Source: Natrinema sp. CBA1119 (GTDB lineage Archaea; Halobacteriota; Halobacteria; Halobacteriales; Natrialbaceae). From it: a stretch of 64,000 bases of DNA. The notes beneath the pieces were generated by a model. That model searched no databases. It was given only the letters and a program-made list of their open reading frames with translations, and was not told where the DNA came from. The number at the start of each line of letters is the position of its first letter. The first letter of the stretch is position 1. The position numbers and the translations under genes were made by a program. The stretch spans positions 1,116,001-1,180,000 of the forward strand of contig NZ_PDBS01000001.1 of the NCBI RefSeq assembly GCF_002572525.1. The letters run 5' to 3'. Positions 1 to 64,000 of the stretch are shown here, piece after piece.

Positions 1-1265
1 ATGGCTTGCATAACTATCCAGCCCGGATGCCACCACAGATACCGAAGTTCTTCTTTGGCCACTATCTCGGAACGGATGATATCCAACCAGGTGACACCGT
101 TTGGGATCCATTCGGGGGTAGCGGGACCACCGCCTTGGAGGCCCAACTCTTGAATCTGCGAGCGACGGTCAGCGACATCAACCCGCTTGCATGTATGATC
201 ACGCGAGCAAAGACCACCCCAATTGATATTGAGTGTTATCGCGAGGCCTGGCGGGTCTTTGCTCGCGGCCGGCTTCCAGAGTTCTCGAACACCATCACCG
301 AGGCTTTCCAACAGATCGACGAGTCATACACAGCCGGGGACGATATGGCGGCGCTGCGCCCCGAGGTAAGCGAGAGATTCGAGTGGTTTCCCAAACCACA
401 ACTCTACCAGCTCCGTCATCTCCGTCAACGCATTGACGCGGTCGAAACCGCCTATGGGGAGACGATCGCCCGGTTCTTCCGCATCGCCCTGTCCATTACT
501 GCGCGCGAGGTCAGCTACCAGCGAACAGGCGAGTACAAGCGCTATCGCATCCCCGAAGAGGCGCGTACAGAGCATGACCCAGACGTGTTTCGGATCTTTA
601 CACGGGAACTTCGAAGCAACCTCCAACAAATGGATCGATATATTAGCGCAATCCCCAATCCAGAGCCAGTAGTGGTCTCCCATGGGGACTCGCGGACGGC
701 AACTCACATCCCAACTAACTCAGCAGACATCGTCCTCACATCACCGCCATATGGTGACCATGACACAACCGTTGCGTATGGTCAATACTCCCTTGACCCG
801 GCCGTCATTTCAATGAAAGTTTCACGTGCCATGATGAAGGAAGTAGACAAGATGGGCTTAGGCGGGCGCAACAACCAGGGTGACAGACTCAGATCACTGG
901 CAACGCGATCTGAGAAGCTTGGTGACATCCTGGACGTACTTCGGTCCCAGAATGGACGGAGCGGAGACACTCTCTCCTTTTTCAATGATTACTTTGACGT
1001 GATCAAGCAGGTCAAGCGCGTGCTTCGTGGCGGGCAGCCAGCCGTGTTCGTCGTGGCAAACCGTACTGTCTCAGACGTACAGATCCCCCTAGATCAGATT
1101 ACGATGGAGTTGCTGGAGAACGTTGGCTTTGAACCCCAAATGATCCTGTCTCGCTCACTGCCATATAAGACGCTTCCATACGCAAACTCCCCACGGAACG
1201 TGGCGGGCCAGACTGGTTCGATGATGTCCAATGAGAACATTGTAATCGCTCGGAGTCCGAACTAA
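1..1265 (+). CDS. DNA amino-methyltransferase (N4-cytosine/N6-adenine), 5' partial
   Basis: Transfers a methyl group from SAM to an exocyclic amino group of a DNA base. The AdoMet site is DPFGGSGTTALEA, near residue 35 of the visible part, followed by the acidic SDINPLA strand. The catalytic motif IV is TSPPYGDHDT, near residue 245. (D/N/S)PPY marks amino-methyltransferases and not C5-cytosine enzymes. The order motif I then IV is seen directly. The frame is open to the window edge, and the first visible residues (LHNYPARMPPQIP) look like the lead-in that other such methylases have after an N-terminal stretch, so the true start is probably upstream. It lies 270 bp before a DISARM-like operon on the same strand and is likely its self-marking enzyme or that of a neighbouring restriction system. 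The target sequence cannot be read. Strong on class, moderate on the link to DISARM. Confidence 0.85.
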   Translation, partial: GLHNYPARMPPQIPKFFFGHYLGTDDIQPGDTVWDPFGGSGTTALEAQLLNLRATVSDINPLACMITRAKTTPIDIECYREAWRVFARGRLPEFSNTITEAFQQIDESYTAGDDMAALRPEVSERFEWFPKPQLYQLRHLRQRIDAVETAYGETIARFFRIALSITAREVSYQRTGEYKRYRIPEEARTEHDPDVFRIFTRELRSNLQQMDRYISAIPNPEPVVVSHGDSRTATHIPTNSADIVLTSPPYGDHDTTVAYGQYSLDPAVISMKVSRAMMKEVDKMGLGGRNNQGDRLRSLATRSEKLGDILDVLRSQNGRSGDTLSFFNDYFDVIKQVKRVLRGGQPAVFVVANRTVSDVQIPLDQITMELLENVGFEPQMILSRSLPYKTLPYANSPRNVAGQTGSMMSNENIVIARSPN

Positions 1266-1503
1266 GCGGAACCTATAGATGATCGACGATCACCGAAAAG
1301 TTGAGTTCCAAGTCTATTGTGATTATTGAATCTCCGTAGCCAGGACCCCGTACGAAGTTATGATATTTTCAAGGAGCGACATCTCAGTCTCAAGATACGG
1401 TTCCACGAAGGGTTCGAGAGCAGTTCGAACGTGGATCATTGGGTAGTAAAATTATGATGCGATTTCGGGATCGCACCCCTTGTGTCAATTGGATACCAAT
1501 AAC

Positions 1504-1513
1504 ATCTATAATA
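1504..1513 (+). promoter_or_regulatory. TATA box of the DISARM-like operon
   Basis: The AT-rich TATAATA at about 1506-1512 is centred 27 nt before the GTG at 1536. That is the spacing expected of a haloarchaeal promoter driving a leaderless transcript. It supports 1536 as start codon and transcription start, and suggests the operon is expressed independently of the methylase gene. Inference from spacing only. Confidence 0.45.
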
Positions 1514-1535
1514 CTCTATTGATTTATCTAGTCTA

Positions 1536-3863
1536 GTGTCTCTCTCCTCAATTACGGATGCAGCCGTCCGATGTGAAGAGAAACCGGAGTTGACGCTATG
1601 GTTCGGTCAGCCATTCTCGATCGGTAGTGACCTTATGTCGTTCGGTGACGTTGAACTTGCGGCCGTGGATACGTCGTTGGATGCCCTTAATCGAAATCAG
1701 AGTCTTACGATACAGAACCCACTACCGGCCGATGAACTCCTCCTCAGTATCTGTCTAGGGTACATTCGCTTACAAAACCCTAGATTTCCCACCAAGGGGA
1801 TCATCGGCCAAGGAAAATCACTCTGTTTGTTTCCGGCCCTCTCGAAAGGTTACGTGACCAATTTTGACAATATTCGTCGTACTGGTGTAGGTGAAATGCC
1901 GAAACTGATCGACCGAGAGTCGATCGGTGCGATGAGTGAAATCGATGGGGAAGCAGATCTCTATACTGCCAAACATGGGATCGGTCTGGACACTGTTCCT
2001 CAGGAAATCGGGGCCCTAATCGTGGATCTCCGGAAGCGCGAATGGCGCCAACCAACCGCTCGTCTGGAGGAGCTTAAGGAGTACGTTGACCAGACTCCTG
2101 TCCCAGTGATCTACTATCTCGATGAGGAGCGATCCCAATTTGATCCCCTGCTCGAAGGGACTGAGCGGATCACGATCGATAACAAACTACTCACGACGGC
2201 CAGACCCGAGCTCAGTGAGCACGCCACCACACTCTCGACGTATGCGAGTATTCTCACCTCTGGCGAGCGAACGGTACAGATCACGGCCATTCACCACCCT
2301 GAGATGCAATCGGTCATCCGAGACCTTGGCAACATGAAACGCGACCTGCAAAACGTGCCTGGGCTCCAAACAGAGGTTGGGTGGTTGTTCAACCTCTTGA
2401 CCGAACTCCCCGTCAGACCACAGTATTGGGAACAGGCTGTTCAGGATAACTTCCATCACCAATCCGTCGCCGATCTCATTCAGAACCTTCGGGCAAAGAC
2501 GAATCATCTTGAGGGTATGACCGCCGATCTTCTGGTCAACTACGCTCAGGCAGGCAGCTACCTCCAACAGCTCCTGAACCGCTCGCATCCGCTTCAGGAG
2601 GCGCTATTCGATCGGCTGGCAGAGGCCGACGCAAAAAAAGTCACGACCCGCTTCGTGGTTCGCAACGAATACGAGCGAGATGCTATCAATGCGGCGCTGG
2701 CAGCAGAGAACCGGCAGATGCCGACCCACGCCGAATTAATCCCGATTGCCGACCTGAAACCTGATCCGGATGTCCCGACGGTGTTCACACGGCCCATGCG
2801 GAACGCACGCTATGTTTACGGATTTCCACCCTCGCGGACTGTTGAGTTCGTCCAATTCGACATGTGGGCCGACTATGTCGAATCTCACCTTCAGGAAACC
2901 CTTGAGGGGACTGATACCACCGTTACCCGCCGCGAGTACAACGAGCCTGTCTCGGAGTCAACTCATGCTCACCGGTCACATGCCAGTTCGGGCAGTCAAG
3001 CAGCCGCCGGTCCTGCCAACACCCAAGGACTCGATGACAAAATGACTGTAGAAGACAATGAAGCCCCCGCCAACCAGTCAGTGAGGGGAGATAGCATGAG
3101 CGAATTCTCCTATGAGGCACCCAACTACGACAACCCCGACGAGCTGCTGGAAGAGGTCCTAGCTGCGGAATTCAGTAAGGAGATCAGACAATCCGCAGGC
3201 GGCGCCAGTAGCGGCGATGATCGTAGTGGGGATGTTGACTTCTCCGGGCCCAAAAAGCGGATCATCTTCCAGGATGGGGACTCGATCATGCGAGCACCAT
3301 CCAGCCGCGTCACAATTACGTCTGGCGACAATATTGTTCGCATCTCCGTCGCGGAGCTCGAGCCTGGTGATGAAGTACTGCTCGTTGACAATGCCCAAAA
3401 CGACGTGTACGACCTGTTCATCAAATCGACCCACGAGCGGGATAAGGTTCGCGGCAGCGAGTCGACGATCGAGCGTTGGCGGTCGATCCTGCAGGACGGC
3501 CTGGACACAGAATACAGCGCTATTGAACTCATAGATGAGATGGAAGAACACGGATCCACGATTGGCAATGTATCGACAATTTTGGGGTGGCGGTCCGGCC
3601 GAACACTCGGGCCTAGAAACCCAGATGACGTCAAATACGTCCTTGAGATATTGGCGCCTGACCAAACATCGTTAGCGACGCCCACCGTGAATGCACTCAA
3701 GGAGATCCGCGGCTTGCATCGGAAGATCGGCCGTGAAACTCGGCGGTTGGTCGAAGCCAAACAAGCAGGTGCTTCACTCCCCAGCGGCGTGAACTCGGTG
3801 GATGGTAATATCGACACAGCTACTAAGCAGAAAGTCATTGCAGAGGTAACTAATGTCGAGTGA
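1536..3863 (+). CDS. drmE: DrmE-like protein of a DISARM-type defence operon
   Basis: Large protein (775 aa) without an intact ATPase or nuclease motif that I can see. Residues 1-470 form a long alpha/beta region. One segment (TRFVVRNEYERDAI, near 375, then VFTRPMRNARYVYGFPPS, near 425) looks like a helicase-fold lobe without catalytic signatures. Residues 475-540 are a Ser/Ala/Gly-rich, probably disordered linker. The C-terminal 200 residues begin with a strand-rich part (ELEPGDEVLLVDNAQ), then a helical part containing GRTLGPRNPDDVKYVLEIL. This layout and the position directly before drmA fit DrmE, the class 2 DISARM protein of unknown activity. The start is GTG, chosen from the upstream TATA box. 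The stop overlaps the drmA start by 11 nt, implying coupled translation. The family call rests mainly on context; sequence support is moderate. Confidence 0.6.
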   Translation: MSLSSITDAAVRCEEKPELTLWFGQPFSIGSDLMSFGDVELAAVDTSLDALNRNQSLTIQNPLPADELLLSICLGYIRLQNPRFPTKGIIGQGKSLCLFPALSKGYVTNFDNIRRTGVGEMPKLIDRESIGAMSEIDGEADLYTAKHGIGLDTVPQEIGALIVDLRKREWRQPTARLEELKEYVDQTPVPVIYYLDEERSQFDPLLEGTERITIDNKLLTTARPELSEHATTLSTYASILTSGERTVQITAIHHPEMQSVIRDLGNMKRDLQNVPGLQTEVGWLFNLLTELPVRPQYWEQAVQDNFHHQSVADLIQNLRAKTNHLEGMTADLLVNYAQAGSYLQQLLNRSHPLQEALFDRLAEADAKKVTTRFVVRNEYERDAINAALAAENRQMPTHAELIPIADLKPDPDVPTVFTRPMRNARYVYGFPPSRTVEFVQFDMWADYVESHLQETLEGTDTTVTRREYNEPVSESTHAHRSHASSGSQAAAGPANTQGLDDKMTVEDNEAPANQSVRGDSMSEFSYEAPNYDNPDELLEEVLAAEFSKEIRQSAGGASSGDDRSGDVDFSGPKKRIIFQDGDSIMRAPSSRVTITSGDNIVRISVAELEPGDEVLLVDNAQNDVYDLFIKSTHERDKVRGSESTIERWRSILQDGLDTEYSAIELIDEMEEHGSTIGNVSTILGWRSGRTLGPRNPDDVKYVLEILAPDQTSLATPTVNALKEIRGLHRKIGRETRRLVEAKQAGASLPSGVNSVDGNIDTATKQKVIAEVTNVE

Positions 3864-6800
3864 CGCACAGCAGTTCGGTCAGTTCCTGCTCACCCAGACC
3901 ATAGATCGTGTATCTGGTCGTGCCCTCCCCTACTGTGTCGGCGAGCGCCCCGAAGATTCCTACTACCTCTCTAGTCTGGCTCCTGAATACGGTATAGACA
4001 GAGACGAGGATTTCGAGGCGAAAACCAGGCCCGTAAGTCACGGAATCGAGTTCAAACCGATCGCCGGGTCAACCGGGACCGTTAAGATCTCCTTCGACTT
4101 GTACTACCCGAGCTTTCCCACCTACGAGGAATTTGAGGCGCTTAGGACCAACGGCGTTCAAGCGGCGAAATTGGAAGTTGCAGACCGTGAGGACATCGAG
4201 ATCGATGACGTTGACATTGATGATATCTCTACGGACGCGTTGTTCTCCTTCGAGGAGATGTTTTACCGGCGCTTTACAGTCGACTACGAGTACAAAGGGA
4301 AGTTATCGGACATTCCCGCAGCGGCTTCAACCATCGAATCAGAGCTTCAAGCAGCCGTACGGGAGGCGTTCGCAGCCCACGCTAAGACCTATCTTGTGAC
4401 GGCCGATCCGGTGGCGGGCGCCGGCTTGAATCGCTCCCCACGGGAATTGCTTGAGTTCGATGAAGCAGCCTTCGAGGAACTCAAGAATCAGGTATCAACC
4501 GTACCGCTCGGCGAATACGAGTGGGGACTGGGATTTACGACATCCGAGACGGACGGCCAACTAACCCTGGAGCTAGTCAATCGGCCCCTCAGCGAGACGG
4601 CAGGCGATGGGAACGATGATCCCTTTGTATTCAACCCCAAGATCGCCGTGGAAGGACGTTTCGAGCCCTATACTTTCGAATTAGTGCCCGCTGACTACCG
4701 ATACGATCAGCAGGTGTGGGCCAAGGGCCACAACTGTTCGACGACAACTAGTGAGGGGGATCCACCAACGCGGCTCGAAACGACGGCGACGCCGAGCGAG
4801 CCCGTCTACGAATTCGCGTTTAACAGCGACTACAATACGGACTTCGCTGATCTCACTGACGAGGCGACGCTCCAGACCCTAGAGGACATCGCAGAGGGTA
4901 TGGCCGACTACCACGAGACCTGGGCGACGAGACGTCGAGCCGAGTTGATCGATGAGATGGAGCTCACCGACGAGGAAGCCCAAGAACTTGATAAGGCCGC
5001 TGCAGACTTCAAACAAGAGCTCAAGCGTTTCGAACACGGGATCGAGATCCTTCATCGAGATGAACAGGCCCTCACGGCTTTCCGCGCTATGAACCAAGTG
5101 AACGCGGACCAATATGACTTCCCTGGCTGGCGGTTGTTCCAGCTGGTCTTTATCGTCTGTAATCTCTCAGGGATCGTGCGTCGCGAACACGAGTGGGCGG
5201 CGACGGACTACGACGAGGCAGCCGATGTGCTGTGGTTCCCAACTGGCGGAGGTAAGACCGAAGCGTACCTCGGACTGATCCTGTTCAATCTGTTCTATGA
5301 CCGCCAGCGTGGCAAACAAAAGGGCGTCACCGCCTGGATCCGTTTCCCACTCCGGCTACTGAGCCGCCAGCAGAAGGACCGTTTCCTCCAGAGTCTCCTG
5401 TATGCCGAGCAACTTCGACGGAAACCGGAGTGGTTCGACGGGGCCGGTGAGGAATTCTCGCTAGGGTTTTATGTCGGGGGACAAGACACGCCCAACGCGA
5501 TCGGGACCGATCGCGATACGCTCCGGCAGGCGTTCCAGCAAAGCCAGGACAAGCTCGAACGCGAGTGCAAGGTACTGGATGAGTGCCCGGTCTGTGAGAG
5601 TTCGATCGACGTGGAATACGACGTCGAGAAAAACAGCGTGTTCCATCACTGTACCGGTCCGGACTGTTTCGACCGGCTGCCGCTATACGTGGTTGATCGG
5701 GACATCTATCGCTACATTCCCTCGGTGTTGCTTGGCTCCCTCGACAAAATATCTGTCATGGGCATGCAGCCCCGCTTTACCAACCTGATCGGGAACGTAA
5801 CAACCTACTGTCCGGACCACGGCTATGGCTACTCGGGGAGCTGTTCGGAGAAAGATCTCTTTGACTGTGCAGGCAAACTTCAGGAGGCTAATTCGTTCTA
5901 TGACCCCGTCCCGACACTTCATCTTATCGACGAAGTACACTTGCTGAGCGAGGAGCTGGGGACGTTCGCCTCTCACTACGAAACGACATACCTCTCACTG
6001 TGTGAGTTGCTCTACGGGAAGACCCCCAAGATCGTGACTTCGACTGCGACGATTTCGGAATACGAGCGCCAGATCCGGAACCTCTTCCAGCGGGATGCCG
6101 TCCGGTTTCCCAATGACGGCCCCGTTCAAGGGGAGACCTTCTACGGCCACCTAACCAAGACGGTCGAACGGGAGTACATCGGGATGATGCCCTCCAACCG
6201 GTCGCATCTCTACGCTGTGCTGGACACGGTGGCAGATATCCATCAGATTATTCGGGATATGCGAACGATGTCGGTCGATGATCTCAGGGCCGCTACCGGG
6301 ATCGAATCACTCACCGAACAACGCAAAGCGGAGCTGCTAGATCTGTATGAGACATCGCTGGTCTACTTCAATAACAAAACGCGGAAGGACCGCTACCGAG
6401 AGAACATCGCGAAGTACGTGAATCCGAAGCTCAAGCGCGATGGCTACGAGGACCCGCTGATCGAACGCCAACTTACGGCTGACACCGAAAACCCCGAATT
6501 TCTCGAGCAGTTGGAGAACCCCGAAGGGATTGACTTCAAGGATCGTATTGACACGGTCCCCTCAACCAGCTTCATCGGCCACGGGATCGACGTTGATCGG
6601 TTTAACCTTATGCTCTTTTTCGGGTATCCGCGCCAGACGTTCCAGTACATCCAATCCAGTAGCCGGGTCGGTCGCCAATCCGACGTGCCGGGGTTTGTGC
6701 TGGACATCTTTGATCCAATCAAAAACCGGGACAAGCATCGGTTCCGCTACTTCGAGAAGATGCACCAGTACCTCAATCGGACTGTCGAGCCCGTCCCTAT

Positions 6801-7257
6801 CGATCGCTGGGCCAAATTCGGCATCGAACGGACTTTCCTAGGAGTATTCAATAGCATTTTCCTGCAGTACTACCGTCCAGCGATGTTCCGCAAGTACGAG
6901 CTTACCATTGATGGAGAGACCGATCGGGCTAACGTCCAGAAGGCATCACATCTCTATCATCTTATGACAAACGATGACTACCCAGAACTCACCGAAGCGA
7001 ACCTGATCGAACTCGTCAAGCGCGCGTATGGCCTCGATCGAGATGGCAGCTCAAACGAATACTTCGAAGATCAGATCGAACACCGCGTCCGCCAGGTCTG
7101 GACCTACTGGAAGGCGAATCTCAGTAGTATGCAATACCCAGAGTTCCCGGCAGGCGAAGAGCCGATGCAAAACCTTCGGGACATCGGCGATCAGGGGACG
7201 ATCACGCCTGACTACAACAATCAGAACTTCATCAAAGGCCTCACGGAGGGGAACTGA
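3853..7257 (+). CDS. drmA: DrmA, DISARM SNF2/SF2-type helicase
   Basis: ATP-dependent helicase/translocase core of DISARM, thought to act on incoming phage DNA together with DrmB. Walker A is WFPTGGGKTEAYLG, near residue 460. Walker B is LHLIDEVHLL, near 690. Motif III is TSTATISEY, near 730. Motif VI lies in SSRVGRQSDVPG, near 940, preceded by SFIGHGIDVDRFN. Between the two lobes is a Cys-rich insertion (CPVCESSID...HHCTGPDC, near 580-605) that could bind zinc. The first 440 residues are a family-specific N-terminal region. At 1134 aa it is in the normal size range. It overlaps the preceding gene and is followed after 2 nt by drmB, so the three form one translational unit. High confidence in the helicase, high in DrmA given the DUF1998 partner. 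Confidence 0.88.
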   Translation: MSSDAQQFGQFLLTQTIDRVSGRALPYCVGERPEDSYYLSSLAPEYGIDRDEDFEAKTRPVSHGIEFKPIAGSTGTVKISFDLYYPSFPTYEEFEALRTNGVQAAKLEVADREDIEIDDVDIDDISTDALFSFEEMFYRRFTVDYEYKGKLSDIPAAASTIESELQAAVREAFAAHAKTYLVTADPVAGAGLNRSPRELLEFDEAAFEELKNQVSTVPLGEYEWGLGFTTSETDGQLTLELVNRPLSETAGDGNDDPFVFNPKIAVEGRFEPYTFELVPADYRYDQQVWAKGHNCSTTTSEGDPPTRLETTATPSEPVYEFAFNSDYNTDFADLTDEATLQTLEDIAEGMADYHETWATRRRAELIDEMELTDEEAQELDKAAADFKQELKRFEHGIEILHRDEQALTAFRAMNQVNADQYDFPGWRLFQLVFIVCNLSGIVRREHEWAATDYDEAADVLWFPTGGGKTEAYLGLILFNLFYDRQRGKQKGVTAWIRFPLRLLSRQQKDRFLQSLLYAEQLRRKPEWFDGAGEEFSLGFYVGGQDTPNAIGTDRDTLRQAFQQSQDKLERECKVLDECPVCESSIDVEYDVEKNSVFHHCTGPDCFDRLPLYVVDRDIYRYIPSVLLGSLDKISVMGMQPRFTNLIGNVTTYCPDHGYGYSGSCSEKDLFDCAGKLQEANSFYDPVPTLHLIDEVHLLSEELGTFASHYETTYLSLCELLYGKTPKIVTSTATISEYERQIRNLFQRDAVRFPNDGPVQGETFYGHLTKTVEREYIGMMPSNRSHLYAVLDTVADIHQIIRDMRTMSVDDLRAATGIESLTEQRKAELLDLYETSLVYFNNKTRKDRYRENIAKYVNPKLKRDGYEDPLIERQLTADTENPEFLEQLENPEGIDFKDRIDTVPSTSFIGHGIDVDRFNLMLFFGYPRQTFQYIQSSSRVGRQSDVPGFVLDIFDPIKNRDKHRFRYFEKMHQYLNRTVEPVPIDRWAKFGIERTFLGVFNSIFLQYYRPAMFRKYELTIDGETDRANVQKASHLYHLMTNDDYPELTEANLIELVKRAYGLDRDGSSNEYFEDQIEHRVRQVWTYWKANLSSMQYPEFPAGEEPMQNLRDIGDQGTITPDYNNQNFIKGLTEGN

Positions 7258-7259
7258 CA

Positions 7260-9101
7260 ATGACGATGGAACGAAAGAAGTCGAAGTTCCTCTATGATTT
7301 CCTTCCGGGAGCGACATTCAATCATTCCGAGACGAACCTGAGTGGACTGATTACTCGACTCCACCCGGATGATGACGGCCATGGTCACGACGTGGTCCCG
7401 GATCTGCCGGATCAATATATCCTGCGCCGGATCCAGCGACACGCGAACAAGTGGACCAACTGGCAGGAACTCGATTTTAACCCAACGGAGGTTTCCATCG
7501 TCCAGCCAGGAGCGGCGAACTTCGAAGTCTTCCCCCGAACCTTCGCCTGTGGGAACTGCGGGACGGCCAACCAGTTCCACTACAACGAGATTAATGAATT
7601 CCCGGGTGGCGGGCAGACCCCCAACTGCCAGCGCTGTGGCACGCCCATGCATGACCACGACCAGATGCGTTTCGCAGCCGTCTGTTCCTGTGGCCAGATT
7701 CAAGATATCTACGTCCCCAAACATTGCGGAGCCGGTATGGAGTTCCGAGAGAGTGGTGTCCGGCTCACGGATTCCTATTGGCGATGCACGGATCAGAACT
7801 GCAAACACACCGAGGAGTTCAACACCGGTGGAAAGTGCTTCAATCAGGGCTGCGATCGCAACGATCTCAAGGTCCTACCTCACTCGGCCTCGACCACGTT
7901 CTACCCCCAAACCCAAACGTTGGTAAACGTTCGCCAGGATTTGGACACGCTGCGCACAAACGGACAGTATCAGACCCAGATTGTGAGTGACTATCTCCTC
8001 GATGAAGCCCAGCTAGGCGAGCCCGACCCAGACAAAGTGATGGATCTAGCTATAGACTTGCTGCAGTCTGGGGAAGCAGAGTCTAACGAGCAGGCCAGAG
8101 AGCTGGCCAAAGAGCGCCTCAGGATCGATATTAGTGACCATCGAAACCAGACAGATCAGTTCCTTCGCCAGCAGTTCAATGATCGACAGCGAGTTCAGGT
8201 GAGCGAGGAACTCTTTGAGTACCTCTCTATGACGAGTGAGACCTACGACGAGGAGGGGTACATCTATTCGTATACGCTCGAGGAACTCGCAGCTGGCGAA
8301 CACGAAACGCATCTCGAGTCCAAGTTGTTACAGGAATACTTGGCCGAGCGTGATCAGAGGAATCTCAGTACCGTCCGCCTGATTAAGAACTTCCCTATTA
8401 CCGTTGTCACGTACGGTTATACGCGGTTGTCTCCCGAGCCTAGTGGAGGCTTTGGTGAGGACGACCCAAGTGACGGCGCCACGCCACCGGCGCTGAACCT
8501 CTTTCGGAGCGGGAAGTGGGCTGACGTCGAGATATTCGCACGGACTAACGACGCCGAAGCCGTAATGTTCACGCTAGATCACGACGCCGTCTTCGAGTGG
8601 CTCACTGCGAATTTCGACGTAGACGCAGAGGCGAGCGATCTCAAGGAGTGGTATCTGACACAGGTGACTAATCCTGGTCGATTCGGGGCGATCAACCCGG
8701 CCGAGGAACCAGTCTCGCGGGCGGTATTCTCACTGTTGCACACCTACTCCCATGCCGTTATCGAAGCGATAGGTGCGTTGTCGGGCTACGGTCGGGAAAG
8801 CCTCGTTGAGCATCTACTCCCCCGGACGCTTTCGACAGTCATCTACAAGCGTGCGGATACGGACTACAGCCTTGGGTCGATCTTCACACTGTTCGAGGAT
8901 CGCTTTTTGGATGTGATGGATCAACTCGAAGAGGCAGCGTTCTGCACATACGATACGATCTGTCAAGCGGACCACAACGGGGCCTGTGAGGATTGTTTGT
9001 TCCTCTCGAACATCACCTGCACCAATTCCAACAAAAATCTCAGTCGATCGCTCCTGTTCGGCGGGGAGTTCGACGGGCAATCGATCGACGGCTACCTATA
9101 G
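7260..9101 (+). CDS. drmB: DrmB, DUF1998-containing DISARM protein
   Basis: Partner of DrmA; the known DISARM DrmA-DrmB complex binds and remodels DNA. The N-terminal third has clustered cysteine pairs typical of zinc binding (CGNCGTANQF, CQRCGTPM, VCSCGQIQ, near residues 98-150). The C-terminal third carries the DUF1998 signature: AVFSLLHTYSHAVIEAIG near 490, and a late Cys cluster, CEDCLFLSNITC, near 575. The protein is 613 aa, usual for DrmB. It starts 2 nt after the drmA stop; a second ATG lies 6 nt further in and cannot be excluded. No drmC (phospholipase-D nuclease) follows. The next gene is convergent, so the operon ends here. Confidence 0.87.
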   Translation: MTMERKKSKFLYDFLPGATFNHSETNLSGLITRLHPDDDGHGHDVVPDLPDQYILRRIQRHANKWTNWQELDFNPTEVSIVQPGAANFEVFPRTFACGNCGTANQFHYNEINEFPGGGQTPNCQRCGTPMHDHDQMRFAAVCSCGQIQDIYVPKHCGAGMEFRESGVRLTDSYWRCTDQNCKHTEEFNTGGKCFNQGCDRNDLKVLPHSASTTFYPQTQTLVNVRQDLDTLRTNGQYQTQIVSDYLLDEAQLGEPDPDKVMDLAIDLLQSGEAESNEQARELAKERLRIDISDHRNQTDQFLRQQFNDRQRVQVSEELFEYLSMTSETYDEEGYIYSYTLEELAAGEHETHLESKLLQEYLAERDQRNLSTVRLIKNFPITVVTYGYTRLSPEPSGGFGEDDPSDGATPPALNLFRSGKWADVEIFARTNDAEAVMFTLDHDAVFEWLTANFDVDAEASDLKEWYLTQVTNPGRFGAINPAEEPVSRAVFSLLHTYSHAVIEAIGALSGYGRESLVEHLLPRTLSTVIYKRADTDYSLGSIFTLFEDRFLDVMDQLEEAAFCTYDTICQADHNGACEDCLFLSNITCTNSNKNLSRSLLFGGEFDGQSIDGYL

Positions 9102-9180
9102 AAATCTACAGTCTATCCCATTGAATCCCCGGCATTAGACCTTGGCTGTACTCGGTGGGTCATCGACTTCGAACGAAGTC

Positions 9181-10080
9181 TTAGAGGTCGGCCTGCATCG
9201 CTCGCCGGATCGCCAATAGTACTTCCTCAATATGGTCTGGATCGGACGAATCGTCAACATGAATTGAGAGGACACAGTTGACTGCGCCCTCCGAGTCGAT
9301 CGTGATCTCCGTCTTCACGTCATCCGGGCTGAATGGCTCGCCAGTGATAGTGGTCTGGATCCCAGCATTCGTCGTCCCTGCATCAGTAGGATCGTCAATG
9401 TTGACCGAGCCCGAGTCAACTTGGTCCTCCTTGTAGCTGGCGTTCAGTCTGTCTTTTACGCTAGTGGCGATAGATTCCGACCCAGACTCCGAGTCGTCTT
9501 GGGAGTCGCTTGCGGTCCAAACCGTCTCCGGAAGGCGATCGCGAAACTCTTCATCAAATTTGAAGTGACAGATGGTGTTCCTGGATGCGAAGACGTACTC
9601 ACCCATCCCTGCGGCCTCCAACGTCGCGAAGAACGTCCCGACACGTTCTTTCAGCGTTTTTGTGCTCAACTCAAGTCCGTACTCATCTTTTAACATCGAG
9701 AGTACCGTCTGGCGCTCTAAGGGACCTTCGAAGAGCACGCCCTTGTCGTCCAACGAGCGGAGGATCTGGCAGTACGGTTCGTGGTTCGCCAGTCCAGCTG
9801 CGAACACGTCCGCTCGCTTGCGGCCGGCCTCGGTGATTAACTCCGTTCCCAATTCAGTCGTAACAACACCTTTGTCGGTCGCTGAGAGGAACCCTAACCA
9901 CTCGCCGAGTCTGATCGTATCATAGACTGCGTCGTTGTTTTCCACGAGCTCATCAACTAACTGGGATTTGCTCCGGGGCTGGTTAGCCACGAGTCGACAA
10001 ATCTCCTCAAGTCGGTCCACAGAGGCTTCGCGGGGGAGGGCAGCAGTGTTTTCGATAGTAGGTGGCAATTTCCTCGTCAA
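9181..10080 (-). CDS. Two-module winged-helix protein of the defence island
   Basis: Function not known. Residues 20-85 read as a winged helix (SKSQLVDELVENNDAVYDTI then a wing with GVVTTELG). Residues 90-185 form a second helical module that may be another winged helix. A Ser/Asp/Gly-rich linker follows, and a short C-terminal domain (TGEPFSPDDVKTEITIDSEG, then an HVDDSSDPDHIEEVL helix). The start TTG at 10080 (or the TTG at 10068) is preceded by an AT-rich box at 10094-10102. It is convergent with drmB and divergent from the GmrSD-like gene across 150 bp, a position suited to a regulator of that gene or a small defence module. It could be a DNA-binding repressor or a sensor. The DNA-binding fold is inferred by eye. 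Confidence 0.6.
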   Translation of the reverse strand: MTRKLPPTIENTAALPREASVDRLEEICRLVANQPRSKSQLVDELVENNDAVYDTIRLGEWLGFLSATDKGVVTTELGTELITEAGRKRADVFAAGLANHEPYCQILRSLDDKGVLFEGPLERQTVLSMLKDEYGLELSTKTLKERVGTFFATLEAAGMGEYVFASRNTICHFKFDEEFRDRLPETVWTASDSQDDSESGSESIATSVKDRLNASYKEDQVDSGSVNIDDPTDAGTTNAGIQTTITGEPFSPDDVKTEITIDSEGAVNCVLSIHVDDSSDPDHIEEVLLAIRRAMQADL

Positions 10081-10231
10081 GTATGTCAGCCCGAATATAA
10101 TGTATCTATCGGTACTTCGTGGCAGTAGTGGTATTCCCTAGACTAGTCCCATTGCCGTTCACATGTGACTATCAAGGGAGGTTGACAGCTCATAATAAAG
10201 ACTTAGGTATATGTATTGAGGTGCGAACTGT

Positions 10232-12505
10232 ATGGCAAAAGCGGAACAACAGAGCCTCCAACAAATCTTCCACGAGGCTCGACTCAATGTTCCCCGATAT
10301 CAGCGGAGTTACGCTTGGACAGAGACCGAGGTTGCGGACCTGCTTGAAGATATCACCTATGTTATCCAGCGGGACGCCGCTGTCGGTGACTCTCGTGATG
10401 TCGTCCACTACTTTGGGACAATCGTTCTGGATGACGTACGTGAGATCGACAGTCCAACGCCTAACGACTGGACGCTGTACAACGTCGTTGACGGGCAGCA
10501 ACGGCTGACAACGGCAAGTTTGCTGGTGGGGTGTCTCTGTGAGGAACTACAGAACCTGAATGGCATCGTAGATGTAGATACATCTAGACGTAACTCGCCC
10601 GACGAGCTCTATCAACAGTACCGGGATCTGTACGTCAAATACCGGAACAAGCAGAACGGTCGGCGGTTCAAACCAGCCCGGTTGACCAAGCAAGCCTACA
10701 GCCAGCTCGTGGTCGCTGAGAAGCCCCCAGGGGTAATCCTCGACAAAGAGGAGGCCCTGCTGCCTGCACGCCGACTCGCGGAAGCCAAGCAAGTCATTCA
10801 AGGCTGGTTAGAAGACAAACGCGAAGCCCATCTCGAAGCATCACTTGAGGACGCAGCACAGGCGAACCTCCGTGCGTATTTTGACCATCTCTATGACGTT
10901 CTCTCGGCAATCGACAATATCTTCGAGGTGACCAAATACGAAGTTGACGACGCCGCGGAAGCAGGACGCCTCTTCGAGGTTGTCAACGATCGCGGCAAGG
11001 ATCTAACAATCGCTGAGAAAATCAAAAGCCACCTGCTGTATTGTGCCGGTGAAGTCGAACAGCTGGATTCAGAAAACGTCGCTCGGGACTTCAATGACGC
11101 TGTTGAGACGATTACGCTCGGAGGTGGTGACGAAGAGCTTGTCGACCAATTCGTCAAGCGCCACTGGGAGATGTTCACCGGCGAAACGAAGCGCCGGCGA
11201 CCACATTCGGATATCTCGGACATCCATCGCCGAATCAAACAGATCGATCGCTATGCCTCTTTAGATCGGCCGGAAGCGGATCTCGCCGACTGGATTAATA
11301 GATATGTCGAATCGCTTCGGGAGGCCGCGGAGGCGTTCAATGCGATTTACGATCCCGAACGGCTTGGCAATCAGTACGATGGCATCGATGCAGCGACGCT
11401 AAACAAGCTCACGGCCGTGGATACCTGTGGGGCGGCTTCTACGTTCCGACCTCTGCTTATGGCAGCGTATCTCAAGATGGATGTCAAGAGCGACGACTTC
11501 GCCGACCTAGTGCGGGCCTGTGAAGTGTTCGCCGTTCGAGCCTTCGAAATTATGAACCGAAGTACGATGTTACTTCGGCGACAGCTCAAACGCGAATCAC
11601 ATCGACTGTTCATTGCTGACTGGACGGAGACTGACATCAGGGACCTATTCGATGCAGTCACGATCGATGACCGTTACAGTAGTGTCGATAACGCCGTCAC
11701 CTCAATCATCGATAAAATCGATACCGAGACTGGCAACCGCGCTCCTGAATCGGATATCATTGATTGCTTAACCCGGGGAGACGTCATCAGCGGTGAGTTC
11801 AATCGGGGTTGGGGTGGCTTCGGGAATGGGAAAAACACCGTGCTGTACCTTCTATATGAGTACGAACGCTCACTGCGCAGCCAAATGGGTACGACCGGGC
11901 TGCATACCCTGGTCGGCTTCGGGACATTCGTTACCGAAGCTGAAATAGAACATATTGCGCCGCAGAATCCTGACGTCGCAGAGGCACGTCTGGAGAACCA
12001 CAACGAAAACCGTCACCGTTTGGCGAACCTCGCATTCCTCTGGCCACAAGACAACAAGACCGTCGGGAATGACACATACGAAAGAAAATACAACAAGATC
12101 TACAAGGACTCAAAGATCGCGATTCTGGAGCACCTCTCTGATCCCGCCGATGGATGGGACCTAGGTGCCCTGAATCAGCGGGAAGACGAGCTGGTAAAGT
12201 TCGTGCTTGAACGCTGGGCGGGACACAAGCGTGCACGTGTACTGCTTACAAAGGAACCAACCACTGACCAGAAGGCCTGGCTGCGAGAGGAGGTCCAGGC
12301 ACACTACAGCGGTATGGAAAACGGAAACACTCTTCCGACGATCGTCTTCGAGACAAGTGCGGACGGCTCCGTTCAGGACAAGTCCTACAAGCGCTACAAG
12401 CCCTGCAGTAGCTGTGGCGGGCTGAAAATGGAACTCGACGGGGATGACTTTCATTGTGCCTGCGGCACGAACATTCGGGTACCGAACTACCAAGTATCGA
12501 AATAA
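10232..12505 (+). CDS. GmrSD/BrxU-like type IV restriction endonuclease (DUF262-DUF1524) with zinc ribbon
   Basis: Nucleotide-dependent enzyme of the family that cuts modified phage DNA. The N-terminal DUF262 half shows VPRYQRSYAWTETEV (residue 20), YNVVDGQQRLTTASLL (85; the DGQQR motif is the NTP site) and FEVVNDRGKDLTIAEKIK (250). The C-terminal DUF1524 His-Me nuclease part shows EIEHIAPQNPDV (575) and a NRHRLANLAFL stretch. The last 40 residues add a zinc ribbon (CSSCGGLKM...CACG). DUF262 and DUF1524 in one chain is the fused GmrSD form. A likely TATA box (TAGGTATATG, 10204-10213) lies 23 nt before the ATG. Next to a DISARM-like system it would cover phages whose modified DNA escapes methylation-based discrimination, as BrxU does beside BREX. 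The domain call is firm; the substrate is inferred. Confidence 0.85.
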   Translation: MAKAEQQSLQQIFHEARLNVPRYQRSYAWTETEVADLLEDITYVIQRDAAVGDSRDVVHYFGTIVLDDVREIDSPTPNDWTLYNVVDGQQRLTTASLLVGCLCEELQNLNGIVDVDTSRRNSPDELYQQYRDLYVKYRNKQNGRRFKPARLTKQAYSQLVVAEKPPGVILDKEEALLPARRLAEAKQVIQGWLEDKREAHLEASLEDAAQANLRAYFDHLYDVLSAIDNIFEVTKYEVDDAAEAGRLFEVVNDRGKDLTIAEKIKSHLLYCAGEVEQLDSENVARDFNDAVETITLGGGDEELVDQFVKRHWEMFTGETKRRRPHSDISDIHRRIKQIDRYASLDRPEADLADWINRYVESLREAAEAFNAIYDPERLGNQYDGIDAATLNKLTAVDTCGAASTFRPLLMAAYLKMDVKSDDFADLVRACEVFAVRAFEIMNRSTMLLRRQLKRESHRLFIADWTETDIRDLFDAVTIDDRYSSVDNAVTSIIDKIDTETGNRAPESDIIDCLTRGDVISGEFNRGWGGFGNGKNTVLYLLYEYERSLRSQMGTTGLHTLVGFGTFVTEAEIEHIAPQNPDVAEARLENHNENRHRLANLAFLWPQDNKTVGNDTYERKYNKIYKDSKIAILEHLSDPADGWDLGALNQREDELVKFVLERWAGHKRARVLLTKEPTTDQKAWLREEVQAHYSGMENGNTLPTIVFETSADGSVQDKSYKRYKPCSSCGGLKMELDGDDFHCACGTNIRVPNYQVSK

Positions 12506-13172
12506 TCTGGGCGACCGTCGCCTAACAATCGATTAGGCTAGCCCGCCGGACAGCATTTATCAAGCGATTAGGGATTCTCATTTGCCTCGGCAAATTCACG
12601 AAGATAATCATCGTATTGGGAGTCTCCAAACGATTCCGTGTCGAATCCGTCTTGCCAGGCCCCTCTAAGAGCAATTTTCTGATATTATTTCCAAGCGAAT
12701 CGTCTGTTCAGAATCTGAACGAACTCTAAACGGCGAACGACGCGTTTCTTAAAACGACCCAACGTTGTCCCTTGGATTTCAACCGTCCACAAATCAGAGG
12801 GGCCCTGACAGATATGATATAGAGGGTCTCGCCGACCGATATACCGAAAACCGGAGGACAATAGAAGCCGCGAACAAAGCATCCAACTAGCATAACATAC
12901 TGAAAACAAGACCTGGTTTAAAACCCATACCCCAGTTTCCAGTGGATCAGCTGGAACTCGCGGAGGCGTCAGTAATTTTTTGAGCAAGTGCCCTTAGGCA
13001 CACTCGCTAAGGGGGTTGTCCCAGCGGTCGGGAACGGATAACCTGCTCGAGTCACATTCTCGCTCTATCGTGCCGACCGACTCTCCAGTCGAAACACACG
13101 TTCGACGATATTCCGGTAAAACAGACCGCTAATTAGTCCCTTACGACAGTGTTGCCACTCACTGGGACGGCG
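12506..13172 (+). other. Degenerate gap inside the island, with a possible broken minus-strand frame
   Basis: No convincing gene. On the minus strand a 100-codon frame (12987 down to 12685) ends at a TAA. The same frame then runs on for 39 more codons to 12568 with an acidic, haloarchaea-like tail (GFDTESFGDSQYDDYLREF). This looks like a decayed gene with an in-frame stop, but the upstream 100 codons are not typical haloarchaeal protein. The remainder (12,990-13,170) holds nothing I recognise. Confidence 0.3.
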
Positions 13173-14798
13173 CTATCTGAGGGTCGGATTCACTTTTCCG
13201 TACTCCCATGAATCGGGATCCGATCGCCACTGAACATTGGCCGCTCGAAGTTCGAGCGGGTCACGACCGATCGAGGACCACGCGTCGACGGCCTCGGCGA
13301 GTATGTCCTGGACACGCGGGTTAGACGAACTCTTCAGCTTCGAGAGAATCGTATCGATCCGTAGCGTCGTATCCTCCTCATCGGCAACGCCGACGAGACT
13401 CGCACTGTACTTCGTACAGAACTGTTGCCAGGCGTTCGATGACGCGCTCTTCGTCTCGAGGTTGTAGAGCTTCGAGACACGATCGGCAGCGTTCTCGATA
13501 CCGAACTCGACCTGCTCGACGATCGCAGTGATGTCCTGCTCGAACTTCTTGCTCGCGAAGGAGACGCAGGCGTTGTCGTTTCGCAGTACACCCCGGAGTC
13601 GGTCGAGCGTCCGATACACCGTACTGATACTCCGCCCAGTGTTATCCGCCAGCTCGTTCGGGTGTTGCTCTCCGCCATCAGTGACGAGCGTCTTGAGGAC
13701 CTTCTCGTCGCTCTCACGGAGTCCGACGAACGTCTGGAGGATCATCGCGTTCTGCTCGGTCTCGAGTTCCGGCGTCGGATCAGCGAACAGCTCGACGGGC
13801 TTCTCCGAAGCGACTGCGTCGAAGTGATCGTCGGGGACGTACGTCGTCTGATCGACCTGGACCGGAACTCCGCTCCAGGAAAGAACGTTGATGAGCGTCT
13901 CGTCGATCTCCCGACGTAGCTTACGATGATCTTCCCATCGGAACGAGCGATTGCTGTTCAGCTTCTTTTTCAGCAGCACGCCCACCTTCGGATGGTAGAG
14001 CGGATCCGTCTCATCGTCTTCGCGGACGTACTTCGGGTGGTAGTGCTTGATCTGTTTCCCGAATCGGTGGCCCGAGATCAGTCGCTTCGCGTCCGGCGTC
14101 GGCAGCCGGACTCGGTGATTATATCCGACGATGTCCTCGTTGTCGACGCGGTACTCGAACTTACTGCCTTTCTCGGTCGCACAGAGGTGCATCAATCGCT
14201 GCATGATTCCGGCTCGACCGACGACCTTGGGACTCCAGGATCGATTTAGCCGGACGTATCGTTCGTACGTCGTGATATTACTCATCCCGTGGACCTCTCC
14301 CGCGAAATAGTCCGTGTTGATCGGGAGACTGCCTTCTCGAGCCAGCACCTGGACGAACGTCGGCAGCAGACGACGGAACTCGAGCGGTTCGAGATTCGAG
14401 CCGGCGAAGCGAACGTTGACGCCTTCGTCTTCGGGAAGGTTGTCGAACGGCGTCGAGACCTGGTCGCCAGTCTCGTAATGACGCATGTTCGCGAACCGGG
14501 ACTGAATCAAGAAGTTCGCCTTCCGTTCTCCTTGTCCGTACCCGCTGATCCGGTATTCGTAGAGCCGCTCACTCGCAACGTCGTCCTCGAGGCGCGGTGC
14601 GATTCCGCTCTTCTGGTACTTGAGGTTGATCGTCCACTCTTCGCCGTCGACTTCCGTGTCGATCTCACCGGAGTATCCGTCGAACCGTTGGATGAGGAGT
14701 CGACCGAGAATCCAGTATGGACTCAGCCCGTGCTCGGTGAAGATGAGGTTCCCTTCGCACTCGTGAGGTGCAGTCGCGATCTGCCTCACGCGCGACAC
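13173..14798 (-). CDS. Large haloarchaeal protein with C-terminal winged helix (DUF7845-like)
   Basis: 541 aa. Function unknown. The N-terminal 300 residues are a mixed alpha/beta region with no catalytic motif I can name. Residues around 370-420 form a MarR/ArsR-like winged helix (HPNELADNTGRSISTVYRTL), so DNA binding is likely. The rest is helical. I associate this architecture with haloarchaeal proteins on plasmids and integrated elements; that is recollection, not a search. It is the island gene nearest the tRNA-Thr and its start lies only 79 bp from the tRNA 3' end. It may control or maintain the element. It is not a tyrosine integrase: no R...HxxR...Y set is visible. Confidence 0.6.
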   Translation of the reverse strand: MSRVRQIATAPHECEGNLIFTEHGLSPYWILGRLLIQRFDGYSGEIDTEVDGEEWTINLKYQKSGIAPRLEDDVASERLYEYRISGYGQGERKANFLIQSRFANMRHYETGDQVSTPFDNLPEDEGVNVRFAGSNLEPLEFRRLLPTFVQVLAREGSLPINTDYFAGEVHGMSNITTYERYVRLNRSWSPKVVGRAGIMQRLMHLCATEKGSKFEYRVDNEDIVGYNHRVRLPTPDAKRLISGHRFGKQIKHYHPKYVREDDETDPLYHPKVGVLLKKKLNSNRSFRWEDHRKLRREIDETLINVLSWSGVPVQVDQTTYVPDDHFDAVASEKPVELFADPTPELETEQNAMILQTFVGLRESDEKVLKTLVTDGGEQHPNELADNTGRSISTVYRTLDRLRGVLRNDNACVSFASKKFEQDITAIVEQVEFGIENAADRVSKLYNLETKSASSNAWQQFCTKYSASLVGVADEEDTTLRIDTILSKLKSSSNPRVQDILAEAVDAWSSIGRDPLELRAANVQWRSDPDSWEYGKVNPTLR

Positions 14799-14837
14799 CC
14801 CAATTTATGAGAGTTGAGACTGTAGTGTGCAGGTAGC

Positions 14838-14859
14838 TTTCCCCCTCTTCCGGGGGAAA
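14838..14859 (-). terminator. Hairpin 18 bp past the tRNA-Thr 3' end
   Basis: A perfect 8-bp stem (TTTCCCCC / GGGGGAAA) with a 6-nt loop lies between the tRNA 3' end and the start of the next minus-strand gene. It could end tRNA transcription or mark the element junction. There is no strong U tract. Confidence 0.35.
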
Positions 14860-14876
14860 TTGAAGGAATCGTATTA

Positions 14877-14948
14877 AGCCTAGGCCGGGATTTGAACCCG
14901 GGCTCTCGTCCTTACCAAGGACGCGCTTTACCGCTAAGCTACCCAGGC
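14877..14948 (-). tRNA. tRNA-Thr(GGT)
   Basis: A full cloverleaf can be drawn: 7-bp acceptor (GCCTGGG/CCTAGGC with one G-U), 4-bp D stem, anticodon stem CGTCC/GGACG with loop TTGGTAA (anticodon GGT), 5-nt variable loop, and T stem CCGGG/CCCGG with loop TTCAAAT. Total 72 nt, no intron, CCA not encoded. Base composition changes here: the lower-GC defence island lies on its 3' side and core genes on its 5' side, as expected of a tRNA used as an integration site. No second copy of the tRNA 3' end is in the window, so the other border lies upstream. Confidence 0.95.
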
Positions 14949-15047
14949 ACGCATCTGTTCGTTGACCGGAGTCGTCTTTATGGGTTTCGATTCGAGCGGG
15001 CCGTGCGCCGGGTTGTCGCAGCCCCATCCCGCGATTGCGTTCGTCTC

Positions 15048-15845
15048 TCAGGGATCCGTCGCGGACGTCGCTCGATCGGTCGTGGAATCCTCGAGCGACA
15101 GCTCTCGAGCCCGCGCGTGGAGGTCGGTGAGACAGTCCGCGACTGGGGGAAACGAGGTGCCGACATCGGCGGCGAACTCCGCGACGACGGCGTGCAGTCG
15201 GGGTGAGGGGGTTTCGCCGACGGCGACGGCGCCGGTACGGACGGCCAGTTCGAGCACGTCTCGCTCGAGGTTCGCATCGGTCGATGCGGGATCGCCGCCG
15301 TCGATGCCAACGGCGGTGCCGGCGCTGGTTTCGGCTCCGGACTCGAGATCTTCGCGGCGGGTCTGGTCGCGACCGAACGACTGCACCGTTCGGACGGCTT
15401 TGTCGGCGGCGTCGGTGCGCGCCAGCAGGTAGAAGCCGCGGGCGACGAGGATATCGGCGGCGAGGATCCCGAGGTCGGCGTCGCTGGCTTCGGCGTCGGT
15501 CGCCGTCCAGGGTTCGTCGTGAGCGAGCGACCGCGTCAGTCGCAGCCCCTCGTAGATGAGTTGGACGCCGGCCGCGTGGGTCGTAATGCGAGCGGGGTCG
15601 CGATCGGAGCTGACGGCTTGCGTTCGGTTCCGGTCGGGTTCGGACTCGCCGTCGCGGTGCGGCTCGTCCGCGTCCTCGAGGACGCGACCCTCAGTGCGCA
15701 TCGCCGCGGCGCTCTCGAGGGTGAGGACCGCGGGGACCATCGACGCTCGATCGAGGATAGAGTCGAGATATTCGTGCAGCCGTGGTGGTTCGACGTCCGC
15801 GACGGCCTCGAGGGCGGCACGCCGACAGCTGTCGGCCTCTTCCAT
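15048..15845 (-). CDS. Conserved haloarchaeal helical protein, remote polyprenyl-synthetase resemblance
   Basis: 265 aa, almost entirely helical and acidic. Function not established. The stretch DLGILAADILVARGFYLLAR (near 145) resembles the helix that follows the first aspartate-rich motif in polyprenyl synthetases, but no DDxxD motif is present, so catalysis by that route is unlikely. It sits between tRNA-Thr and a divergent enoyl-CoA hydratase-like gene with about 60 bp between starts, so the two may share a control region. The ATG at 15845 is the first good start. Confidence 0.6.
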   Translation of the reverse strand: MEEADSCRRAALEAVADVEPPRLHEYLDSILDRASMVPAVLTLESAAAMRTEGRVLEDADEPHRDGESEPDRNRTQAVSSDRDPARITTHAAGVQLIYEGLRLTRSLAHDEPWTATDAEASDADLGILAADILVARGFYLLARTDAADKAVRTVQSFGRDQTRREDLESGAETSAGTAVGIDGGDPASTDANLERDVLELAVRTGAVAVGETPSPRLHAVVAEFAADVGTSFPPVADCLTDLHARARELSLEDSTTDRATSATDP

Positions 15846-15905
15846 TAGCGAGGGGTTACGAGGGCGGAGCCAAAGACCTTTGGAAACGCCCGGTCGACTG
15901 CTGCC

Positions 15906-16610
15906 ATGCTCGACGTTGACACGAACGGATCGGTTCGCACCGTCACGATCGACCGCCCCGAGGCGCGCAACGCCCTCACCGTGGATGGCCTCGAGGCCCT
16001 CGAGACGGCGATCGACGACGCCGACGAACCGGTGATCTCCCTCCGCGGTCGCGGTCCGGCCTTCTCCGCGGGAGCCGATCTGAACGAGGTCGCGGCGCTC
16101 GAGGGAGATCGCGACCGCGCGGCCGATTTCGCGCGCCTGGGCCAGCGCGTCGCGCGGACGATCGAGGACGCTCCCGCAGTCGTCGTCGCCGGGATCGACG
16201 GGCCCGCACGCGGCGGCGGCCTCGAACTCGCGCTGGCCTGTGACGTTCGTGTGGGCACGCCCGAGTCGACCTACGGCGAACCGGGGGTCAGCTTCGGGCT
16301 GTTCGGCGCCTGGGGCGGGACCGTCCGGTTGCCCCGGGTGCTCGGCGAGGGCGACGCGCTCGAGTTCGCGCTCTCGGGACGGTCGATCGACGCCGAGGAA
16401 GCGCTACGGATCGGACTCATTTCGCGCATCGATGACGATCCTCGATCGGTCGCCGAAGAGATCGCGACAAACGAGACCGATGCGCTGGTCGCCCTGAAAC
16501 GCCGGATCCGAGACGACAGCGAGCGTGCGACACAAGAGCGACGCGAGGCCGCCGCCTTCGCCGACCTCGTCGCCGCTCACGCCGACGATATCGACGCGTT
16601 GCTCGAGTAG
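15906..16610 (+). CDS. Enoyl-CoA hydratase/isomerase family protein
   Basis: Crotonase-fold enzyme acting on an acyl-CoA thioester. Oxyanion-hole elements are visible: SAGADLNEVAAL (near 58) and GPARGGGLELALACDVRV (near 100). Both glutamates used by hydratases can be placed, in YGEPGVSFGLFGAWGG and in GEGDALEFALSG. At 234 aa it is about 20 residues shorter than typical hydratases, mostly at the C terminus. The substrate is not predictable; it could be a hydratase, isomerase or another crotonase. The stop is followed by a GNAT gene on the same strand. Confidence 0.85.
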   Translation: MLDVDTNGSVRTVTIDRPEARNALTVDGLEALETAIDDADEPVISLRGRGPAFSAGADLNEVAALEGDRDRAADFARLGQRVARTIEDAPAVVVAGIDGPARGGGLELALACDVRVGTPESTYGEPGVSFGLFGAWGGTVRLPRVLGEGDALEFALSGRSIDAEEALRIGLISRIDDDPRSVAEEIATNETDALVALKRRIRDDSERATQERREAAAFADLVAAHADDIDALLE

Positions 16611-16679
16611 GTGACGTGGATCGAGCAGCGGACGACGGTTGGGGAAAGTAATTTGTTCGCTTACATGAATTGGGGTGGT

Positions 16680-17213
16680 ATGCCCGGACCGGTGTTTCTG
16701 GAGGGCGACCGCGTCACGCTGCGCCCGATCGAGGAAGAGGATCTCGAGTTTCTACAAGCGCAGGTCAACGACTCGCAAATCTGGCGGCCGATCGGTCGCT
16801 CGAGGCCCGTGAACCGCGAGCAGGAACGCGAGTTCTTCGAGAACGATGTCTGTGGTGACGACACCGTCGTGCTCCTGATCGTCGCCGATTCGACGCCGGT
16901 CGGGACGGTCGGGCTCCACTCCTTCGACCGGGAGGCCCGGAACGCCGAACTCGGCTACTGGGTCGCACCGGAGCACCACGAGCGGGGCTACGGAACCGAC
17001 GCAGTCGAGCGCGTCGTCCGGTACGCGTTCGATCAGCTCGGCCTCCACCGGATCTCGGCCCGCGTGTTCGCGTTCAACGAACCGTCGCGACGACTGCTCG
17101 AGTCCGTCGACTTCACGCGGGAGGGCGTCCACCGCGACGTCGAATTCGTCGACGGTGAGTATCACGACGCGTACTGGTACGGGTTGCTGGAGGATGAGTG
17201 GCGCCAGAAGTGA
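16680..17213 (+). CDS. GNAT-family N-acetyltransferase (RimJ/RimL type)
   Basis: Acetyl-CoA-dependent acetyltransferase, probably of a protein N terminus or small amine. Starts VFLEGDRVTLRPIEEEDLEF, the typical RimJ/RimL opening. The acetyl-CoA loop appears as GYWVAPEHHERGYGTDAVER (near 95) and the C-terminal signature as HRISARVFAFNEPSRRLLE. The frame extends upstream to 16611, but the ATG at 16680 gives the usual family start and 177 aa. It lies 70 bp downstream of the hydratase-like gene and converges on nadE. Confidence 0.85.
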   Translation: MPGPVFLEGDRVTLRPIEEEDLEFLQAQVNDSQIWRPIGRSRPVNREQEREFFENDVCGDDTVVLLIVADSTPVGTVGLHSFDREARNAELGYWVAPEHHERGYGTDAVERVVRYAFDQLGLHRISARVFAFNEPSRRLLESVDFTREGVHRDVEFVDGEYHDAYWYGLLEDEWRQK

Positions 17214-17231
17214 GAGATCGGAAGTGAAAAC

Positions 17232-18026
17232 TTACTCGAGGGGCTCCGGGGCGGGCGGCGCGTTGCGCTTGTGTTCGCTGCGTTCGTACATCCCGCGGAC
17301 TCGTTCGACCGTTTCTTCGTCAACCTCGAGCAGCCGGCAGGTTGCGGCGACGGAGAGCGGGCCGTCGATGTGGGTCGCGAGGATGTCGTCGAGTGTCTCG
17401 TAGCTGATCCCCAGCTCGCCCTCGTCGGTCTGGTCGGCCCACAGCTCTGCGGTGGCGGTCTTCGCGGCCAGTTCCTCGGAAACGCCGACGTGCCGGGCGA
17501 GCTGGCGGACCTGTCCCTTGTAGAGGTTCCCGATCGGGTGGCAGTCGACCGCGCCGTCGCCGTACTTGGTGAAGTAGCCCACCGCGGCCTCGCTGCGGTT
17601 TCCGGTCCCCAGGACCAGCCGGCTTTCGTGGTTGGCCACGAGATAGTTCAGGACCGCCCGGACGCGGGCGCGAGCGTTGCCCACGGCTTCGCGGTCGCCT
17701 TCGGCTTCGGGATAGGTCGACAGGATGGTATCGATGATTGGTTCGATCTCGAGTACGTCGTAGCTGATCTCGAGGTCCTGTGCGACCAGCTCGGCGTCGC
17801 TCATGTTCCCCTCGCTGCTGACGGTCGCCGGCAGGACGAGTCCGTGAACGTTCTCGGCTCCGAGCGCCTCGACGGCCAGATAGCCAGTCAGCGTGCTGTC
17901 GATCCCTCCCGAGAGGCCGAGGACGACACCGTCGGCTCCCGCTGCGTCGACCCGGTCGCGAATGAACGCCGTGATGTGGTCGCGCTGCCGTTCCAGCTCC
18001 CCGTCCGAAAAGCGAAGGTCGATCAT
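17232..18026 (-). CDS. nadE: NAD+ synthase (ammonia-dependent)
   Basis: Last step of NAD biosynthesis: nicotinate adenine dinucleotide + ammonia + ATP to NAD+. The PP-loop LGLSGGIDSTLTGYLA (near residue 37) binds ATP pyrophosphate. LVLGTGNRSEAAVGYFTKYG and GDGAVDCHPIGNLYKGQVR are NadE signatures. At 264 aa it has only the synthetase domain, with no N-terminal glutaminase, so it uses free ammonia. The ATG at 18026 is well placed. A tRNA-like sequence follows upstream on the same strand. Confidence 0.95.
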   Translation of the reverse strand: MIDLRFSDGELERQRDHITAFIRDRVDAAGADGVVLGLSGGIDSTLTGYLAVEALGAENVHGLVLPATVSSEGNMSDAELVAQDLEISYDVLEIEPIIDTILSTYPEAEGDREAVGNARARVRAVLNYLVANHESRLVLGTGNRSEAAVGYFTKYGDGAVDCHPIGNLYKGQVRQLARHVGVSEELAAKTATAELWADQTDEGELGISYETLDDILATHIDGPLSVAATCRLLEVDEETVERVRGMYERSEHKRNAPPAPEPLE

Positions 18027-18147
18027 ACGGGGTGCTATGCCGGCCGCAGCCTAATAGGCTGTCCTCTCCGGAAAAAAGTGCCCGAACGGTCGATTTTGGC
18101 GGAGCGCTACGGCTCGAGGCGAAGTCCAGAAGGCGGCCGAATGGAAG

Positions 18148-18219
18148 GTCCGGGTGCGAGAATCGAACTGCGCGTCTCAGCCGGACGGGCTGAAGGATAA
18201 CCACTACCCCAACCCGGAC
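18148..18219 (-). tRNA. tRNA-like sequence, Asp(GTC)-like anticodon, probably degenerate
   Basis: A 7-bp acceptor (GTCCGGG/CCCGGAC), a D arm and a T loop TTCGATT are present. The anticodon arm is abnormal: stem TCAGC/GCTGA leaves loop CCGTCCG with C instead of U at position 33, or a 6-bp stem leaves only 5 nt. The T stem pairs fully only if one extra C is bulged out. Either a tRNA pseudogene or a gene with sequence errors. If read literally the anticodon is GTC (Asp), but the body is unlike the haloarchaeal tRNA-Asp I know and closer to an Arg-type body. Confidence 0.5.
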
Positions 18220-18443
18220 ACGTCGCGTCTTTCGACACGACCCGCTACCACGGTGGACACGTAATACGTACTGATAGTCTGCATCGATTGCGACTCGAGG
18301 ACGGATTTTTGTCGCCGCGGGCACGTGGGCCGGTCCGAGAGCGCTACGTTCAAGTGCGACCGGAAGATAGCCTTGGATGACGCAGCGCGTCGGTAGTGAG
18401 ACGCAAGAAGTCCGTCGAATTACGGCGCGCAAGCGGATGACGT

Positions 18444-18509
18444 GCGCCGGTGGTGAGCAGTTCCTCCGGAACTGCGAGCCTCGGCGCGCGAGGAGTGTAG
18501 TGGCACAGT
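18444..18509 (+). repeat. tRNA-Gly 5'-end hairpin unit A
   Basis: Begins with a copy of the first 11 nt of the downstream tRNA-Gly (GCGCCGGTGGT), then GAGCA. An inner perfect stem GCAGTTCC/GGAACTGC with 3-nt loop TCC is enclosed by an outer stem GCGCCG/CGGCGC. A more decayed relative (GCGTCGGTAGTGAGA) lies just upstream near 18,387. Confidence 0.7.
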
Positions 18510-18572
18510 GCGCCGGTGGTGAGCAAATCCGCAGGATTTGCGATCCTCGGCGCGAGCGAACGAAGTGAGCGA
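18510..18572 (+). repeat. tRNA-Gly 5'-end hairpin unit B
   Basis: Same plan as unit A: tRNA-Gly 5' end copy, then inner stem GCAAATCC/GGATTTGC with loop GCA, then CCTCGGCGC closing the outer stem. The inner stem differs from unit A at two positions on each side, and both changes keep base pairing. Ends with GCGAACGAAGTGAGC immediately before the tRNA. Confidence 0.7.
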
Positions 18573-18643
18573 GCGCCGGTGGTCCAGTGGTAGGACTCGA
18601 GCTTCCCAAGCTCGCGGCCCGGGTTCAATTCCCGGCCGGCGCA
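18573..18643 (+). tRNA. tRNA-Gly(CCC)
   Basis: 71-nt cloverleaf: acceptor GCGCCGG/CCGGCGC, anticodon stem CGAGC/GCTCG with loop TTCCCAA (anticodon CCC), T stem CCGGG/CCCGG with loop TTCAATT, discriminator A. No intron. It is flanked on the 5' side by two hairpin units that copy its 5' end and on the 3' side by a unit that copies its 3' end. Confidence 0.95.
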
Positions 18644-18683
18644 TCCCGTCGTAAGCAAACTGCGAGCGACTGGTGCGCCACGA

Positions 18684-18768
18684 GGGAATCGAATCACGCG
18701 AGACGGAGCCCGCACAGCGGAGCGAGCAGGAACGTCTCGCCATCGGGTTCAATTCCCGGCCGGCGCAT
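18684..18768 (+). repeat. tRNA-Gly 3'-end hairpin unit
   Basis: A 25-bp exact copy of the tRNA 3' end (18744-18768, matching 18620-18644) is preceded by an inverted partner of its T arm (GGGAATCGAA, 18684-18693; 9 of 10 pair). An inner perfect 8-bp stem lies between them (GCGAGACG 18698-18705 / CGTCTCGC 18733-18740). Same architecture as the units after tRNA-Ile. Confidence 0.75.
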
Positions 18769-18923
18769 TTCTCGAGCGATCGACAATCCGATAGCGCGCT
18801 CTCTGCTGATCGCTATTAGGAGGAAAGTCCCAACTGTCGGTGAACAGACCCACATGTGCCAGTTCGCACTGGCTCCGTAGATACGACCACCCGCAACGAC
18901 ACTAAAATGGGCTCAAAACCGGC

Positions 18924-19889
18924 TTACTCGTGAATTCCCATCGCTTCGATCTGCTCTTGATATCGGTTTCGGATCGTCACTTCGGTCACCTGCGCGACGT
19001 CGGAGACCTCGCGCTGGGTCTTCTTCTCGTTACAGAGCAGTGACGCGGCGTAGATCGCGGCGGCGGCGTAGCCCGTGGGCGATTTGCCCGATAGCAGCCC
19101 CTTCTCGGTCGTCGTATCGATGATCTCGTTGGCTTTCACCTGTACCTCTTCGGAGAGCTCGAGTTCGGAGCAAAAGCGCGGGACGTACTTCTTGGGGTTG
19201 ACCGGCTCCATCTCGAGGCCGAGTTCCTGGGCGACGTAGCGATAGGTGCGGCCGATCTCCTTGCGCTCGACCCGGGAGACGGCGGCGACCTCCTCGAGCG
19301 AGCGGGGGATGCCCTCCATGCGGCAGGCGGCGTAGAGGGTGCTGGTCGCGACACCCTCGATCGAGCGCCCGCGGATGAGGTCTTCGTCGAGCGCGCGCCG
19401 GTACATGACGCAGGCGACCTCGCGGACCGAGCGGGGGATGCCCAGCGAGGATGCCATCCGGTCGGTTTCCGAAAGCGCGAACTGGAGGTTTCGCTCGCCG
19501 GCGTCTTTGGTACGGATTCGTTCCTGCCACTTGCGCAGGCGGCGCATCTGGTTTCGCTTGTCAGAAGAAATCGAGCGGCCGTAGGCGTCCTGATTTTTCC
19601 AGTCGATCGAGGTTGTCAGCCCCTTGTCGTGCATCGTCTGGGTCGTCGGTGCGCCGACGCGGGACTTGTTCTGCCGTTCGGAGTGGTTGAACGCGCGCCA
19701 CTCCGGCCCGTGATCGATGTTCGTTCCTTCGACGATCAGGCCACACTGGTCGCAGACGAGTTCCCCTTGATCCTCGCTCTTGACGAGTGTCCCTCCGTTG
19801 CACTCGTCGCACACCCGCTCACGCTCCGGTTCCTGTTCTTTTTCTGTCGTTTCAGGTTCTCGTTCGCGTTGGCGGGGTGGGCTAGCCAT
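18924..19889 (-). CDS. tfb: Transcription initiation factor IIB (TFB)
   Basis: Recruits RNA polymerase to TBP-bound promoters. The N-terminal zinc ribbon is [10 protein letters not shown]...LVCDQCG (near residues 27-50). A B-reader-like stretch follows ([19 protein letters not shown]). Two cyclin folds occupy the rest; the first contains [19 protein letters not shown] and the second [17 protein letters not shown] charged, Arg/Glu-rich N-terminal tail ([18 protein letters not shown]) precedes the zinc ribbon. The frame is open further upstream to 19943, but the ATG at 19889 begins the usual MASPP start. 321 aa. Haloarchaea encode several TFBs; which paralogue this is cannot be told. Confidence 0.95.
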
Positions 19890-20050
19890 TTCGTGTAGAT
19901 AACGATGTTGCAACGACTTAAGGACTCGCCACCATAGAGTCACCCTCGAAGTCGGTCGATCAGGTTCCGTTTCGACGATAAATCGATATTACGCGCCGTT
20001 TCAGCCACGTTTTCGGGTTCAAATCCCTCGTTTCCGAACGGTGAGAGATT

Positions 20051-21544
20051 TCATAGGTAGCCAAACAGCGTTCCGACCAGTACCAGCAGCCACATCGCGG
20101 TGCCGACCAGCAGCATGTCGTTGAACTTCGAGTCCCGAGCCGCGCGTTTGGCCGCGCCGCCGGCGATCAGGCCGAGCGCGACGACGACGAGCATGCGCTG
20201 GACGACGACCTCGAGGGGGAGCGCGTCGACGCCGAGCATGCCGTAGTCGAGCCAGACCGCGACCGCGAGCGAGCCCGCGGCGACGACGGCGGCGTCGAGC
20301 CGGCGCGTGAGTCCGCGTGCGATCAGGTAGGTCGTCGCCGGAATGCCGACGCCGATCACCGGATAGAGCAGCGCGGCGATCTGATGGGGCGTGAGGAACT
20401 CGGCGCGGTGCTCGAGGAAGATGCCGCCCGCCCGGACGCCGAGGTAGAGCGCGACGATGGCGATGACGAGGAGGAGATGGCCGACCTCGACGCGGTCGTA
20501 GGCGGCGGCGATCCGCCGGCGGTCGATGTCGGTCAGATGATCGTCGATGGCGTCGGGCGTCCGTTGACGGACCTGTTCGGCGGACCGGCCGGCGTCACTC
20601 GCAGCGTCGGCGGCATGCCTGCGGGACCGTATGCCGACCAGCGTGGGGATGACGAGCAATCCGGCGAGTTCGACGAGGGTAGCCCAGCCGTCTGCATCGG
20701 AAGAGTTGCCGTTATCGAGGTAGATGCGGCTGACGTCCTCCTGAACGTCTACTTGGGGGTGAGCCATGAAGTTGGACTCGACTTTTCGCTGGGCGGACTG
20801 GGACCCGTGGACGCGGTGTTGCAACGTGAACCAGTCGAAGTGTTCGGAGTGCGTCTGCATGGCGACCCAGTCGTCGTCCTCGTTGGGGCTCTCGTAGAGC
20901 CGGATGTGATATCGCTGTCCGTAGTAATCGCCGTCCTCGAGCTGGAGCGTCTCGGTCGTCCAGTAGCCGCTCTCGTTCGAGCCGGGATCGACGTAGGCGT
21001 AGCGGACGCCGCCGTCGGCCTCGCCCCAGTTGAGAGAGGGGATTCGTCCGCGCCGTTCGTCCGCTGGCGGTTCGTCTGCGGTCGTGTTGTTGGCCGAATC
21101 GTTCGTCGCGTTGGCGGTTGTATTGGTGGCCGAATCGGTCGTCGCGTTGGCGGCCGAATCGGTCTCGGCCTGCGTTTCGTTCTCGGAGACGTTTTCATCA
21201 CCGGTCAGTGCGTACGTGTCCGGCACCGCCTCTTCCTCCGATTCGTTGATTTCCGACCAGTCGCCGCCGCCCGGTTCGGTCAGTATTCGTTCGATATCGT
21301 CGACATCACCGCGGACGATCACGTTGATCGGACTGCGTTTCTGGAACCCCTCCCGCGGACTGAGATACTCCCAGAACCCGCTCTCGGAGTCATCGAACGA
21401 AACGACGTCGGGAGTCGGCTTCTCCGGGGCCGGATCCTCAGCCGTGAACTGGCCGGTCGACAGCGACAGCAACATCGAGGGACCGCCGACGAGCACGAAC
21501 GCAAGGGCGAGTAACACGGCCGCGATCACGAGCGATCGACGCAT
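20051..21544 (-). CDS. Membrane-anchored surface protein with large extracellular domain and C-terminal membrane block
   Basis: About 497 aa, unknown function. Residues 1-25 are a signal/anchor helix (SLVIAAVLLALAFVLVGGPS). Residues 30-290 are predicted outside the cell and include an Asn/Thr-rich repeat with many N-glycosylation sequons near 125-170. The C-terminal 200 residues contain about five or six hydrophobic segments. A single hydrophobic segment near 290 precedes a short cytoplasmic part (RSRRHAADAASDAG). The start ATG at 21544 puts the signal helix at the N terminus. The opposite-strand frame in the same place is a GC-driven shadow. Confidence 0.7.
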   Translation of the reverse strand: MRRSLVIAAVLLALAFVLVGGPSMLLSLSTGQFTAEDPAPEKPTPDVVSFDDSESGFWEYLSPREGFQKRSPINVIVRGDVDDIERILTEPGGGDWSEINESEEEAVPDTYALTGDENVSENETQAETDSAANATTDSATNTTANATNDSANNTTADEPPADERRGRIPSLNWGEADGGVRYAYVDPGSNESGYWTTETLQLEDGDYYGQRYHIRLYESPNEDDDWVAMQTHSEHFDWFTLQHRVHGSQSAQRKVESNFMAHPQVDVQEDVSRIYLDNGNSSDADGWATLVELAGLLVIPTLVGIRSRRHAADAASDAGRSAEQVRQRTPDAIDDHLTDIDRRRIAAAYDRVEVGHLLLVIAIVALYLGVRAGGIFLEHRAEFLTPHQIAALLYPVIGVGIPATTYLIARGLTRRLDAAVVAAGSLAVAVWLDYGMLGVDALPLEVVVQRMLVVVALGLIAGGAAKRAARDSKFNDMLLVGTAMWLLVLVGTLFGYL

Positions 21545-21701
21545 TTCGTGGGTACTAGCCACGGGACCCATATCAAACCGTATGTGATTGATCCGATGGG
21601 TGACGGGGAGCGTCCGTTCCAGTCGAATCAGCCGTGCTCGAGGGACATGACAGGGGACTCAGGGTCCGCCGTCCGGTCTGTTGTGCGTGTCCGTGCCAAA
21701 A

Positions 21702-22136
21702 TCAGGTGTCGACGGTGGGACCGACGGTAGTAACGGGGACCGAGGCCTCGCGGACGACGCGCTGTGAGACGCTCCCGACGACGTTCTGTTCGTACTCGTC
21801 GCCGCTGGTTCCCATCACGATCAGATCGACGTCAGTGGCTGCGGCGTAGTCGACGATGCACTCCGCCGGATTGCCCGTATCGACCGCCGTCTCCGTCTCG
21901 ACGTCACTCGCCGTGGCCCGCGTCACGGCGTCGTCGATCGCTTCGCGGGCCGTCGCCTCGAGGTCCTCGCGGACGTGTGTGACGCGCTCGTCGTCGAGGA
22001 CGAGAAAGGCGCGGTCGTCGACGACCGAGAGGACGTGTAGGGTCGCGTTTCTCGTGGCCGCGACATCGATCGCGTGCGCCGCAACGGTCGCCGCGTGGTC
22101 GCTGCCGTCGGTGGGGAACAAAATCGTCTCGTACAT
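21702..22136 (-). CDS. Universal stress protein, UspA family
   Basis: 144-aa nucleotide-binding alpha/beta protein of the stress-response family. Opens MYETILFPTDGSDHAATVAA and ends with the ATP-binding type loop DLIVMGTSGDEYEQNVVGSV followed by SQRVVREASVPVTTV. This matches the G-2x-G-9x-G(S/T) pattern closely enough to suggest ATP binding. The ATG at 22136 was chosen over longer frames because it matches the family N terminus. Monocistronic between a surface protein and a small membrane protein. Confidence 0.93.
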   Translation of the reverse strand: MYETILFPTDGSDHAATVAAHAIDVAATRNATLHVLSVVDDRAFLVLDDERVTHVREDLEATAREAIDDAVTRATASDVETETAVDTGNPAECIVDYAAATDVDLIVMGTSGDEYEQNVVGSVSQRVVREASVPVTTVGPTVDT

Positions 22137-22220
22137 CGATCTCTGCGCTAGCCTCTCGCGCGGACGGAAAAAGGGGTTTCCCTCCCTCCTCAATGGCGGG
22201 AACGACAGGTTAGACGCCGG

Positions 22221-22583
22221 CTAAACGCCGGGGATACCAAGCACGTCGGGCGTGACGAGTCCGACCACCGCAAACAGGTAGACGATTCCGACCGCGACGA
22301 TCCAGGCGACGAACCCGATCGCGACGGCGGAGCCCCAGCCGCCGGGGTAGCGCCAGTTGATGACGCCGACCCAGACGATCAACATCAACAGGATACCCAG
22401 AAGGGGAATCCAGCCGACGAAGAAGCTCGTAACGGCCCACGCGACCGCGCCGATCAGCGCCGTCACTGCCGCGTTCACGAAGCTCGCATCCCTGTCTAAC
22501 ACTAGCCGTGCGCCCGCGAGAATACCGATCGTTCCCACGAGCAAGCTCAGCACGAAGATCAGGATTGAGTCCGCGGCAGCCAT
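22221..22583 (-). CDS. Small four-helix membrane protein
   Basis: 120 aa, haloarchaeal type, unknown function. Hydrophobic segments near residues 5-25, 35-55, 58-75 and 88-115. An RYPGGWGSA loop precedes the last segments. Divided by 1 nt from the upstream amphi-Trp gene on the same strand (that gene's stop is at 22585), so the two are co-transcribed. Confidence 0.75.
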   Translation of the reverse strand: MAAADSILIFVLSLLVGTIGILAGARLVLDRDASFVNAAVTALIGAVAWAVTSFFVGWIPLLGILLMLIVWVGVINWRYPGGWGSAVAIGFVAWIVAVGIVYLFAVVGLVTPDVLGIPGV

Positions 22584-22584
22584 A

Positions 22585-22824
22585 CTATGGTTTCCAGCTG
22601 AGTTCGATCTCGACCGTCTCACGATTCCCTCGGAGCATCGACGATCGTTCGACCACTTCGACCGAGAGGTCGATGTTCTGTGGTGGGTCGAGCGACACGT
22701 TCTTGTTCCCGACGGGGATGGTGACCTCCTCGTCGCTCCGCTCGAACTCCGCTGCGAGGTCCGTGAAGTACGCGGCGAGTTCCTCTCGCGGCAGTGTTTC
22801 GTCGGCGGTCGTCCGTTGGGCCAT
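22585..22824 (-). CDS. Amphi-Trp domain protein
   Basis: 79 aa. Opens AQRTTADETLPREELAAYFT and continues with EEVTIPVGNKNVSLDPPQNI and a terminal VEIELSWKP. The pattern of one amphipathic helix then strands, ending in a Trp, is the amphi-Trp domain common in haloarchaea. Function unknown. First gene of a two-gene unit with the membrane protein that follows. The ATG at 22824 is favoured over longer in-frame starts. Confidence 0.85.
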   Translation of the reverse strand: MAQRTTADETLPREELAAYFTDLAAEFERSDEEVTIPVGNKNVSLDPPQNIDLSVEVVERSSMLRGNRETVEIELSWKP

Positions 22825-23035
22825 GCGCCAATATGCCGGTCGTGCCCGCAAAAGTATGGGCAGCGAACGACGTCCTAACTCGCTGTTACCGGCTCGACCG
22901 CCGCTGTAACGGGTCACTGATATAGTAGCCACTGAAACGATTCACACGCTGATCGGACAGCTGGCGGTCGATCAGGCGTGCAATGACGTTCAGGGGCTAC
23001 TATAGCACTTCGAGAAACCGGCACCGAATCGGCCG

Positions 23036-24100
23036 CTAGAACAGGTTCGCCTGCTGATAGACCGATATCCCCTCGCTCGTGATCTCGTACGGCTTCTTCT
23101 CTCGGGAGTGGTTCGCATCGCGGATCTTCTGGATCTCGATCGCCATTCGCGTCTCGCGGAAGTCGTCCGGTCTGATGTACTGCAGGACGAAGACGGCGTC
23201 CGTGAGATACTCGACGATCCCGTACCGCGAGGCGTAGGCGGTCTCCGAGGACGCCTCGCTGGTCAACAACGCGGTGACCCCCGCCCCCTTCAAGCTTCGG
23301 GCGAAATCGTAGATTTCGTTGCGGCGTTTCGCCCGGTCCTCGTACATCATCTCGAGCAAGGAGACCGAATCCAGAACGAGCCGCGAGGCGTCGAACTCCT
23401 CGACGAGCGCGGGGAGTTCGTTGCGGATCGACGCCAGGCTGTTGGCCATCTCGATGGGATCGACGTCGACCACGGCGAGCTGGCCGTCGGCGACGTACTC
23501 GTCGAAGGCGTACCCCTTTTCGGTCGCACTGTTGATGACCCGATCGCGGCTCTCCTCCAACGTAATGAATACCGCTCGTTCGTCCCGCTCGAGGGCATGG
23601 GTGATAAACTGGAGTCCGAAGGTCGTCTTCCCGGTCCCGGCACCGCCCATCGCGACGAGGAGCGAGCGCTCGGGAACGCCGCCCTGAATCATTTGATCGA
23701 GCCCGTCGATACCGAGGTCGATTCGAGGGAGTTCTGAATCGAGCTCCTCGTCGAAGTCCGGTTCGTCGCTTCCCAGGACGAAGTCGAGATCATCGAATCC
23801 CTCGAGATCGGCCGCCGAATCGCCGTCGTCACCGACGGCGGCCGGCTCCGACGCCTCGATGTCCTGTAACGCCGAGCCGAAGTCCTCCTCGAACAGGGAG
23901 TCGCCGTCCGCCGCGTCGTCAGTCCCTGAGCGCTGATCCCGGGCCGAATCGTCGTCGAGACGATCGTCGACATCCTGCTCCGACTCGGATCGATCGTCGT
24001 CGTCCTCGAGATCGTCGACATCCTGCTCCGACTCGGATCGATCGCCGTCGTCCTCGTCCTCGAGTGCCCGGTCGAACCAGTCGGTGACATCGTCACTCAC
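23036..24100 (-). CDS. RecA-superfamily ATPase of the KaiC/GvpD/RAD55 type with acidic N-terminal repeat
   Basis: The C-terminal 230 residues are a KaiC-like ATPase: IDGLDQMIQGGVPERSLLVA, Walker A GGAGTGKTTFG, catalytic FITLEES, and Walker B-type ASRLVLDSVSLLEMM. The first 100 residues are extremely acidic and contain a duplicated 16-residue unit (DRSESEQDVDDLEDDD and a close copy) that reflects a 48-bp tandem duplication at 23962-24044. Such single-domain KaiC proteins in haloarchaea are thought to act in signalling, often with bacterio-opsin-like regulators; no partner is adjacent. GTG at 24100 (MSDDVTDWF) is preferred to the upstream TTG at 24157. Confidence 0.85.
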   Translation of the reverse strand: MSDDVTDWFDRALEDEDDGDRSESEQDVDDLEDDDDRSESEQDVDDRLDDDSARDQRSGTDDAADGDSLFEEDFGSALQDIEASEPAAVGDDGDSAADLEGFDDLDFVLGSDEPDFDEELDSELPRIDLGIDGLDQMIQGGVPERSLLVAMGGAGTGKTTFGLQFITHALERDERAVFITLEESRDRVINSATEKGYAFDEYVADGQLAVVDVDPIEMANSLASIRNELPALVEEFDASRLVLDSVSLLEMMYEDRAKRRNEIYDFARSLKGAGVTALLTSEASSETAYASRYGIVEYLTDAVFVLQYIRPDDFRETRMAIEIQKIRDANHSREKKPYEITSEGISVYQQANLF

Positions 24101-24344
24101 GGCGACCACCTGCGGGCCGTCGCCGGAACCAGCAGGGGCGGCCGACAGAAATCGCAAACTGGCCGACCGCTGGGATCGACGGCGACGCGACGGGGGTACT
24201 CGAGTAGACAGCTGCCATACTGGACACTGCGACGTGGTCGTCGCGGGCGTTCACGTGACCGGATTCGTTCCACCCGGATTAAGCTTGTTGCCGCCGACGG
24301 GAACAAGCGTGGCTTTTTGACGACGGGGGGGCTAGCCGCGGACG

Positions 24345-25181
24345 ATGGACGTCGACGTCGGAATCGTCGCCCAACGCGACAACGAGCGTGCACAGGACCT
24401 CGCCGCGAGTCTCGTCGACGCCCTCGAGGGGGCGGGCGCGAGCGCCGTCGTCGACGAGGCAACCGGCGGGGCGATCGCGGCGACCGCCGTCCCGGTCGCC
24501 GCGATGGCGAGTCGCGATCTCGTCGTGAGCATCGGCGGCGACGGAACGTTGCTGTTCGTCGCGCGCGAGGTCAGCCCCGCGCCGATCCTCGGGATCAACC
24601 TCGGCGAAGTCGGCTTTCTCAACGCCGTCGCCCCCGCTGACTCGCTCGAGGTTGTCACCGCGCTCGTCGCCGAACTCGAGGAGACGGGCACCGTCGAGGG
24701 CCGCGAACTGGCGCGGCTGCAGGCGACCGGCGTCGACGAGGACTGGACGCTCGAACCCGCGCTCAACGAAGTCGTCGTTCACGGCCCTCGACGGGGCCAC
24801 GGCGGCGGGGCAACCATCGAAATCACCGTCGACGGCCAGCGCTACACCGAGAGCCACGCGGACGGCGTCCTCGTGGCCACGCCGACGGGCTCGACCGCCT
24901 ACAACCTCAGCGAGGGCGGTCCGCTGGTTCACCCGTCGGCCGACGCGCTCGTCGTCACGCAGATGGCCGCGACCGAGTCGATGCCGCCGCTAGTCGTCGA
25001 ACCGGATACCGAACTAACACTCACCGTCTCCGGAACCGAGACGGCCTACGCGATCAGCGACGGGCGCAACCGACGGCACCTCGAGCCGCCCGCGACGGTA
25101 TCGGTCTCGCTGGCCGACGAGTTCGTGACGCTCGTCGGCCCGCAGGCGAACTTTTTCGACGGGCTCGACAAACTCGAGTAG
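24345..25181 (+). CDS. nadK: NAD kinase
   Basis: Phosphorylates NAD+ to NADP+ using ATP. Motifs in order: LVVSIGGDGTLLFVAREV (GGDG, near 65), ILGINLGEVGFLNAV, ALNEVVVHGPRRG (the NE/D motif, near 145), and ADGVLVATPTGSTAYNLSEG (near 170). 278 aa, normal. Ends 2 nt before the convergent thioredoxin-fold gene. With nadE 6 kb away the NAD branch is complete here but not operonic. Confidence 0.95.
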   Translation: MDVDVGIVAQRDNERAQDLAASLVDALEGAGASAVVDEATGGAIAATAVPVAAMASRDLVVSIGGDGTLLFVAREVSPAPILGINLGEVGFLNAVAPADSLEVVTALVAELEETGTVEGRELARLQATGVDEDWTLEPALNEVVVHGPRRGHGGGATIEITVDGQRYTESHADGVLVATPTGSTAYNLSEGGPLVHPSADALVVTQMAATESMPPLVVEPDTELTLTVSGTETAYAISDGRNRRHLEPPATVSVSLADEFVTLVGPQANFFDGLDKLE

Positions 25182-25183
25182 TC

Positions 25184-25837
25184 CTACTGCTCGCCCTCGA
25201 CGAGCCGCTCGAGGTGTTCCGGCGGCACCGAGCCGCGGGCGGCGCGGCCGTCCGAAACGAACGTCGGCACGCCGGTGATTCCTTGCTGTTGAGCCTCGGC
25301 GAACCGATCCTCGAGCTCTGCGCGGAGACTCTCATCTGCGACGGCGTCGCGGATCTCGTCGGCCGGCAGATCGGCGTCTTCGGCGAGGTCGGCCAGGACG
25401 TCGACGTCGCCGATGTCGCGGCCGTCCTGCCACAGCGCCGTGTAGATCGATTCGTCGAACGCCGGCCACTGGCCGGGGTACTCCTGCTTGACGTACCAGG
25501 AGGCGACCTGCGCGTCGAACGAGTCGATATCGGTCGCCATCACCTGGGCCATTTCGACGCCGTACTCCTCCTGCAGCCGGCGAACGTTCTGTTTCGCCTG
25601 CTCGAAGTACTCGTCGTCCTTACCGTCGTCAGCGTCCTGATCGATCGAACCGTCCGGGTTCCGCTTCCCCCGTCGCAGGTCGAAGGGATGCCACTCGACG
25701 TTCAGTGGCTCGTCGCGGCCCTCGCGGTACTGCGCGAGCGAGCGGGTCCCCAGATAACAGAACGGACAGACGTAGTCGGCGTATATCGTGAGTCGATCCG
25801 CGGTCTCCGGCGTCGATCCGGTATCAGCGTCAGCCAT
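25184..25837 (-). CDS. DsbA/FrnE-family thioredoxin-fold oxidoreductase
   Basis: 217 aa. The N-terminal YADYVCPFCYLGTRSL holds a CPFC active site near residue 23, with the long helical insertion of FrnE proteins and a cis-Pro loop GITGVPTFV near 193. Likely a cytosolic dithiol oxidoreductase or isomerase, as there is no signal peptide. Substrate unknown. Confidence 0.92.
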   Translation of the reverse strand: MADADTGSTPETADRLTIYADYVCPFCYLGTRSLAQYREGRDEPLNVEWHPFDLRRGKRNPDGSIDQDADDGKDDEYFEQAKQNVRRLQEEYGVEMAQVMATDIDSFDAQVASWYVKQEYPGQWPAFDESIYTALWQDGRDIGDVDVLADLAEDADLPADEIRDAVADESLRAELEDRFAEAQQQGITGVPTFVSDGRAARGSVPPEHLERLVEGEQ

Positions 25838-26014
25838 AGCGCTGCTAGGCGGTCACCACGGAAAAGTCGCGGGTCACCGGCAGTCGGCCGGAGACGGCTC
25901 GAGACGCGGGGGAGGCGGCTCGAGCGGCGGTGGAAGTGGCTCGGGACTGGGTGACGACGGGCCAGTGAGAGGCGGCTGCGGCGTAGCGCCGGTCCGAGTC
26001 GATAGCCCAGCCCG

Positions 26015-26785
26015 TTAGCTCTCCGATCCGGAGGCGGCCGCGTCGGCGGCGTTCGTCTCGGCGTCCGTCGCGTCCGGCAGGTTCGGGTCCCGGTACGGGT
26101 TGCGGCCGTAGGCCGGGAGCTCGTCCTCGAGTTGCGATTTCAGCACGCGGCGGAGCCGGTTCAGACTCGTCGTGTCCAGTCCGTAGTCGGCCGCGAGGCG
26201 CTTGAACGATTCCTCGTCGGTGATATCGTGGGCGCGGTACTCGGCGAACAGTTCCTCCATCCGGTCGGCGGAAAGCGTCTGGGCGTCGATCTCGTCCAGC
26301 CCGAAGTACTGCTGGCGGTCGACGTCGACGACGTGGCGGATCGCCACCAGCGCCACCTTCTCGATCGCTCGCTGGCTGCCGAACTCGGTGAGGTCGATCT
26401 CGTCCATGACGCCGAGTGCCAGGTCGCGCTGCCACGGCGTCACATCGAGGGCGTTACACAGCGCCTGGGTGGTTCGCAGCCGATCGAGGTGGTGGGCGCG
26501 CTCGCTGTAGCCCGGCGTCGCCGCGTGCTGTTCGTCGTGGAGGCGTCGCACGCTCTCGGAGAGGTCCGCGTCGGGGGAGTCGGCGCGGCCGATGACCGTC
26601 GCGCTCGGCGTGACGACGCCCCACTGGCGGACCGTCGAATCTCGCTGGACGTCCGCCCGGGAGAGCGACCCGGAACCGGGCCGGGTCTCGAGGCGGCGCT
26701 CGGGGTCGGGATCGGACTCGACGCCGTCCGCGACCGCCGCGGCTCGCTCGGAATCTGGACCGGGGTCGGCACCGTCGTCTTGCAT
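26015..26785 (-). CDS. Haloarchaeal RNA polymerase subunit epsilon-type protein
   Basis: 256 aa. The central part (TVRQWGVVTPSATVIGRADS, then SESVRRLHDEQHAATPGYSE and TTQALCNALDVTPWQRDLAL) matches what I know of the haloarchaeal protein annotated as RNA polymerase subunit epsilon. Cyclin-like helices occupy 95-180. The N- and C-terminal tails are acidic and Ala-rich, probably flexible. It is preceded by two tandem copies of a promoter-like 38-nt element at 26951 and 27123 pointing at it. Family recognition is from memory; a role in the polymerase is family annotation and not seen in sequence. Confidence 0.65.
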   Translation of the reverse strand: MQDDGADPGPDSERAAAVADGVESDPDPERRLETRPGSGSLSRADVQRDSTVRQWGVVTPSATVIGRADSPDADLSESVRRLHDEQHAATPGYSERAHHLDRLRTTQALCNALDVTPWQRDLALGVMDEIDLTEFGSQRAIEKVALVAIRHVVDVDRQQYFGLDEIDAQTLSADRMEELFAEYRAHDITDEESFKRLAADYGLDTTSLNRLRRVLKSQLEDELPAYGRNPYRDPNLPDATDAETNAADAAASGSES

Positions 26786-26950
26786 CGTCTGTCGCTCGGA
26801 GAGGGAGAGTGAAAAAGGCTCGCTCCGTGTAGTGGACGATTACCCGGACTAACAACTGTACTAACAGGTATCGGGCGATAGCAGCGGCGCTCGAGTGATG
26901 TCGATCGCTGCCGCTCCGCTCTCGAGTGAGTGGGTCCGCGAAAATCCCTT

Positions 26951-26989
26951 CGTAGCTCTACCTTATGACCAGAGGCACGTAAAGAACGA
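26951..26989 (-). promoter_or_regulatory. Promoter-like element, copy 1
   Basis: Read on the minus strand: TTCTTTACGTG then CTCTGGTCATAAGGTAGAGC. The TTTACGT box would be a TATA box, and the conserved CTCTGGTCA lies 4 nt after it. It points to the epsilon-type gene, 166 bp away. Confidence 0.5.
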
Positions 26990-27122
26990 CTGCTCGAGGT
27001 GGGGCCGAACAGCGAGCATCGCAAGGCGGGGACGACGACGGCGAGCATCGGCGAGCGACCGACAGCCCGAGCCGTCGCTGTTCGGGAAGGGTGTCTCGGC
27101 AGAACCGGGGCGTCTCTCCCGT

Positions 27123-27159
27123 CGTATCTTTACCTTGTGACCAGAGACACTTAAACGAG
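27123..27159 (-). promoter_or_regulatory. Promoter-like element, copy 2
   Basis: Minus strand: CGTTTAAGTG then TCTCTGGTCACAAGGTAAAG. Same arrangement and orientation as copy 1, 172 bp further upstream of the epsilon-type gene and just past the stop of the nucleotidyltransferase gene. Confidence 0.5.
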
Positions 27160-27197
27160 ATTGCGGTCGGGACGCGACTGTCGGGACGCAACTCGAG

Positions 27198-28118
27198 CTA
27201 CCGGACGGCTGCGATCATCTCGTCGATGAACCCGTTCAGCCGTTCGGTGTCGGGGCCGTCGCGTGCGTGAACCGCGGGATCGATCGCTTTCGGCGGGTGG
27301 GCGAGCTCGCGACCCACGGCGTCGCCGATTACGGCGTCGCCCTCGCCCGCTCGTTTCCGCTCGAGCAACTCGCGAGCGCGGTCGATCCGATCAGCGTCGA
27401 ACACCGCGGGAGCCTGGTCGCGCAGGAAGGTCTCGAACTCGAGAGTCGGCAGTTCGTGTCCTCCGCGCTCGCCGGTCTCTTTGAGGTAGTAGGCGGACAT
27501 AGCCGCTCGACAGATCGTCAGGTTTCGCTTGACGGTCGGTTTCGTCTGGGTTTCGGTGAACCGTTCGTCGTCCGCCGAGACCGTCATCGTTCCGTCGTCG
27601 GTTTCGACGGTGTACTCTTCGCCCGCCGCATCGATGATCGGGAAGATCTCGTCGTCGCTCCGGACCAGATGGTGCGAGACGTACTTCCGGTAGTTGCTCG
27701 TTGCGATCCCGCGCCACGTATGATAGAGGTCGATCGGGTTGTACGTTCGTTCGATATATGCGGTGAGATCGTCGGGGTTGTACGCGAGGCGGTAGCGAAT
27801 CGGACTCCGCAGCAGGTCGATCGCCCCCTCGTTCGAGTCCGCGAGCAGGCGTGCGAACGTCCGCACGTCCCACCCCTGATACTCGAACTCACCGCGGTCC
27901 GCGATGACGGTCTCGGGAGCGCCCTCGAGGTGAGCATACCGGCGCAGATCCGTCGGCGCGAAGACGAATCCGACGTCGTAGTCGCTGTCGGGACTCGCCG
28001 CCCCCCAGGCGTGGCTTCCACGGGCGACCGCCATCGCGACCGCGATATCGTGCTCGCGTTCGATCGCCGTCAGGTGGTCGTCGACGGTCTCGTGGACGTG
28101 TGCCGGAACGGTGGTCAT
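27198..28118 (-). CDS. YcgL-type nucleotidyltransferase
   Basis: 306 aa. The DNA polymerase beta-type nucleotidyltransferase core is clear: AVARGSHAWGAASPDSDYDV contains the GS motif and the DxD metal-binding aspartates (near residues 28-48). The rest (DVRTFARLLADSNEGAIDLL, KRNLTICRAAMSAYYLKET) matches predicted nucleotidyltransferases of the YcgL group. The substrate is unknown; nucleotide transfer to protein or a small molecule is possible. The ATG at 28118 gives the usual short N terminus. Two promoter-like elements lie upstream (28177 and 28386). Confidence 0.88.
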   Translation of the reverse strand: MTTVPAHVHETVDDHLTAIEREHDIAVAMAVARGSHAWGAASPDSDYDVGFVFAPTDLRRYAHLEGAPETVIADRGEFEYQGWDVRTFARLLADSNEGAIDLLRSPIRYRLAYNPDDLTAYIERTYNPIDLYHTWRGIATSNYRKYVSHHLVRSDDEIFPIIDAAGEEYTVETDDGTMTVSADDERFTETQTKPTVKRNLTICRAAMSAYYLKETGERGGHELPTLEFETFLRDQAPAVFDADRIDRARELLERKRAGEGDAVIGDAVGRELAHPPKAIDPAVHARDGPDTERLNGFIDEMIAAVR

Positions 28119-28176
28119 AGCTGGGGCTCGAGTCTGTGGAACCGAGACGCGAGAAGACCGGGTGACGAATGCCCTT

Positions 28177-28215
28177 CGTAGCTTCACCTTGTGACCAGAG
28201 GCACTTAAAGAACGA
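28177..28215 (-). promoter_or_regulatory. Promoter-like element, copy 3
   Basis: Minus strand: TTCTTTAAGTGCCTCTGGTC then ACAAGGTGAAGCTACGAAGG. 59 bp upstream of the nucleotidyltransferase start and pointing at it. Confidence 0.5.
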
Positions 28216-28385
28216 GTGCGGTCGATGTCAGTGACCGAGCATAGGGAAGGCGATCGCTCGAGCGACTCGTGAATCCGTGGTCACCGAAACTGGTGCCCGT
28301 TCGCCAATCGAACGCGGAAACCGAAAACACAGCGTCGTGGCTATCGGATGTGAGTCAGCGGACTGCAGAACGACCGTCCTCCCGT

Positions 28386-28425
28386 CATAGCTCTACCTTG
28401 TGACCAGAGATACTTAAAGAATCGA
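28386..28425 (-). promoter_or_regulatory. Promoter-like element, copy 4
   Basis: Minus strand: TTCTTTAAGTATCTCTGGTC then ACAAGGTAGAGCTATGA. A second tandem copy 210 bp upstream of copy 3. It lies 95 bp before mptA but in the opposite orientation. The rest of 28119-28520 holds no gene. Confidence 0.5.
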
Positions 28426-28520
28426 CGGCCCGCTCGAGTAGTACCGAACGTTCCTCACCCGTCGAGCCAGTTACTACTGGTTCCGAAAGGTTGAATCGCC
28501 CGCTCCCCTGAATACGGCCA

Positions 28521-29447
28521 ATGAGTCATCAGTTGCCGGACGTGCAGGCGACGTCGCCCGACGTGACCGTCGGCCTGAGTCAGGTCGGCGTCACCGGCGT
28601 CGACAAACTCGTCAAGATCGCCCGCGAGGGCAAGCGACCGATCGTCCTCACCGCGGAGTTCGAAGTCTTCGTCGACCTCCCCGGCTGGCGAAAGGGGGCG
28701 GACATGAGCCGCAACATGGAGGTCATCGACGAAATCTTAGAGGACGCCACCCGCGAGGAGGCCTACGGCGTCGAAGAGGTCTGCGGCGAGGCCGCCGAAC
28801 GACTGCTCGAGCGCCACGACTACACCTCGAGAACGGAGGTATCGATGGAAGCCGAATTCATGCGCCGCGAGCAGACGCCGGCCAGCGACCGCGAGACCCA
28901 GCATACGGTCGATATCGTGGCCTCAGCGACGGCGACCGAAGACGGAACTCGCGAGGAAATCGGCGCGAACGTCACCGGCATGACGGTCTGCCCCTGCTCG
29001 CAGGGGATGTCCACCGCCCGCGCGAAGCAGACCCTCGAGGATCTCGGCGTCGAGGAGGAGACGATCACGCAGTTCCTCGACGAGGTCCCACAGCCGGGAC
29101 ACTCACAGCGGGGCCACGCCACGCTGACCGTCGAGGCAAACGGCGATCCCGCGGTCGATCTGAACGACATCATCGACATCGCGCGGGACTCGATGAGCGC
29201 GCGGATCTACAACCTCGCGAAGCGACCCGACGAGGACCACATGACCTACGAGGCCCACGCCGACGCGAAGTTCGTCGAGGACTGCGTCCGCGCGTTAGCC
29301 GAGGGCGTCGTCGACGAGTTCGACCACCTGCCCGACGACGCGGTGATCACGATGAGCCAGTCCAACGACGAGTCGATCCACCAGCACAACGCCCACGCCG
29401 AGCGCGTGGTCGAGATGGGAACGCTACGCGACGAAATCGCGGACTAA
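28521..29447 (+). CDS. mptA: GTP cyclohydrolase MptA (FolE2 type)
   Basis: First step of the archaeal pterin pathway, GTP to dihydroneopterin 2',3'-cyclic phosphate, with a mononuclear metal. 308 aa. Signatures: [20 protein letters not shown] at the N terminus, [20 protein letters not shown], and the metal-ligand region [13 protein letters not shown] (near 153), where the Cys is a conserved ligand. Late [16 protein letters not shown] also matches. The stop overlaps the convergent TrmB gene by 4 bp. Confidence 0.95.
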
Positions 29448-30247
29448 AACTCGAGCGGCTCCGCATCCTCCCACCGCGGCACGAACTCCTCGTGGACGTT
29501 CGCGGCGAACTCCGGATCTTTGAGGTCGATCATGCCAAAGGCCTCGCCCGAGGAAAGCGGATTGGGCACCTGGATACAGACCTCGACCCCATCGATAATG
29601 TTGAACGAGCCCGTGATGTCGTCGTGCGTTCGGACGTCGAAGTCGTCGCGTTGCTGCAGGGTCTCACGATACCGCCGGCCCACTTCCTCCGACATCGAGG
29701 CGACCATCTCGCGGGTCATTAACAGATCGACCGAGACGCCCCGATCGAGGGCGTCCTCGAGTTGAGCGTTTATCTCCTCGCTGACCGCCTGCATGTCCCA
29801 CTGGGGGGAGGGATGCGACGACACCATTACGATATTGCGGTCGGCAGCCGCAAGGCGCTCTAAGAGGAGGTCGATCGTCTCCTCGGGACCGACGGCGGCG
29901 GTCCAGAACTGTTCCTCGACGGGTTCGGCCGCATCGAGTTCGTCGGCGAGATCGTCGACGATCGACTCGTACTGGTCCGCCTTCTCGTCGAGTTCGCGTT
30001 TCTTGTCCTCGAGCAGCCGATCGAGCGCCGTTGATGGCTCGACGGCGACGTACTTCTTCGGCCGACTGGCGGTCTGGCTCCGGACCAGATTGTACTGTTC
30101 GATGCTGTTGAGCACGTCGTAGATCCGCCCCATCGGCACGTCGCTCGCCCGTGACAACTCCTTGGCCGTTGTGGGGCCGGTGGTGAGGAGCGATCGGTAG
30201 GCTCGAGCTTCGTACTCGGAGAGCCCGAGATCCCTGAGACTGGCCAT
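29444..30247 (-). CDS. TrmB-family transcriptional regulator
   Basis: 267 aa. N-terminal winged helix ([20 protein letters not shown], then [20 protein letters not shown]), then a coiled-coil linker ([20 protein letters not shown]). The C-terminal sensory domain contains the phospholipase-D-like fold of the shorter TrmB regulators ([24 protein letters not shown]). Such proteins bind sugars or other metabolites, but neither ligand nor target can be read. Convergent with mptA. Confidence 0.9.
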
Positions 30248-30327
30248 GTCGGACGATGCCCCCGAAGAAACATAAACACTGTGGTAGTTTGACGAGAGGG
30301 GATAGTCGGCCCCGAGGAGGCCGAACG

Positions 30328-31974
30328 TCAGTCCAGAAGGTACTGGACCTGCTCGCTCAACTCGGAGGGAGTTTCGGCGCGATCGGAGACGCGATCGCCC
30401 AGTTCGGCTCGCGCCGTTCCCGCCTCGAGGGCATCGGCGTCGGGGACGACGACCTTCTCGTGGTCTGCCAGCCGAAGCGCCGCGCGATGCAGATCAGAAC
30501 CGGGCTCGCCGGCGATCCTGATCACCAGCGGCCCCTCGAGCAGTCGCGAAACAACGGTCGCGTAGCGAGCGATCTGGACGCCAAAGCGATCGCTCGCGCC
30601 GGCGAAGGCCTCGAGCGTCTCGCATGCGATTTCGCGATAGCGATCCTCGCCGGTCAGGACGGCCAGCTCGACCAGCCCGTCCGCGAACGCCACATTGGAG
30701 TCCAGCGGCCGGAGCGGCCGATCGCACAGGCCGACACCCGCGGCGGGACCGTCGAGGAACGAGTCCTCGTCGCGAAGGCGATCGATTGTCGCGTCGGCGA
30801 TCACCGTCGCGTCCGCGAGGACGGACGGATCGATCGTGCTCGCGGCCGTCGTCAGCGCGCCGAGGACGCGCGCCTGATTGCTGAGAAGGGGGACGGGGCC
30901 TCCGTTGCTGTCGCGATCGGCGTCCTCGAGCGCGTGCGCGACGATACCGTCGGCGAGCAGGTCCTCGCGGAGGGTCTCGAGCGCGCGTTCGGCATAGCGG
31001 CGGACGCGCTCGTCGTCGGTGTAGGCGTAGTAGGTGAGCAGTCCCTCGATCGCCAACGCGTTGGAGCCGGCGAAGACCCCTTCGTCGACCGGCGGCTCCG
31101 CGGCGGCCGCCCGATCGGTGGCGTCGAGGCTGTACGCGTCGTCCTCGCCGGGAGCCTGACTGTTCGCGAAAGCGGCGACCTCGCCGTTCCACAGGGTGCC
31201 CGTCAGATACTCGATCGTCCGCTCGGCGGGGTCGCGGTACTCGTCCGCGCCGGTCAGCAGGTAGGCGTTGGCGAACGCCCGCACTAACGCGCCGTTGGAG
31301 TCGAGCAGCTTCTCGCGCTGGAGCCCCGACCAGTCGGGCTCGGTCGCGAAGCGATAGAAGCCGCCCTCGTACTCGTCGAGCAGGTTCGCGCCGACCGCGT
31401 CGTAGGATCGCAACGCCATCTCCCGATCGCGTTTGAGCGCGAACTCGAGCGCGTCGGGCAGCGGGAACTTCGGTTGCTGGCCCCAGCCGCCAGCGGTCTC
31501 GTCGTACGTGTCGGTGAGGTGGCCGAGCATTCCCTGTTCGATATCGGCCGTCAACTCGCCGGCGGGCGGGTTGTCCTCGCGGAGCGGACGGGGAACGCGC
31601 GCCGCGCCGGTCCCTTTCGTCTGCCACATCGTTCGGACGCTGTCGAGGACCTGTCGCATCCCGTCGGGGCCGAGATAGCCGGCGCCGGTCAGGACCTTCC
31701 CGTTCGGGGCGAGGAAGACCGTCGACGGGAAGCCGCCCATATTGTACCGATCGCGAACGCGGGGGTACCGGTCCACGTCGACTCGCACGGGGACGAAGCT
31801 ATCGTTGACGTTGGCCGCGATTCGAGGTTCCGCGTAGGTCTCCGCGTCCATCTCGTGGCAGTGATCGCACCACGTCGCCGTCAGCGAGAGCAAGATGGGA
31901 ACGTCCGCCTCCGCGGCCTCGTCGAAGACCTCCCCTCCCCACTCGCGCCACTCGACGCGCGTCGTCTCGTTCAT
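30328..31974 (-). CDS. DUF255/YyaL-like thioredoxin-domain protein
   Basis: 548 aa. The N-terminal thioredoxin-like domain has LSLTATWCDHCHEMDAETY (near 25-45), where WCDHC replaces the more usual WCHWC, and GGFPSTVFLAPNGKVL. The remaining 400 residues are an alpha/alpha-barrel region (GYLGPDGMRQVL, GGWGQQPKFPLPDALEFALK, FYRFATEPDWSGLQREKLL) as in YyaL/spermatogenesis-associated protein 20. Biochemical role unknown. The frame is open to 32517; the ATG at 31974 matches the family start. The very long plus-strand frame in the same place is a shadow. Confidence 0.9.
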   Translation of the reverse strand: MNETTRVEWREWGGEVFDEAAEADVPILLSLTATWCDHCHEMDAETYAEPRIAANVNDSFVPVRVDVDRYPRVRDRYNMGGFPSTVFLAPNGKVLTGAGYLGPDGMRQVLDSVRTMWQTKGTGAARVPRPLREDNPPAGELTADIEQGMLGHLTDTYDETAGGWGQQPKFPLPDALEFALKRDREMALRSYDAVGANLLDEYEGGFYRFATEPDWSGLQREKLLDSNGALVRAFANAYLLTGADEYRDPAERTIEYLTGTLWNGEVAAFANSQAPGEDDAYSLDATDRAAAAEPPVDEGVFAGSNALAIEGLLTYYAYTDDERVRRYAERALETLREDLLADGIVAHALEDADRDSNGGPVPLLSNQARVLGALTTAASTIDPSVLADATVIADATIDRLRDEDSFLDGPAAGVGLCDRPLRPLDSNVAFADGLVELAVLTGEDRYREIACETLEAFAGASDRFGVQIARYATVVSRLLEGPLVIRIAGEPGSDLHRAALRLADHEKVVVPDADALEAGTARAELGDRVSDRAETPSELSEQVQYLLD

Positions 31975-32143
31975 ACCGCATCGACGTGAGTCGCCGGCGT
32001 AAGCCCTTCGTTCGCTTCCGGTACCGGATTCGGGTCTCGAGTGGGTTCGGGCGACCTCGAGCGGGCGCGGGCGGGCGCGGGCGGCGATTCCGTCGCTGGA
32101 ACGAGAGTAAAAGATTTTCACCGTTCGGCGACTAGATCGGCGT

Positions 32144-32734
32144 ATGCTCCGGTGGATCCTCGCGCTGTTGCTCATCCCGTTTCTCGACGCCGTGTTACTC
32201 GCGGTCATCGTCACCCAGTTCGGGTTCGTCAACTGGGTCGGGATGGTGCTGCTCGTTGTCCTGACGGGACTGGTCGGCATGTTACTCGTTCGGGCCGAAG
32301 GGCGACGAACGATCCGGAAGATGCAACGCTCGATGGCACAGGGGAAGCCGCCGACGAACGAACTGCTCGACGGCGGCTTGCTGATCGCCGCCGGCGCGTT
32401 CCTGCTGACTCCCGGACTGGTGACGGACCTCATCGGCTTCCTGCTCGCCGTTCCGCTGACGCGGATCCCGATCCGCGCCGCGCTCAAGCGCTTCGTGATC
32501 GTTCCGTACGCGGACAAGAAGACCGGCGGCTTCGCCAGCGGCGGAGTCTGGACGTTCGGCTTCCCGGACGACGGGACGACTCGAGAACAGAGTGAACCGA
32601 CCGACGGCGGGATGTACGACCTCGGCGACGACGATTACACCGTCGACGGCACCGAGGACTCGTACACGATCGAGTTCGGCGACGATGGCACGGACGACGG
32701 GGACGAGCGAGACGACGATCCCCTCGCTCGGTAG
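32144..32734 (+). CDS. fxsA: FxsA-family membrane protein
   Basis: 196 aa. Membrane segments near 5-25, 28-48 and 78-105. The family pattern LLIPFLDAVLLAVIVTQFGF, GLVGMLLVRAEGRRTIRKMQ and GAFLLTPGLVTDLIGFLL is clear. The C-terminal 70 residues are acidic and probably cytoplasmic. In E. coli FxsA affects phage T7 exclusion by F; that is family history and not evidence of defence here. Divergent from the DUF255 gene. Confidence 0.92.
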   Translation: MLRWILALLLIPFLDAVLLAVIVTQFGFVNWVGMVLLVVLTGLVGMLLVRAEGRRTIRKMQRSMAQGKPPTNELLDGGLLIAAGAFLLTPGLVTDLIGFLLAVPLTRIPIRAALKRFVIVPYADKKTGGFASGGVWTFGFPDDGTTREQSEPTDGGMYDLGDDDYTVDGTEDSYTIEFGDDGTDDGDERDDDPLAR

Positions 32735-32810
32735 CGAATATCACGGGTCGGAGAGAAAGAAACGCTTAAACGTCCCACCGGGCAACTACCGAGTGCGAGG
32801 GAGACGGCGC

Positions 32811-32884
32811 GGGCCAATAGCTCAATTAGGTTGAGCGCCACTCTGATAAGGTGGAGGCTCTCGGTTCAAATCCGAGTTGGCCCA
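32811..32884 (+). tRNA. tRNA-Ile(GAT)
   Basis: 74-nt cloverleaf: acceptor GGGCCAA/TTGGCCC, anticodon stem CCACT/GGTGG with loop CTGATAA (anticodon GAT), T stem CTCGG/CCGAG with loop TTCAAAT, discriminator A. Followed by two hairpin units that repeat its 3' end. Confidence 0.95.
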
Positions 32885-32929
32885 TACTTTTGCCGCGAGC
32901 AATCTCGCGAGCCGCAAATATGGAACCCG

Positions 32930-33022
32930 ACTCGGATTTGAATTACGGAAGTCGCAGCCCGGGAGCGAACGAAGTGAGCGACCCGGAACGTCTTCCGGTG
33001 GTTCAAATCCGAGTTGGCCCAT
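32930..33022 (+). repeat. tRNA-Ile 3'-end hairpin unit 1
   Basis: Outer stem ACTCGGATTTGAA (32930-32942) pairs over 13 bp with TTCAAATCCGAGT (33002-33014), which is part of a 23-nt exact copy of the tRNA 3' end (33000-33022). Inside are stems GGAAG/CTTCC (32947/32992) and CCGGG/CCCGG (32959/32982) around a GCGAACGAAGTGAGC loop. Confidence 0.8.
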
Positions 33023-33075
33023 TTTTGCTGCGAACAATGCGAACGTAGTGAGCCGTGAGCAGTGGAAATACAATC

Positions 33076-33160
33076 AACTCGGATTTGAGCCCTGGCAGTC
33101 GCAGCTGGTGAACGAAGTGAACCAGACCGTCTGCCTCTGGTTCAAATCCGAGTTGGCCCA
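33076..33160 (+). repeat. tRNA-Ile 3'-end hairpin unit 2
   Basis: Outer stem AACTCGGATTTGA (33076-33088) pairs with TCAAATCCGAGTT (33142-33154) in a second copy of the tRNA 3' end (33139-33160). The inner stems are GGCAG/CTGCC and CTGGT/ACCAG around GAACGAAGTGA. Each inner stem differs from unit 1 by paired changes that keep complementarity. Copies of the tRNA tail are 137 and 139 bp apart. The rest of 32885-33275 has no gene. Confidence 0.8.
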
Positions 33161-33275
33161 CTTCTCGCAGCGATCTATTTCGCAAACCAGCGGCCTACCG
33201 GACGACTCGAGTCACTGAGGAACGACAGATTCGTTCGACCCTCCGATCGACGGATCGTCGCGACGGTCGACTCGG

Positions 33276-33635
33276 TCACGGAACGATCGGGGCCAGTAAC
33301 GGCTCGCGTGAGACGAGCAGAACGACGTTGTTGCTCGCGAAGAGGGCGTACATTCCGACGATAGTGGCGACGAAGGCGATGTCCAGCGGCGTCGAGAGGA
33401 CGTAGCCGATCAGGAGCACGAACCCGGCGTAGATGAGGGCGGCGAAAACGACGCCGGCGATTCCGAAGAGGTCGTGAAGAAAGACTGTCACGGGATTTAT
33501 CTCGTACGCGTACGGGACGGTAAAGAACAGTACCGTTGCGACGAGATCGACGAACCACACGCTAAAGAACGCGGCCCGAAGTCTGGTAGTCCCCGGTCGC
33601 TTCAGCTCGATCCCGAATGAGGCCGTGTTCACCAT
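33276..33635 (-). CDS. Small haloarchaeal membrane protein
   Basis: 119 aa with four hydrophobic segments (FFSVWFVDLVATVLFFTVPY, IAGVVFAALIYAGFVLLIGY, LDIAFVATIVGMYALFASNN and a short third). Function unknown. The ATG at 33635 was chosen because upstream codons lack coding character. No operon partner. Confidence 0.65.
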   Translation of the reverse strand: MVNTASFGIELKRPGTTRLRAAFFSVWFVDLVATVLFFTVPYAYEINPVTVFLHDLFGIAGVVFAALIYAGFVLLIGYVLSTPLDIAFVATIVGMYALFASNNVVLLVSREPLLAPIVP

Positions 33636-33879
33636 CGTATTGAAGACAACGCTTGTCCGAGTATTACGCGTTGTACTTGCTGATTCCGGCCGTGTGATGG
33701 GGTCACTTGATTCGGGGAAGAGACAGCGCTGTAAGCGGACGGCCGACGGGGGCCCGAACGTAGCGCTGGGAGCGGATGATGGGTTACCCGGGTCGTCGTT
33801 TCGTACAATCTGCTGTAACTGTGTCCCGACGTACCCGCGACCCGCCAATCGTATGTTCCGGTATTGACAGGAGTTCGCC

Positions 33880-34335
33880 TCAGGCGTCCGACGACAGTTG
33901 CTCGAAATCGGGATCGGGACAGCCGTTCGGTTTCGACGGGACGCGTCGGTAGGCGTGTAATTCGCCGTCGGTGGCAGCGCTCAACAGGATGTCGTCCGGT
34001 GCAATCTCGTCGAACCGATCGACCGGTAGCACGAGTTGATCGATAACAGCCTCGCCGTCCTCGAGCAGGAGGACGACGTGTTCTCCGTCGACGATCCGGT
34101 CGACGACGCCGATGTAGAGATCGGTTCCGTCGAGGACATCGCCGATTGCGATGTCGGCCGAGGACGAACCGCGGGACGGCGGTCGCAATCTCCGGGAATT
34201 CGATGGGTGATCCGGTCGATCAGGCGTTTCACCGGTGCTCGCACCGGCGGTCGTCACTGCGGCGATCGTCCCCGTCGTGAGCGCACCGAGCATTCGAAGG
34301 ACTGTCCGTCGCGATCGTCGGGGTTGGTCCGACAT
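33880..34335 (-). CDS. Tat-exported DUF3006-like protein
   Basis: 151 aa. Twin-arginine signal RRSRRTVLRMLGALTTGTIA at residues 6-25, so it is exported folded. The mature part is a small barrel-like domain, GVVDRIVDGEHVVLLLEDGE followed by LPVDRFDEIAPDDILLSA, which matches DUF3006. Function unknown. The ATG at 34335 places the Tat motif correctly. Confidence 0.75.
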   Translation of the reverse strand: MSDQPRRSRRTVLRMLGALTTGTIAAVTTAGASTGETPDRPDHPSNSRRLRPPSRGSSSADIAIGDVLDGTDLYIGVVDRIVDGEHVVLLLEDGEAVIDQLVLPVDRFDEIAPDDILLSAATDGELHAYRRVPSKPNGCPDPDFEQLSSDA

Positions 34336-34848
34336 GCCCCTGTTGGCCGCGGGTTGTCTGATAAACCCTCGGTCGAGTCGGCTCGTCCCGCCCGTCCGGT
34401 CAACCGAACCCGTCCGTTGACAATGGACACCGTTCATAGAAGTATATCAATTCCACTACTTCGAACGATAACTAAGGAATAATATATATTAGCCATTTTG
34501 TTTCGAGGAGTCACAGTACGTGGCTGAAACGTACAGAGACCCGCATTTTAGCCACTTATTTGGGTTTTAAGAACGGGGCGGGGAACGAGCGATTAACTCA
34601 CGCAGAATTTGAGGAGATCTCCGGTTAGTAACTCGTCTGAGCGAGTGTATGGGACTTCAGTGAATCAGAGTATACGAGTGGGGCCGGTTACCGCATCCTA
34701 AAATCATAATATTTCCATATATGATAGATAGTCGAGATACAGTCGGAATTTGCTCGAGCAGTACCGGAGCGAAACGGGAAACACGGCGGAACCCATAACA
34801 GGAGTACGATTGTTATGGTTACCGAGCGATCACCGGCTTGCGGGGACG
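34336..34848 (+). other. AT-rich intergenic region
   Basis: About 510 bp of unusually AT-rich DNA for this chromosome (for example AATAATATATATTAGCC near 34,478 and CATATATGATAGATAG near 34,717). Small frames here have no coding character. It separates divergent-looking transcription into the Tat protein from the rdfA 3' end. Promoter for the Tat protein is likely at its left edge. Confidence 0.5.
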
Positions 34849-35463
34849 CTACTGCTCGCCGCACTCGCAGGCACCAGTTTCGAGCAGCGTAGCGACATCG
34901 TACTGTCGGCCACAGTCCTCACAGAGGACCTGCAGGTCGGCGAGAACACGGTATGAACCGAGTTGCAGATGGTCAGTATCCCGCAGTCGAGCGAGTTTGC
35001 TTTCGGTCACGGCGACCGTCCGCTGTCGGAGGCCCTCGATCGTTTTGGACTCCGACTCTCGAGCGTCTTCGTCGGTTTCCGGGAGCGACGCGTCCCGGTG
35101 ACCCGTGAGATACGATCGGATCGCGCCGTAGGAGACGAACTCCGCTCGAACCGTCTCGACGTCGACCCCCGCTCGCTCGAGTCGCCGTCTGGCCGCAGTT
35201 TGCTCGCCGCGACTCCCCTCGGTTCCATCGAGAAGGGTGTACAGGCGGCTGACATCGTCGGTGATTGTCTCGACGTCGGCATCGTCGAGTGCGGCCCGAA
35301 GGATTCGTTCGTTGAATGATTCGGCGAGCGCTCGCAGACTCGTTCGGTTCTCGGGATGGGTCCACCGTGCCTCGAGTTCGTCGCCGACGCCCTCGAGGTC
35401 GTATTTCCGGATGAGGCGCAGAACTTTCGGATCCGGTCCGGGCCCTGTCGGCTGATGGTTCAT
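34849..35463 (-). CDS. rdfA: Rod-determining factor RdfA family protein
   Basis: 204 aa. Matches the haloarchaeal RdfA family: N-terminal KVLRLIRKYDLEGVGDELEA, SLRALAESFNERILRAALDD, AARRRLERAGVDVETVRAEF and a C-terminal zinc-knuckle-like end, VLCEDCGRQYDV...GACECG. In Haloferax volcanii one member is needed for rod shape; many haloarchaea carry several paralogues, so this copy need not be the shape regulator. The zinc ligands are inferred from the four cysteines. Confidence 0.85.
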   Translation of the reverse strand: MNHQPTGPGPDPKVLRLIRKYDLEGVGDELEARWTHPENRTSLRALAESFNERILRAALDDADVETITDDVSRLYTLLDGTEGSRGEQTAARRRLERAGVDVETVRAEFVSYGAIRSYLTGHRDASLPETDEDARESESKTIEGLRQRTVAVTESKLARLRDTDHLQLGSYRVLADLQVLCEDCGRQYDVATLLETGACECGEQ

Positions 35464-35710
35464 CGAATGGACTGTCCCGAAAGACGAGGAAAGTCGTTTC
35501 GGTGGCAGACAGCCTTCGTTTCAGTATGCGGAACGTGCCGTTTGTATATCGGATGTTCCGTTCCGGGGGCCGGGAGAGTCGATGCGTCTCTGCCGCTAGG
35601 CGATCTCCGTTTTCGCTCCGTCCGATCGTCGTTTCGTCGAATGAAATATCGGCGCTGATTGAGAGCCACGTGTGCCGGTTGAGTCCTCGGTCGGCCGATC
35701 GTGACGGCCG

Positions 35711-36475
35711 TCAGCCGTACGCGAGCGTGATCCTGATCTCGCCCGCCTTATCCCGAAGCCGGGTCGGGAGCTCATCGTGAACGTAGTCGTCCGTAAATCG
35801 GCTCGTCGGTCCGAAAACGGCCAGCGATCCGAGGAACTCGTCGTCGGGCGTATAGACGGGAACGGAGACACCGCGGAGTCCGTCCATGTGTTCCTGATTG
35901 TTCACTGCGTACTCCCGATCACGGATCCGCTCGAGTTCGTCGAACAGCGCGTCGGGATCGGTGATCGTATTCGACGTGATCGCCTCGAGTCCCACCTCCT
36001 CGATGTAGCGGTCGACTGCGGCGTCGTCCCACTCTGCGAGAATGATCTTGCCCGAGGCCATCGAGTGGAGCGGTCGCCGGTGGCCGATCATCGTGTTCGA
36101 GAGGCTGCCGTAGCGGTGGACGTAGACGGCCTCGTCGTCCTCTTCGACGATGAATACCGCTCGTTCGTCGGTCTCCTGACCGAGTTCGAACACCGCTCGT
36201 TTGGCGGCCGTGTAACCCACTTTCCGGGAACGGGCCTGCTCGCCGAGTTCGACGAACCGGAAGCCAACGTAATACTTCCCGTCGCGCTCGATCACGTAGC
36301 CCATGTCGGTGAGCGTCTGCAGGTGACGGTAGACGGTACTCTTGGGGAGGTCGGTCCGCTGCGTGAGAGCCGCAATCGTGACCCCTTCCTCGGCTTTGAG
36401 CGCCTCGAGGAGTTCGAACGTCTTTCGCGTCGTCGAGACGCCGACGGTCTCGGTCTCGTCCCGATCCGTATTCAT
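35711..36475 (-). CDS. IclR-family transcriptional regulator
   Basis: 254 aa. N-terminal winged helix (TTRKTFELLEALKAEEGVTI, LTQRTDLPKSTVYRHLQTLT) and C-terminal effector domain (GHRRPLHSMASGKIILAEWD, REYAVNNQEHMDGLRGVSVP). IclR proteins sense organic acids and often control adjacent catabolic genes. It lies 130 bp downstream of the acyl-CoA dehydrogenase on the same strand and at the head of a catabolic district that includes a TRAP transporter, so it may control these. The ATG at 36475 is the best start. Confidence 0.93.
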   Translation of the reverse strand: MNTDRDETETVGVSTTRKTFELLEALKAEEGVTIAALTQRTDLPKSTVYRHLQTLTDMGYVIERDGKYYVGFRFVELGEQARSRKVGYTAAKRAVFELGQETDERAVFIVEEDDEAVYVHRYGSLSNTMIGHRRPLHSMASGKIILAEWDDAAVDRYIEEVGLEAITSNTITDPDALFDELERIRDREYAVNNQEHMDGLRGVSVPVYTPDDEFLGSLAVFGPTSRFTDDYVHDELPTRLRDKAGEIRITLAYG

Positions 36476-36607
36476 ATCCGATACTGTTCGCACGTCGCAA
36501 TCAATGTTCCGGATACTGGGACAGAAGTGTTGGCAGGCGGGACGGTCGTCCCTGAATCCGAACTCAAGTCGGGAAAAAAGCGTGGTACGAATCGTCGGCT
36601 CGCGTCG

Positions 36608-37771
36608 CTACTGGTAGGCGGGGATACCGGTGAACTCCTCGCCGAGGACGAGCGTATGGATGTCGTGGGTTCCCTCGTAGGTGTAGACCGTCTCCATGTT
36701 GGCCATGTGGCGCATCGGCGAGTAGTCGGTGGTGATGCCGTTGCCGCCGATCATTTCGCGGGCGATCCGAGCCTGATCGCGTGCCGTGCGCACGTTGTTC
36801 CGCTTGGCCATCGAGACGTGCTGGGGTCGCATCTCGCCACGCTCTTTGAGTTCGGCGAGGCGGTGGGCCAGCAGCTGGGCCAGCGTGATCTGGGTGCCCA
36901 TCTCCGCGAGCTTGCGCTGTTGGAGCTGGAACCGGCCGATCGGACCGCCGAACTGGTCGCGGTCCTTGGCGTACTGACGGGCCTCCTCGAAGCAGTCTCG
37001 AGCAGCGCCGATTGCGCCCCAGGCGATGCCGTAGCGGGCCTGCGTGAGACAGGACAGCGGCCCCTTCATGCCCGAGACGCCGGGAAGAACGTTCTCCTCG
37101 GGGACGTGGACATCGTTCAGGCCAATCTCGCCCGTGATCGACGCACGCAGCGAGAGCTTCTCGGTGATCTTGTTCGTCGAGACGCCGTCGCGGTCGGTCT
37201 CGACCAGAAATCCGCGGACGGGGTCGTCCTCGGCCGACTTATCACGCGCCCAGACGATGGCGACATCGGCGATCGGCGAGTTCGTGATCCACGTCTTCGA
37301 GCCGTTCAGCACGTAGCCGTCACCGTCCGCCTCCGCGCGGGTCTCCATTGCCGACGGATTCGAGCCGTGTTCGGGCTCGGTGAGGCCGAAGCAGCCGATC
37401 GCATCGCCTTGCCCCATCGCCGGCAGCCACTCCTCCTTTTGCTCCTCGCTCCCGTAGGCCCGGATCGGGTACATGACGAGCGCCCCCTGGACCGACGCCA
37501 TCGAGCGCAGCCCCGAGTCGCCGGCCTCGAGTTCCTGCATCAGGAGCCCGTAAGCCGTCTCGGAGACGTTCGGCGAGCCATACCCCTCGAGATTGGGGGC
37601 GTAGAAGCCGAGTTCACCCATCTTCGTGATGAGCTCCTTCGGGAACGTCCCGTTCTCGAAGTGTTCGCCGATGTCGGGTTTGACGTGCTCTTCGACGAAC
37701 TCCCGGGCCGTGTCCCGGATCATCCGCTCTTCTTGGTCGAGGTCATCCTCGAGCTGAACGAAATCCAGCAT
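36608..37771 (-). CDS. Acyl-CoA dehydrogenase, glutaryl-CoA dehydrogenase type
   Basis: 387-aa FAD enzyme that dehydrogenates an acyl-CoA. Signatures: GCFGLTEPEHGSNPSAMETR (FAD/substrate region; the TEPEHGS form is typical of glutaryl-CoA dehydrogenases), LNGSKTWITNSPIADVAIVW, the Arg-rich helix RDQFGGPIGRFQLQQRKLAE, and near the C terminus METVYTYEGTHDIHTLVLG, which carries the catalytic Glu of YEGT. Closest in pattern to GcdH, but substrate is unproven. The longer frame to 37933 is not coding; ATG 37771 fits. Divergent from the TAXI gene across 245 bp. Confidence 0.88.
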   Translation of the reverse strand: MLDFVQLEDDLDQEERMIRDTAREFVEEHVKPDIGEHFENGTFPKELITKMGELGFYAPNLEGYGSPNVSETAYGLLMQELEAGDSGLRSMASVQGALVMYPIRAYGSEEQKEEWLPAMGQGDAIGCFGLTEPEHGSNPSAMETRAEADGDGYVLNGSKTWITNSPIADVAIVWARDKSAEDDPVRGFLVETDRDGVSTNKITEKLSLRASITGEIGLNDVHVPEENVLPGVSGMKGPLSCLTQARYGIAWGAIGAARDCFEEARQYAKDRDQFGGPIGRFQLQQRKLAEMGTQITLAQLLAHRLAELKERGEMRPQHVSMAKRNNVRTARDQARIAREMIGGNGITTDYSPMRHMANMETVYTYEGTHDIHTLVLGEEFTGIPAYQ

Positions 37772-37984
37772 ACCTAGACCTATGGGAATGGCACAATAGG
37801 TATTGCGATACAGGGTGTCACATGAGTGGTCATTGAGGCGGAAGCGGACGGCCGGTTTCGACAACTCGCTGTCGATTGTCCAAAAAGAGGTTCTCGTTCG
37901 CACCGATCGCTTCGAGTCGTTTCTCCCGGCCATTCATGTTGGAATTTTGTATAATATATTGGGATTTCGGAAGATTGCGGAAGG

Positions 37985-37993
37985 ATTATAATA
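37985..37993 (+). promoter_or_regulatory. TATA box of the TAXI-TRAP operon
   Basis: ATTATAATA is centred about 27 nt before the ATG at 38016. This indicates a leaderless transcript and supports 38016 over the upstream ATG at 38001 as start. An AT-rich stretch (TGTATAATATATTGGG, near 37,947) just upstream may be part of the control region shared with the divergent dehydrogenase. Confidence 0.45.
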
Positions 37994-38015
37994 GGTAACT
38001 ATGAAGATGTTTGGC

Positions 38016-39089
38016 ATGGCGAAGAGAGACAAGTCCACGGATAGGCGTACCACTCGACGATCGATTCTCGCGACAGCAGGCGTCGGTTCCCTCGCGGCGA
38101 TCGCCGGTTGTATCGGCGGCGAGACGAGCGGCGGCAGCAACCAGAACCTCGAGACCCTGTCGGACATCAACGAGAACACGTCGGTGTCACCAACGCCGAG
38201 CGGCTCCGGGACCGCCCCGGCACTCGAGCGAGCGCTCGATCACGCGACCGACGGCTACGACCGCGTGAGTACCAGCTACGGCGAACAGGGCAACGCGATT
38301 AACGAGAACCAGCTCAACGTCGGCGTCGGGACGCTGATGAACTTCTCGATCACGCCCAGCTGGCTCCAGCAGACCGCGAGTACCGTCGACAACCTCCGCG
38401 TCCTCGACGTGACCGATGAGACCGAGCAGGCCTGGAACGACGACGATCGACTACTGATCCGGCCGGCCGAGACAGGGCAGATCGACAACGTCGACGCTCC
38501 CGACGAGGTTCCCGCGCCGACCTTCGCGTACAACTTCGTCTCCCGGGCCGACCTCGAGTACGACACGGTCTATACGTTCCTCGAGACGATGTACGAACAG
38601 CAACAGGAGCTAGCGGAGTACCACGGCCTGCTGGGAACCTACGAGGACGACGAGTTCTGGGTCAAGAACATGTACGACGGCGTCCCCTTCCACGACGCCG
38701 CGGCCGACTTCTACGAAGAAATCGGCGTCTGGAGCGACGAGTTCGAGCGCGCCGGCGGCAGTACGAGCGGCGGTGCGACCGGCGACACGGACGTCCGGAT
38801 GCGGACGTCGACGTCGACGACGACGGCCTACGCCGCGAACCAGGGGATGGCAAGCGCCGTCAACGAAGGGACCGACGATCTGTTCGTCGAGGCACAGACG
38901 AGTCAGGGCACCGAGGCGAACCTCGGTGCGCTCGACCAGAAGGACGCCGAGATGGTGTACATCCAGAACTGGTCGGCACAGCAGGTGCAAGAAGACGCCG
39001 GTAACTACAGCGAACTCGGCTTCGATATGGCACAGATCGTCCACTTCTACGACCTGCCGTGGTTCTTCATCGCTGACGGCGGTAACTAA
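38016..39089 (+). CDS. TAXI-type TRAP solute-binding lipoprotein with circularly permuted lobes
   Basis: Captures a substrate outside the cell for the TRAP permease encoded 8 bp downstream. 357 aa. Tat lipoprotein signal TDRRTTRRSILATAGVGSLA with lipobox ending in Cys32. After a linker, residues 50-240 are the segment that normally lies in the second half of a TAXI protein: SVSPTPSGSGTAPALERALD (the GSGT hinge), VSRADLEYDTVYTFLETMYE and YDGVPFHDAAADFYEEIGVW (normally the C terminus). Residues 259-357 are the segment that is normally N-terminal: RMRTSTSTTTAYAANQGMAS, TSQGTEANLGALDQ, and it stops at FIADGGN. Joining the C-terminal FIADGGN to the N-terminal QNLETLSDINENT would restore the usual order. 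Nothing seems missing; length is normal. TAXI membership is firm; permutation follows from family knowledge. Confidence 0.88.
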   Translation: MAKRDKSTDRRTTRRSILATAGVGSLAAIAGCIGGETSGGSNQNLETLSDINENTSVSPTPSGSGTAPALERALDHATDGYDRVSTSYGEQGNAINENQLNVGVGTLMNFSITPSWLQQTASTVDNLRVLDVTDETEQAWNDDDRLLIRPAETGQIDNVDAPDEVPAPTFAYNFVSRADLEYDTVYTFLETMYEQQQELAEYHGLLGTYEDDEFWVKNMYDGVPFHDAAADFYEEIGVWSDEFERAGGSTSGGATGDTDVRMRTSTSTTTAYAANQGMASAVNEGTDDLFVEAQTSQGTEANLGALDQKDAEMVYIQNWSAQQVQEDAGNYSELGFDMAQIVHFYDLPWFFIADGGN

Positions 39090-39097
39090 CGAAACCG

Positions 39098-41284
39098 ATG
39101 TCCGGAACATATTCCGACCGCGACCTTCCCGAGATAGCCCTCGGATTCGTCGTCTACGCGTTGGGGTTCTCCCTGACACTGTACACCGTCACGTACGCCG
39201 TGTCTCTCGTGGGAGGGTGGCCCCTCAGTGGGCTCGTACCCGAACCCGGCTGGGTGAAGCGGGACAAGCTGTATATGATCCTCTTCCTCGGGCTCGGGCT
39301 CGGGCTGTATTATCTCGACTATGCCCGCAAGGAGTTCGCCGGCGAGAGCGGCGAATTCGGTATCGACGGGGCAGCGTCCTCGTCGACAACCGAGGAAGCC
39401 GCTGGGAGCGCACTCGAGCGGGCGCGGCGCACGTGGTCGAGGATCGATCCGTACGTTGCGCTCGCGTTCGCCATCGCGGCGCTGCTCACGATGTACTACG
39501 TCTACACGAATTTTACCCGGCTCGACGAGGACGCGTACATCCTCGGCTACACCACCACCGACCACGTCGTCGGCGTGATACTGATCGCGCTGGCGATCGA
39601 TACGACTCGCCGGGCGTTCGGGACGTCGATCGCAGCCGTCGCCGTCGCGGCGATCGCGTACGCCCACTCCGCGGTTGGCTCGCGGCTGTTTGGCGTCTTC
39701 GAGCACTCGGGGCAGAGCTGGGAGCAGATCGCCGAGAACGGCGCGATCGGACTCAGCGGCGTCTACGACGGAACGATGATGGGGATCGGCTCGACGTGGG
39801 TCGCGATCTTCATCATGTTCGCCGGGATCGCGAAGGCGTTCGGGCTGATGGAGTTCGTCCGCGAGGTCGGGACGGAACTCGGGCGGAGCCTCCGGACCGG
39901 CGTCGTCCAGATCGCCGTCATCTCGAGCATGATCATGGGTTCGATCACCGGCAGTGCGGCGGCCAACACCGCGACGACCGGCAGCTTCACCATCCCAATG
40001 ATCAAGGACCAGGGCGTCGACGACGATGTCGCCGCCTCGATCGAGGCGGTCGCCTCCGCGGGCGGCCAGATGCTGCCACCGGTAATGGGCGTCGCCGCGT
40101 TCCTGATGGCCGACATCATTCAGGTCCCGTATCTGGATATCGTCCAGGCGGGCGTCATTCCGGCGGCGCTGTTCTACTTCAGCGTCTGTCTCGCCATCCA
40201 CTTCACGATCCTCAAGTTCGGCTGGATCTCGAGCGACCTCTCGTCGTTCAAGTGGCGGCTCCTGCTCAAGGGAGTCCACTTCGCGGTCCCGATGGGCGTC
40301 CTCCTGTATACGCTCATCTATCTGCGGTACACACCGCTGTCGTCGGGGATGAACACTATCTTCGCGATCATCGGCGTGATGTTCGTTCGGAACTTCGTCG
40401 TCGGCGTCGTCGGCGTCGGCTCCGACGAAGTGGCGGCCAGTATCTTCGGACGGGAAATACGGGGCGGCGACCCGCTCGGGAACCTCGTGGCGACAACGAA
40501 ACAGACCCTCGATGGATTCAAGCAGGGCGGCGTCGACATGGCACCGCTGGTCGGCGTCCTCGCAGCCATGGGAATAATCGTCGAACTGCTCGAGGGGAGC
40601 GGGCTAACCGCGCGCGTCGCGACGTCGATCGTCAGCCTCGGCGACGTGAGCCTGCTCGGGTTCGGCGGCGGGCTGTTCGTCGTCCTGTTCCTCGCGATGA
40701 TCGCGAGCATTCTGTTCGGGCTGGGGATGCCGACGCCCGCGGCGTACATCCTCGTGGCCATCCTGGTCGCGAAACCGATCACCGAACTGGGGACCCCTGA
40801 CATCGCGACACATATGTTCGTGTTCTACTTCGCGATGCTGTCGGCGATCACGCCGCCGGTCGCGATCTCGGTCGCGATCGGGGCGCGCATCGCGGACGCG
40901 AGCTTCCTCCAGTCGTGTAAGCAGGCGCTCCGGCTCGGTGCGCCCGGGTTCGTTATCCCCTACGCGTTCATCGCGAACGAGAGTCTGATCTACTGGTCGA
41001 GCGAGACGCTAGTCGCGTTCCCCGTCGTGCTGGCCGGCACCGTCGCCCTAATCGTGGCGGCAGTCGGGTTCGACGGCGCTCGCGATCTCTCCGCGCCGGT
41101 CCGCGGGCTCTACGTCATCGCCGCAATGGTCGCGATGTTCGGCTCGATCGGCCACGTCGCCGTCCAGATCGTCGCCGCGGCGGTCATCGTCGCTACGCTG
41201 TTGCACGCCCGCTTTGTCGTCGGCTACGACCTGCCGAGCGGGAGCGGCACCGACTCCGGCGTCGATCCGACGACGCTCGACTGA
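39098..41284 (+). CDS. TRAP transporter fused permease (DctQ-DctM type)
   Basis: 728-aa membrane protein with both small (4-helix) and large (12-helix) TRAP subunits, as in TAXI systems. The first 120 residues contain two hydrophobic stretches and an acidic Ser-rich loop. The core has GSITGSAAANTATTGSFTIP (near 285), the hallmark of the large subunit, followed by VEAVASAGGQMLPPVMGVAA-like sequence and a repeat GMPTPAAYILVAILVAKPIT near 545. It drives sodium- or proton-coupled uptake, likely of an organic acid. Forms an operon with the binding protein. Confidence 0.93.
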   Translation: MSGTYSDRDLPEIALGFVVYALGFSLTLYTVTYAVSLVGGWPLSGLVPEPGWVKRDKLYMILFLGLGLGLYYLDYARKEFAGESGEFGIDGAASSSTTEEAAGSALERARRTWSRIDPYVALAFAIAALLTMYYVYTNFTRLDEDAYILGYTTTDHVVGVILIALAIDTTRRAFGTSIAAVAVAAIAYAHSAVGSRLFGVFEHSGQSWEQIAENGAIGLSGVYDGTMMGIGSTWVAIFIMFAGIAKAFGLMEFVREVGTELGRSLRTGVVQIAVISSMIMGSITGSAAANTATTGSFTIPMIKDQGVDDDVAASIEAVASAGGQMLPPVMGVAAFLMADIIQVPYLDIVQAGVIPAALFYFSVCLAIHFTILKFGWISSDLSSFKWRLLLKGVHFAVPMGVLLYTLIYLRYTPLSSGMNTIFAIIGVMFVRNFVVGVVGVGSDEVAASIFGREIRGGDPLGNLVATTKQTLDGFKQGGVDMAPLVGVLAAMGIIVELLEGSGLTARVATSIVSLGDVSLLGFGGGLFVVLFLAMIASILFGLGMPTPAAYILVAILVAKPITELGTPDIATHMFVFYFAMLSAITPPVAISVAIGARIADASFLQSCKQALRLGAPGFVIPYAFIANESLIYWSSETLVAFPVVLAGTVALIVAAVGFDGARDLSAPVRGLYVIAAMVAMFGSIGHVAVQIVAAAVIVATLLHARFVVGYDLPSGSGTDSGVDPTTLD

Positions 41285-41392
41285 GGCCGGCCTCGTCGAC
41301 GGGGCGGTCCACTCCGTCTCTCGGACAACGGAAATGAATCCGCCCAGCGAGTAACAATCCTTTTGAATCCCCCTGACAACAATACGCAGGGT

Positions 41393-43003
41393 ATGACAAA
41401 TCTCGTGACGGACGTCGCCGAGACCGTCGAGGAACATCCGGACTCGGCCGCGATCGCGTATGAGGGGACGGAACTGAGCTACGAGGAGTTCTGGGAGCGA
41501 ACCGGCCAGTTCGCGCAGGCCCTCGAGGACCGCGGGATCGGCGAGGGCGACCGCGTCGGGATCTACCTGCCGAACCTGCCGCAGTTCGTCACGGCCTTTT
41601 ACGGCACCCTGCGCGCCGGCGGGATCATCGTTCCGATGAATCCCCAGTACAAGGCTCGAGAGATCAGCCACATGCTCGGCGACAGCGGGGCCAAAGCCGT
41701 CGTCGCGCTGGCCGATCTCGTTCCGAACGTCCTCGAGGTCCAGGATGACACCGAGGTCGAACAGGTGATCAGCGTGGGTGCGGACGTCGAGGGGGCCACC
41801 GAGTTCGACGACTTCCTCGCCGACGAGACGAAGGACATCGTCGACCGCGCAGACGACGACATCGCGGTCCAGCCCTACACGTCGGGGACCACCGGTACGC
41901 CAAAGGGCGTCCTCCTCACGCATCACAACATCGGCTGGACGACGCGAGCGAACGCGGACGTCCCGCCAGGCGGGTTTCAGGCCTCCGACCGGCTCGTCGG
42001 TACCCTGCCCCTGTTTCACATCTACGGCATGTCCGTCGTCATGAACGGCGCGATGTACAGCGGCGGCACCTACTACCCCGTCTCCGAGTGGGATGCCCCG
42101 ACCGTGATGGACCTCCTCGAGGATGAAAACATCACGATCATGTTCGGCGTGCCGGCGATGTTCAACGACATGATCAACCAACCCGACGCCGAGAGCTACG
42201 AGTTCGAGGCGCTTCGCTTCGTCAACTCCGGCGGCTCGAGCCTGCCGATCGAGGTCTTAGAGCGCTTCGAGGAGCTGTGGGGCGTCGAGCTCTACGAGGG
42301 GTACGGGCTGACCGAGACGAGCCCGGTCACCCACGCCAACCGCGGGGACGCTCGCCGGAAGGGGAGTATCGGCCGGCCGCTCGAGGGCGTCGAGTCGAAG
42401 ATCGTCGATAGCGCGGAACGAAGTTCCGCTGACCATTCGGGCGGCGACGAGCCGCCCGAAGACGAGGTGTTCGAGGAAGTTCCCCGCGTCGAAGAAGGGC
42501 CGATCGACGAGGAGGAGGCCGCGATCCACGATATCACGGGCGAGCTCGTCATCCACGGCCCCAACGTGATGAAAGAGTACTACGGACTGCCCGAGGCTAA
42601 CGACGAGGCCTTCACGTACGAGAACGGCAAGCGCTGGTTCCACACCGGCGACATCGGCTACTGGGACGAGGACGACTTCTTCTACGTCGTCGACCGCGAG
42701 AAGCACATGATCGTCACCGGCGGCTACAACGTCTATCCGCGCGAAGTCGAGGAGCTCCTCTTCGAGCACCCCGACGTAGCCGACGCCGCCGTCGTCGGGA
42801 TCCCGGACGAGCGCCGCGGCGAGACCGTGAAAGCGTTCATCGTCCCGACTCCCGACGCCGAGGCGACCCCCGAGGACATCAAGCAGTACTGCCTCGAGAA
42901 CCTCGCGGAGTACAAACACCCCCGTGAGGTCGAGTTCGTCGAGGAACTCCCGCGGACGACGACCGGCAAGGTCCAGAAGTTCGAACTCCGCGACGAGTCG
43001 TAG
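41393..43003 (+). CDS. Long-chain fatty-acid-CoA ligase family protein with palindromic insert
   Basis: Activates a carboxylic acid to its CoA ester via an acyl-AMP. 536 aa. Motifs: P-loop YTSGTTGTPKGVLLTHHNIG (near 162), VELYEGYGLTETSPVTHANR (near 300), KRWFHTGDIGYWDEDDFFYV (near 412) and C-terminal catalytic lysine in PRTTTGKVQKFEL. Between KIVD and ITGELVIHG it has an acidic stretch of about 35 residues where most family members have about 10; half of it is encoded by two perfect palindromes (42413-42460). The ATG at 41393 is preferred to the TTG at 41363. Likely serves the substrate brought in by the TRAP system or fatty acids. Confidence 0.92.
   Translation: MTNLVTDVAETVEEHPDSAAIAYEGTELSYEEFWERTGQFAQALEDRGIGEGDRVGIYLPNLPQFVTAFYGTLRAGGIIVPMNPQYKAREISHMLGDSGAKAVVALADLVPNVLEVQDDTEVEQVISVGADVEGATEFDDFLADETKDIVDRADDDIAVQPYTSGTTGTPKGVLLTHHNIGWTTRANADVPPGGFQASDRLVGTLPLFHIYGMSVVMNGAMYSGGTYYPVSEWDAPTVMDLLEDENITIMFGVPAMFNDMINQPDAESYEFEALRFVNSGGSSLPIEVLERFEELWGVELYEGYGLTETSPVTHANRGDARRKGSIGRPLEGVESKIVDSAERSSADHSGGDEPPEDEVFEEVPRVEEGPIDEEEAAIHDITGELVIHGPNVMKEYYGLPEANDEAFTYENGKRWFHTGDIGYWDEDDFFYVVDREKHMIVTGGYNVYPREVEELLFEHPDVADAAVVGIPDERRGETVKAFIVPTPDAEATPEDIKQYCLENLAEYKHPREVEFVEELPRTTTGKVQKFELRDES
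42413..42460 (+). repeat. Two adjacent palindromes inserted in frame in a CDS
   Basis: GCGGAAC-GAA-GTTCCGC (42413-42429; 7-bp stem, 3-nt loop) and TTCGGGCGGC-GACGA-GCCGCCCGAA (42436-42460; 10-bp stem, 5-nt loop), 6 nt apart. They encode AERSSADHSGGDEPPED in a surface loop of the ligase. The first has the same stem/3-nt-loop plan as the hairpins near tRNA-Gly. Confidence 0.8.
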
Positions 43004-43168
43004 CCGGCTCGCAAGCGGCCCGCGGGCGGTTCGCGACGGAACCTGCCGTTCCCCTCGAGACGAGCGGGTCCCGGAATCTCCTTAACAACGTTAGAACGTG
43101 GTCGGCGATACCTTGCAACTGTTGAATATATCGAAGCTATTTTGGTACCGGCACACGTTCGGTGACGC

Positions 43169-44308
43169 ATGGCATTCACCCTGTCCGACGAACACGAGGC
43201 GATTCGCGACGCCGTCCGCGAGTTCGGCGAAAACGAGATGGTACCGGTCGCCGAGGAACATGACCAGGAAGGGAAGTACCCCGAGGAACTCCGCAAGAAG
43301 GCCGCCGAGTACGACTTCGTCGCACCGAGTATCCCGCTCGAGTACGGCGGTGCCGGGATGGACAAGATCGCCAGCACCATCGTCACCGAGGAACTCTGGC
43401 GTGCCGACCCGGGAATCGGTTCGGCCATCGGGAGTGCCGGCTTCGGCTCGAACATGATCATCGAGTTCGGCGACGAGTGGATGAAAGAGGAGTGGCTCCC
43501 CAAGATCGCAAACGGCGAGATTGCGTCCGTGTCCATGATCTCCGAGCCCGCCCACGGCTCGAACGTGGCCGGCATCGAGACGCAGGCCGACAAGGACGGC
43601 GACGAGTACGTCGCCAACGGCAACAAGATGTGGATCACCAACGGGACCGTCGCCGACGTCGGCGTCCTCATGGCCAAGACGAACCCCGGCGAGGGCCACC
43701 GCGGCATCACCGCCTTCCTCGTCGACATGGACTGGGATGGCATCAAGACCGAGAAGATCGACAACAAACTCGGTATCCGCGCCTCCGACCTCGCCGAAGT
43801 CATCATCGACGACGTTCGCATCCCCGAGGAGAACGTCATCGGCGAAGTCGACAAGGGCTTCTATCAGTTGATGGAGTTCTTCGCCGCCGGCCGGACTAAC
43901 GTCGCCGCCCAGGCAGTCGGTGCCGCCCAGGGTGCGCTCGACGCCGCTATCGAGTACGCCAACCAGCGCGAGCAGTTCGACCAGAAGATCTCCGAGTTTC
44001 AGGCCATCCAGCACAAGATCGCCGAGATGGCCACCAAGGTCGAGGCCGCCCGCTCGCTGACGTATCGTGCGGCGACCCAGGTCGAGCAGGAGAACCAGGA
44101 CATCGCCGCGCAGTACTCGAGCATGGCGAAGTACTTCGCGAGCGAGATTTCGGTCGAAGTCGCCGACGAGGGCATTCAGGTCCACGGTGGCTCGGGCTAC
44201 GTGACGGACTACCCCGCCGAACGCTACTACCGCGACGCCCGCATCACGAAGATCTACGAGGGTACCAGCGAGATCCAGAAGAACATCATCGCCGACCAGA
44301 TTCTGTAA
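43169..44308 (+). CDS. Acyl-CoA dehydrogenase
   Basis: 379-aa FAD enzyme, short- or medium-chain type. Signatures: SVSMISEPAHGSNVAGIETQ (near 115), VANGNKMWITNGTVADVGVL, and the C-terminal IQVHGGSGYVTDYPAERYYR and KIYEGTSEIQKNIIADQIL, where the YEGTSEIQ Glu is the usual catalytic base. Electrons pass to ETF. It follows the CoA ligase by 165 bp on the same strand and precedes a convergent thiolase, so these steps of beta-oxidation cluster. Confidence 0.93.
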   Translation: MAFTLSDEHEAIRDAVREFGENEMVPVAEEHDQEGKYPEELRKKAAEYDFVAPSIPLEYGGAGMDKIASTIVTEELWRADPGIGSAIGSAGFGSNMIIEFGDEWMKEEWLPKIANGEIASVSMISEPAHGSNVAGIETQADKDGDEYVANGNKMWITNGTVADVGVLMAKTNPGEGHRGITAFLVDMDWDGIKTEKIDNKLGIRASDLAEVIIDDVRIPEENVIGEVDKGFYQLMEFFAAGRTNVAAQAVGAAQGALDAAIEYANQREQFDQKISEFQAIQHKIAEMATKVEAARSLTYRAATQVEQENQDIAAQYSSMAKYFASEISVEVADEGIQVHGGSGYVTDYPAERYYRDARITKIYEGTSEIQKNIIADQIL

Positions 44309-44529
44309 TCGGGCTCCGCTCGAGGACGGATCCAATAGCGAATACCTCGGTATTTTTGCAGTCCGCTACCGGATAGCTGGCACGCTTTTTCAGGGCCACG
44401 GATCCCTATTTCGGCCGTTGAATTTGTACTCGAGGACGGATTTGGATTCTGCAGAGAACGCTATCAGAAGGGGGACGCGACGGGACTCGAGACCCGGTCC
44501 ATCACACGGGCTCGAACCTCGAGAGGGGT

Positions 44530-45687
44530 CTACTCGAGCCGACCCGATCGCTCCGGCACGCGGAACTCGACGGCCGCGCCTTGCCCGTAGCCGACGCACA
44601 TCGTCGAGAGGCCCAGCCCGCCGCCCCGGCGCTGGAGTTCGTGGATCAGCGTGACGGGAAGGCGTGCGCCGGAGGCACCCAGCGGATGGCCGATGGCGAT
44701 CGCCCCGCCGTTGACGTTGAAGCTGTCGTCGTCGAAGCCGAGTTCGTCCCGGCAGTAGATCGTCTGGCTCGCGAAGGCCTCGTTGAGTTCCACGAGGTCG
44801 TAGTCGTCGGCCGACCGGCCGTTGCGCTCCCAGATTCCGCGGACTGCCGGAACGGGTCCAATCCCCATCACCGTGGGGTCGACGCCGGCGACGTTGTGAT
44901 CCTCGATTTCCGCCATGATCTCGAGGCCCCGCTCCTCGGCGAACTCACGGCTCGTAATCAGGACCCCGGAAGCGCCGTCGGAGACCTGCGAGGCGTTTGC
45001 AGCGGTGACGGTGCCCTCTTCCTCGAAGGCGGGCGGCAGGCCGGCGATCTTTTCGGCCGTCGTGCCGGGACGGAGCCCCTCGTCCTCGGTGACGATCCCG
45101 TCGTCCGTTTCGATGGGGACGATTTCGTCGTCAAACCTGCCGTCCTCGGTCGCCTCGACCGCGCGCTGCTGGCTCCGGGCACCGTACGCGTCCTGTTCCT
45201 CGCGAGAGATGTCGTACTCGCGGGCGACCGTCTCGGCGGTCTGGCCCATCGCGAGGCCGGCCGCGTCGTACTGTTCCGCGATGCCGGCGTAGGAGTCGAT
45301 CCCCTTCCGACGTTCGTTGCGAGACATGTTCTCCACGCCGCCCGCGACGATGACCTCGCGCTGGCCCGCCCGGATGGCGTCGCTGGCGCTCATGATCGCC
45401 TCCGCCGAGGAGGCACAGAGGCGGTCGATAGTGGTGCCCGGGACTCCCTCGCCGAGATCGGAGAGGAGGGCGATGACCCGCGCAATGTTGTTGCTCTGTT
45501 CGTTGACCTGCTTGGCACACCCCCACCGGATATCGTCGACGTCCTCGCCGGAAAGTCCCGTTCGCTCGAGCATCTCGTTTACTAACGGCACCGAGAGCTC
45601 TTCGCTCCCGGTTTCGGCGTAGACGCCGCCGTGTTTCCCCTGTGGAGTCCTGACCGCCTGCACGACGACTGGCTGGCTGTCGCTCAT
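44530..45687 (-). CDS. Thiolase (acetyl-CoA C-acyltransferase family)
   Basis: 385 aa; cleaves 3-ketoacyl-CoA or condenses two acyl-CoAs. Nucleophilic Cys91 sits in [20 protein letters not shown]. The C-terminal half has [17 protein letters not shown] (catalytic His) and [15 protein letters not shown] (second Cys). All three catalytic residues are present. Typical length. It is divergent from the 3-hydroxyacyl-CoA dehydrogenase gene by 240 bp, so a shared control region is possible. Confidence 0.94.
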
Positions 45688-45925
45688 TGGTAGTGAGTGG
45701 CTCGCGCTCCGGAACTAAAGTAGCTCCGTTCTTCGTCATTCGACCGTGCATCTATGGTTCAGTTAGCGACCAACGAGGGACTGGACTCGTGTACAGCACA
45801 GCGCGAATACGTCGCAGTGGCGCGTGGACTACCGTCTCGAGCAGAGCGATTCACGGTCCGGAAGCGTACTGACGGCGTTTGTTCGAAAGGGAACGCTTTT
45901 GATAGTTTCCCCAGTGTCTTCACGT

Positions 45926-46810
45926 ATGCAAGTCACGGTTCTCGGTGCGGGGAGTATGGGCCACGGAATCGCACAGGTGTCCGCGATGGCGGGCAACGAC
46001 GTCGTGCTGCGCGACATCGAGGCGGAGTTCGTCGAAAACGGCCTCGAGGGGATCCGAGACAACCTCCAGGGCGGTGTCGACCGGGACAAACTCAGCGAGT
46101 CAGAGATGGAGGAAACCCTCGAGCGCATCGAGGGGACGACCGACCTCGAGGAAGCCGTCGCGGACGCCGATCTCGTCGTCGAGGCGGTGCCCGAGGACAT
46201 GGACCTCAAACAGGAGGTGTTCGCGGACGTCGAAGCGGCGACCGACGAGGACACCGTCATCGCCTCGAACACCTCCTCGCTGTCGGTAACGGAGATGGCC
46301 AGCGCGCTCGAGCACCCCGAGCGGGCGGTGGGGCTGCACTTCTTCAACCCGCCGCATCTCATGGACCTGGTAGAGATCGTCATCGCCGAGCAGACGGACG
46401 AGCGCACCGAGGAGTTCGCCGTCGACTACGTCCGAGACATCGAAAAGGAAGATGTCGTCGTCCGGGACACGGCCGGCTTCGCCACCTCGCGACTCGGCCT
46501 CGCGCTGGGGCTCGAGGCGATCCGGATGGTCGAACAGGGCGTCGCCAGCCCGGCCGACATCGACGAGGGGATGGAAATCGGGTACGGTCACCCGATGGGA
46601 CCCCTCGAGCTGACCGATCACGTCGGACTGGACGTGCGCCTGCACATCGCGGAGCACCTCCGCGAGGAACTGGGCGAGCGGTTCAAGCCGCCCCAGTCCC
46701 TGCGCCGGAAGGTCCGGGCGGGCAACCTCGGCAAGAAAAGCGGCGAGGGCTACTACGTCTGGGAGGACGGCGAGCGCGTCGGCATGAGCGGCGAGTGGGG
46801 CGACGAGTAG
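45926..46810 (+). CDS. 3-hydroxyacyl-CoA dehydrogenase
   Basis: 294 aa. Oxidises 3-hydroxyacyl-CoA with NAD+. Rossmann motif VLGAGSMGHGIAQVSAMAGN at the N terminus; catalytic His in AVGLHFFNPPHLMDLVEIVI (near 140); C-terminal helical domain GYGHPMGPLELTDHVGLDVR and GNLGKKSGEGYYVWEDG complete. The frame extends to 45824, but ATG 45926 puts the Rossmann motif in its usual place. Compare the shorter paralogue at 54993. Confidence 0.94.
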   Translation: MQVTVLGAGSMGHGIAQVSAMAGNDVVLRDIEAEFVENGLEGIRDNLQGGVDRDKLSESEMEETLERIEGTTDLEEAVADADLVVEAVPEDMDLKQEVFADVEAATDEDTVIASNTSSLSVTEMASALEHPERAVGLHFFNPPHLMDLVEIVIAEQTDERTEEFAVDYVRDIEKEDVVVRDTAGFATSRLGLALGLEAIRMVEQGVASPADIDEGMEIGYGHPMGPLELTDHVGLDVRLHIAEHLREELGERFKPPQSLRRKVRAGNLGKKSGEGYYVWEDGERVGMSGEWGDE

Positions 46811-47254
46811 ACTCAAGCCCGACACCGATGGATCGAATCGCCTCGAGTGATGGCGACGGAGCCAACAGCCGAAACCGGGGGCGGAATCGACAGCCGAAAT
46901 CGGAGTTAAAGCCGCCCTCGAACGCCTGCTCGCGGTAACCCCTACTAGTTAGGCATATCGCTTGTTTCGGTTCCCCTGTTACTAACTAGTACCGCCCAAC
47001 ACCACGGGCGGCGGCCCCGGGGGCGCACGTGGGAAAACGACGGGGCCATCTTTCCGGTCGGTCACCACTCCCAGTACGTCAGCCCGCGTGCTGGTCGGGC
47101 GGTTCGAGATCCGCCGTCCGGCCGCTTCCCTTCCCACTCGTGGACAGCGGTCGACCGAGCGAGCAGCTCCGTCCGATCCGCGCCGAGAATCGAGGAGCCG
47201 GTCGAATCGTCGCTAATGGAGGCACTTTTAGCCACCCCTGAGCAAGGGTGACGT
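46811..47254 (+). promoter_or_regulatory. Intergenic region with a perfect 10-bp inverted repeat
   Basis: 444 bp without a gene. TACTAGTTAG (46943-46952) and CTAACTAGTA (46982-46991) form a perfect 10-bp inverted repeat around a 29-nt AT-rich centre, inside otherwise GC-rich DNA. It could be an operator or a terminator after the dehydrogenase. A Shine-Dalgarno-like GGGTGA lies just before the next ATG. A T-arm-like stretch at about 47,095 does not fold as tRNA. Confidence 0.45.
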
Positions 47255-50200
47255 ATGTCTCTCGAGCCGAGCGCTGACCCGGCCGCCGACCGGCGAGCGA
47301 ACTACGACTATCGGAGCGACGATGTCGATCGACCGGCCCTGGTCGCGGACCTCGAGGAACTGGTCGACTGCGAGGTCCGTGCGGACTCCTACTCTCGCGA
47401 ACTGTACGCGACCGACGCAAGTGCCTACGAGCTGACGCCGATCGCCGTCGCCTTTCCGGAGTCGACGGCCGACGTGTCGGGCATCCTCGAGTACTGCGCC
47501 GAGCGCGAGATTCCGGTCCTCCCGCGGGGCGGCGGGACGAGCCTCGCCGGACAGACGGTCAACCGGGCCGTCGTCCTGGATTTCACACGGTACATGAACG
47601 AGATCCTCGAGATCGACACCGACGGCCACACCGCGACGGTCCAGCCGGGGACGATCCTGGGGACGTTGAACGAGACCCTCGAGCCCCACGGCCTCAAGTT
47701 CGCCCCGGACCCCGCGTGGGGCGATAAGAGCGCCATCGGCGGCGCGATCGGCAACAACTCGACCGGCTCACACTCCCTGAAGTACGGCAAGACCGACGCC
47801 TACATCGAGGAGTGCGAGGCCGTCCTCGCCGACGGCACCGTCACCCGCTTTGGCGAGGTCGCGCTCGAGGAAATCGGCGAGCGAGCCGACCCCGACGGCG
47901 ACCTCGAAGCCCGGATCTACGCCGAAGTCGAGCGGATCCTCGAGGAGGACGCGGACCGAATCGCGGAAACGTATCCGAATCTCAAGCGCAACGTCTCGGG
48001 CTACAATCTCGACCGGTTGGTTGCGGAGGCGCGAGGGGAGGAACTACCCGGCGGCGAAGAAACTGGCGAACCCGGAACCGTCAACCTCGCGCGGCTGCTG
48101 GCCGGCAGCGAGGGCACGCTGGCGGTCGTCACCGAGGCGACCGTTTCGCTCGAGCCGATCCCCGAGACGAAGGCGGTCTCGCTGCTCTGTTACCCCGACC
48201 TCCACGAGGCGATGCGGGACGTCGAACCGATTCTCGCACACGACCCCGCCGCGGTCGAAGTGCTCGACGACGTGCTGATCGATCTCGCGCGCGAAACGGC
48301 CGAGTTCGGCCCGGTCACCGAAATGCTCCCCGAGGGGACGAACGCCGTCCTGCTCGTCGAGTTCTACGCCGAGGACGCCGATCACGGCAGGGAGCAAGTC
48401 GCGGGCCTGCTCGCCGACCGCCTCCCGTCGGCGACGCCCGCCGGGGAACCGGCCGAGGACGCCCCGAGCAGCGATTCCGAGACGCTCGCGCTCGAAGCCA
48501 TAGAGGCCTACGACGACGCCGAGCGCGCGAAACTGTGGAAGCTCCGCAAGTCCGGCCTCCCGATCCTGCTCTCGCGGACGACCGACGAGAAGCACATCTC
48601 CTTCATCGAGGACACGGCGATCCCGCCCGCGAAGCTGCCGGAGTTCGTCGAGCGCTTCGAGGAGATCCTCGAGAAACACGACACCTACGCCAGTTTCTAC
48701 GCCCACGCCGGCCCCGGCGTGCTCCACGTCCGACCGCTCGTGAACACGAAGACCGAAGTGGGTCTCGAGCAGCTCCACGGCATCGCGGACGACGTGACGG
48801 ACCTCGTGTCGGCTGGGGGGCTCCGTTTCGGGCGAGCACGGCGACGGCCGCGCCCGCACGCAGTGGAATCAGAAGCTCTACGGGGACGAACTCTGGGCGA
48901 CCTTTCAGGACCTCAAGACGGCGTTCGATCCCGACTGGATCCTCAATCCGGGACAGGTCGTCTTCCGCGAGGATGATCCGACCGACCTGCGGGAGCACCT
49001 GCGGTTCGACCCCGACTACGAGTTCGAGGCGGGCTTCGAGCCCGCGCTCGAGTGGGCAAACGACAACGGCATGCAGGGGATGGTCGAGCTCTGTCACGGC
49101 TGCGGCGGCTGTCGCGGCGAGCAGTCGACGACGGGCGGCGTGATGTGCCCGACCTACCGCGCGAGCCGCGAGGAGATTACGGCGACTCGAGGTCGAGCGA
49201 ACGCGCTTCGACAGGCCATGAGCGGCGACCTGGATCCCGACGAGGCGTTCTCCGACGAGTTCGTCGAGGAAGTGATGGGGCTCTGTATCGGCTGCAAGGG
49301 CTGTGCCATCGACTGCCCCAGCGAGGTCGACATGGCGAAGCTCAAGGCTGAGGTCACCCACGAGTACCACCAGCGAAACGGCGCGACGCTCCGGGATCGA
49401 CTCTTCGCCAACGTGTCGACGCTCTCGAAGTGGGGGAGCAGGTTCGCGCCGCTGTCGAACGCCCTGCCGAAGCTGCCGGGCGCGCGCAATCTCCTCGAGG
49501 TCGCCGCCGGGATCGATGCCGACCGGCCGCTGCCGACGTTCCACGCGGAGACGTTCCGGGACTGGTTTGACGAGCGAGGCGGCGCTCGAGTCAGGGAGGC
49601 CGACGCCACCCGCAAAGTCGTCCTCTACCCTGACACCTACACCAACTACAGTCACCCTGACGCCGGGAAGGCGGCCGTCCGAGTGCTCGAGGCCGCCGGC
49701 GTCCACGTCGCCGTCCCCGACGACCTCGGCGATACCGGTCGGCCGGCGTTTTCGAAGGGATTCCTCGAGAAGGCGGAAGACGCGGCCCGCGAGAACATGA
49801 ACGCGCTCGCCCCGCGGGTCGCGGACGGCTGGGACGTGGTCGTCATCGAGCCCTCCGATGCGGTCATGTTCCAGAAGGACTACCTCGATCTGCTCTCCAC
49901 CGAGGCCGCCGAGACGCTCTCGAACGCCACCTACGGCGTCTGCGAATACGTCGATACGTTCCGGCTGGACGAAGAGATCCCCTTCGACGAGCGCGCGGCG
50001 ACCGACGAACTGGTCTATCACGGCCACTGCCACCAGAAGTCGGTCGCGAAGGACCACCACGCCGTCGGCGTGCTCCGACGGGCGGGCTACGCCGTCGACC
50101 CGCTCGATTCGGGCTGCTGCGGGATGGCCGGCAGTTTCGGCTACGAGTCCGAACACGCCTCGATGAGCGACGCCATCGCCTCGATCCTCTACGAGCAGGT

Positions 50201-50327
50201 CGACGAGAGCGACGGCGACCGCATCGTCGCACCCGGTGCTTCCTGCCGGACACAACTCGAGAACGGGCCCGGTGCGACCGAGGAGCCGCCGACGCCGATC
50301 GAAGCCGTGGCCGAAGCGCTCGAGTAA
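47255..50327 (+). pseudogene. FAD/4Fe-4S D-2-hydroxyacid dehydrogenase (Dld/GlcDF-like), single-base frameshift
   Basis: One gene of about 1020 codons split by a shift near 48821. The first part holds the FAD-binding PCMH domain (VLPRGGGTSLAGQTVNRAVV, AIGGAIGNNSTGSHSLKYGK) and FAD-oxidase C domain. The reading frame breaks right after a run of six G: skipping the C at 48821 restores SVSGEHGDGRARTQWNQKLY and then continues to 50327. That second part has two 4Fe-4S clusters (LCHGCGGCRG...MCPTY; CIGCKGCAIDCPS) and CCG domains (YHGHCHQKS, DSGCCGMAGSFGYESEH). The intact protein oxidises D-lactate, glycolate or D-2-hydroxyglutarate and passes electrons to the membrane. Real mutation or homopolymer error cannot be separated here; downstream motifs are all intact, which favours an error or a recent event. 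Confidence 0.88.
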
Positions 50328-50411
50328 GGCGGCCTGATATGCTTCATTTACACGAGAGTCATCCGTACGGATACGAACAGCTATGCCGGCGGTTCCCGAT
50401 AGGCGTCTATT

Positions 50412-50684
50412 GTGTCAGATCGAACTGAGCGAGAGATCCGTCATCGACAGCTGGACACCGACGCGCAGAACCCAGCGATACAGATCGTCGAAGTCGTCGC
50501 GGACATCGAAGATCGAGGGCGCGCCGAGTTACCGACGATGTACGATTGCATCGACGGCATGCTCGACGAACTCTTTTCGAACCCGCCCGCACCGGAATCA
50601 CAGATGGAAGTCGAGTTCAGCTACGAGACGTATCGGATCACCGTCGAACAGAACGGTGCCGCGAAATTCGTGAAAACGGGGTGA
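50412..50684 (+). CDS. HalOD1 output-domain protein
   Basis: 90 aa. PAIQIVEVVADIEDRGRAEL, LPTMYDCIDGMLDELFSNPP and VEFSYETYRITVEQNGAAKF are the haloarchaeal HalOD1 domain. Such stand-alone domains are thought to be signalling outputs; biochemical role unknown. Starts with GTG (MSDRTEREI). Confidence 0.85.
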   Translation: MSDRTEREIRHRQLDTDAQNPAIQIVEVVADIEDRGRAELPTMYDCIDGMLDELFSNPPAPESQMEVEFSYETYRITVEQNGAAKFVKTG

Positions 50685-50745
50685 TCGGGTCCCGTCTCCG
50701 ATTCGGACTGAACGGCGACGGTCCGGAACGACCGTAACCGGCCCG

Positions 50746-51786
50746 TCAGCGTCCGACCAGTTCGTCATAGCGCGCGCCCGTCTGCTTCAGCGTCTCGGTC
50801 GAGTAGAGCCGCTCGTGGTCGACGGGGAGGTAGTCGGCGGCGAGTTCGTCGATCTTTGCGTCGACGGCTTCGGGGTCGCGACCGTGGATCATCGTGAACA
50901 GGTTGTACGGCCACTCCTGCTCGGGCCGGCGCGGTCGGTGGTAACAGAGCGTCACGTAGGAGAGTTCGCCCGCGCGCTCGCCCCGCTCGTCGAGATCGTC
51001 GTCGGGGACGTCCCAGACGACCATGCAGTTGGCATCGAACCCCGTCACGACGTGGTTGATCACGCAGCCGATCCGCTTGAGACAGCCGCTCTCGAGCAGG
51101 CGTTCGATAGCCGCGAGCACGTCCTCGACGGCGTATCCCACGTTCGCGGCGATATCGCGATACGGCGTCGCCGACAGCGGGAACCCCTCCTGGATCTCGA
51201 GGAGGAGTTCGGCCTCGATCGCGGAGAGACCGCCCGTGGCCTCCTCGCTGATCCGGGTGGCCGAGGAGTCGGTACGCCGCGCCAGTGACTCGCGCGCGAA
51301 CCGATCGCTATTGACGACGGGGAACTCGAGGTCGATGTAGTAGTCGGTCAGCATCGGCAAGTTCAGTACGTCACAGCCGGTTCGAGCCTCGATATCGGCG
51401 AGGATCTCGTCGCGGGCTTCCCGCGAGCCGGCGGTGACGACGAACCACATGTTCCACTCGTGATCGCGGGCGTAGTTGTGGTTGACTTGCCGATACTCGT
51501 TGATGACGGTCGAGATCTCGTCGAAGCGGTCCGCGGGCGCCCGTACCGCGGCGAGCGTCGACGAGCCGATCACGGGGGGATTGAGGACGGCACCGAACCG
51601 GCGGACGATCCCCGCCTCCCGGAGTGTGCGGACGCGGTCGACCGCCGCCGATTCCTCGATTCCGAGGTCGGCGGCGACGCGGCGGAACGGTCGCGCTTCG
51701 ATCGGAAAGCCGCTCTGATAGCCGTCGATCAGCGCCGCGTCCACGTCGTCGATGGCCTCGCGCCAGTCCCCCGACAGGCTACTCAT
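50746..51786 (-). CDS. ahbAB: Siroheme decarboxylase, fused AhbA-AhbB type (Lrp/AsnC fold)
   Basis: 346 aa. Decarboxylates siroheme to didecarboxysiroheme in the archaeal alternative heme pathway. Two Lrp-like modules in tandem: the first begins ALIDGYQSGFPIEARPFRRV and the second LLLEIQEGFPLSATPYRDIA (near 195). Each has a winged helix followed by an alpha/beta domain; the motif NYARDHEWNMWFVVTAGS in the first and CYHRPRRPEQEWPYNLFTMI in the second are AhbA/B-type substrate regions and not transcription-factor features. Fusion of the two subunits is common in haloarchaea. Without context it might be taken for an Lrp regulator. Confidence 0.88.
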   Translation of the reverse strand: MSSLSGDWREAIDDVDAALIDGYQSGFPIEARPFRRVAADLGIEESAAVDRVRTLREAGIVRRFGAVLNPPVIGSSTLAAVRAPADRFDEISTVINEYRQVNHNYARDHEWNMWFVVTAGSREARDEILADIEARTGCDVLNLPMLTDYYIDLEFPVVNSDRFARESLARRTDSSATRISEEATGGLSAIEAELLLEIQEGFPLSATPYRDIAANVGYAVEDVLAAIERLLESGCLKRIGCVINHVVTGFDANCMVVWDVPDDDLDERGERAGELSYVTLCYHRPRRPEQEWPYNLFTMIHGRDPEAVDAKIDELAADYLPVDHERLYSTETLKQTGARYDELVGR

Positions 51787-51959
51787 TGGTAGCCCTAGGG
51801 AGAAGGGGACCGTATCGTTTTCGGGTCCGACTCGAACCGCGTGCGGCGGGGCCGTTCTTGGGGTTCACCCGATTATCGGTGTGAAACCCGTCAATTGACG
51901 GCCGAACGAGCGCCGGAAGCGGGAGACTTTTGCGCGATCCGACCCAACGGGTGCACAAC

Positions 51960-53042
51960 ATGGCGCACGCAACCCAGGAATTCGGCGACTGGCCGCTCAA
52001 GCGGCTGCTGACGGCAGTGATCGGCTCCGGCCCGAAGTCGGCCGACGACATGACCCGCGAACAGGCTCGAGAGGCGTTCCAGCGCATTCTGGCGGGCGAA
52101 CCGGACGAGACGACGCTCGGCGCGTTCTGGCTGGCCAATCGCTGGAAGCGAAACATTCCGACGGAGCTGGCGGCCTACACCGACGTCATGCACGAGGAGT
52201 CGATCGTTACCGCCGAGCCGGAGTGCGATCCGGTCGACTGCGGGGCGAACTACGACGGCAAGCACAGCTCCGCCGTCCTCGGCGTCGGAGCCGGCGTCGT
52301 CGCCGCGGCCGCGGGCACCCCCATCGTCGTCCACTCCGGCGATCGGGTCCCGACGCAGAAAGCGACGGCGTACAAACACGTCCTCGACGAGCTCGACGTC
52401 CGAACCGAACTCGAGCCCGGCGAAAGCGCGGACATGGTCGACGAGACCGGCTTTGGCTTCTACTATCAGCCGAATTTCAACCCCGGGATACAGGACCTCT
52501 ACGACCGGCGCGATCAGATGGGCGTCCGAACGTTCGTCAACACGATCGAAACGATCGGGAACCCGGCGAACGCCGACGTTCACCTGGGCTCGTTCTACCA
52601 CCTCGCGTTCGCGAAGAAGCTGACCGACACGATCACCAAGAGCGAGCGACTCGACTACTCGCGGGCCATCTTCTTCCAGGGAATGGAGGGCTACGACGAC
52701 ATCCGGCCCGGATATACGAAGGTCGCGGAGTGGGATCGAGACGGCGACGACGGTGGGGATTCCTTCGAGGACTACGAGATTGAAACCGCGAACTACGGCA
52801 TGGCCATGGAGGCCGAAGACCTCGAGGTCGACGACGTGACGGCCGATTCCGCGTCGATCACCGAGGCCGTCCTCAGCGGTGACCGCGAGGGACACTTCGC
52901 CGACGCCATCGCCCTCAACGGCGCGTTCCGGATGCACGCCCGCCAGGATGTCGACAGCCTCGAGGACGGACTCGAGCGGGCACGCGAGGTCATTGCCGAC
53001 GGCAGTGCGGAAGCCGTGCTCGAAGACCTCCGGGCGTTCTGA
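51960..53042 (+). CDS. TrpD-like anthranilate phosphoribosyltransferase paralogue
   Basis: 360 aa. Nucleoside phosphorylase/TrpD fold: MTREQAREAFQRILAGEPDE at the N terminus, GAFWLANRWKRNIPTELAAY, a glycine-rich segment and HLGSFYHLAFAKKLTDTITK. The PRPP-binding glycine loop of real TrpD (GTGGD) is here DCGANYDGKHSSAVLGVGAG, so the enzyme is probably not the tryptophan-pathway TrpD but the haloarchaeal second copy of unknown substrate. The ATG at 51960 is best. No trp genes are nearby. Confidence 0.8.
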   Translation: MAHATQEFGDWPLKRLLTAVIGSGPKSADDMTREQAREAFQRILAGEPDETTLGAFWLANRWKRNIPTELAAYTDVMHEESIVTAEPECDPVDCGANYDGKHSSAVLGVGAGVVAAAAGTPIVVHSGDRVPTQKATAYKHVLDELDVRTELEPGESADMVDETGFGFYYQPNFNPGIQDLYDRRDQMGVRTFVNTIETIGNPANADVHLGSFYHLAFAKKLTDTITKSERLDYSRAIFFQGMEGYDDIRPGYTKVAEWDRDGDDGGDSFEDYEIETANYGMAMEAEDLEVDDVTADSASITEAVLSGDREGHFADAIALNGAFRMHARQDVDSLEDGLERAREVIADGSAEAVLEDLRAF

Positions 53043-53694
53043 GCCGAGCGGTCTGAACCGGGCGGTCTGAGTCGTCGGTCGAAGCGGGCGGTCTGAGTCG
53101 TCGGTCAAAGCGGTCGACCACGTTCGTCCCGGTGCTCGAGCAGCGTTCGAGTCTGCGCGCAGTATCGTCAACCGTTCGTCGAAATGGGAGATGATTTCTC
53201 TCCGCTTACTATGAAAGAAATGAAACACATCTAGTACTCTATGAGTGAGACAGTAACAACATCGAGAAGTGTGAGACAACCATTTTCGACCAAGTTAGAG
53301 GGTTTTCACCGTCTCTCGAGCGAACACGACCGGGTCGTCGACAAACTGCTGTCTAACACATAACCTTCCACAGAAGGCGGTCTACCGCTCGAGTCCGGTT
53401 TTTGGAACGGATCCTGCTAAGGTGTGAGGAATAATATAACTACCCTATAGTACCATATAGTATATGGTTTGCTATTTTCCCGAGCGCTGTCACCCGCGGC
53501 TTCGAATGCGACTCGAGCGAGCGATCGCATCGTCGGCTCGCCCTCGATCGCTCCGTATGACGACGAGCAAACGGGTGCCGTTCGCCTCGCAACGTCTGTA
53601 ATCGGTGTCCGGTAGAATCGTCGGGAGAACGAGTTCGCGACGCCTGAAACGGCGAACAGTGTACCTTTTTGACTGTTGGCCGCGATCACCGTGC
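53043..53694 (+). other. Intergenic region with short tandem repeat and AT-rich tract
   Basis: About 650 bp without a gene. Near 53,061 a 26-bp direct repeat (GGCGGTCTGAGTCGTCGGTC, second copy at 53087, first partial near 53,047). Near 53,431-53,466 an AT-rich tract with ATATAACTACCCTATAG and ATATAGTATATGG. Small frames here do not look coding. It probably contains the promoter of the enoyl-CoA hydratase. Confidence 0.5.
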
Positions 53695-54492
53695 ATGGAC
53701 CAATCTTTCGATACTGTCCTGGTAGAATATGACGACGAGCGCGGCGTCGGCACGATCACGATGAACCGGCCGGACGCGTTGAACGCGCTGAACGGCCAGC
53801 TCAGAGACGACATCATCGCGGGGCTCGAGTCCCTCGAGGAACGGAACGAGGACGCCGACGGCGTCGCGCTGCGCGCCGTGGTGCTCGAGGGTGCCGGCGA
53901 GAAGGCCTTCTGTGCGGGGGCGGACATCGGTGGCTTCTCCGACGAGTCGGCCGGCGGCACCTCGGCCAGAACTCACTATGACTTCATCAGGGACTTCCCG
54001 ACCCCGGTCATCGCGAAGATTGACGGCTACTGTCTGGGCGGCGGCCTCGAGACCGCGCTGGCCTGTGACTTCCGACTGGCCAGCGAGGGCAGCACGTTCG
54101 GCTTCCCCGAAGTGAATCTCGGCATCCTCCCCGGTGCCGGCGGCGTCCAGTACGTCGAGAAACTGGCCGGTCCCGCCGTCGCGAAGGAACTCGCGATGAC
54201 CGGGAAACACATCTCTGCGGAACGAGCCGGTGACGAAGGGATCGTCAATCACGTCTACGCCGACGATGAGTTTGAGGACGAGGTCGACGAATTCGTCACC
54301 GAACTCGCCGGACAGGCACCGCTGGCGATCCAGGGGATCAAGAAGTCCGCGGATATGGCCGTTCACTCCGGGCTCGAGGAGGGGCTGGCGTACGACCGAT
54401 CGCTCTTCCAAGAGCTGCTCAAGACGGAAGACCACGCGGAAGGCGCGGCGGCGTTCAGCGAGGACCGCGAGCCCGAGTTCGAAGGGAAGTAA
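53695..54492 (+). CDS. Enoyl-CoA hydratase/isomerase
   Basis: 265 aa. Hydrates 2-enoyl-CoA in beta-oxidation. GTITMNRPDALNALNGQLRD, oxyanion-hole CAGADIGGFS and DGYCLGGGLETALACDFRLA, both catalytic Glu in FGFPEVNLGILPGAGGVQY and AKELAMTGKHIS. Normal length and complete, unlike the shorter hydratase-like gene at 15906. The upstream in-frame extension to 53605 is not coding; ATG 53695 fits. Convergent with the truncated 3-hydroxyacyl-CoA dehydrogenase, with an inverted duplication between them. Confidence 0.94.
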   Translation: MDQSFDTVLVEYDDERGVGTITMNRPDALNALNGQLRDDIIAGLESLEERNEDADGVALRAVVLEGAGEKAFCAGADIGGFSDESAGGTSARTHYDFIRDFPTPVIAKIDGYCLGGGLETALACDFRLASEGSTFGFPEVNLGILPGAGGVQYVEKLAGPAVAKELAMTGKHISAERAGDEGIVNHVYADDEFEDEVDEFVTELAGQAPLAIQGIKKSADMAVHSGLEEGLAYDRSLFQELLKTEDHAEGAAAFSEDREPEFEGK

Positions 54493-54541
54493 CGGGATAG
54501 GGCGGACGACCGCCGTCTCGCTCCTGACCGATTTTTCGGCC

Positions 54542-54936
54542 TGCGGTGGCGCGCGCTGAACCGCAGTGAGCGACTAGCGAGTTGCGGTTCGATACTGCGC
54601 GAGGGATGAGTGAGCGGTGCGAGGCGCGAACACTGTGAGCGCCTCGGATAGCGAACGGTGACTGAAGGGAACCGTGAGCAGAGCGAGCGAATCGGCTGGG
54701 GAGGGCGTGGTCCCTCCGTATTGCCACGATAGCAGCGCACACTATCTTGGTTGACAATAATCATTGAGTGGTGTTTAGAACTGGCGGATAAGGGTGTCCT
54801 GCCATCGTGGCAACTAGGGATTCCACGTCCTCCCCAGCCGATTCGCTCAGTCACTCCGTTCCTTCGCTCATCCCTCGCGCAGTATCATCGGCCGCCCTCA
54901 CTATCGTTCGGTCGACCGACAGCGCGCGCCACCGCA
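54542..54936. repeat. Large imperfect inverted duplication between convergent genes
   Basis: Two inverted, diverged copies of a block of about 140-190 bp. Matching pairs: 54542-54558 / 54920-54936 (17 bp perfect, TGCGGTGGCGCGCGCTG), 54591-54610 / 54867-54886 (20 bp perfect, GATACTGCGCGAGGGATGAG), 54685-54710 / 54823-54848 (25 of 26), and 54721-54735 / 54799-54813 (TTGCCACGAT plus GCAG). The centre (about 54,736-54,798) is AT-rich. Between the matches each arm has its own small hairpins. Confidence 0.75.
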
Positions 54937-54992
54937 TGTCGGTTCGTCGGTCCGAAGCGAAAAACGAGTCCACACCGCTGTAGAAACAGCCC

Positions 54993-55730
54993 TCAGTCCC
55001 ACTCCTCACCGATGCCGGCCAGCGAGAACGGGCCGACGGGGAGGTTGTACCCGTCCTCGAGCGCCTTGTCGACCTGTTCCTCCGTGGCGATGCCCTCGTC
55101 GACGATCTTCTGGGCCTCCTCGCGCATCGCCGCGTGACAGCGGTTGGCGAGGAAACCGTAGGAACCGGGGTCGTCGTCGATGGTAACACGTGTTTTTCCG
55201 AGTTCGTCAATCAGCTCCTCGGCGCGCTCGACGACGGCCTCGTCGGTCTCGGGCGCTTGCACGATCTCGACCATGTCCATGACGGCGACGGGGTTGAAGA
55301 AGTGCGTCACCGCGACTCGAGACGGGTCGGAGACGGCGTTGGCGATCGAGGTCACCGCGAAGCCGCTCGTGTTCGAGTATAGCGGCTGGTCGTCCGTGAC
55401 CTCGTCCAGGTCGCGGAAGACCTGTCCCTTGATCGCGAGATTCTCCGTCACCGCCTCGATCGTGAAGTCGGTCCCGTCGGTCGCCGCGTCGAGGTCCGTC
55501 GTGAACGTCATCCGCTCGAGCACCGCCTCTTTCTCGTCCTCGGAGAGATAGCCGCCTTCGACGGCGTCCTCGAGCCCGTAGTTGCCCGAGATTACGCGTT
55601 CGCGCGCCTCGTCGGCCAGTTCCTCGTTGATCTCGCGGACGGCCACCTCGTAGCCGTTCCGTGCGAGTACCTGTGCGATACCGGCGCCCATGATGCCGCC
55701 GCCGACGACGGCAGCGCTCTGTTGTGCCAT
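54993..55730 (-). CDS. 3-hydroxyacyl-CoA dehydrogenase, C-terminally short
   Basis: 245 aa against about 285-295 in the usual family. Rossmann motif VVGGGIMGAGIAQVLARNGY, catalytic-His region VTHFFNPVAVMDMVEIVQAP, and the start of the C-terminal domain ALEDGYNLPVGPFSLAGIGE are present. It stops at EEWD, where others continue for about 45 residues of helices that help form the dimer and substrate site. The stop lies 57 bp from the inverted duplication. It may be a natural short form or truncated by that rearrangement. ATG 55730 chosen for the Rossmann start. Confidence 0.88.
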   Translation of the reverse strand: MAQQSAAVVGGGIMGAGIAQVLARNGYEVAVREINEELADEARERVISGNYGLEDAVEGGYLSEDEKEAVLERMTFTTDLDAATDGTDFTIEAVTENLAIKGQVFRDLDEVTDDQPLYSNTSGFAVTSIANAVSDPSRVAVTHFFNPVAVMDMVEIVQAPETDEAVVERAEELIDELGKTRVTIDDDPGSYGFLANRCHAAMREEAQKIVDEGIATEEQVDKALEDGYNLPVGPFSLAGIGEEWD

Positions 55731-55867
55731 GCCATCACCCTTCACGAGTATCGACTTAGTTCTTGTCAACTGCCGTGGCTACTCGGTTCGGCCGGCGCTC
55801 TCTCCGACGGCGCCCTCCGAGTGTCAACACCCAAAGGTATTTTATCATTGGTATGGTTGGACATAAC

Positions 55868-56119
55868 ATGGCAATCGGACAGTACCGCGACGATCCGGCG
55901 GCGATGGACGACGTCGAGCGCGAGGTAGCCGCGGCGCAGTATCCCGAAGGAGGGCTCGTGGTCGGTCTCGGCATCGGGATCGTACTCCCCCTCCTGACGA
56001 TCCAGGCGCTGCTCGTCCTCACACCCTTCCTCGGTGGTATCGTCGGGTTCGTCCTCGGGCGACGGTTCCGCGATTACGCGATTCGTCGCCGCCGCAGGGA
56101 CCGGTCAGCGACGGAATGA
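55868..56119 (+). CDS. Small membrane protein preceding an APC permease
   Basis: 83 aa, two hydrophobic segments (EGGLVVGLGIGIVLPLLTIQ and LLVLTPFLGGIVGFVLGRRF), then an Arg-rich tail. Unknown function. Its stop overlaps the permease start (ATGA), so it is co-translated and may assist it. An ATG at 55853 is an alternative start. Confidence 0.7.
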   Translation: MAIGQYRDDPAAMDDVEREVAAAQYPEGGLVVGLGIGIVLPLLTIQALLVLTPFLGGIVGFVLGRRFRDYAIRRRRRDRSATE

Positions 56120-57552
56120 GCGGGGTCACCGACGGCGACGGGGAGACGCTCTCCTCGAGCATCGGCATCTTTGGGGTGCTAGCGCTCCTGGTCGGGAACG
56201 CGATTTCGGTCCCGATATTCGTCTTGCCGGGACCGCTGGCGGGAACCGCGGGGCCGGCGCTCGTTCTGGCGATCACGCTCGCAGCGATCCCGGCCGGGTT
56301 CGTCGTCCTGTACAACGCCTTGCTCGGCTCAGCGATGCCGGTCGCCGGCGGCCTGTACGTCTATATTTCTCGGCTCACGGCCCCCTACTGGGGGTTTCTG
56401 GTCCCGTTCACGATCCCCCTCGTCGCGTGGGCGTCGTTGCTCATTACGGCGACCGGCTTCGCCGAGTACACCCGAATCTTCTTCGACGTGCCGTCGATGT
56501 GGCTCATCTACGTCCTGCTCGGGTTCGTCTTGCTCGTCAACGTCGTCGGGCTCAGGGTCGTCGCACAGGTGCAGATCGTCTTTTTCGTCGGTCTCGTCGT
56601 CTCACTCCTGACGTTCATCGTCCCCGGAGCGGCCGCGATCGAGACCGCCAATTACACCCCGTTCTTCCCGGATTACGGCGGGTTCGGGCTCGCAGTCGTC
56701 GCGCTGTTCTACCCGTTCCTCGGATTCGGGTTACTGATCGAACTCGGGGAGGAGATAGACGACCCCGGACGAACGATCCCGCTCGTACTGGGACTCGGTA
56801 TTGGTATCGTCGTGCTGTTTTACGTGGGGTTGATCGCCGTCCTTGTCGGGGTCGTTCCGTATGTGGAACTGGGGAACGAGGCCGATCTCGCGCACGCCGC
56901 CTCGAGATTCCTCCCCTGGTGGGGCGAGTACGTCGTCGCCGCCGGCGCGATCTTCGCGGTCGTCACCACGGTGAATACGACGCTGCTCGTCTTCTCCCGG
57001 ACACTCATGCGCGCGAGCCGTGACGGCATTCTCCCGGCGTCGCTCTCCCGGATTCACCCCCGGTTCGACACGCCCCATTACGCGGTCGCCGTGCTCGGCG
57101 TCCCGCCGTTCGCGCTCGTTCCCCTCGCGGACGAAATCGTCGGACTCTCCGTGTTCATCGGCCTTGCCAGTCTCACGGCGTACTTTTTCTGTGCCATCGG
57201 CCTCTGGAACCTGCCGCGGGAGTTCCCGGCACACTACGCCAACGCCCCGTTTCGACTCCGCCGATACCGCGGGCTCCTCCTCGCGGTGCTGGGCGGGGGA
57301 GTCGCCACCGGCGCGTTCTGGCTGGTCACGCTCCTCCAGCGACCCGTCGTCGGCGTGGTCCTCATCGGCTGGTTCGGCGTCGCGTACGTCTACTACCGAT
57401 ACCGACTCGCCAAGACCGACCGGATCGAAACCTACCGAACGATGACCACGCTCGACGTCCACGAGCGCGTCGAGGAGAGCGAGGCCCAACGCGCCTCGGG
57501 TGACGCGAGCGGGGACACCCCGGGAGCGAACGCCGGTGAGAGTGGTAACTGA
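56116..57552 (+). CDS. APC-family amino acid/organic cation permease
   Basis: 478 aa with about 12 membrane helices. First helix GIFGVLALLVGNAISVPIFV, then LPGPLAGTAGPALVLAITLA with the small-residue-rich substrate region of APC carriers, and PVAGGLYVYISRLTAPYWGF. The C terminus is cytoplasmic and acidic. Substrate not predictable. Overlaps the small membrane gene. Confidence 0.9.
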   Translation: MSGVTDGDGETLSSSIGIFGVLALLVGNAISVPIFVLPGPLAGTAGPALVLAITLAAIPAGFVVLYNALLGSAMPVAGGLYVYISRLTAPYWGFLVPFTIPLVAWASLLITATGFAEYTRIFFDVPSMWLIYVLLGFVLLVNVVGLRVVAQVQIVFFVGLVVSLLTFIVPGAAAIETANYTPFFPDYGGFGLAVVALFYPFLGFGLLIELGEEIDDPGRTIPLVLGLGIGIVVLFYVGLIAVLVGVVPYVELGNEADLAHAASRFLPWWGEYVVAAGAIFAVVTTVNTTLLVFSRTLMRASRDGILPASLSRIHPRFDTPHYAVAVLGVPPFALVPLADEIVGLSVFIGLASLTAYFFCAIGLWNLPREFPAHYANAPFRLRRYRGLLLAVLGGGVATGAFWLVTLLQRPVVGVVLIGWFGVAYVYYRYRLAKTDRIETYRTMTTLDVHERVEESEAQRASGDASGDTPGANAGESGN

Positions 57553-57675
57553 CCGACGAACTGCACCTCCGTCCCCGTGTCGGCTATCAGCCGAGACGGT
57601 CCGAACGGAGTCCTCGCGAGCCGAGCAACCCGACAGCGACCGCACATTTAATAGTCGAGTCGACATATGTGGGAT

Positions 57676-58608
57676 ATGGCAACAGAGTACACGCCAACGG
57701 AGATGATGGACCGGGAGTCCAGATCGAACCGCTACTATCGAAACGCAGTCGAGCGACACTGGGACCCCGGCGAGATCGACCTCGAGCGAGACGTCGAGAA
57801 CCTCCTCGAGTTCATCGAGGCCTCGGAATCGTACGACCGGCAGTCGTGGTACGGCACCCTCAACGGCATCGCGAAGTTCGGCGCGGGCGAGGACGCGGTC
57901 ACCGAGGATCTCGCGCCGCTGGGGGCAGTACTCGACAATATCGACGACCAGCTGTTCCTGACCACCCAAATGTACGAGGAGGCCAAACACGCGGACTTCT
58001 TCGACCGCTACTGGCGAGAGGTCGTCTGGACGGTCGAAGACGAACTGGGCTGGGAGCGATCGAACCCCCGCCACGAGCGGTGGTTCAACGACCCCTACAT
58101 CGAACTGTTCGACCGCAACCGGAAGGCGCAGTTCCGGCTGCTCGAGGAGGATACCCCCGAAAACCGAGCCAGAGCGTACTGCCACTACCACCTCACGGTC
58201 GAGGGAATCCTCGCTCAGACGGGGTACTACGGGATGCAGACCTCCTACGGCGGCGAGTTCGACGAGCTGCCACACCTGCCGGGACTCGTTCAGGGCTTTA
58301 CGAAGATCCGCAGCGACGAGGGCCGCCACGTCGGCTTCGGGATGAACCAGCTCAAGAAGCTCATCGCCGAGGGCGTCGACCCCGCAATCGTCGAGGAAAC
58401 GGTCGAGGAACTCCTCCCGCTCGTCCAGGGGATCACCGAGGATGAGCGGTTCCAGCCGGACGACCCCGACGAGCGCGTCGGCCTCGAGGACGGGAGACTG
58501 GCCGCCTACGCGGTCGACAAACACACCGACCGGATGCAACAGATCACGGACGCCGCGGCCGACATCCCGGACGTCGACGAGTTAGTGCAACTCGAGGGCG
58601 ACGACTGA
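57676..58608 (+). CDS. R2-like ligand-binding oxidase (R2lox family)
   Basis: 310 aa, ferritin-like fold. Metal ligands can be placed: Glu72 (GEDAV), Glu102 and His105 (EEAKH), Glu176 (TVEGIL), Glu215 and His218 (DEGRH). Val75 and Tyr171 stand where R2lox proteins form their Val-Tyr ether cross-link (E+3 and E-5), which separates this group from true ribonucleotide reductase R2. Probably Mn/Fe. It lacks a partner NrdA here, supporting R2lox over NrdB; older annotation would say ribonucleotide reductase small subunit. The ATG at 57676 follows a TATA-like TTTAATA 28 nt upstream. Confidence 0.85.
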   Translation: MATEYTPTEMMDRESRSNRYYRNAVERHWDPGEIDLERDVENLLEFIEASESYDRQSWYGTLNGIAKFGAGEDAVTEDLAPLGAVLDNIDDQLFLTTQMYEEAKHADFFDRYWREVVWTVEDELGWERSNPRHERWFNDPYIELFDRNRKAQFRLLEEDTPENRARAYCHYHLTVEGILAQTGYYGMQTSYGGEFDELPHLPGLVQGFTKIRSDEGRHVGFGMNQLKKLIAEGVDPAIVEETVEELLPLVQGITEDERFQPDDPDERVGLEDGRLAAYAVDKHTDRMQQITDAAADIPDVDELVQLEGDD

Positions 58609-58762
58609 CGGTAGCGGACGACGATTGACGGAGGAGTGCGACGACTGACGGAACGAAGCGGTGGCTGACGAAGCGAGGCGACTGCCGACGCAGCAGCGGT
58701 CGCCGCGGTGGCTGGCTGCTCGACGACAGTAGGCTTTTGAGAGAAGACCGGGACGTGGTACC

Positions 58763-59926
58763 ATGCAGCTCGATTCCATCCGAATACTCGACCTGTCCCG
58801 CCTGCTTCCGGGCCCGTACGCGACGCAACTGCTCGCCGACGCGGGCGCTGACGTGGTCAAAGTCGAGGACACCGACGCGGGGGATTACGCGCGGTACACA
58901 CCGCCGACGACGGACCGCGACGTCGGCGCGCTGTTCGACAGCGTCAATCGAGGCAAGCGTAGCATCGCCGTCGACCTGAAATCGGCGGCGGGGCGGGAGG
59001 CCTTCTACAGACTCGTCGCGGACGCCGACGTCGTCTTCGAACAGTTCCGACCGGGCGTCGCCGAGCGACTCGAGATCGGCTACGAAACGCTGCTCGAGTA
59101 CAACGAGGACCTCGTCTACTGCTCGCTCTCGGGCTACGGTCAAACCGGGCCGTACGCCGAGCGCGCGGGCCACGACCTCAATTACGTCGGGCTCGCGGGG
59201 CTGCTCGATATGACTCGCGAGGACGAGGCGATGGCACCGCAGATCCCCGGCTACCAGATCGGCGACCTCGGCGGCGGGCTGTTCGCGGCCTTCAGCATCG
59301 TCGGCGGACTCCTGTCTCGCGAACTCGGTAACGGCGGGGAGTATATCGACGTGGCCATGACCGACGTAGTTGCCTCGTTCTCGCAGGCGATTTCCCACGA
59401 GGCGCTCACCGGCGACGATCCCCGGCCCGGCGAGACCGCGCTCACCGGACGGTACCCCTGGTACGACGTGTACGAGGCAGCCGACGGGCGCTACGTGACG
59501 CTCGCGGCGCTCGAGCCGAAGTTCTGGGAAGCCTTCTGCGAGGAGACCGGACGGGAGGGGCTGATCGACGCTCACGGCACCGACGACCCGGCCGAACTCG
59601 AGGCGGTCCGCGAGGAACTCGAGTCGCTGTTCGCGAGCCGCTCGCAGGAGGAGTGGCTCGAGGCGCTCTCCGACGAGACGATGGTCGGGCCGGTGTGTAC
59701 GCCGGCCGAAGCCACAGAGCACCCCCAGCTCGAGGCGCGCGGACTGATCGAGCGGCCGGCGGATGCGCCGCCGCGGGTCGGGTTTCCGGCAGCGGGGTCT
59801 AACGTGCCCGAAAGCCACGACGAGTCGGTCCCGGATCACGGAGCGCACACCGACGACCTGCTCGCGTCGGTGGGGTACGACGAGGACGAACTGGCCGACC
59901 TCCGCGGGAGCGGTGTGATCCTGTGA
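58763..59926 (+). CDS. CaiB/BaiF family CoA-transferase
   Basis: 387 aa, class III CoA-transferase. LDLSRLLPGPYATQLLADAG and DVVKVEDTDAGDYARYTPPT at the start; the Asp in GYQIGDLGGGLFAAFSIVGG (near 170) is where the catalytic Asp lies. SLSGYGQTGPYAERAGHDLN is the usual preceding motif. Could transfer CoA to an organic acid or be an alpha-methylacyl-CoA racemase. Between R2lox and a convergent acyl-CoA synthetase. An imperfect GACGACTGACGG repeat fills 58,605-58,660. Confidence 0.93.
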   Translation: MQLDSIRILDLSRLLPGPYATQLLADAGADVVKVEDTDAGDYARYTPPTTDRDVGALFDSVNRGKRSIAVDLKSAAGREAFYRLVADADVVFEQFRPGVAERLEIGYETLLEYNEDLVYCSLSGYGQTGPYAERAGHDLNYVGLAGLLDMTREDEAMAPQIPGYQIGDLGGGLFAAFSIVGGLLSRELGNGGEYIDVAMTDVVASFSQAISHEALTGDDPRPGETALTGRYPWYDVYEAADGRYVTLAALEPKFWEAFCEETGREGLIDAHGTDDPAELEAVREELESLFASRSQEEWLEALSDETMVGPVCTPAEATEHPQLEARGLIERPADAPPRVGFPAAGSNVPESHDESVPDHGAHTDDLLASVGYDEDELADLRGSGVIL

Positions 59927-59956
59927 GCGGCGTAGTCGTCGGGGCGCGACCGGTCA

Positions 59957-61582
59957 TCACTCAGCGAGCGCAGAGCGCTTGATCTTCCCGCTGGCGGTCT
60001 TCGGGAGCGCGTCGAGGAATGCGATCTCGCGGGGGTACTCATGTTTCGAGAGCTCCGCGCGGGCGAACTCGCTCAGTTCCACCTCGAGTTCTCCGGACGG
60101 TTCGTGGTCGCCGACGAGGGTGACGTACGCTTTGACGATCTGGCCGCGGGTCTCGTGGTCTTCCCCGACGACGGCAGCCTCCTCGACCTCCGCGGGGCCG
60201 ATCCGGTACCCCGAAGAGATGATGACGTCGTCGGCCCGGCTGACGTACCAGAAGTAGCCGTCCTCGTCCCGCCGCGCGAGGTCGCCGGTTCGGAGCCAGA
60301 GGCCGGTGAAGGTCTCGAGGGTCGCCTCTGGACGACCCCAGTACGATCCCCGCGCGTCCTCGTCGCGTCTGATCGCGATCTCGCCGACCTCACCCTGATC
60401 GACCTCGTTTCCGTCGTCGTCCAACAGCGCCACTTCCTCGCCGGGCGTGACTTTTCCCATGCTTCCGGGCTTTACGTCCCAGTCGTCGAACGCGTAGTTG
60501 CAGACGACCATGCCGCCCTCCGTCAGCCCGTAGGCGTCCTGGGGCGGCGCGCCCAGTCCGTCCTCGCACCAGTTGACGGTCTCTTCGTCCAGCGATTCGC
60601 CGGCCGAGATCAACACCCGGAGGTCGATGTCCCACGCCTCGAGGTCGATCCCGGCGGCCCGCGACTGTCTGAGCGCCGTCGGCGGGATCATCGCGTTGTC
60701 AACGTCCCACGCCTCGAGCGTCTCGAAGAACGCGTGGGGATCAAATTGGCCGCGATAGCAGCCGATTGCCGTCCCGCGGACGCCGGACATGATCGTCCCC
60801 ATGGTGAGCCCGTAGGACCACGACGGCGACGCCGCGACGAGGTAGACGTCGTCCGGCCGGAGGTCGACGACGTACTCGGAGTAGGCGTAGAGTTCGATCG
60901 GGCCGCGGTGGCTCGTCGGGACGCCCTTCGGCGGGCCCGTCGTCCCCGAGGTGTAGGTCAGCGAGTAGGGGTCGTTCGGGTGCGTCTCGACGGTCTCGAA
61001 CTCGTCGTCGCGGGCGCGGACGGCGTCGTACTCGTCGACCGTCGCGTCGCCCTCGAGCGCCCCGCCACCGTCGATAGTCCCACCGCCGGCGTCCCCGTCG
61101 TCGATCGCGATCACGCGCTCGAGTGCCGGCAGGTCGCCATCGACCACCTCGCAGCCCTCGGTCGTCGTGAACAGCGCGGCCGCGCCCGAGTCCTCGAGCC
61201 GGTAGTTCAGCGCGTCGGGGCCGAACACGGGAGCGAGCGGCAGGTAGATCCGTCCGGCCTGAATCGTGCCGAAGACGACGGCGTAGAGTTCGAGCTGAGT
61301 CGGGAGCATCGCACCGACGCGGTCGCCGCGCTCGGTGTGTTCGACCAGGTAGTTGCTGACCCGATTCGCCGCCGCCGCGAGTTCGGCGAAGGTGTACGTC
61401 TCGGTCTCGCCGCGCTCGAAGTCGCGGATGCGAAGGCCCGTCTCGTCGGAGTCGGCGTGACGACCCAGCGCCTCCTCGGCGATATTGAGCGACTCCTCGT
61501 CCCCGACGTGTACGTGTTCGTCCCACCCCATCCCCGACTCGTACCGGTCAGCGACTGCATTGTATATGCTATCGTATGTCAC
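59957..61582 (-). CDS. AMP-dependent acyl-CoA synthetase (acetyl/medium-chain type)
   Basis: 541 aa. P-loop LTYTSGTTGPPKGVPTSHRG (near 190), then QDAYGLTEGGMVVCNYAFDD, LWLRTGDLARRDEDGYFWYV and the catalytic Lys in ALPKTASGKIKRSALAE at the C terminus. The pattern with YFWYVSRADDVIISSGYRIG resembles acetyl/benzoate-type and MACS-like synthetases. GTG at 61582 starts VTYDSIYNAVADRYESG and is preferred over the longer frame to 61816, which runs into the divergent gene. Confidence 0.9.
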   Translation of the reverse strand: MTYDSIYNAVADRYESGMGWDEHVHVGDEESLNIAEEALGRHADSDETGLRIRDFERGETETYTFAELAAAANRVSNYLVEHTERGDRVGAMLPTQLELYAVVFGTIQAGRIYLPLAPVFGPDALNYRLEDSGAAALFTTTEGCEVVDGDLPALERVIAIDDGDAGGGTIDGGGALEGDATVDEYDAVRARDDEFETVETHPNDPYSLTYTSGTTGPPKGVPTSHRGPIELYAYSEYVVDLRPDDVYLVAASPSWSYGLTMGTIMSGVRGTAIGCYRGQFDPHAFFETLEAWDVDNAMIPPTALRQSRAAGIDLEAWDIDLRVLISAGESLDEETVNWCEDGLGAPPQDAYGLTEGGMVVCNYAFDDWDVKPGSMGKVTPGEEVALLDDDGNEVDQGEVGEIAIRRDEDARGSYWGRPEATLETFTGLWLRTGDLARRDEDGYFWYVSRADDVIISSGYRIGPAEVEEAAVVGEDHETRGQIVKAYVTLVGDHEPSGELEVELSEFARAELSKHEYPREIAFLDALPKTASGKIKRSALAE

Positions 61583-61787
61583 AGTCCACCGCTCCACGAC
61601 CGCAGGTATAATTCTTCGTCTACGTTGACAGGACACCACCGACGGAATGTAGACACGGTCGCGGTGACGGCCTCCGACGAAAACCGCGCTGAGCGCGTAA
61701 ACGAGGCAGTGATGGACCCACAAGCGAATTTCGGGAGCAATATTAACCCAAACCATAAGTCGCTGGACAGAATCACTGCAGACGACC

Positions 61788-63428
61788 ATGATGGGTTCCC
61801 AGTTAACACTTGACAAGTTACTCGAGCGGGCGGTCGACCTGTTTCCTGACCGGGAACTGGTGACGAAACTGCCCGACGGAAACGTCCACCGCTACACGTA
61901 CGCCGACGCGTCCGAGCGGATCAACCGACTCGCGCACGCGCTCGACGACCTCGGCCTCGAGCGGGGGGACCGCGTTGGCGTCGTCGCGACGAACCACTAC
62001 CGGCACTACGAACTCTACTTCGGGCCGGCGTGTTCGGGGCGGTCGATCCACATGTGCAACATGCGGCTGCCCGACCACCACTTCGTCCACACGATCGACG
62101 ACGCCGAGGACCGGGTGATCTTCGTCGATCCGGGGCTCATCGAAAAGGTGGAGGCCAACGCCGACGAGTTAGACACCGTCGAGCAGTACGTCGTCCTCGA
62201 CGACGAGGTGCCGGAGACGAGCCTCGAGCCGGTCACGGACTACGAATCGCTGCTCGAAGGGCAGCCGGCAGAGTACGAGTGGCCGGACATCGACGAGGAC
62301 GCGGAGTACGGGATGTGCCACACCTCGGGGACGACGGGGCTGCCCAAGGGCGTCGCCTACTCCCACCGAGCGATGTACCTCCACAGCATCATGGGCGGTC
62401 ACACCGACGCCAACGCGATCGGCGAGCGCGACACCGTGCTCCCGGTCGTCCCCATGTTCCACGCTAACGGCTGGGGAATTCCCTACGGCGCGACGCTCGT
62501 CGGGGCCAAACAGGTCTTCCCCTCGGTCCACACCGATCCGGAGTCGATCGCGCGCCTGATCGACGAGGAGGACGTGACGTTCTCCGCCGCGGTGCCGACG
62601 ATCTGGCTCGAGATGGCCGAGTTCCTCGACGAGAATCCCACGGTCGACATCTCGAACATCGACCGGCTGACTGTCGGGGGCTCCGCGCCGCCCGAATCGC
62701 TCATCCGGAAGTACGACGAGGAGTACGACGCGCCGATCATTCAGGGGTGGGGGATGACCGAGACCTCGCCGCTGGGGTCGCTCAGCACGCTCCGCAAGGA
62801 AGTCGCCGAACTACCGAGCGACGAGCAGTACGAGTACCGCGCGAAGGCGGGACTGCCCGTACCGGGTATGCAGATCCGCATACTCGACGACGACGGCGAG
62901 GAGGTGCCCGCCGACGGCGAGACGATGGGCGAACTGCAGGTTCGCAGCCCCTGGGTGGCCGACGGCTACCACAACCGACCCGAGGAAAACGAGCAGTCCT
63001 TTACCGAGGACGGCTTCCTGCGGACCGGCGACATCGCCACCCGCGACGAGATGGGATACATCGACATCGTCGATCGGGACAAGGACGTCATCAAGTCCGG
63101 CGGGGAGTGGATCTCATCGGTGCAACTCGAGAACGAACTCATCGCTCACGAGGGCGTCCGCGAGGCGACGGTCATCGCGGTCGACCACGAGCGCTGGCAG
63201 GAGCGGCCGCTGGCCGTCGTCGTGCCGACCGCGGGCGCGGACGTAGACGAGGACGACCTCGAGGCCCACCTCTCGGAGACGTTCCCCTCCTGGTGGCTGC
63301 CCGACGAATACCGGTTCATCGAGGAGATTCCGAAGACCTCGACCGGGAAGTTCGACAAGAAATCGCTACGCGACGAGTTCGACATCGTCCTCGAGGCCGA
63401 AGACGACGAGCAGACACCCCAGCAATAA
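61788..63428 (+). CDS. Long/medium-chain fatty-acid-CoA ligase
   Basis: 546 aa. LDKLLERAVDLFPDRELVTK at the N terminus, P-loop CHTSGTTGLPKGVAYSHRAM, VPMFHANGWGIPYGATLVGA (typical of medium/long-chain ligases of the AlkK group), IIQGWGMTETSPLGSLSTLR, and C-terminal KTSTGKFDKKSLRDE with the catalytic Lys. Divergent from the preceding synthetase. Likely feeds the beta-oxidation enzymes in this district. Confidence 0.93.
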   Translation: MMGSQLTLDKLLERAVDLFPDRELVTKLPDGNVHRYTYADASERINRLAHALDDLGLERGDRVGVVATNHYRHYELYFGPACSGRSIHMCNMRLPDHHFVHTIDDAEDRVIFVDPGLIEKVEANADELDTVEQYVVLDDEVPETSLEPVTDYESLLEGQPAEYEWPDIDEDAEYGMCHTSGTTGLPKGVAYSHRAMYLHSIMGGHTDANAIGERDTVLPVVPMFHANGWGIPYGATLVGAKQVFPSVHTDPESIARLIDEEDVTFSAAVPTIWLEMAEFLDENPTVDISNIDRLTVGGSAPPESLIRKYDEEYDAPIIQGWGMTETSPLGSLSTLRKEVAELPSDEQYEYRAKAGLPVPGMQIRILDDDGEEVPADGETMGELQVRSPWVADGYHNRPEENEQSFTEDGFLRTGDIATRDEMGYIDIVDRDKDVIKSGGEWISSVQLENELIAHEGVREATVIAVDHERWQERPLAVVVPTAGADVDEDDLEAHLSETFPSWWLPDEYRFIEEIPKTSTGKFDKKSLRDEFDIVLEAEDDEQTPQQ

Positions 63429-63458
63429 GCAATCAACGGATATCGTTCACATTTAGAC

Positions 63459-63668
63459 ATGGTGGCTACTACCGCAGGCGGCGTGAGCTTCGACACCGAC
63501 GACGAGACCGAACTGATCCTCGAGAGTCTGGACGACTGCGCAAACGGGCTGGCCGAAGAGAACCCCTGCATGGATCTGGTCCACCAGGCGCGCATCCTGC
63601 GGATCGTCGAGGACACCGACGAGATTCAACTGAACACGATCGCGAAGTCGATGGGGATCACAGACTGA
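63459..63668 (+). CDS. Small conserved-looking protein
   Basis: 69 aa, acidic: FDTDDETELILESLDDCANG, then QARILRIVEDTDEIQLNTIA and a C-terminal GITD. Unknown function. Starts 30 bp after the ligase and ends 5 bp before the amidase, so probably co-transcribed with both. Composition is normal for the chromosome, which supports coding. Confidence 0.6.
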   Translation: MVATTAGGVSFDTDDETELILESLDDCANGLAEENPCMDLVHQARILRIVEDTDEIQLNTIAKSMGITD

Positions 63669-63673
63669 CCGCT

Positions 63674-64000
63674 ATGGTCGCTTCACCCACGCACGCGACG
63701 GCCGCCGGCCTCGCGAGAGCGATCCGGGACGGTGAGTACTCGCCGACCGAGGTCGTCGACGACACCCTCGAGCGGATCCACGACCGAAACGATCGGACGA
63801 ACGCCTTCGTCACCGTCACGGACGATCTGGCCCGCGAGATGGCCGCCGAGGCCGACCGCGCGATCGATGATGGCGAGCCGCTCGGGCCGCTGCACGGCGT
63901 CCCCGTCGCGATCAAGGATCTCGACGATGTCGAGGGAGTCCGGACAACCTCCGGCTCCCTGCTCTTCGAGGACCGCGTCGCCGAGTCGGATTCACCGTTC
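63674..64000 (+). CDS. Amidase-signature enzyme, 3' partial
   Basis: The first 109 residues of an amidase-signature enzyme: TAAGLARAIRDGEYSPTEVV, NDRTNAFVTVTDDLAREMAA and GPLHGVPVAIKDLDDVEGVR, where the Lys of AIKD is the first residue of the Ser-cisSer-Lys triad. The two serines lie beyond the window. Could be GatA-like or a stand-alone amidase; no gatB or gatC is seen. The frame is open at the edge. Confidence 0.9.
   Translation, partial: MVASPTHATAAGLARAIRDGEYSPTEVVDDTLERIHDRNDRTNAFVTVTDDLAREMAAEADRAIDDGEPLGPLHGVPVAIKDLDDVEGVRTTSGSLLFEDRVAESDSPF

What the first reader, a model, noticed from the sequence alone, without database searches (positions are those of the whole stretch)
18444..18572. 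5' end of tRNA-Gly copied upstream in nested hairpins with compensatory changes
Two units of 66 and 63 nt start with the tRNA 5' end. Their inner stems are GCAGTTCC/GGAACTGC and GCAAATCC/GGATTTGC: two positions differ on each side, always keeping pairs. An outer GCGCCG/CGGCGC stem encloses them. Compensation suggests selection for the hairpin in RNA or single-stranded DNA.
Basis: partly seen in the sequence, partly recalled or inferred. Interest (0 to 1): 0.7.

Follow-up and report, generated by a model that had tools for sequence, protein, structure and literature searches.

The report
Hairpin mini-elements at haloarchaeal tRNA ends
In salt-loving archaea, short hairpin-shaped DNA elements sit against the ends of tRNA genes, each starting with a copy of that tRNA's own end, and relatives also occur in frame inside protein genes; this looks like a class-wide family of tiny mobile palindromes rather than a tRNA-specific regulatory RNA.

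Summary
Two 44-nt hairpins (18444-18487, 18510-18553) plus a decayed third (18387-18428) lie between a conserved promoter-like block and tRNA-Gly(CCC). Covariation holds in 40 distinct family units (49 double-changed cells against 15.3 in shuffles, 0/500). A model finds the hairpin in 166 of 292 genomes of the class; in a phylum sample all 11 matching genomes belong to the same order. Units precede tRNA-Gly, -Gln(TTG) and -Thr(CGT); 27 of 34 informative units match their own tRNA better than the consensus Gly end.

The RNA reading is weakened. The same hairpin also lies downstream of Gly, Arg, Ala, Pro and Ser tRNAs, always on the opposite strand (62 upstream/same, 14 downstream/opposite, 0 otherwise). 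Copies also lie in frame inside protein genes; one gene shows empty, one-unit and multi-unit (51 nt) alleles in a single genus. Inner stems are almost purely Watson-Crick and change in blocks. About a third of this genome's tRNA genes also carry a downstream copy of their own 3' end in a similar unit.

Best reading: target-matched palindromic mini-elements (resembling Rickettsia palindromic elements or BIMEs), with stems kept perfect by DNA template switching. The mobilising enzyme is unknown.

The parts
18342..18355 (+). conserved promoter-like block CGCTACGTTCAAGT of the tRNA-Gly gene
   Evidence: 39-58 nt before the tRNA in most unit-free genomes, about 100-125 nt in most genomes with one unit, 167-183 nt (two at 229-234) with two, 210-234 nt with three
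18387..18443 (+). oldest, decayed unit (hairpin core 18387-18428, GCGTCGGTAGTGAGACG...GTCGAATTACGGCGC)
   Evidence: model R1, 23.5 bits, E 0.004 over 145 kb; its stem no longer folds significantly (z -1.5)
18444..18509 (+). unit 1: copy of tRNA 5' end, inner stem GCAGTTCC/GGAACTGC, 3' arm CGGCGC, spacer
   Evidence: R1 69.1 bits
18510..18572 (+). unit 2: copy of tRNA 5' end, inner stem GCAAATCC/GGATTTGC, 3' arm CGGCGC, spacer hairpin GAGCGAACGAAGTGAGCGA
   Evidence: R1 72.3 bits
18548..18579 (+). spacer hairpin: unit 3' arm CGGCGC, tandem-GA stem, tRNA 5' strand GCGCCGG (alternative pairing partner of the tRNA acceptor)
   Evidence: Sequence; appears in the minimum-energy RNA fold; as DNA alone it is weak in this energy model (z -1.4)
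18573..18643 (+). tRNA-Gly(CCC) gene
18644..18768 (+). downstream unit: hairpin, inverted near-copy of T-arm GAGGGAATCGAATC (18682-18695), second hairpin, exact 25-nt copy of the tRNA 3' end (18744-18768)
   Evidence: among the same-genus loci read it is seen only in this genome and G073
32885..33160 (+). two tandem downstream units of tRNA-Ile(GAT): inverted copies 32930-32942 and 33075-33088, direct copies 33000-33021 and 33139-33160

Best explanation
The units are members of a haloarchaeal family of palindromic mini-elements of about 51-68 bp with the layout A-H-A'-S-A: A is 8-12 nt of target sequence repeated on both sides, H a hairpin (commonly GTGAGC...GCGAWC), A' the complement of A, S a second hairpin with tandem GA mismatches. 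They enter preferred sites, above all the ends of tRNA genes, reading into the gene from either side, and also protein genes, in frame. Once present they multiply in tandem by recombination between the repeated A's, and their stems are kept perfect, and in step with the tRNA end, by intrastrand template switching (quasi-palindrome correction) during DNA replication; compensatory changes therefore need no RNA function. Shown: anatomy, covariation, class-wide spread, mirrored orientation, empty, single and tandem alleles at one protein gene. Inferred: mobility as single-stranded DNA, the template-switch step, absence of an RNA role. Unknown: the enzyme.
For: Mirrored strand: 62 upstream/same strand, 14 downstream/opposite, 0 other. 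In-frame copies in protein genes; at a DHH/RecJ-like gene 29 same-genus genomes show empty sites (stretch of 31-33 codons), one unit (46-51 codons) and three units (84 codons), each full unit of 51 nt lying between repeats of GAYGGYGG. Unit number 0-4 at tRNA-Gly, varying within the genus. Arms follow the local tRNA end in 27 of 34 informative units. Covariation. Inner stems of 102 distinct units: 780 Watson-Crick, 8 wobble, 28 mismatched cells; the variable 4-nt block jumps between AAAT, AGTT, GATT, AAAC, GAAC and GGTT with its partner matching in 93 of 102 and single-step intermediates rare. Template switching is documented to create and repair stems in this way (PMC8794818).
Against: No transposase or recombinase has been tied to the elements. 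Insertion was seen as presence/absence between species, not strains. Upstream units are transcribed-side hairpins with near-perfect stems, which RNA selection would also keep. Inner blocks may change by whole-hairpin replacement rather than template switching; the two were not separated. The six in-frame protein-gene copies I read all lie on the coding strand, which a purely strand-blind process would not require.
Confidence: 0.6

Rival explanations
1. RNA processing elements: each upstream unit mimics an acceptor stem (7 pairs, bulged U at position 8, coaxial helix), a minimal RNase P type substrate or decoy in the pre-tRNA leader; stems are kept by selection on RNA.
For: Units lie between promoter-like block and tRNA; the 5' arm equals the tRNA acceptor strand and a U is bulged at position 8; minimum-energy RNA fold lets unit and tRNA strands exchange partners. 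tRNA-like elements of Haloferax volcanii are reported (Holzle et al. 2012, listed among the references of PMC7714728); that RNase P and tRNase Z cut them, and that a bulge at this place helps eukaryotic-type RNase P, is from memory.
Against: Downstream copies are on the opposite strand and protein-gene copies have no tRNA. Units have no T-arm or D-arm and are not found by ARAGORN or Rfam. Unit-free genomes are common.
Confidence: 0.15
2. Remnants or cassettes of tyrosine recombinase integration: repeated tRNA ends are att sites, and the folded A/A' stem of single-stranded DNA imitates the double-stranded tRNA end, as attC does in integrons.
For: Direct repeats of tRNA ends bound each unit; tRNA genes, mostly 3' ends and rarely 5' halves, are usual archaeal integrase targets (PMC8371274); stem with a bulge, variable inner hairpin and strand polarity resemble attC (from memory).
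Against: Units carry no integrase or cargo; integrase att repeats do not explain the internal complement A' nor the GAYGGYGG sites in protein genes.
Confidence: 0.15
3. Pure mutational products: repeated fold-back template switches at tRNA ends build the units, with no mobile element; shared hairpin sequence reflects fold preference and recombination between arrays.
For: Alternating A and A' are what two successive fold-backs would give; perfect stems; PMC8794818.
Against: The H sequence GTGAGC...GCGAWC is shared across tRNAs, protein genes and many genera, which needs transfer or a common source.
Confidence: 0.1

Closest known systems
Rickettsia palindromic elements (RPE)
   Same: Small palindromes found in frame inside many unrelated protein genes (described in PMC10969869)
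   Different: Units here are 51-68 nt rather than about 150 bp, arms match the target, arrays are tandem, and the main sites are tRNA gene ends; host is a class of archaea
REP/BIME and REPINs of bacteria
   Same: Mosaic arrays of alternating palindromes, probably handled as single-stranded DNA (papers listed)
   Different: No RAYT partner known here; arms are specific to each tRNA; sits at tRNA ends and in genes
Haloquadratum PATEs and small mobile repeats (PMC3119063)
   Same: Haloarchaeal transposase-free palindromic mobile repeats; mobilisation of the SMRs (about 110 bp) is called enigmatic there
   Different: PATEs and SMRs are reported without target duplication, and SMR-A elements target other mobile elements; the units here have a repeated A and target tRNA ends
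t-elements of Haloferax volcanii
   Same: tRNA-like features in haloarchaeal precursors
   Different: t-elements are tRNA-like folds (from memory); units here imitate only the acceptor strand and a long helix
E. coli tyrT 3' repeats (rtT; from memory)
   Same: Tandem repeats after a tRNA gene each holding a copy of its 3' end
   Different: One locus in E. coli, no internal inverted copy recalled; here about a third of tRNA genes in one genome

Membership tests
Rickettsia palindromic elements | palindromic, stem-forming repeat | tested here: met
Rickettsia palindromic elements | in-frame insertion in unrelated protein genes with intact reading | tested here: met
Rickettsia palindromic elements | sequence relation to the RPE families | not tested
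   No RPE sequences were compared
REP/BIME | palindromes in alternating arrays | tested here: met
   A-H-A'-S-A arrays
REP/BIME | GTAG or CGTC foot tag and a RAYT transposase | tested here: inconclusive
   Element core begins GTGAGC; a CGTC occurs in the protein-gene type; no transposase search was made
MITE | direct target repeats at both ends | tested here: met
   GAYGGYGG and tRNA-end repeats
MITE | terminal inverted repeats of a known transposon | not tested
   No transposon end was compared
Integrase att remnant | repeat of tRNA end restoring the gene | tested here: met
Integrase att remnant | integrase gene or cargo between the repeats | tested here: not met
   Repeat spacing of 53-160 nt leaves no room for a gene
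t-element / RNase P substrate | tRNA-like fold recognised by tRNA models | tested here: not met
   Units not found by ARAGORN or Rfam RF00005
t-element / RNase P substrate | same strand as the transcript at all sites | tested here: not met
   Downstream copies on the opposite strand
t-element / RNase P substrate | cleavage by RNase P at the unit start | not testable with these tools
   Needs RNA 5'-end data or an in vitro assay

The most novel reading that the evidence does not exclude
A single-stranded DNA recombination system of haloarchaea in which folded hairpin sites rebuild the double-stranded end of a tRNA gene (A/A' stem), so that one enzyme recognises hairpin and gene end alike and adds or removes units of about 60 nt, as integron integrases do with attC sites.
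Probability: 0.15. Interest if true: 0.85.

Novelty: new variant of a known kind. Interest (0 to 1): 0.62.

Why it matters
A class-wide family of very small palindromes that carries the sequence of its own target and decorates tRNA genes on both sides would be a clean natural case for how hairpins arise, spread and stay perfect: it helps separate covariation caused by RNA selection from covariation caused by DNA template switching, a confusion that can affect any covariation-based claim of a new RNA. It also puts varying hairpin arrays into pre-tRNA leaders and adds 17-codon inserts to conserved proteins.

Tried and rejected
Rfam at gathering threshold found only the three tRNAs. A pure RNA-leader function was set aside after the strand test. 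A kink-turn reading of the GA pairs was set aside by inspection: the internal loop lacks the 3-nt asymmetry. A recent one-off duplication was rejected: units are in 52 of 77 genera sampled. Chance was rejected for 3'-end copies: 16 of 47 own-genome tRNAs have a copy of 16 nt or more of their own 3' end within 300 nt, against 4 of 2152 mismatched pairings. Literature searches found no report of these units, but subscription papers are not held. A regex parse of arms failed and was redone with model hits.

Full report
Observation. tRNA-Gly(CCC) lies at 18573-18643. Unit 1 is 18444-18509, unit 2 18510-18572; each 44-nt hairpin core is GCGCCGGTGGTGA-stem-loop-stem-GAKCCTCGGCGC. A decayed third unit precedes them (18387-18428). 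The spacer after unit 2 is itself a hairpin that pairs the unit's CGGCGC with the tRNA's own GCGCCG through tandem GA mismatches. The array therefore alternates A-H-A'-S-A-H-A'-S-A(tRNA), and in the predicted RNA fold the copies of A exchange partners.

Within this genome. tRNA-Gln(TTG) at C1:600014 has three 65-nt units with the same inner hairpin but arms made from its own 5' end, AGTCCCGTG/CACGGGGCT; the third has a changed but still paired inner stem. ARAGORN labels this intron-containing tRNA as Glu; I read it as Gln(TTG) from the sequence, and close relatives are called Gln(TTG) (L184, L194). On the 3' side, 16 of 47 tRNA genes have a copy of at least 16 nt of their own 3' end within 300 nt (other tRNAs: 4 of 2152). 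Between tRNA and copy lie a hairpin, usually an inverted copy of the T-arm, and a second hairpin.

Across genomes. The tRNA-Gly locus was found in 122 of 125 family genomes. In the 70 loci read unit number runs from 0 to 4, and each unit adds roughly 55-68 nt between a conserved promoter-like block and the tRNA. Forty distinct 44-nt units give 89.6% paired cells, nine pairs with changes on both sides and 49 doubly changed cells; shuffles give 15.3, none of 500 reaches the observed value, and sliding the partner destroys the signal. A covariance model (R1) hits 166 of 292 genomes of the class, 52 of 77 genera. In a phylum sample of 148 genomes, all 11 with a match belong to the same order.

Arms follow the tRNA. 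Where the local tRNA end departs from GCGCCGG (GCACCGG, GCGGCGG, GCGCTGG, GTGCCGG, AGTCCCG and others) the arm is closer to the local tRNA in 27 of 34 units, tied in 4, worse in 3. Exceptions are informative: in L137, L170, L172 and L175 internal arms differ from the tRNA, but the 3' arm of one unit still pairs with the 5' arm of the next.

Strand test. Among 78 model hits, 62 are upstream on the tRNA strand and 14 downstream on the opposite strand; none is upstream/opposite or downstream/same; two lie more than 1 kb away. Weak second hits on the reverse strand of the same palindrome were left out. Downstream copies start with the reverse complement of the tRNA 3' end, for example TGCGCCGGCCGGGA-GTGAGC...GCGAAC. 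The element thus reads into the gene from either side. In the transcript a downstream copy would have its GA mismatches turned into UC mismatches, so selection for one RNA structure does not explain both positions.

Protein genes. Further own-genome hits lie inside genes, in frame, including a DHH/RecJ-like gene, a tryptophanyl-tRNA synthetase and a purC-like gene (names from my reading of the translations, not from a family search). In the DHH gene across 29 same-genus genomes the site is empty (ADGGT or similar), or carries one unit (51 nt when complete), or three. Two clades carry different inner hairpins at the same site. This is the best evidence that units are insertions.

How stems change. 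In 102 distinct 44-nt units the inner stem has 780 Watson-Crick, 8 wobble and 28 mismatched cells. The variable four-base block takes many states, its partner matching in 93 of 102, and states two steps apart (AAAT, AGTT, GATT) are common while intermediates are rare. Part of this set was collected by a model that rewards pairing, which biases the counts. The pattern fits template switching or whole-hairpin replacement better than one-base-at-a-time RNA compensation; template switching is documented to create and maintain perfect stems (PMC8794818).

Verdict. The structure and its covariation are real. The most economical account is a DNA-level family of target-matched palindromic mini-elements. 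It works like Rickettsia palindromic elements and BIMEs; membership in either is not shown. An RNA role upstream of tRNAs is not excluded as a secondary effect. The mobilising enzyme and the step that copies the target into A' are inferred, not shown.

Noticed in passing
18148-18220 (-): Degenerate tRNA, 5' half matching tRNA-His of this genome (TCCGGGTTGGGGTAGTGGTTATCC) but with a broken T-stem; not called by ARAGORN. Similar fragments sit near the tRNA-Gly gene in some relatives (L092, L113, L123).
   Followed up: partly
L070, L075, L080: Further tRNA-Gly copies downstream of the intact gene are interrupted after about position 9-11 by a hairpin (GCGCCGGTGctgag...ggaagTCTAGTGG); could be pseudogenes or unusual intron-like inserts.
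   Followed up: no
L236-L265 (own genome C1:1395478-1396269): In-frame 51-nt palindromic units in a DHH/RecJ-like gene: empty, single and triple alleles in one genus, encoding DGGE...RSDGG inserts of 17 codons each.
   Followed up: yes
own-genome 3' flanks of tRNA-Phe, -Lys, -Ser(TGA), -Met (L023, L021, L044, L037): The downstream copies of the tRNA 3' end carry a one-base insertion in the T-loop motif (GTTCAcAATC, GTTCAtAATC, GTTCAaAATC, GTTaCGAATC) in four different tRNAs; reason unknown.
   Followed up: no
window 18554-18572 and many places genome-wide: The mini-palindrome GAGCGAACGAAGTGAGCGAG, a GAA triloop with tandem GA mismatches, recurs at dozens of places in the genome, not only at tRNAs.
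   Followed up: partly

Follow-up and report, generated by a model that had tools for sequence, protein, structure and literature searches.

Behind many tRNA genes of Natrinema sp. CBA1119 and of other haloarchaea lie gene-free palindromic units of about 100–180 bp, each closing with a copy of the 3′ tail of the tRNA gene that it follows. Their appearance is that of very small mobile elements which restore the gene they occupy, a kind for which searches of open-access papers yielded no description. Precise presence and absence with tail duplication, tandem growth and the exchange of modules are observed directly. We propose, tentatively and at somewhat less than an even chance, that the units are gene-less mobile mini-elements ('tail cassettes') which recombine at the tRNA T-loop through a recombinase supplied in trans; their mobility is well supported, while we infer the enzyme.

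The tRNA-Ile array and the anatomy of the units

The window is a stretch of 64,000 nt (contig NZ_PDBS01000001.1, positions 1,116,001–1,180,000), and all of the features described here lie on its forward strand. The array is anchored by a tRNA-Ile(gat) gene at 32811–32884 (ARAGORN; Rfam RF00005, 69.6 bits), whose own tail, from the T-loop to the 3′ end (tRNA positions ~52–73), occupies 32863–32884 (23-nt block 32863–32885). Unit 1 consists of a hairpin (H1) and linker of type a (32885–32928; segmentation and fold), an inverted T-loop with the 3′ half of the T-stem (32929–32943; pairing over 32927–32942), a core stem with the conserved GTCGCAG/AACGTC and the tip GAACGAAGTGA (32944–33000) and a tail copy corresponding to tRNA positions 53–73 (33001–33021; 23-nt block 33000–33022). 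R1, a covariance model covering the stretch from the inverted arm through the core to the tail, matches this unit at 32929–33015 with 91.4 bits. Unit 2 follows the same order, with an H1 hairpin and linker of type b (33022–33075; segmentation and RNA fold), an inverted T-arm copy (33076–33090; pairing over 33075–33091; R1 match 33076–33154, 92.0 bits), a core stem (33091–33139) and a tail copy (33140–33160; 23-nt block 33139–33161). After the last tail copy, a decayed third H1 of type c, which opens with CTTCTCGC, extends from 33161 to approximately 33195; this type is found intact at loci L046, L048, L055 and L056.

The initial annotation of this region had placed tail copies at 32863, 33000 and 33139, spaced by 137 and 139 bp, and both the coordinates and the spacing were reproduced: the units measure 137 and 139 nt, each closes with a copy of the last ~22 nt of the tRNA and the three 23-nt blocks show identities of 100, 100 and 96%. 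The inverted T arms, for which 13 bp of pairing had been claimed, pair with the next tail copy over 16–17 bp at 94%, with perfect inverted blocks of 13 and 14 nt against the tRNA-Ile tail. The inner stems change from GGAAG/CTTCC to GGCAG/CTGCC and from CCGGG/CCCGG to CTGGT/ACCAG, as originally read. The 277-nt Ile region folds with −131.7 kcal/mol compared with −86.6 ± 5.6 kcal/mol for shuffles (z = −8.0); the H1 of unit 2, when folded with DNA parameters, does no better than its shuffles.

The loop GAACGAAGTGA, to which the same annotation had drawn attention, is present in both Ile units but is not diagnostic of them. It occurs 49 times in the genome (G000; reversed control 0), in the window at 18558, 32967 and 33110, and of the 46 copies cross-checked on contig C1 five fall within matches to the hairpin model; it was therefore rejected as a family marker. 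GAACGAAGTGA is a general haloarchaeal hairpin tip that is widespread beyond the tRNA units.

The plan had also been claimed for an unrelated tRNA-Gly; at 18573–18767 it holds, with a different tip. Besides tRNA-Ile, this gene, tRNA-Gly(ccc) (18573–18643; ARAGORN; RF00005), is the other unit-bearing tRNA of the window, and it carries a single unit of 124 nt (18644–18767; R1 match 18680–18761, 60.7 bits), composed of H1 (18644–18679), inverted T-arm (18680–18694), core (18695–18746) and tail copy (18747–18767). Thr(ggt), the third tRNA of the window, has no unit. Upstream of the tRNA-Gly(ccc) start at 18573, the opening 11 nt of the gene (GCGCCGGTGGT) recur twice, at 18444–18459 and 18510–18525. 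Each of these copies begins a hairpin, and the arrangement may mirror the tail units on the 5′ side.

Starting from the tRNA, the order of parts is the tail, a T-rich start with the H1 hairpin, the inverted T-arm, the core stem and the tail copy. The tail copy begins in the T-loop and stops precisely where the tRNA gene stops (~53 to 73), without CCA, and the inverted part, comprising the T-loop and the 3′ half of the T-stem, fits its own tRNA. In the core, the left side conserves GTCGCAG and the right side GACCGTC, and a T–T mispair (column 24) and a CAG/AC internal loop are kept as well. Many units begin with a run of T, and all of them stand in the sense orientation behind their tRNAs. They have no terminal inverted repeats of the kind that defines a MITE, since H1 opens each unit and the tail copy closes it; the sole long inverted pair of a unit is the internal one between arm and tail.

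From 162 units of 80–200 nt, the 148 with an inverted copy scoring at least 14 were used for comparisons. Their tail copies are identical to the tRNA over all 21 nt (53–73) in 72 cases and have at most one mismatch in 123, and the bodies are far less well kept. In 37 of the 148 units no other tail suits the inverted arm better than that of its own tRNA, ties included, where about 2.5 would be expected by chance; this ranking was replaced by a test of the part of the arm beyond the T-loop, in which the own tRNA scores above the mean of other tRNAs in 124/148. Tips of the form C(GNA)G, which are unusually stable in DNA, close 146 of the 162 cores compared with 37% of shuffled cores. Folding of the sense strand is favoured modestly, in 94/148 units with DNA parameters and 103/148 with RNA parameters, a weak bias.

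The stems covary. Removal of five odd segments (Phe 2 and 3, Tyr 2, Arg(gcg) 2 and Ile L052 2) from 46 left 41 in the H2 set, 28 of which were aligned (A1) with near-duplicates and several aberrant or short cores omitted. Among these chosen, more regular units, 87.7% of cells pair and 17 of the 27 pairs have changed on both sides; none of 500 shuffles reaches the observed values, and slid partners pair in 24–47%.

Distribution among haloarchaeal tRNA genes

Tail duplication in this genome is far beyond chance. Among its 47 tRNA genes found with RF00005, 19 have a direct downstream copy of their own tail (last 20 nt of the gene, at most four mismatches, within 800 bp), mostly 80–160 bp away, whereas 0.25 of 47 would be expected from 1700 mismatched tRNA/flank pairs. 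Upstream, one gene of the 47 has such a copy, and this is the tRNA-Asp pair; as the pair (L030 and L031) consists of two whole genes and L030 is among the 19, the true tail copies number 18. The same test gave 0/30 in a non-haloarchaeal genome of the phylum and 0/30 in the haloarchaeon G153, covering the 30 best-scoring tRNAs of 50 and 43, respectively. G153 belongs to the same order, gave no match to the hairpin model, shows no tail copy at the 30 tRNA loci (L282–L311) and contains many broken Y1 transposases.

A genome-wide search with R1 (E up to 0.1) returned 21 rows representing 19 places. Seventeen of these lie directly behind a tRNA gene, including tRNA-Pro(cgg) and the intron-bearing tRNA-Trp, both of which were missed by the first tRNA search. 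For the other two the tRNA is further off, tRNA-Val(cac) by ~10 kb and tRNA-Arg(tct) by ~18 kb; both places lie downstream of the gene, past its displaced tail, and all 19 are thus traceable to tRNA genes. Across the phylum 51 of 294 genomes match R1, all of them in the same order, in which two listed genomes gave no match. Ten further genomes contain 9–39 matches each; of 30 loci drawn from them, 29 stand behind a tRNA with a tail copy and the 30th (L114) follows a displaced tail, that of tRNA-Tyr as judged by eye. A Natronococcus locus (L136) contains the whole tRNA-Gly(gcc) gene twice; a unit follows the first copy, and two more tail copies follow the second.

An exact pattern run against 84,980 species retrieved 75 stretches, 72 haloarchaeal and three bacterial, with 2–3 expected by chance. 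Of the haloarchaeal matches, 68/73 have a tRNA no more than 900 bp in front of them, and for 60 of those 68 there is a tail copy with at most two mismatches in 16. Three haloarchaeal megaplasmids match the units: one carries a whole tRNA-Gly with its unit, another only a tRNA-Ala, and that of Natrinema thermotolerans (L215; CP031304.1 232380–238462, around 2900–3090) the 3′ part of a tRNA-Glu with a unit, displaced and without the 5′ part of the gene. In viral contigs the exact pattern had no match, which is weak evidence for so strict a pattern, and 11 phage records match the tRNA itself only; a viral origin was not retained.

The initial annotation had spoken of a class of small tRNA-derived palindromic units. 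A tRNA-linked palindromic class does exist, with many tRNAs, an order-wide distribution and compensatory stem changes; its derivation from tRNA applies to the ~21 nt of the tail and the inverted T-arm but not to H1 and the core, which are common to different tRNAs. The possibility raised at the outset, that such units would occur nowhere else and that their stems would not be conserved, is contradicted by this distribution and by the covariation.

Presence, absence and exchange of units

The presence and number of units vary freely among the species of one genus. Behind tRNA-Ile, compared in 28 genomes of the genus plus one more from the family and one more from the order (30 in all), zero, one or two tail copies were counted in 11, 12 and seven cases, respectively; at two zero-copy loci (L047 and L058) a recognisable unit with a decayed tail is left. 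By eye, three H1 types at tRNA-Ile occur in the orders a-b-c, a-c-b, b-a-b, b-c and c-a.

Three comparisons at two tRNAs pair an occupied with an empty site, and in each the two differ by exactly one unit and one tail, the flank past the last tail copy being that which follows the tRNA directly in the empty genomes. At tRNA-Ile, the occupied G006 reads CCCA-unit-CCCA|CTCAGTTTCTGAGCGG and its empty counterparts read CCCA|CTCAGTTTCTGA in G021 and G003 and CTCAGCTTCTGA in G005. At tRNA-Gly(tcc), the occupied G000 reads GCGCA-unit-GCGCA|CTCCTCAGCC compared with GCGCA|CTCCTC or CTCCAC in the empty G005, G013 and G016, and the occupied G010 ends in GCGCA|TCACCGTTTTCCGCATCGTCAGCG compared with GCGCA|TCRCYGTTCTCCG in the empty G006, G008 and G011. 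Because the empty sites are unpolarised, exchange is proven by these comparisons and insertion is not. One array, behind a tRNA-Gly(tcc) of G295, holds five units, two of which are near-identical and alternate with another type.

Cores up to 0.92 identical are found behind different tRNAs of different genera. Mean core identity falls from 0.65, for one tRNA across genomes, to 0.60 where genome and tRNA both differ (30% of pairs sampled) and 0.55 between the different tRNAs of a single genome; since cores are no more alike across tRNAs within a genome (0.55 versus 0.60), the exchange appears to be old, with no sign of a recent burst. In 18 of the 148 tail copies the sequence is identical to the tRNA from position 60 on and differs in the T-loop, several having one extra base after TTCA. 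The resulting 8-nt T-loop (TTCA-N-AAT) recurs in Phe, Thr, Ile, Lys, Gly, Ser and Ala units, and a form shared in this way by several tRNAs places the joint at which bodies met different tails within the T-loop.

Mechanism, alternatives and known systems

Under the tail-cassette proposal, insertion would leave the tRNA whole, as the unit brings or duplicates the tail, and would push the old tail downstream, which is the arrangement seen at occupied sites. Gain and loss would then be site-specific recombination inside the T-loop; the T stem-loop is one of three tRNA-gene regions used by integrases (PMC8371274). As the unit codes for nothing, the enzyme would have to act in trans, and it is most likely to be a tyrosine recombinase of the T-loop class, several of which are present in each genome tested. 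Recombination may act on a folded single strand, as the inverted T-arm and the mispairs conserved in the hairpin suggest; inverted and direct T-arm would then pair into a double-stranded site. Arrays of up to at least five units do form at one tRNA, and their growth would also proceed by ordinary recombination between tail copies.

Several observations support the tail-cassette reading: the 19/47 tail copies against 0.25, the precise empty sites, the variable number and order of units, cores more than 90% alike across tRNAs and genera, the shared T-loop junctions, the covariation and the presence of PF00589 in 18/18 genomes searched. This last finding does not discriminate, because PF00589 is present with or without units; the two genomes lacking model matches, with eight and four PF00589 matches, have it as other genomes do. 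Across the 18 genomes, neither PF00589 nor Y1 transposase counts correlated with the units, and no recombinase linked to the units emerged from the PF00589 counts. An autonomous element sharing the unit ends did not turn up. At the 73 tRNAs of named loci, no interval between tail copies bears a gene, neither an integrase gene belonging to the units (100–180 bp) nor a larger gene cassette, and the two intervals of more than 260 bp each close with another complete tRNA gene. Further points count against the tail-cassette reading: unit loss and tandem growth can be explained by ordinary recombination at ~22-bp repeats, and a unit moved to another tRNA would bring the wrong tail, so that re-tailing would be an extra step. 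The lack of any sign of recent bursts and the modest preference for sense-strand folding weigh on the same side.

The proposal can be extended to an integron-like, gene-less system, in which T-loops serve as anchors, the hairpin is the folded single-strand site, the recombinase inserts, excises and reorders cassettes and spare 3′ ends are kept. We regard this extension as rather doubtful, and equally so the corollary that such a system acts at most tRNA genes of an archaeal order.

Among the alternatives, general recombination and template switching alone are the most probable, although unlikely in our view. An ancient insert behind a tRNA would have multiplied through slippage and through unequal crossing-over between tail copies, with copying across the palindrome keeping the stems paired and conversion from the tRNA keeping the tail copies perfect. 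The alternating near-identical units of the five-unit G295 array and the much better preservation of tail copies than of bodies agree with this, as do the deletions between 19–22 bp repeats described in Haloquadratum (PMC3119063). On its own, however, such recombination leaves unexplained why one body family stands behind dozens of tRNAs with matching tail and arm, and why T-loop junctions are common to different tRNAs; moreover, the core mispairs (the column 24 T/T and the CAG/AC loop) are kept, whereas correction of the palindrome would erase them.

We consider it improbable that the units act as a functional RNA, with the read-through transcript of the tRNA folding into H1 and the inverted T-arm hairpin so as to regulate 3′ processing, terminate transcription or offer RNase Z a decoy tail. 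The uniform sense orientation, the frequent T-run starts, the covarying stems and a z near −8 as RNA would fit such a role, but it is difficult to reconcile with a presence and number that vary freely within one genus, with more than half of the tRNAs of the genome lacking a tail copy and with a haloarchaeon in which 0/30 were found. In addition, the tail copy has no 5′ partner for its acceptor and T stems and would not be a tRNA-like RNase Z substrate unless the inverted arm joins it.

Decayed scars of ordinary tRNA integrations (proviruses or plasmids), of which the two attachment ends are left, are a very unlikely source. Large elements do occupy the same tRNAs (10 kb at tRNA-Val(cac) and about 18 kb at tRNA-Arg(tct)), but scars of separate origin would not be expected to have a single H1 and a single core design in common across tRNAs and families, and the attR of the Val element covers more of the tRNA on its upstream side than the copy in any unit. 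The ~10 kb element in tRNA-Val(cac) (L210; G000:C1:3744500–3755700) contains two tyrosine-recombinase-like ORFs by eye, one of which has a PF00589 match. Both large elements of G000 sit in the tRNA's own tail with the unit beyond the displaced tail, so that in these two cases the unit did not shield the gene, and a role as integrase decoy was rejected.

Scarcely more than a slight chance attaches to a relationship with PATE-like IS200/IS605 elements moved as single strands by a Y1 transposase. Each unit has two hairpins and its C(GNA)G tips are of a single-strand type, and haloarchaeal PATEs have near-terminal palindromes and go down to 52 bp (PMC3119063); nevertheless, Y1_Tnp has no match in five of 16 unit-bearing genomes (G006, G020, G058, G233 and G275; 18 searched) and is present in both genomes without model matches, and PATEs make no target duplication whereas the units duplicate a 21-nt tail at every site scored. 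The SINE-like or retron-like origin first suggested finds no support: the copies have a fixed T-loop start and end at the tRNA 3′ end, relatives show precise, site-specific empty sites, and the lack of CCA on the copies examined speaks against copying of mature tRNA.

If the tail-cassette reading is right, mini-elements of a class that has escaped notice occupy a large share of the tRNA genes of a whole archaeal order, and no genes of the cell are more conserved than these. The many stray tRNA tails behind haloarchaeal tRNAs would be explained, and tail copies that mark no island would be a confounder to remove from attachment-site prediction. The units would also provide a minimal natural system for T-loop recombination, perhaps on folded single strands, making the use of tRNA genes as integration sites directly testable with a 130-bp substrate.

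A different short palindrome is reported behind tRNA genes in Methanopyrus kandleri (PMC5217627), and a study of tRNA gene fragments in Thermococcaceae contains no word beginning with 'halo' (PMC9897764). The PATEs and short mobile repeats (SMRs) of Haloquadratum are, like the units, haloarchaeal, non-coding, transposase-free and palindromic or built on inverted repeats, with lengths of 50–150 bp; unlike them, as far as the relevant part of the report goes, they neither duplicate a target (tail) nor target tRNA genes, SMR-A instead targeting PATEs (PMC3119063).

MITEs are likewise short, non-autonomous and present in many copies, but the units lack terminal inverted repeats at their ends and the stretch that they duplicate is a defined part of a gene rather than a random target site. 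The attC sites of integrons are imperfect hairpins with conserved unpaired positions and a variable tip. Taking attC in these general terms, integron cassette arrays resemble the units in being tandem, anchored at one end, provided with such an imperfect hairpin in each member and shuffled in order between relatives; they differ in that the units are gene-free (73 tRNAs), have no integron integrase linked to them and are anchored by a tRNA gene. Integron gene-cassette arrays have been reported in Archaea (PMC9668308).

Elements of tyrosine integrases that nest in tRNA genes extend over kilobases, in contrast to the 100–180 bp of the units, which are gene-free and palindromic with an inverted T-arm, form tandem arrays and occupy dozens of tRNAs per genome. 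Both nonetheless lie at the 3′ part of the gene, restore it and displace the old tail, and the units share with these elements the gene-restoring identity block and, in the three comparisons made, precise empty sites.

Follow-up and report, generated by a model that had tools for sequence, protein, structure and literature searches.

An open reading frame that translates into 357 amino acids (38016..39089, plus strand) lies within the window, i.e., the whole stretch of 64,000 nucleotides that was analysed. Its product is a circularly permuted lipoprotein of the TAXI family of TRAP solute-binding proteins; the segments run signal-M-C-linker-N, as against N-M-C (NMC) in normal-order orthologues and paralogues. 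The gene is followed by its partner, a TRAP fused permease (4TM-12TM; 39098..41284, plus strand; TIGR02123, 395.5 bits against a cut-off of 320.65), and by an AMP-forming acyl-CoA ligase (41363..43003, plus strand; PF00501, 4e-97) and an acyl-CoA dehydrogenase family protein (AcadB; 43169..44308, plus strand; PF00441/PF02771). Upstream lie a divergent glutaryl-CoA dehydrogenase-like gene (AcadA; 36608..37768, minus strand; phmmer matches to PDB 2eba, 5e-129, and 1siq, 3e-126) and an IclR-family regulator (35711..36493, minus strand; PF01614/PF09339), which holds the same place in the conserved operon slot of relatives. The flanking dehydrogenases and CoA ligase suggest, as far as gene content can, that the operon may take up a glutarate-like acid and degrade it through CoA-dependent steps. 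Glutamate and similar acids are the ligands of the TAXI proteins characterised to date (PMC11574862); the present ligand is probably a dicarboxylate such as glutarate, a supported guess for which there are no binding or transport data. Adjoining the operon is a gene for rod-determining factor A (RdfA; 34849-35463, minus strand; PF21811, 5.6e-71), whose position beside the IclR gene is conserved in many relatives.

A second in-frame ATG is located upstream of the assigned start, at 38001. A leaderless start at 38016 is favoured over it, by inference only, from a TATA-like box (TTATAATA; 37986..37993, plus strand) about 27 nt upstream of the ATG. This element is consistent with a leaderless haloarchaeal promoter, although its role as a promoter is likewise inferred; a TTATAAT/A element at similar spacing precedes both permuted genes (L021, L022, L043, and L048) and normal-order genes (L025, L026, and L027). 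The translated protein begins with a Tat-type lipoprotein signal (TRRS...) up to the lipobox cysteine (AGC, Cys32; 38016..38111, plus strand), and alignment with the signals of permuted and normal orthologues places it in its ancestral position. Thus, the Tat signal did not move to a new N terminus, as the initial annotation had inferred; it stayed with the promoter and the lipobox, and the mature segments were reordered behind it.

Past the lipobox, a Gly/Ser-rich spacer (residues 33-44; 38112..38147, plus strand) runs straight into segment M (residues 45-80, LETLSDI...SPTPSGSGT...; 38148..38255, plus strand), the start of lobe 2, which in normal-order proteins is preceded by segment N. Segment C follows (residues 81-246, YDRVS...DEFERA; 38256..38753, plus strand) and completes lobe 2, carrying also hinge strand 2 and the native C terminus. 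An internal linker (GGSTSGGATGDTD; residues 247-259; 38754..38792, plus strand) then bridges the native C and N termini, and segment N (residues 260-357, VRMRTS...YIQNW...HFYDLPWFFIADGGN; 38793..39086, plus strand) closes the chain with lobe 1 and hinge strand 1, which form the mature N terminus of normal proteins. The stop codon (39087..39089, plus strand) stands 8 nt before the permease ATG, and the ACCGATGTC motif found there is common to normal-order loci. The order of parts proposed in the initial annotation is retained with adjusted limits: the C-terminal part of the family spans about residues 45-246, the linker 247-259, and the N-terminal part, as matched, 260-354; of the stretch QNLETLSDIN, once read as the natural continuation, LETLSDI does open segment M, and the leading QN belongs to the linker.

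These limits were set with three segment HMMs built from normal-order proteins. The N model extends from the mature start to the end of hinge strand 1 (...DLPWFF), the M model covers LETLSDI...GSGT..., and the C model runs from Y[DEN]R[VIA]S... to the native C terminus. Each of the 51 genes with all three segments carries them in one of three cyclic orders (NMC in 35, MCN in 10, the window gene included, and CNM in six), so that every cyclic order of the three segments exists. General family profiles place the C-terminal part of the family first in the window protein. Residues 42-237 match profile positions 100-289 of Pfam NMT1_3 (PF16868) in two stretches (E 6.5e-19; 69.1 bits against a cut-off of 27), and residues 56-237 match positions 143-320 of NCBIfam TIGR02122 with 57.2 bits, under the cut-off of 84.35, as is expected when the chain order is broken. 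The split is not a property of the Pfam model, since normal-order orthologues match PF16868 in a single stretch, from position 2-3 to 287-289 of 289. Weak phmmer matches to solved TAXI proteins in the PDB are exchanged in the same manner, with query 165-238 falling on chain positions 239-312 and query 266-321 on 26-82. The claim that the family's C-terminal part comes first and its N-terminal segment last is therefore borne out by Pfam, NCBIfam, phmmer, and the ten genomes that share this order. A linear order of lobe 1a, lobe 2, and lobe 1b is among the criteria for the family, and the window protein (M-C-N) does not meet it; sequence comparison and the tree place it in the TAXI family by descent, with its order changed. 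A circular permutation requires that both segments be homologous to one unpermuted protein in exchanged order, and this holds, with normal orthologues at 59-75% identity. The junction of the native termini through a linker is read in the window sequence itself, whereas the fold is only predicted.

The MCN order occurs in ten genomes of Natrinema and Natrialba (74-99% identity, separate assemblies): besides the window, in eight other Natrinema genomes (83-99%) and in Natrialba taiwanensis (74%). In other Natrinema and in related genera, the corresponding operon slot holds normal-order orthologues; those of Natrinema share 59-73% identity with the window protein, so both orders exist within one genus. 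This supports circular permutation of a TAXI protein as first proposed, and the outcome that would have refuted it, close relatives all sharing this order and an unrelated fold, is contradicted by relatives in both orders within the same sequence family. MCN and normal genes have the same neighbours: upstream, in divergent orientation, the IclR regulator and the glutaryl-CoA dehydrogenase-like gene; downstream, the TRAP fused permease, the AMP-forming ligase, and the acyl-CoA dehydrogenase. Conservation extends to the promoter-like sequence and to the distance from the stop codon to the permease start, 6-9 nt in loci of both orders. These shared features indicate that the permutation arose, or was inserted, in the orthologous slot.

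A second cut point, about 36 residues further on, gives the order signal-spacer-C-linker-N-M (CNM). Through a contiguous match, this form was found in five other Natrialbaceae genomes (L058, L059, L060, L062, and L063); four of the five loci have the same flanking genes, and the fifth (L107) lacks a match to the upstream dehydrogenase. In Natrarchaeobaculum sulfurireducens, the CNM operon resides on plasmids of two strains from different lakes. One of these plasmids (NZ_CP027032.1, L132) carries the CNM form at 5944-7047 with an IS6 transposase nearby. The plasmid-borne form is annotated merely as a 'substrate-binding domain-containing protein'; together with the score of the window protein below the curated TAXI cut-off, this points to a blind spot in annotation. 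A junction-profile search of 391 haloarchaeal genomes yielded one further permuted gene, in genome G387, which belongs to another family and again has the order CNM (L086); it sits in a different operon, beside a TPP enzyme and an F420 oxidoreductase. The corresponding region of G387 (L102, 6496-13328) contains this third permuted TAXI-TRAP pair between an SDR, an F420-dependent oxidoreductase, and a benzoylformate-decarboxylase-like TPP enzyme, an arrangement unlike the other permuted loci. When a generic artificial junction probe was run against the 391 genomes for permutation in other TAXI subfamilies, only the same permuted genes matched.

The junctions bear on how the new orders came about. 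The internal linkers (GGSTSGGATGDTD and its counterparts) look like relics of the post-lipobox spacer, a resemblance judged from sequence. For example, the internal SGSGGSGETTVRMRTS of the permuted L022 resembles the N-terminal SGDGGSGETTVRMRTS of the normal L057, and the CNM junction FERADEP-DDTLEVDTIRMKTS, in which the native C-terminal DEP is retained, resembles QETLESVQNVDTIRMKTS of the normal-order L099. Spacer-like linkers lend indirect support to in-frame tandem duplication followed by trimming. Such a duplication would have begun in the spacer and ended with the last sense codon, so that the native C terminus of one copy was followed by the post-lipobox spacer of the next. For MCN, trimming would then have cost the first copy its N and the second its M-C; for CNM, the first would have lost N-M and the second C. 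In either case, the signal, the gene downstream, and a remnant of the spacer would have stayed in place. The alternative that survives best replaces duplication with gene fission and fusion, with cutting and pasting of a segment, or with excision and reinsertion of a circular piece. The clean ends of the genes, with the same short distance to the permease in permuted and normal loci, are compatible with these routes, and no fused-dimer or half-trimmed intermediate was found in the 391 haloarchaeal genomes. On the other hand, spacer-like linkers in both forms are what tandem duplication directly predicts, and no split genes were seen, though no dedicated search was made for them. We consider such routes unlikely without being able to set them aside. 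The tandem duplication and loss put forward in the initial annotation is thus still the most likely origin, with the relic spacer at the junction in its favour, but it remains an inference as long as no intermediate is found.

The number of events was addressed with a binding-protein tree built on reordered segments (51 rows, 300 columns). The MCN proteins are monophyletic (support 100/98) inside a 17-row clade (99/94) with normal Natrinema proteins and their allies. Five CNM rows group at 100/100 with their normal-order sister L099, and the permuted gene of G387 falls among normal-order genes, although its exact place is weak (83/41). The fewest order changes on this tree are three. The C-segment tree alone agrees with the full tree; the N segment alone, with 94 columns, is not long enough for a resolved tree, and L099 falls within CNM there. 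AU tests reject a single clade of all CNM rows (p-AU 1.5e-72) and of all permuted rows (p-AU 1.6e-38), and one origin for all permuted forms was rejected on these tests. Two independent permutation events are firm, and three are the most likely count. Conceivably, MCN and CNM could still descend from one ancient tandem-fused ancestor trimmed differently in each lineage. Both forms do share the same type of fusion, from native C terminus to spacer, and a long-lived N-M-C-N-M-C protein would account for several cut points. However, normal-order genes such as L099 stand between the permuted clades, both single-clade topologies are rejected, reversion to normal order would be needed repeatedly, and L086 has a different operon context; a common fused ancestor is accordingly improbable.

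The permease tree is concordant with the binding-protein clades and gives the same three changes, whereas the dehydrogenase tree is discordant, with MCN loci mixed among NMC loci and Natrialba taiwanensis grouped with other Natrialba. From this disagreement it follows that binding protein and permease move together as a cassette through conserved flanks. Overall, we hold it to be very probable that the window gene encodes a Tat-exported, lipid-anchored TAXI-TRAP binding protein, permuted in place, with a single MCN origin and subsequent cassette spread; the route by duplication and trimming and the acidic ligand are inferred parts of this account. On this reading, the MCN change happened once, in the ancestor of the MCN clade, after which the binding-protein and permease pair passed between genomes. 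As separate observations, the pair at window positions 38016-41284 and those at L048, L027, and L052 behave as a cassette exchanged between genera; Natrialba taiwanensis has a Natrinema-type MCN pair, and one Natrinema genome (G015) has a Natrialba-type normal pair.

Selection appears to have maintained the permuted forms. MCN proteins keep 92-93 of the 94 residues invariant in 21 normal orthologues, pairwise NG86 dN/dS is 0.10-0.20 within MCN and 0.07-0.13 for CNM pairs, and reading frames are intact in 16/16 permuted genes. AlphaFold2 gave a confident two-lobe fold for the window protein (MCN: pLDDT 91.3, pTM 0.88; CNM: pLDDT 92.1, pTM 0.87). Low confidence is confined mainly to the spacer (pLDDT <50, mature residues 1-10) and a dip at the MCN internal linker. 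The hinge strands of the MCN model are E134-146 in segment C and E307-323 in segment N, the latter (residues 307-323 of the mature chain) being the last strand and ending three residues before the C terminus. The alignment consisted of permuted rows and fragments of normal rows placed on the permuted query, and no normal-order control was modelled; part of the confidence therefore comes from fragments of relatives laid onto that query. A Foldseek search of the PDB returned type II binding proteins with partial scores, the best query-length TM among the listed hits being 0.42 (MCN) and 0.34 (CNM). Low full-length values are expected of a sequential aligner on a reordered chain, so this search cannot serve as positive proof and showed only the absence of a full-length sequential match. 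In the preferred reading, the two lobes would continue to close around an acidic ligand and pass it to the fused permease encoded by the next gene; function is apparently kept, although no transport, binding, or expression data are available. Decay into non-functional genes of a redundant operon could be imagined, given paralogous TAXI genes elsewhere in the same genome, but it is very hard to reconcile with the low dN/dS, the intact frames, the near-complete retention of invariant residues, and co-inheritance with the permease; no clade-wide stop codons or relaxed selection were seen, and pseudogenes are ruled out. Assembly error or a chimeric gene in a single genome can be discounted with near certainty, as separate assemblies agree on the swapped order in ten MCN genomes and the second cut point in six, permuted genes also lie on single-contig chromosomes (G011) and on the plasmids of the two Natrarchaeobaculum strains, and nothing was found in favour of the rearrangement artefact considered earlier.

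The structure of VcGluP allows the cut points to be related to lobe anatomy. Its hinge strands span residues 116-131 and 255-267, domain 1 comprises 29-115 and 268-328, and domain 2 comprises 132-254 (PMC11574862). By similarity, the MCN cut lies at the transition from hinge strand 1 to domain 2. Both lobes are sequence-continuous in MCN. The CNM chain inverts the normal situation, with an unbroken lobe 1 and a lobe 2 made of two stretches. Both forms carry the lipid anchor on lobe 2 rather than lobe 1, and any effects of this tether are inferred. It is possible, although we rate it as doubtful, that haloarchaeal TAXI proteins were repeatedly driven to permutation because loading or release at the TRAP permease works better with the anchor on lobe 2 than on lobe 1; the selective reason is inferred. 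If true, chain topology would have evolved convergently, in no fewer than two and probably three independent events; at both of the cut points used, the new chain begins in lobe 2.

Several known systems share features with this family. Like the TAXI proteins of Cluster F, VcGluP (8s4j) and TTHA1157 (1us4/1us5), the window protein belongs to the same sequence family, is an exported binding protein encoded beside a fused TRAP permease, and is predicted to have two lobes with two long hinge strands, the Gln of its YIQNW motif aligning with the ligand-binding region. However, these proteins run N-M-C, whereas the window protein runs M-C-N, has its tether on lobe 2, and scores below the NCBIfam TAXI cut-off. 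The closest precedent for a permuted binding protein is TpMglB-2 (Tp0684) of Treponema pallidum ('Type Ic/Cluster Bc'), a lipid-anchored solute-binding protein with a natural permutation, whose authors proposed that tethering may favour the new topology (PMC4990184). TpMglB-2 is a Type I/Cluster B sugar (glucose) protein of an ABC transporter, and its permuted part, with ~13% identity to E. coli MglB, is too diverged for its origin to be traced (PMC4990184). The window protein does not meet the homology criterion for the MglB type (Type I) and is analogous to TpMglB-2 without being a member of its group. Compared with that precedent, what is new is a different family (TAXI/Cluster F) in which permutation is traceable and repeated, with orthologues in both orders at 59-75% identity and two cut points. 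Swaposins and permuted DNA methyltransferases are textbook natural permutations explained by duplication and trimming (PMC3320104), but they belong to other families; in the present case, the signal peptide and spacer are fixed and the junction retains a relic. TAXI-GltS BP0403 of Bordetella pertussis is also a TAXI lipoprotein of unusual architecture around the tether, but this consists of extra N-terminal domains and a dimerising helical region, and no permutation is mentioned (PMC12344293). A literature search with little coverage of subscription journals found no paper on a permuted TRAP/TAXI binding protein, and nothing relevant on recurrent permutation or haloarchaeal TAXI proteins. The relic spacer at the junction, the CNM form, the third event in another family, and the exchange of binding-protein/permease cassettes extend what was first noted for this locus.

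Natural circular permutations usually come to light only after the sequences have diverged too far to reveal how and why they arose. In this family, permuted and unpermuted orthologues still share 59-75% identity and are found in the same slot, even within one genus, which makes the origin of permutations in DNA testable. Differences of permuted forms in binding, closing, or docking become testable as well, as does whether membrane tethering selects new termini, as suggested for TpMglB-2. The family thus offers a rare opportunity to study chain-order change in proteins.

Further variation was observed around the same operon slot. In other Natrinema genomes (L028-L033), it holds a third, more distant transporter type in normal order (TAXI ~45% identity, permease 44-52%). 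Another genome carries two tandem TAXI-permease cassettes within the slot (G062, L116, 5066-11458), and in G102 a normal-order TAXI gene (L115, 7535-8466) is apparently frameshifted, with its parts in two reading frames.
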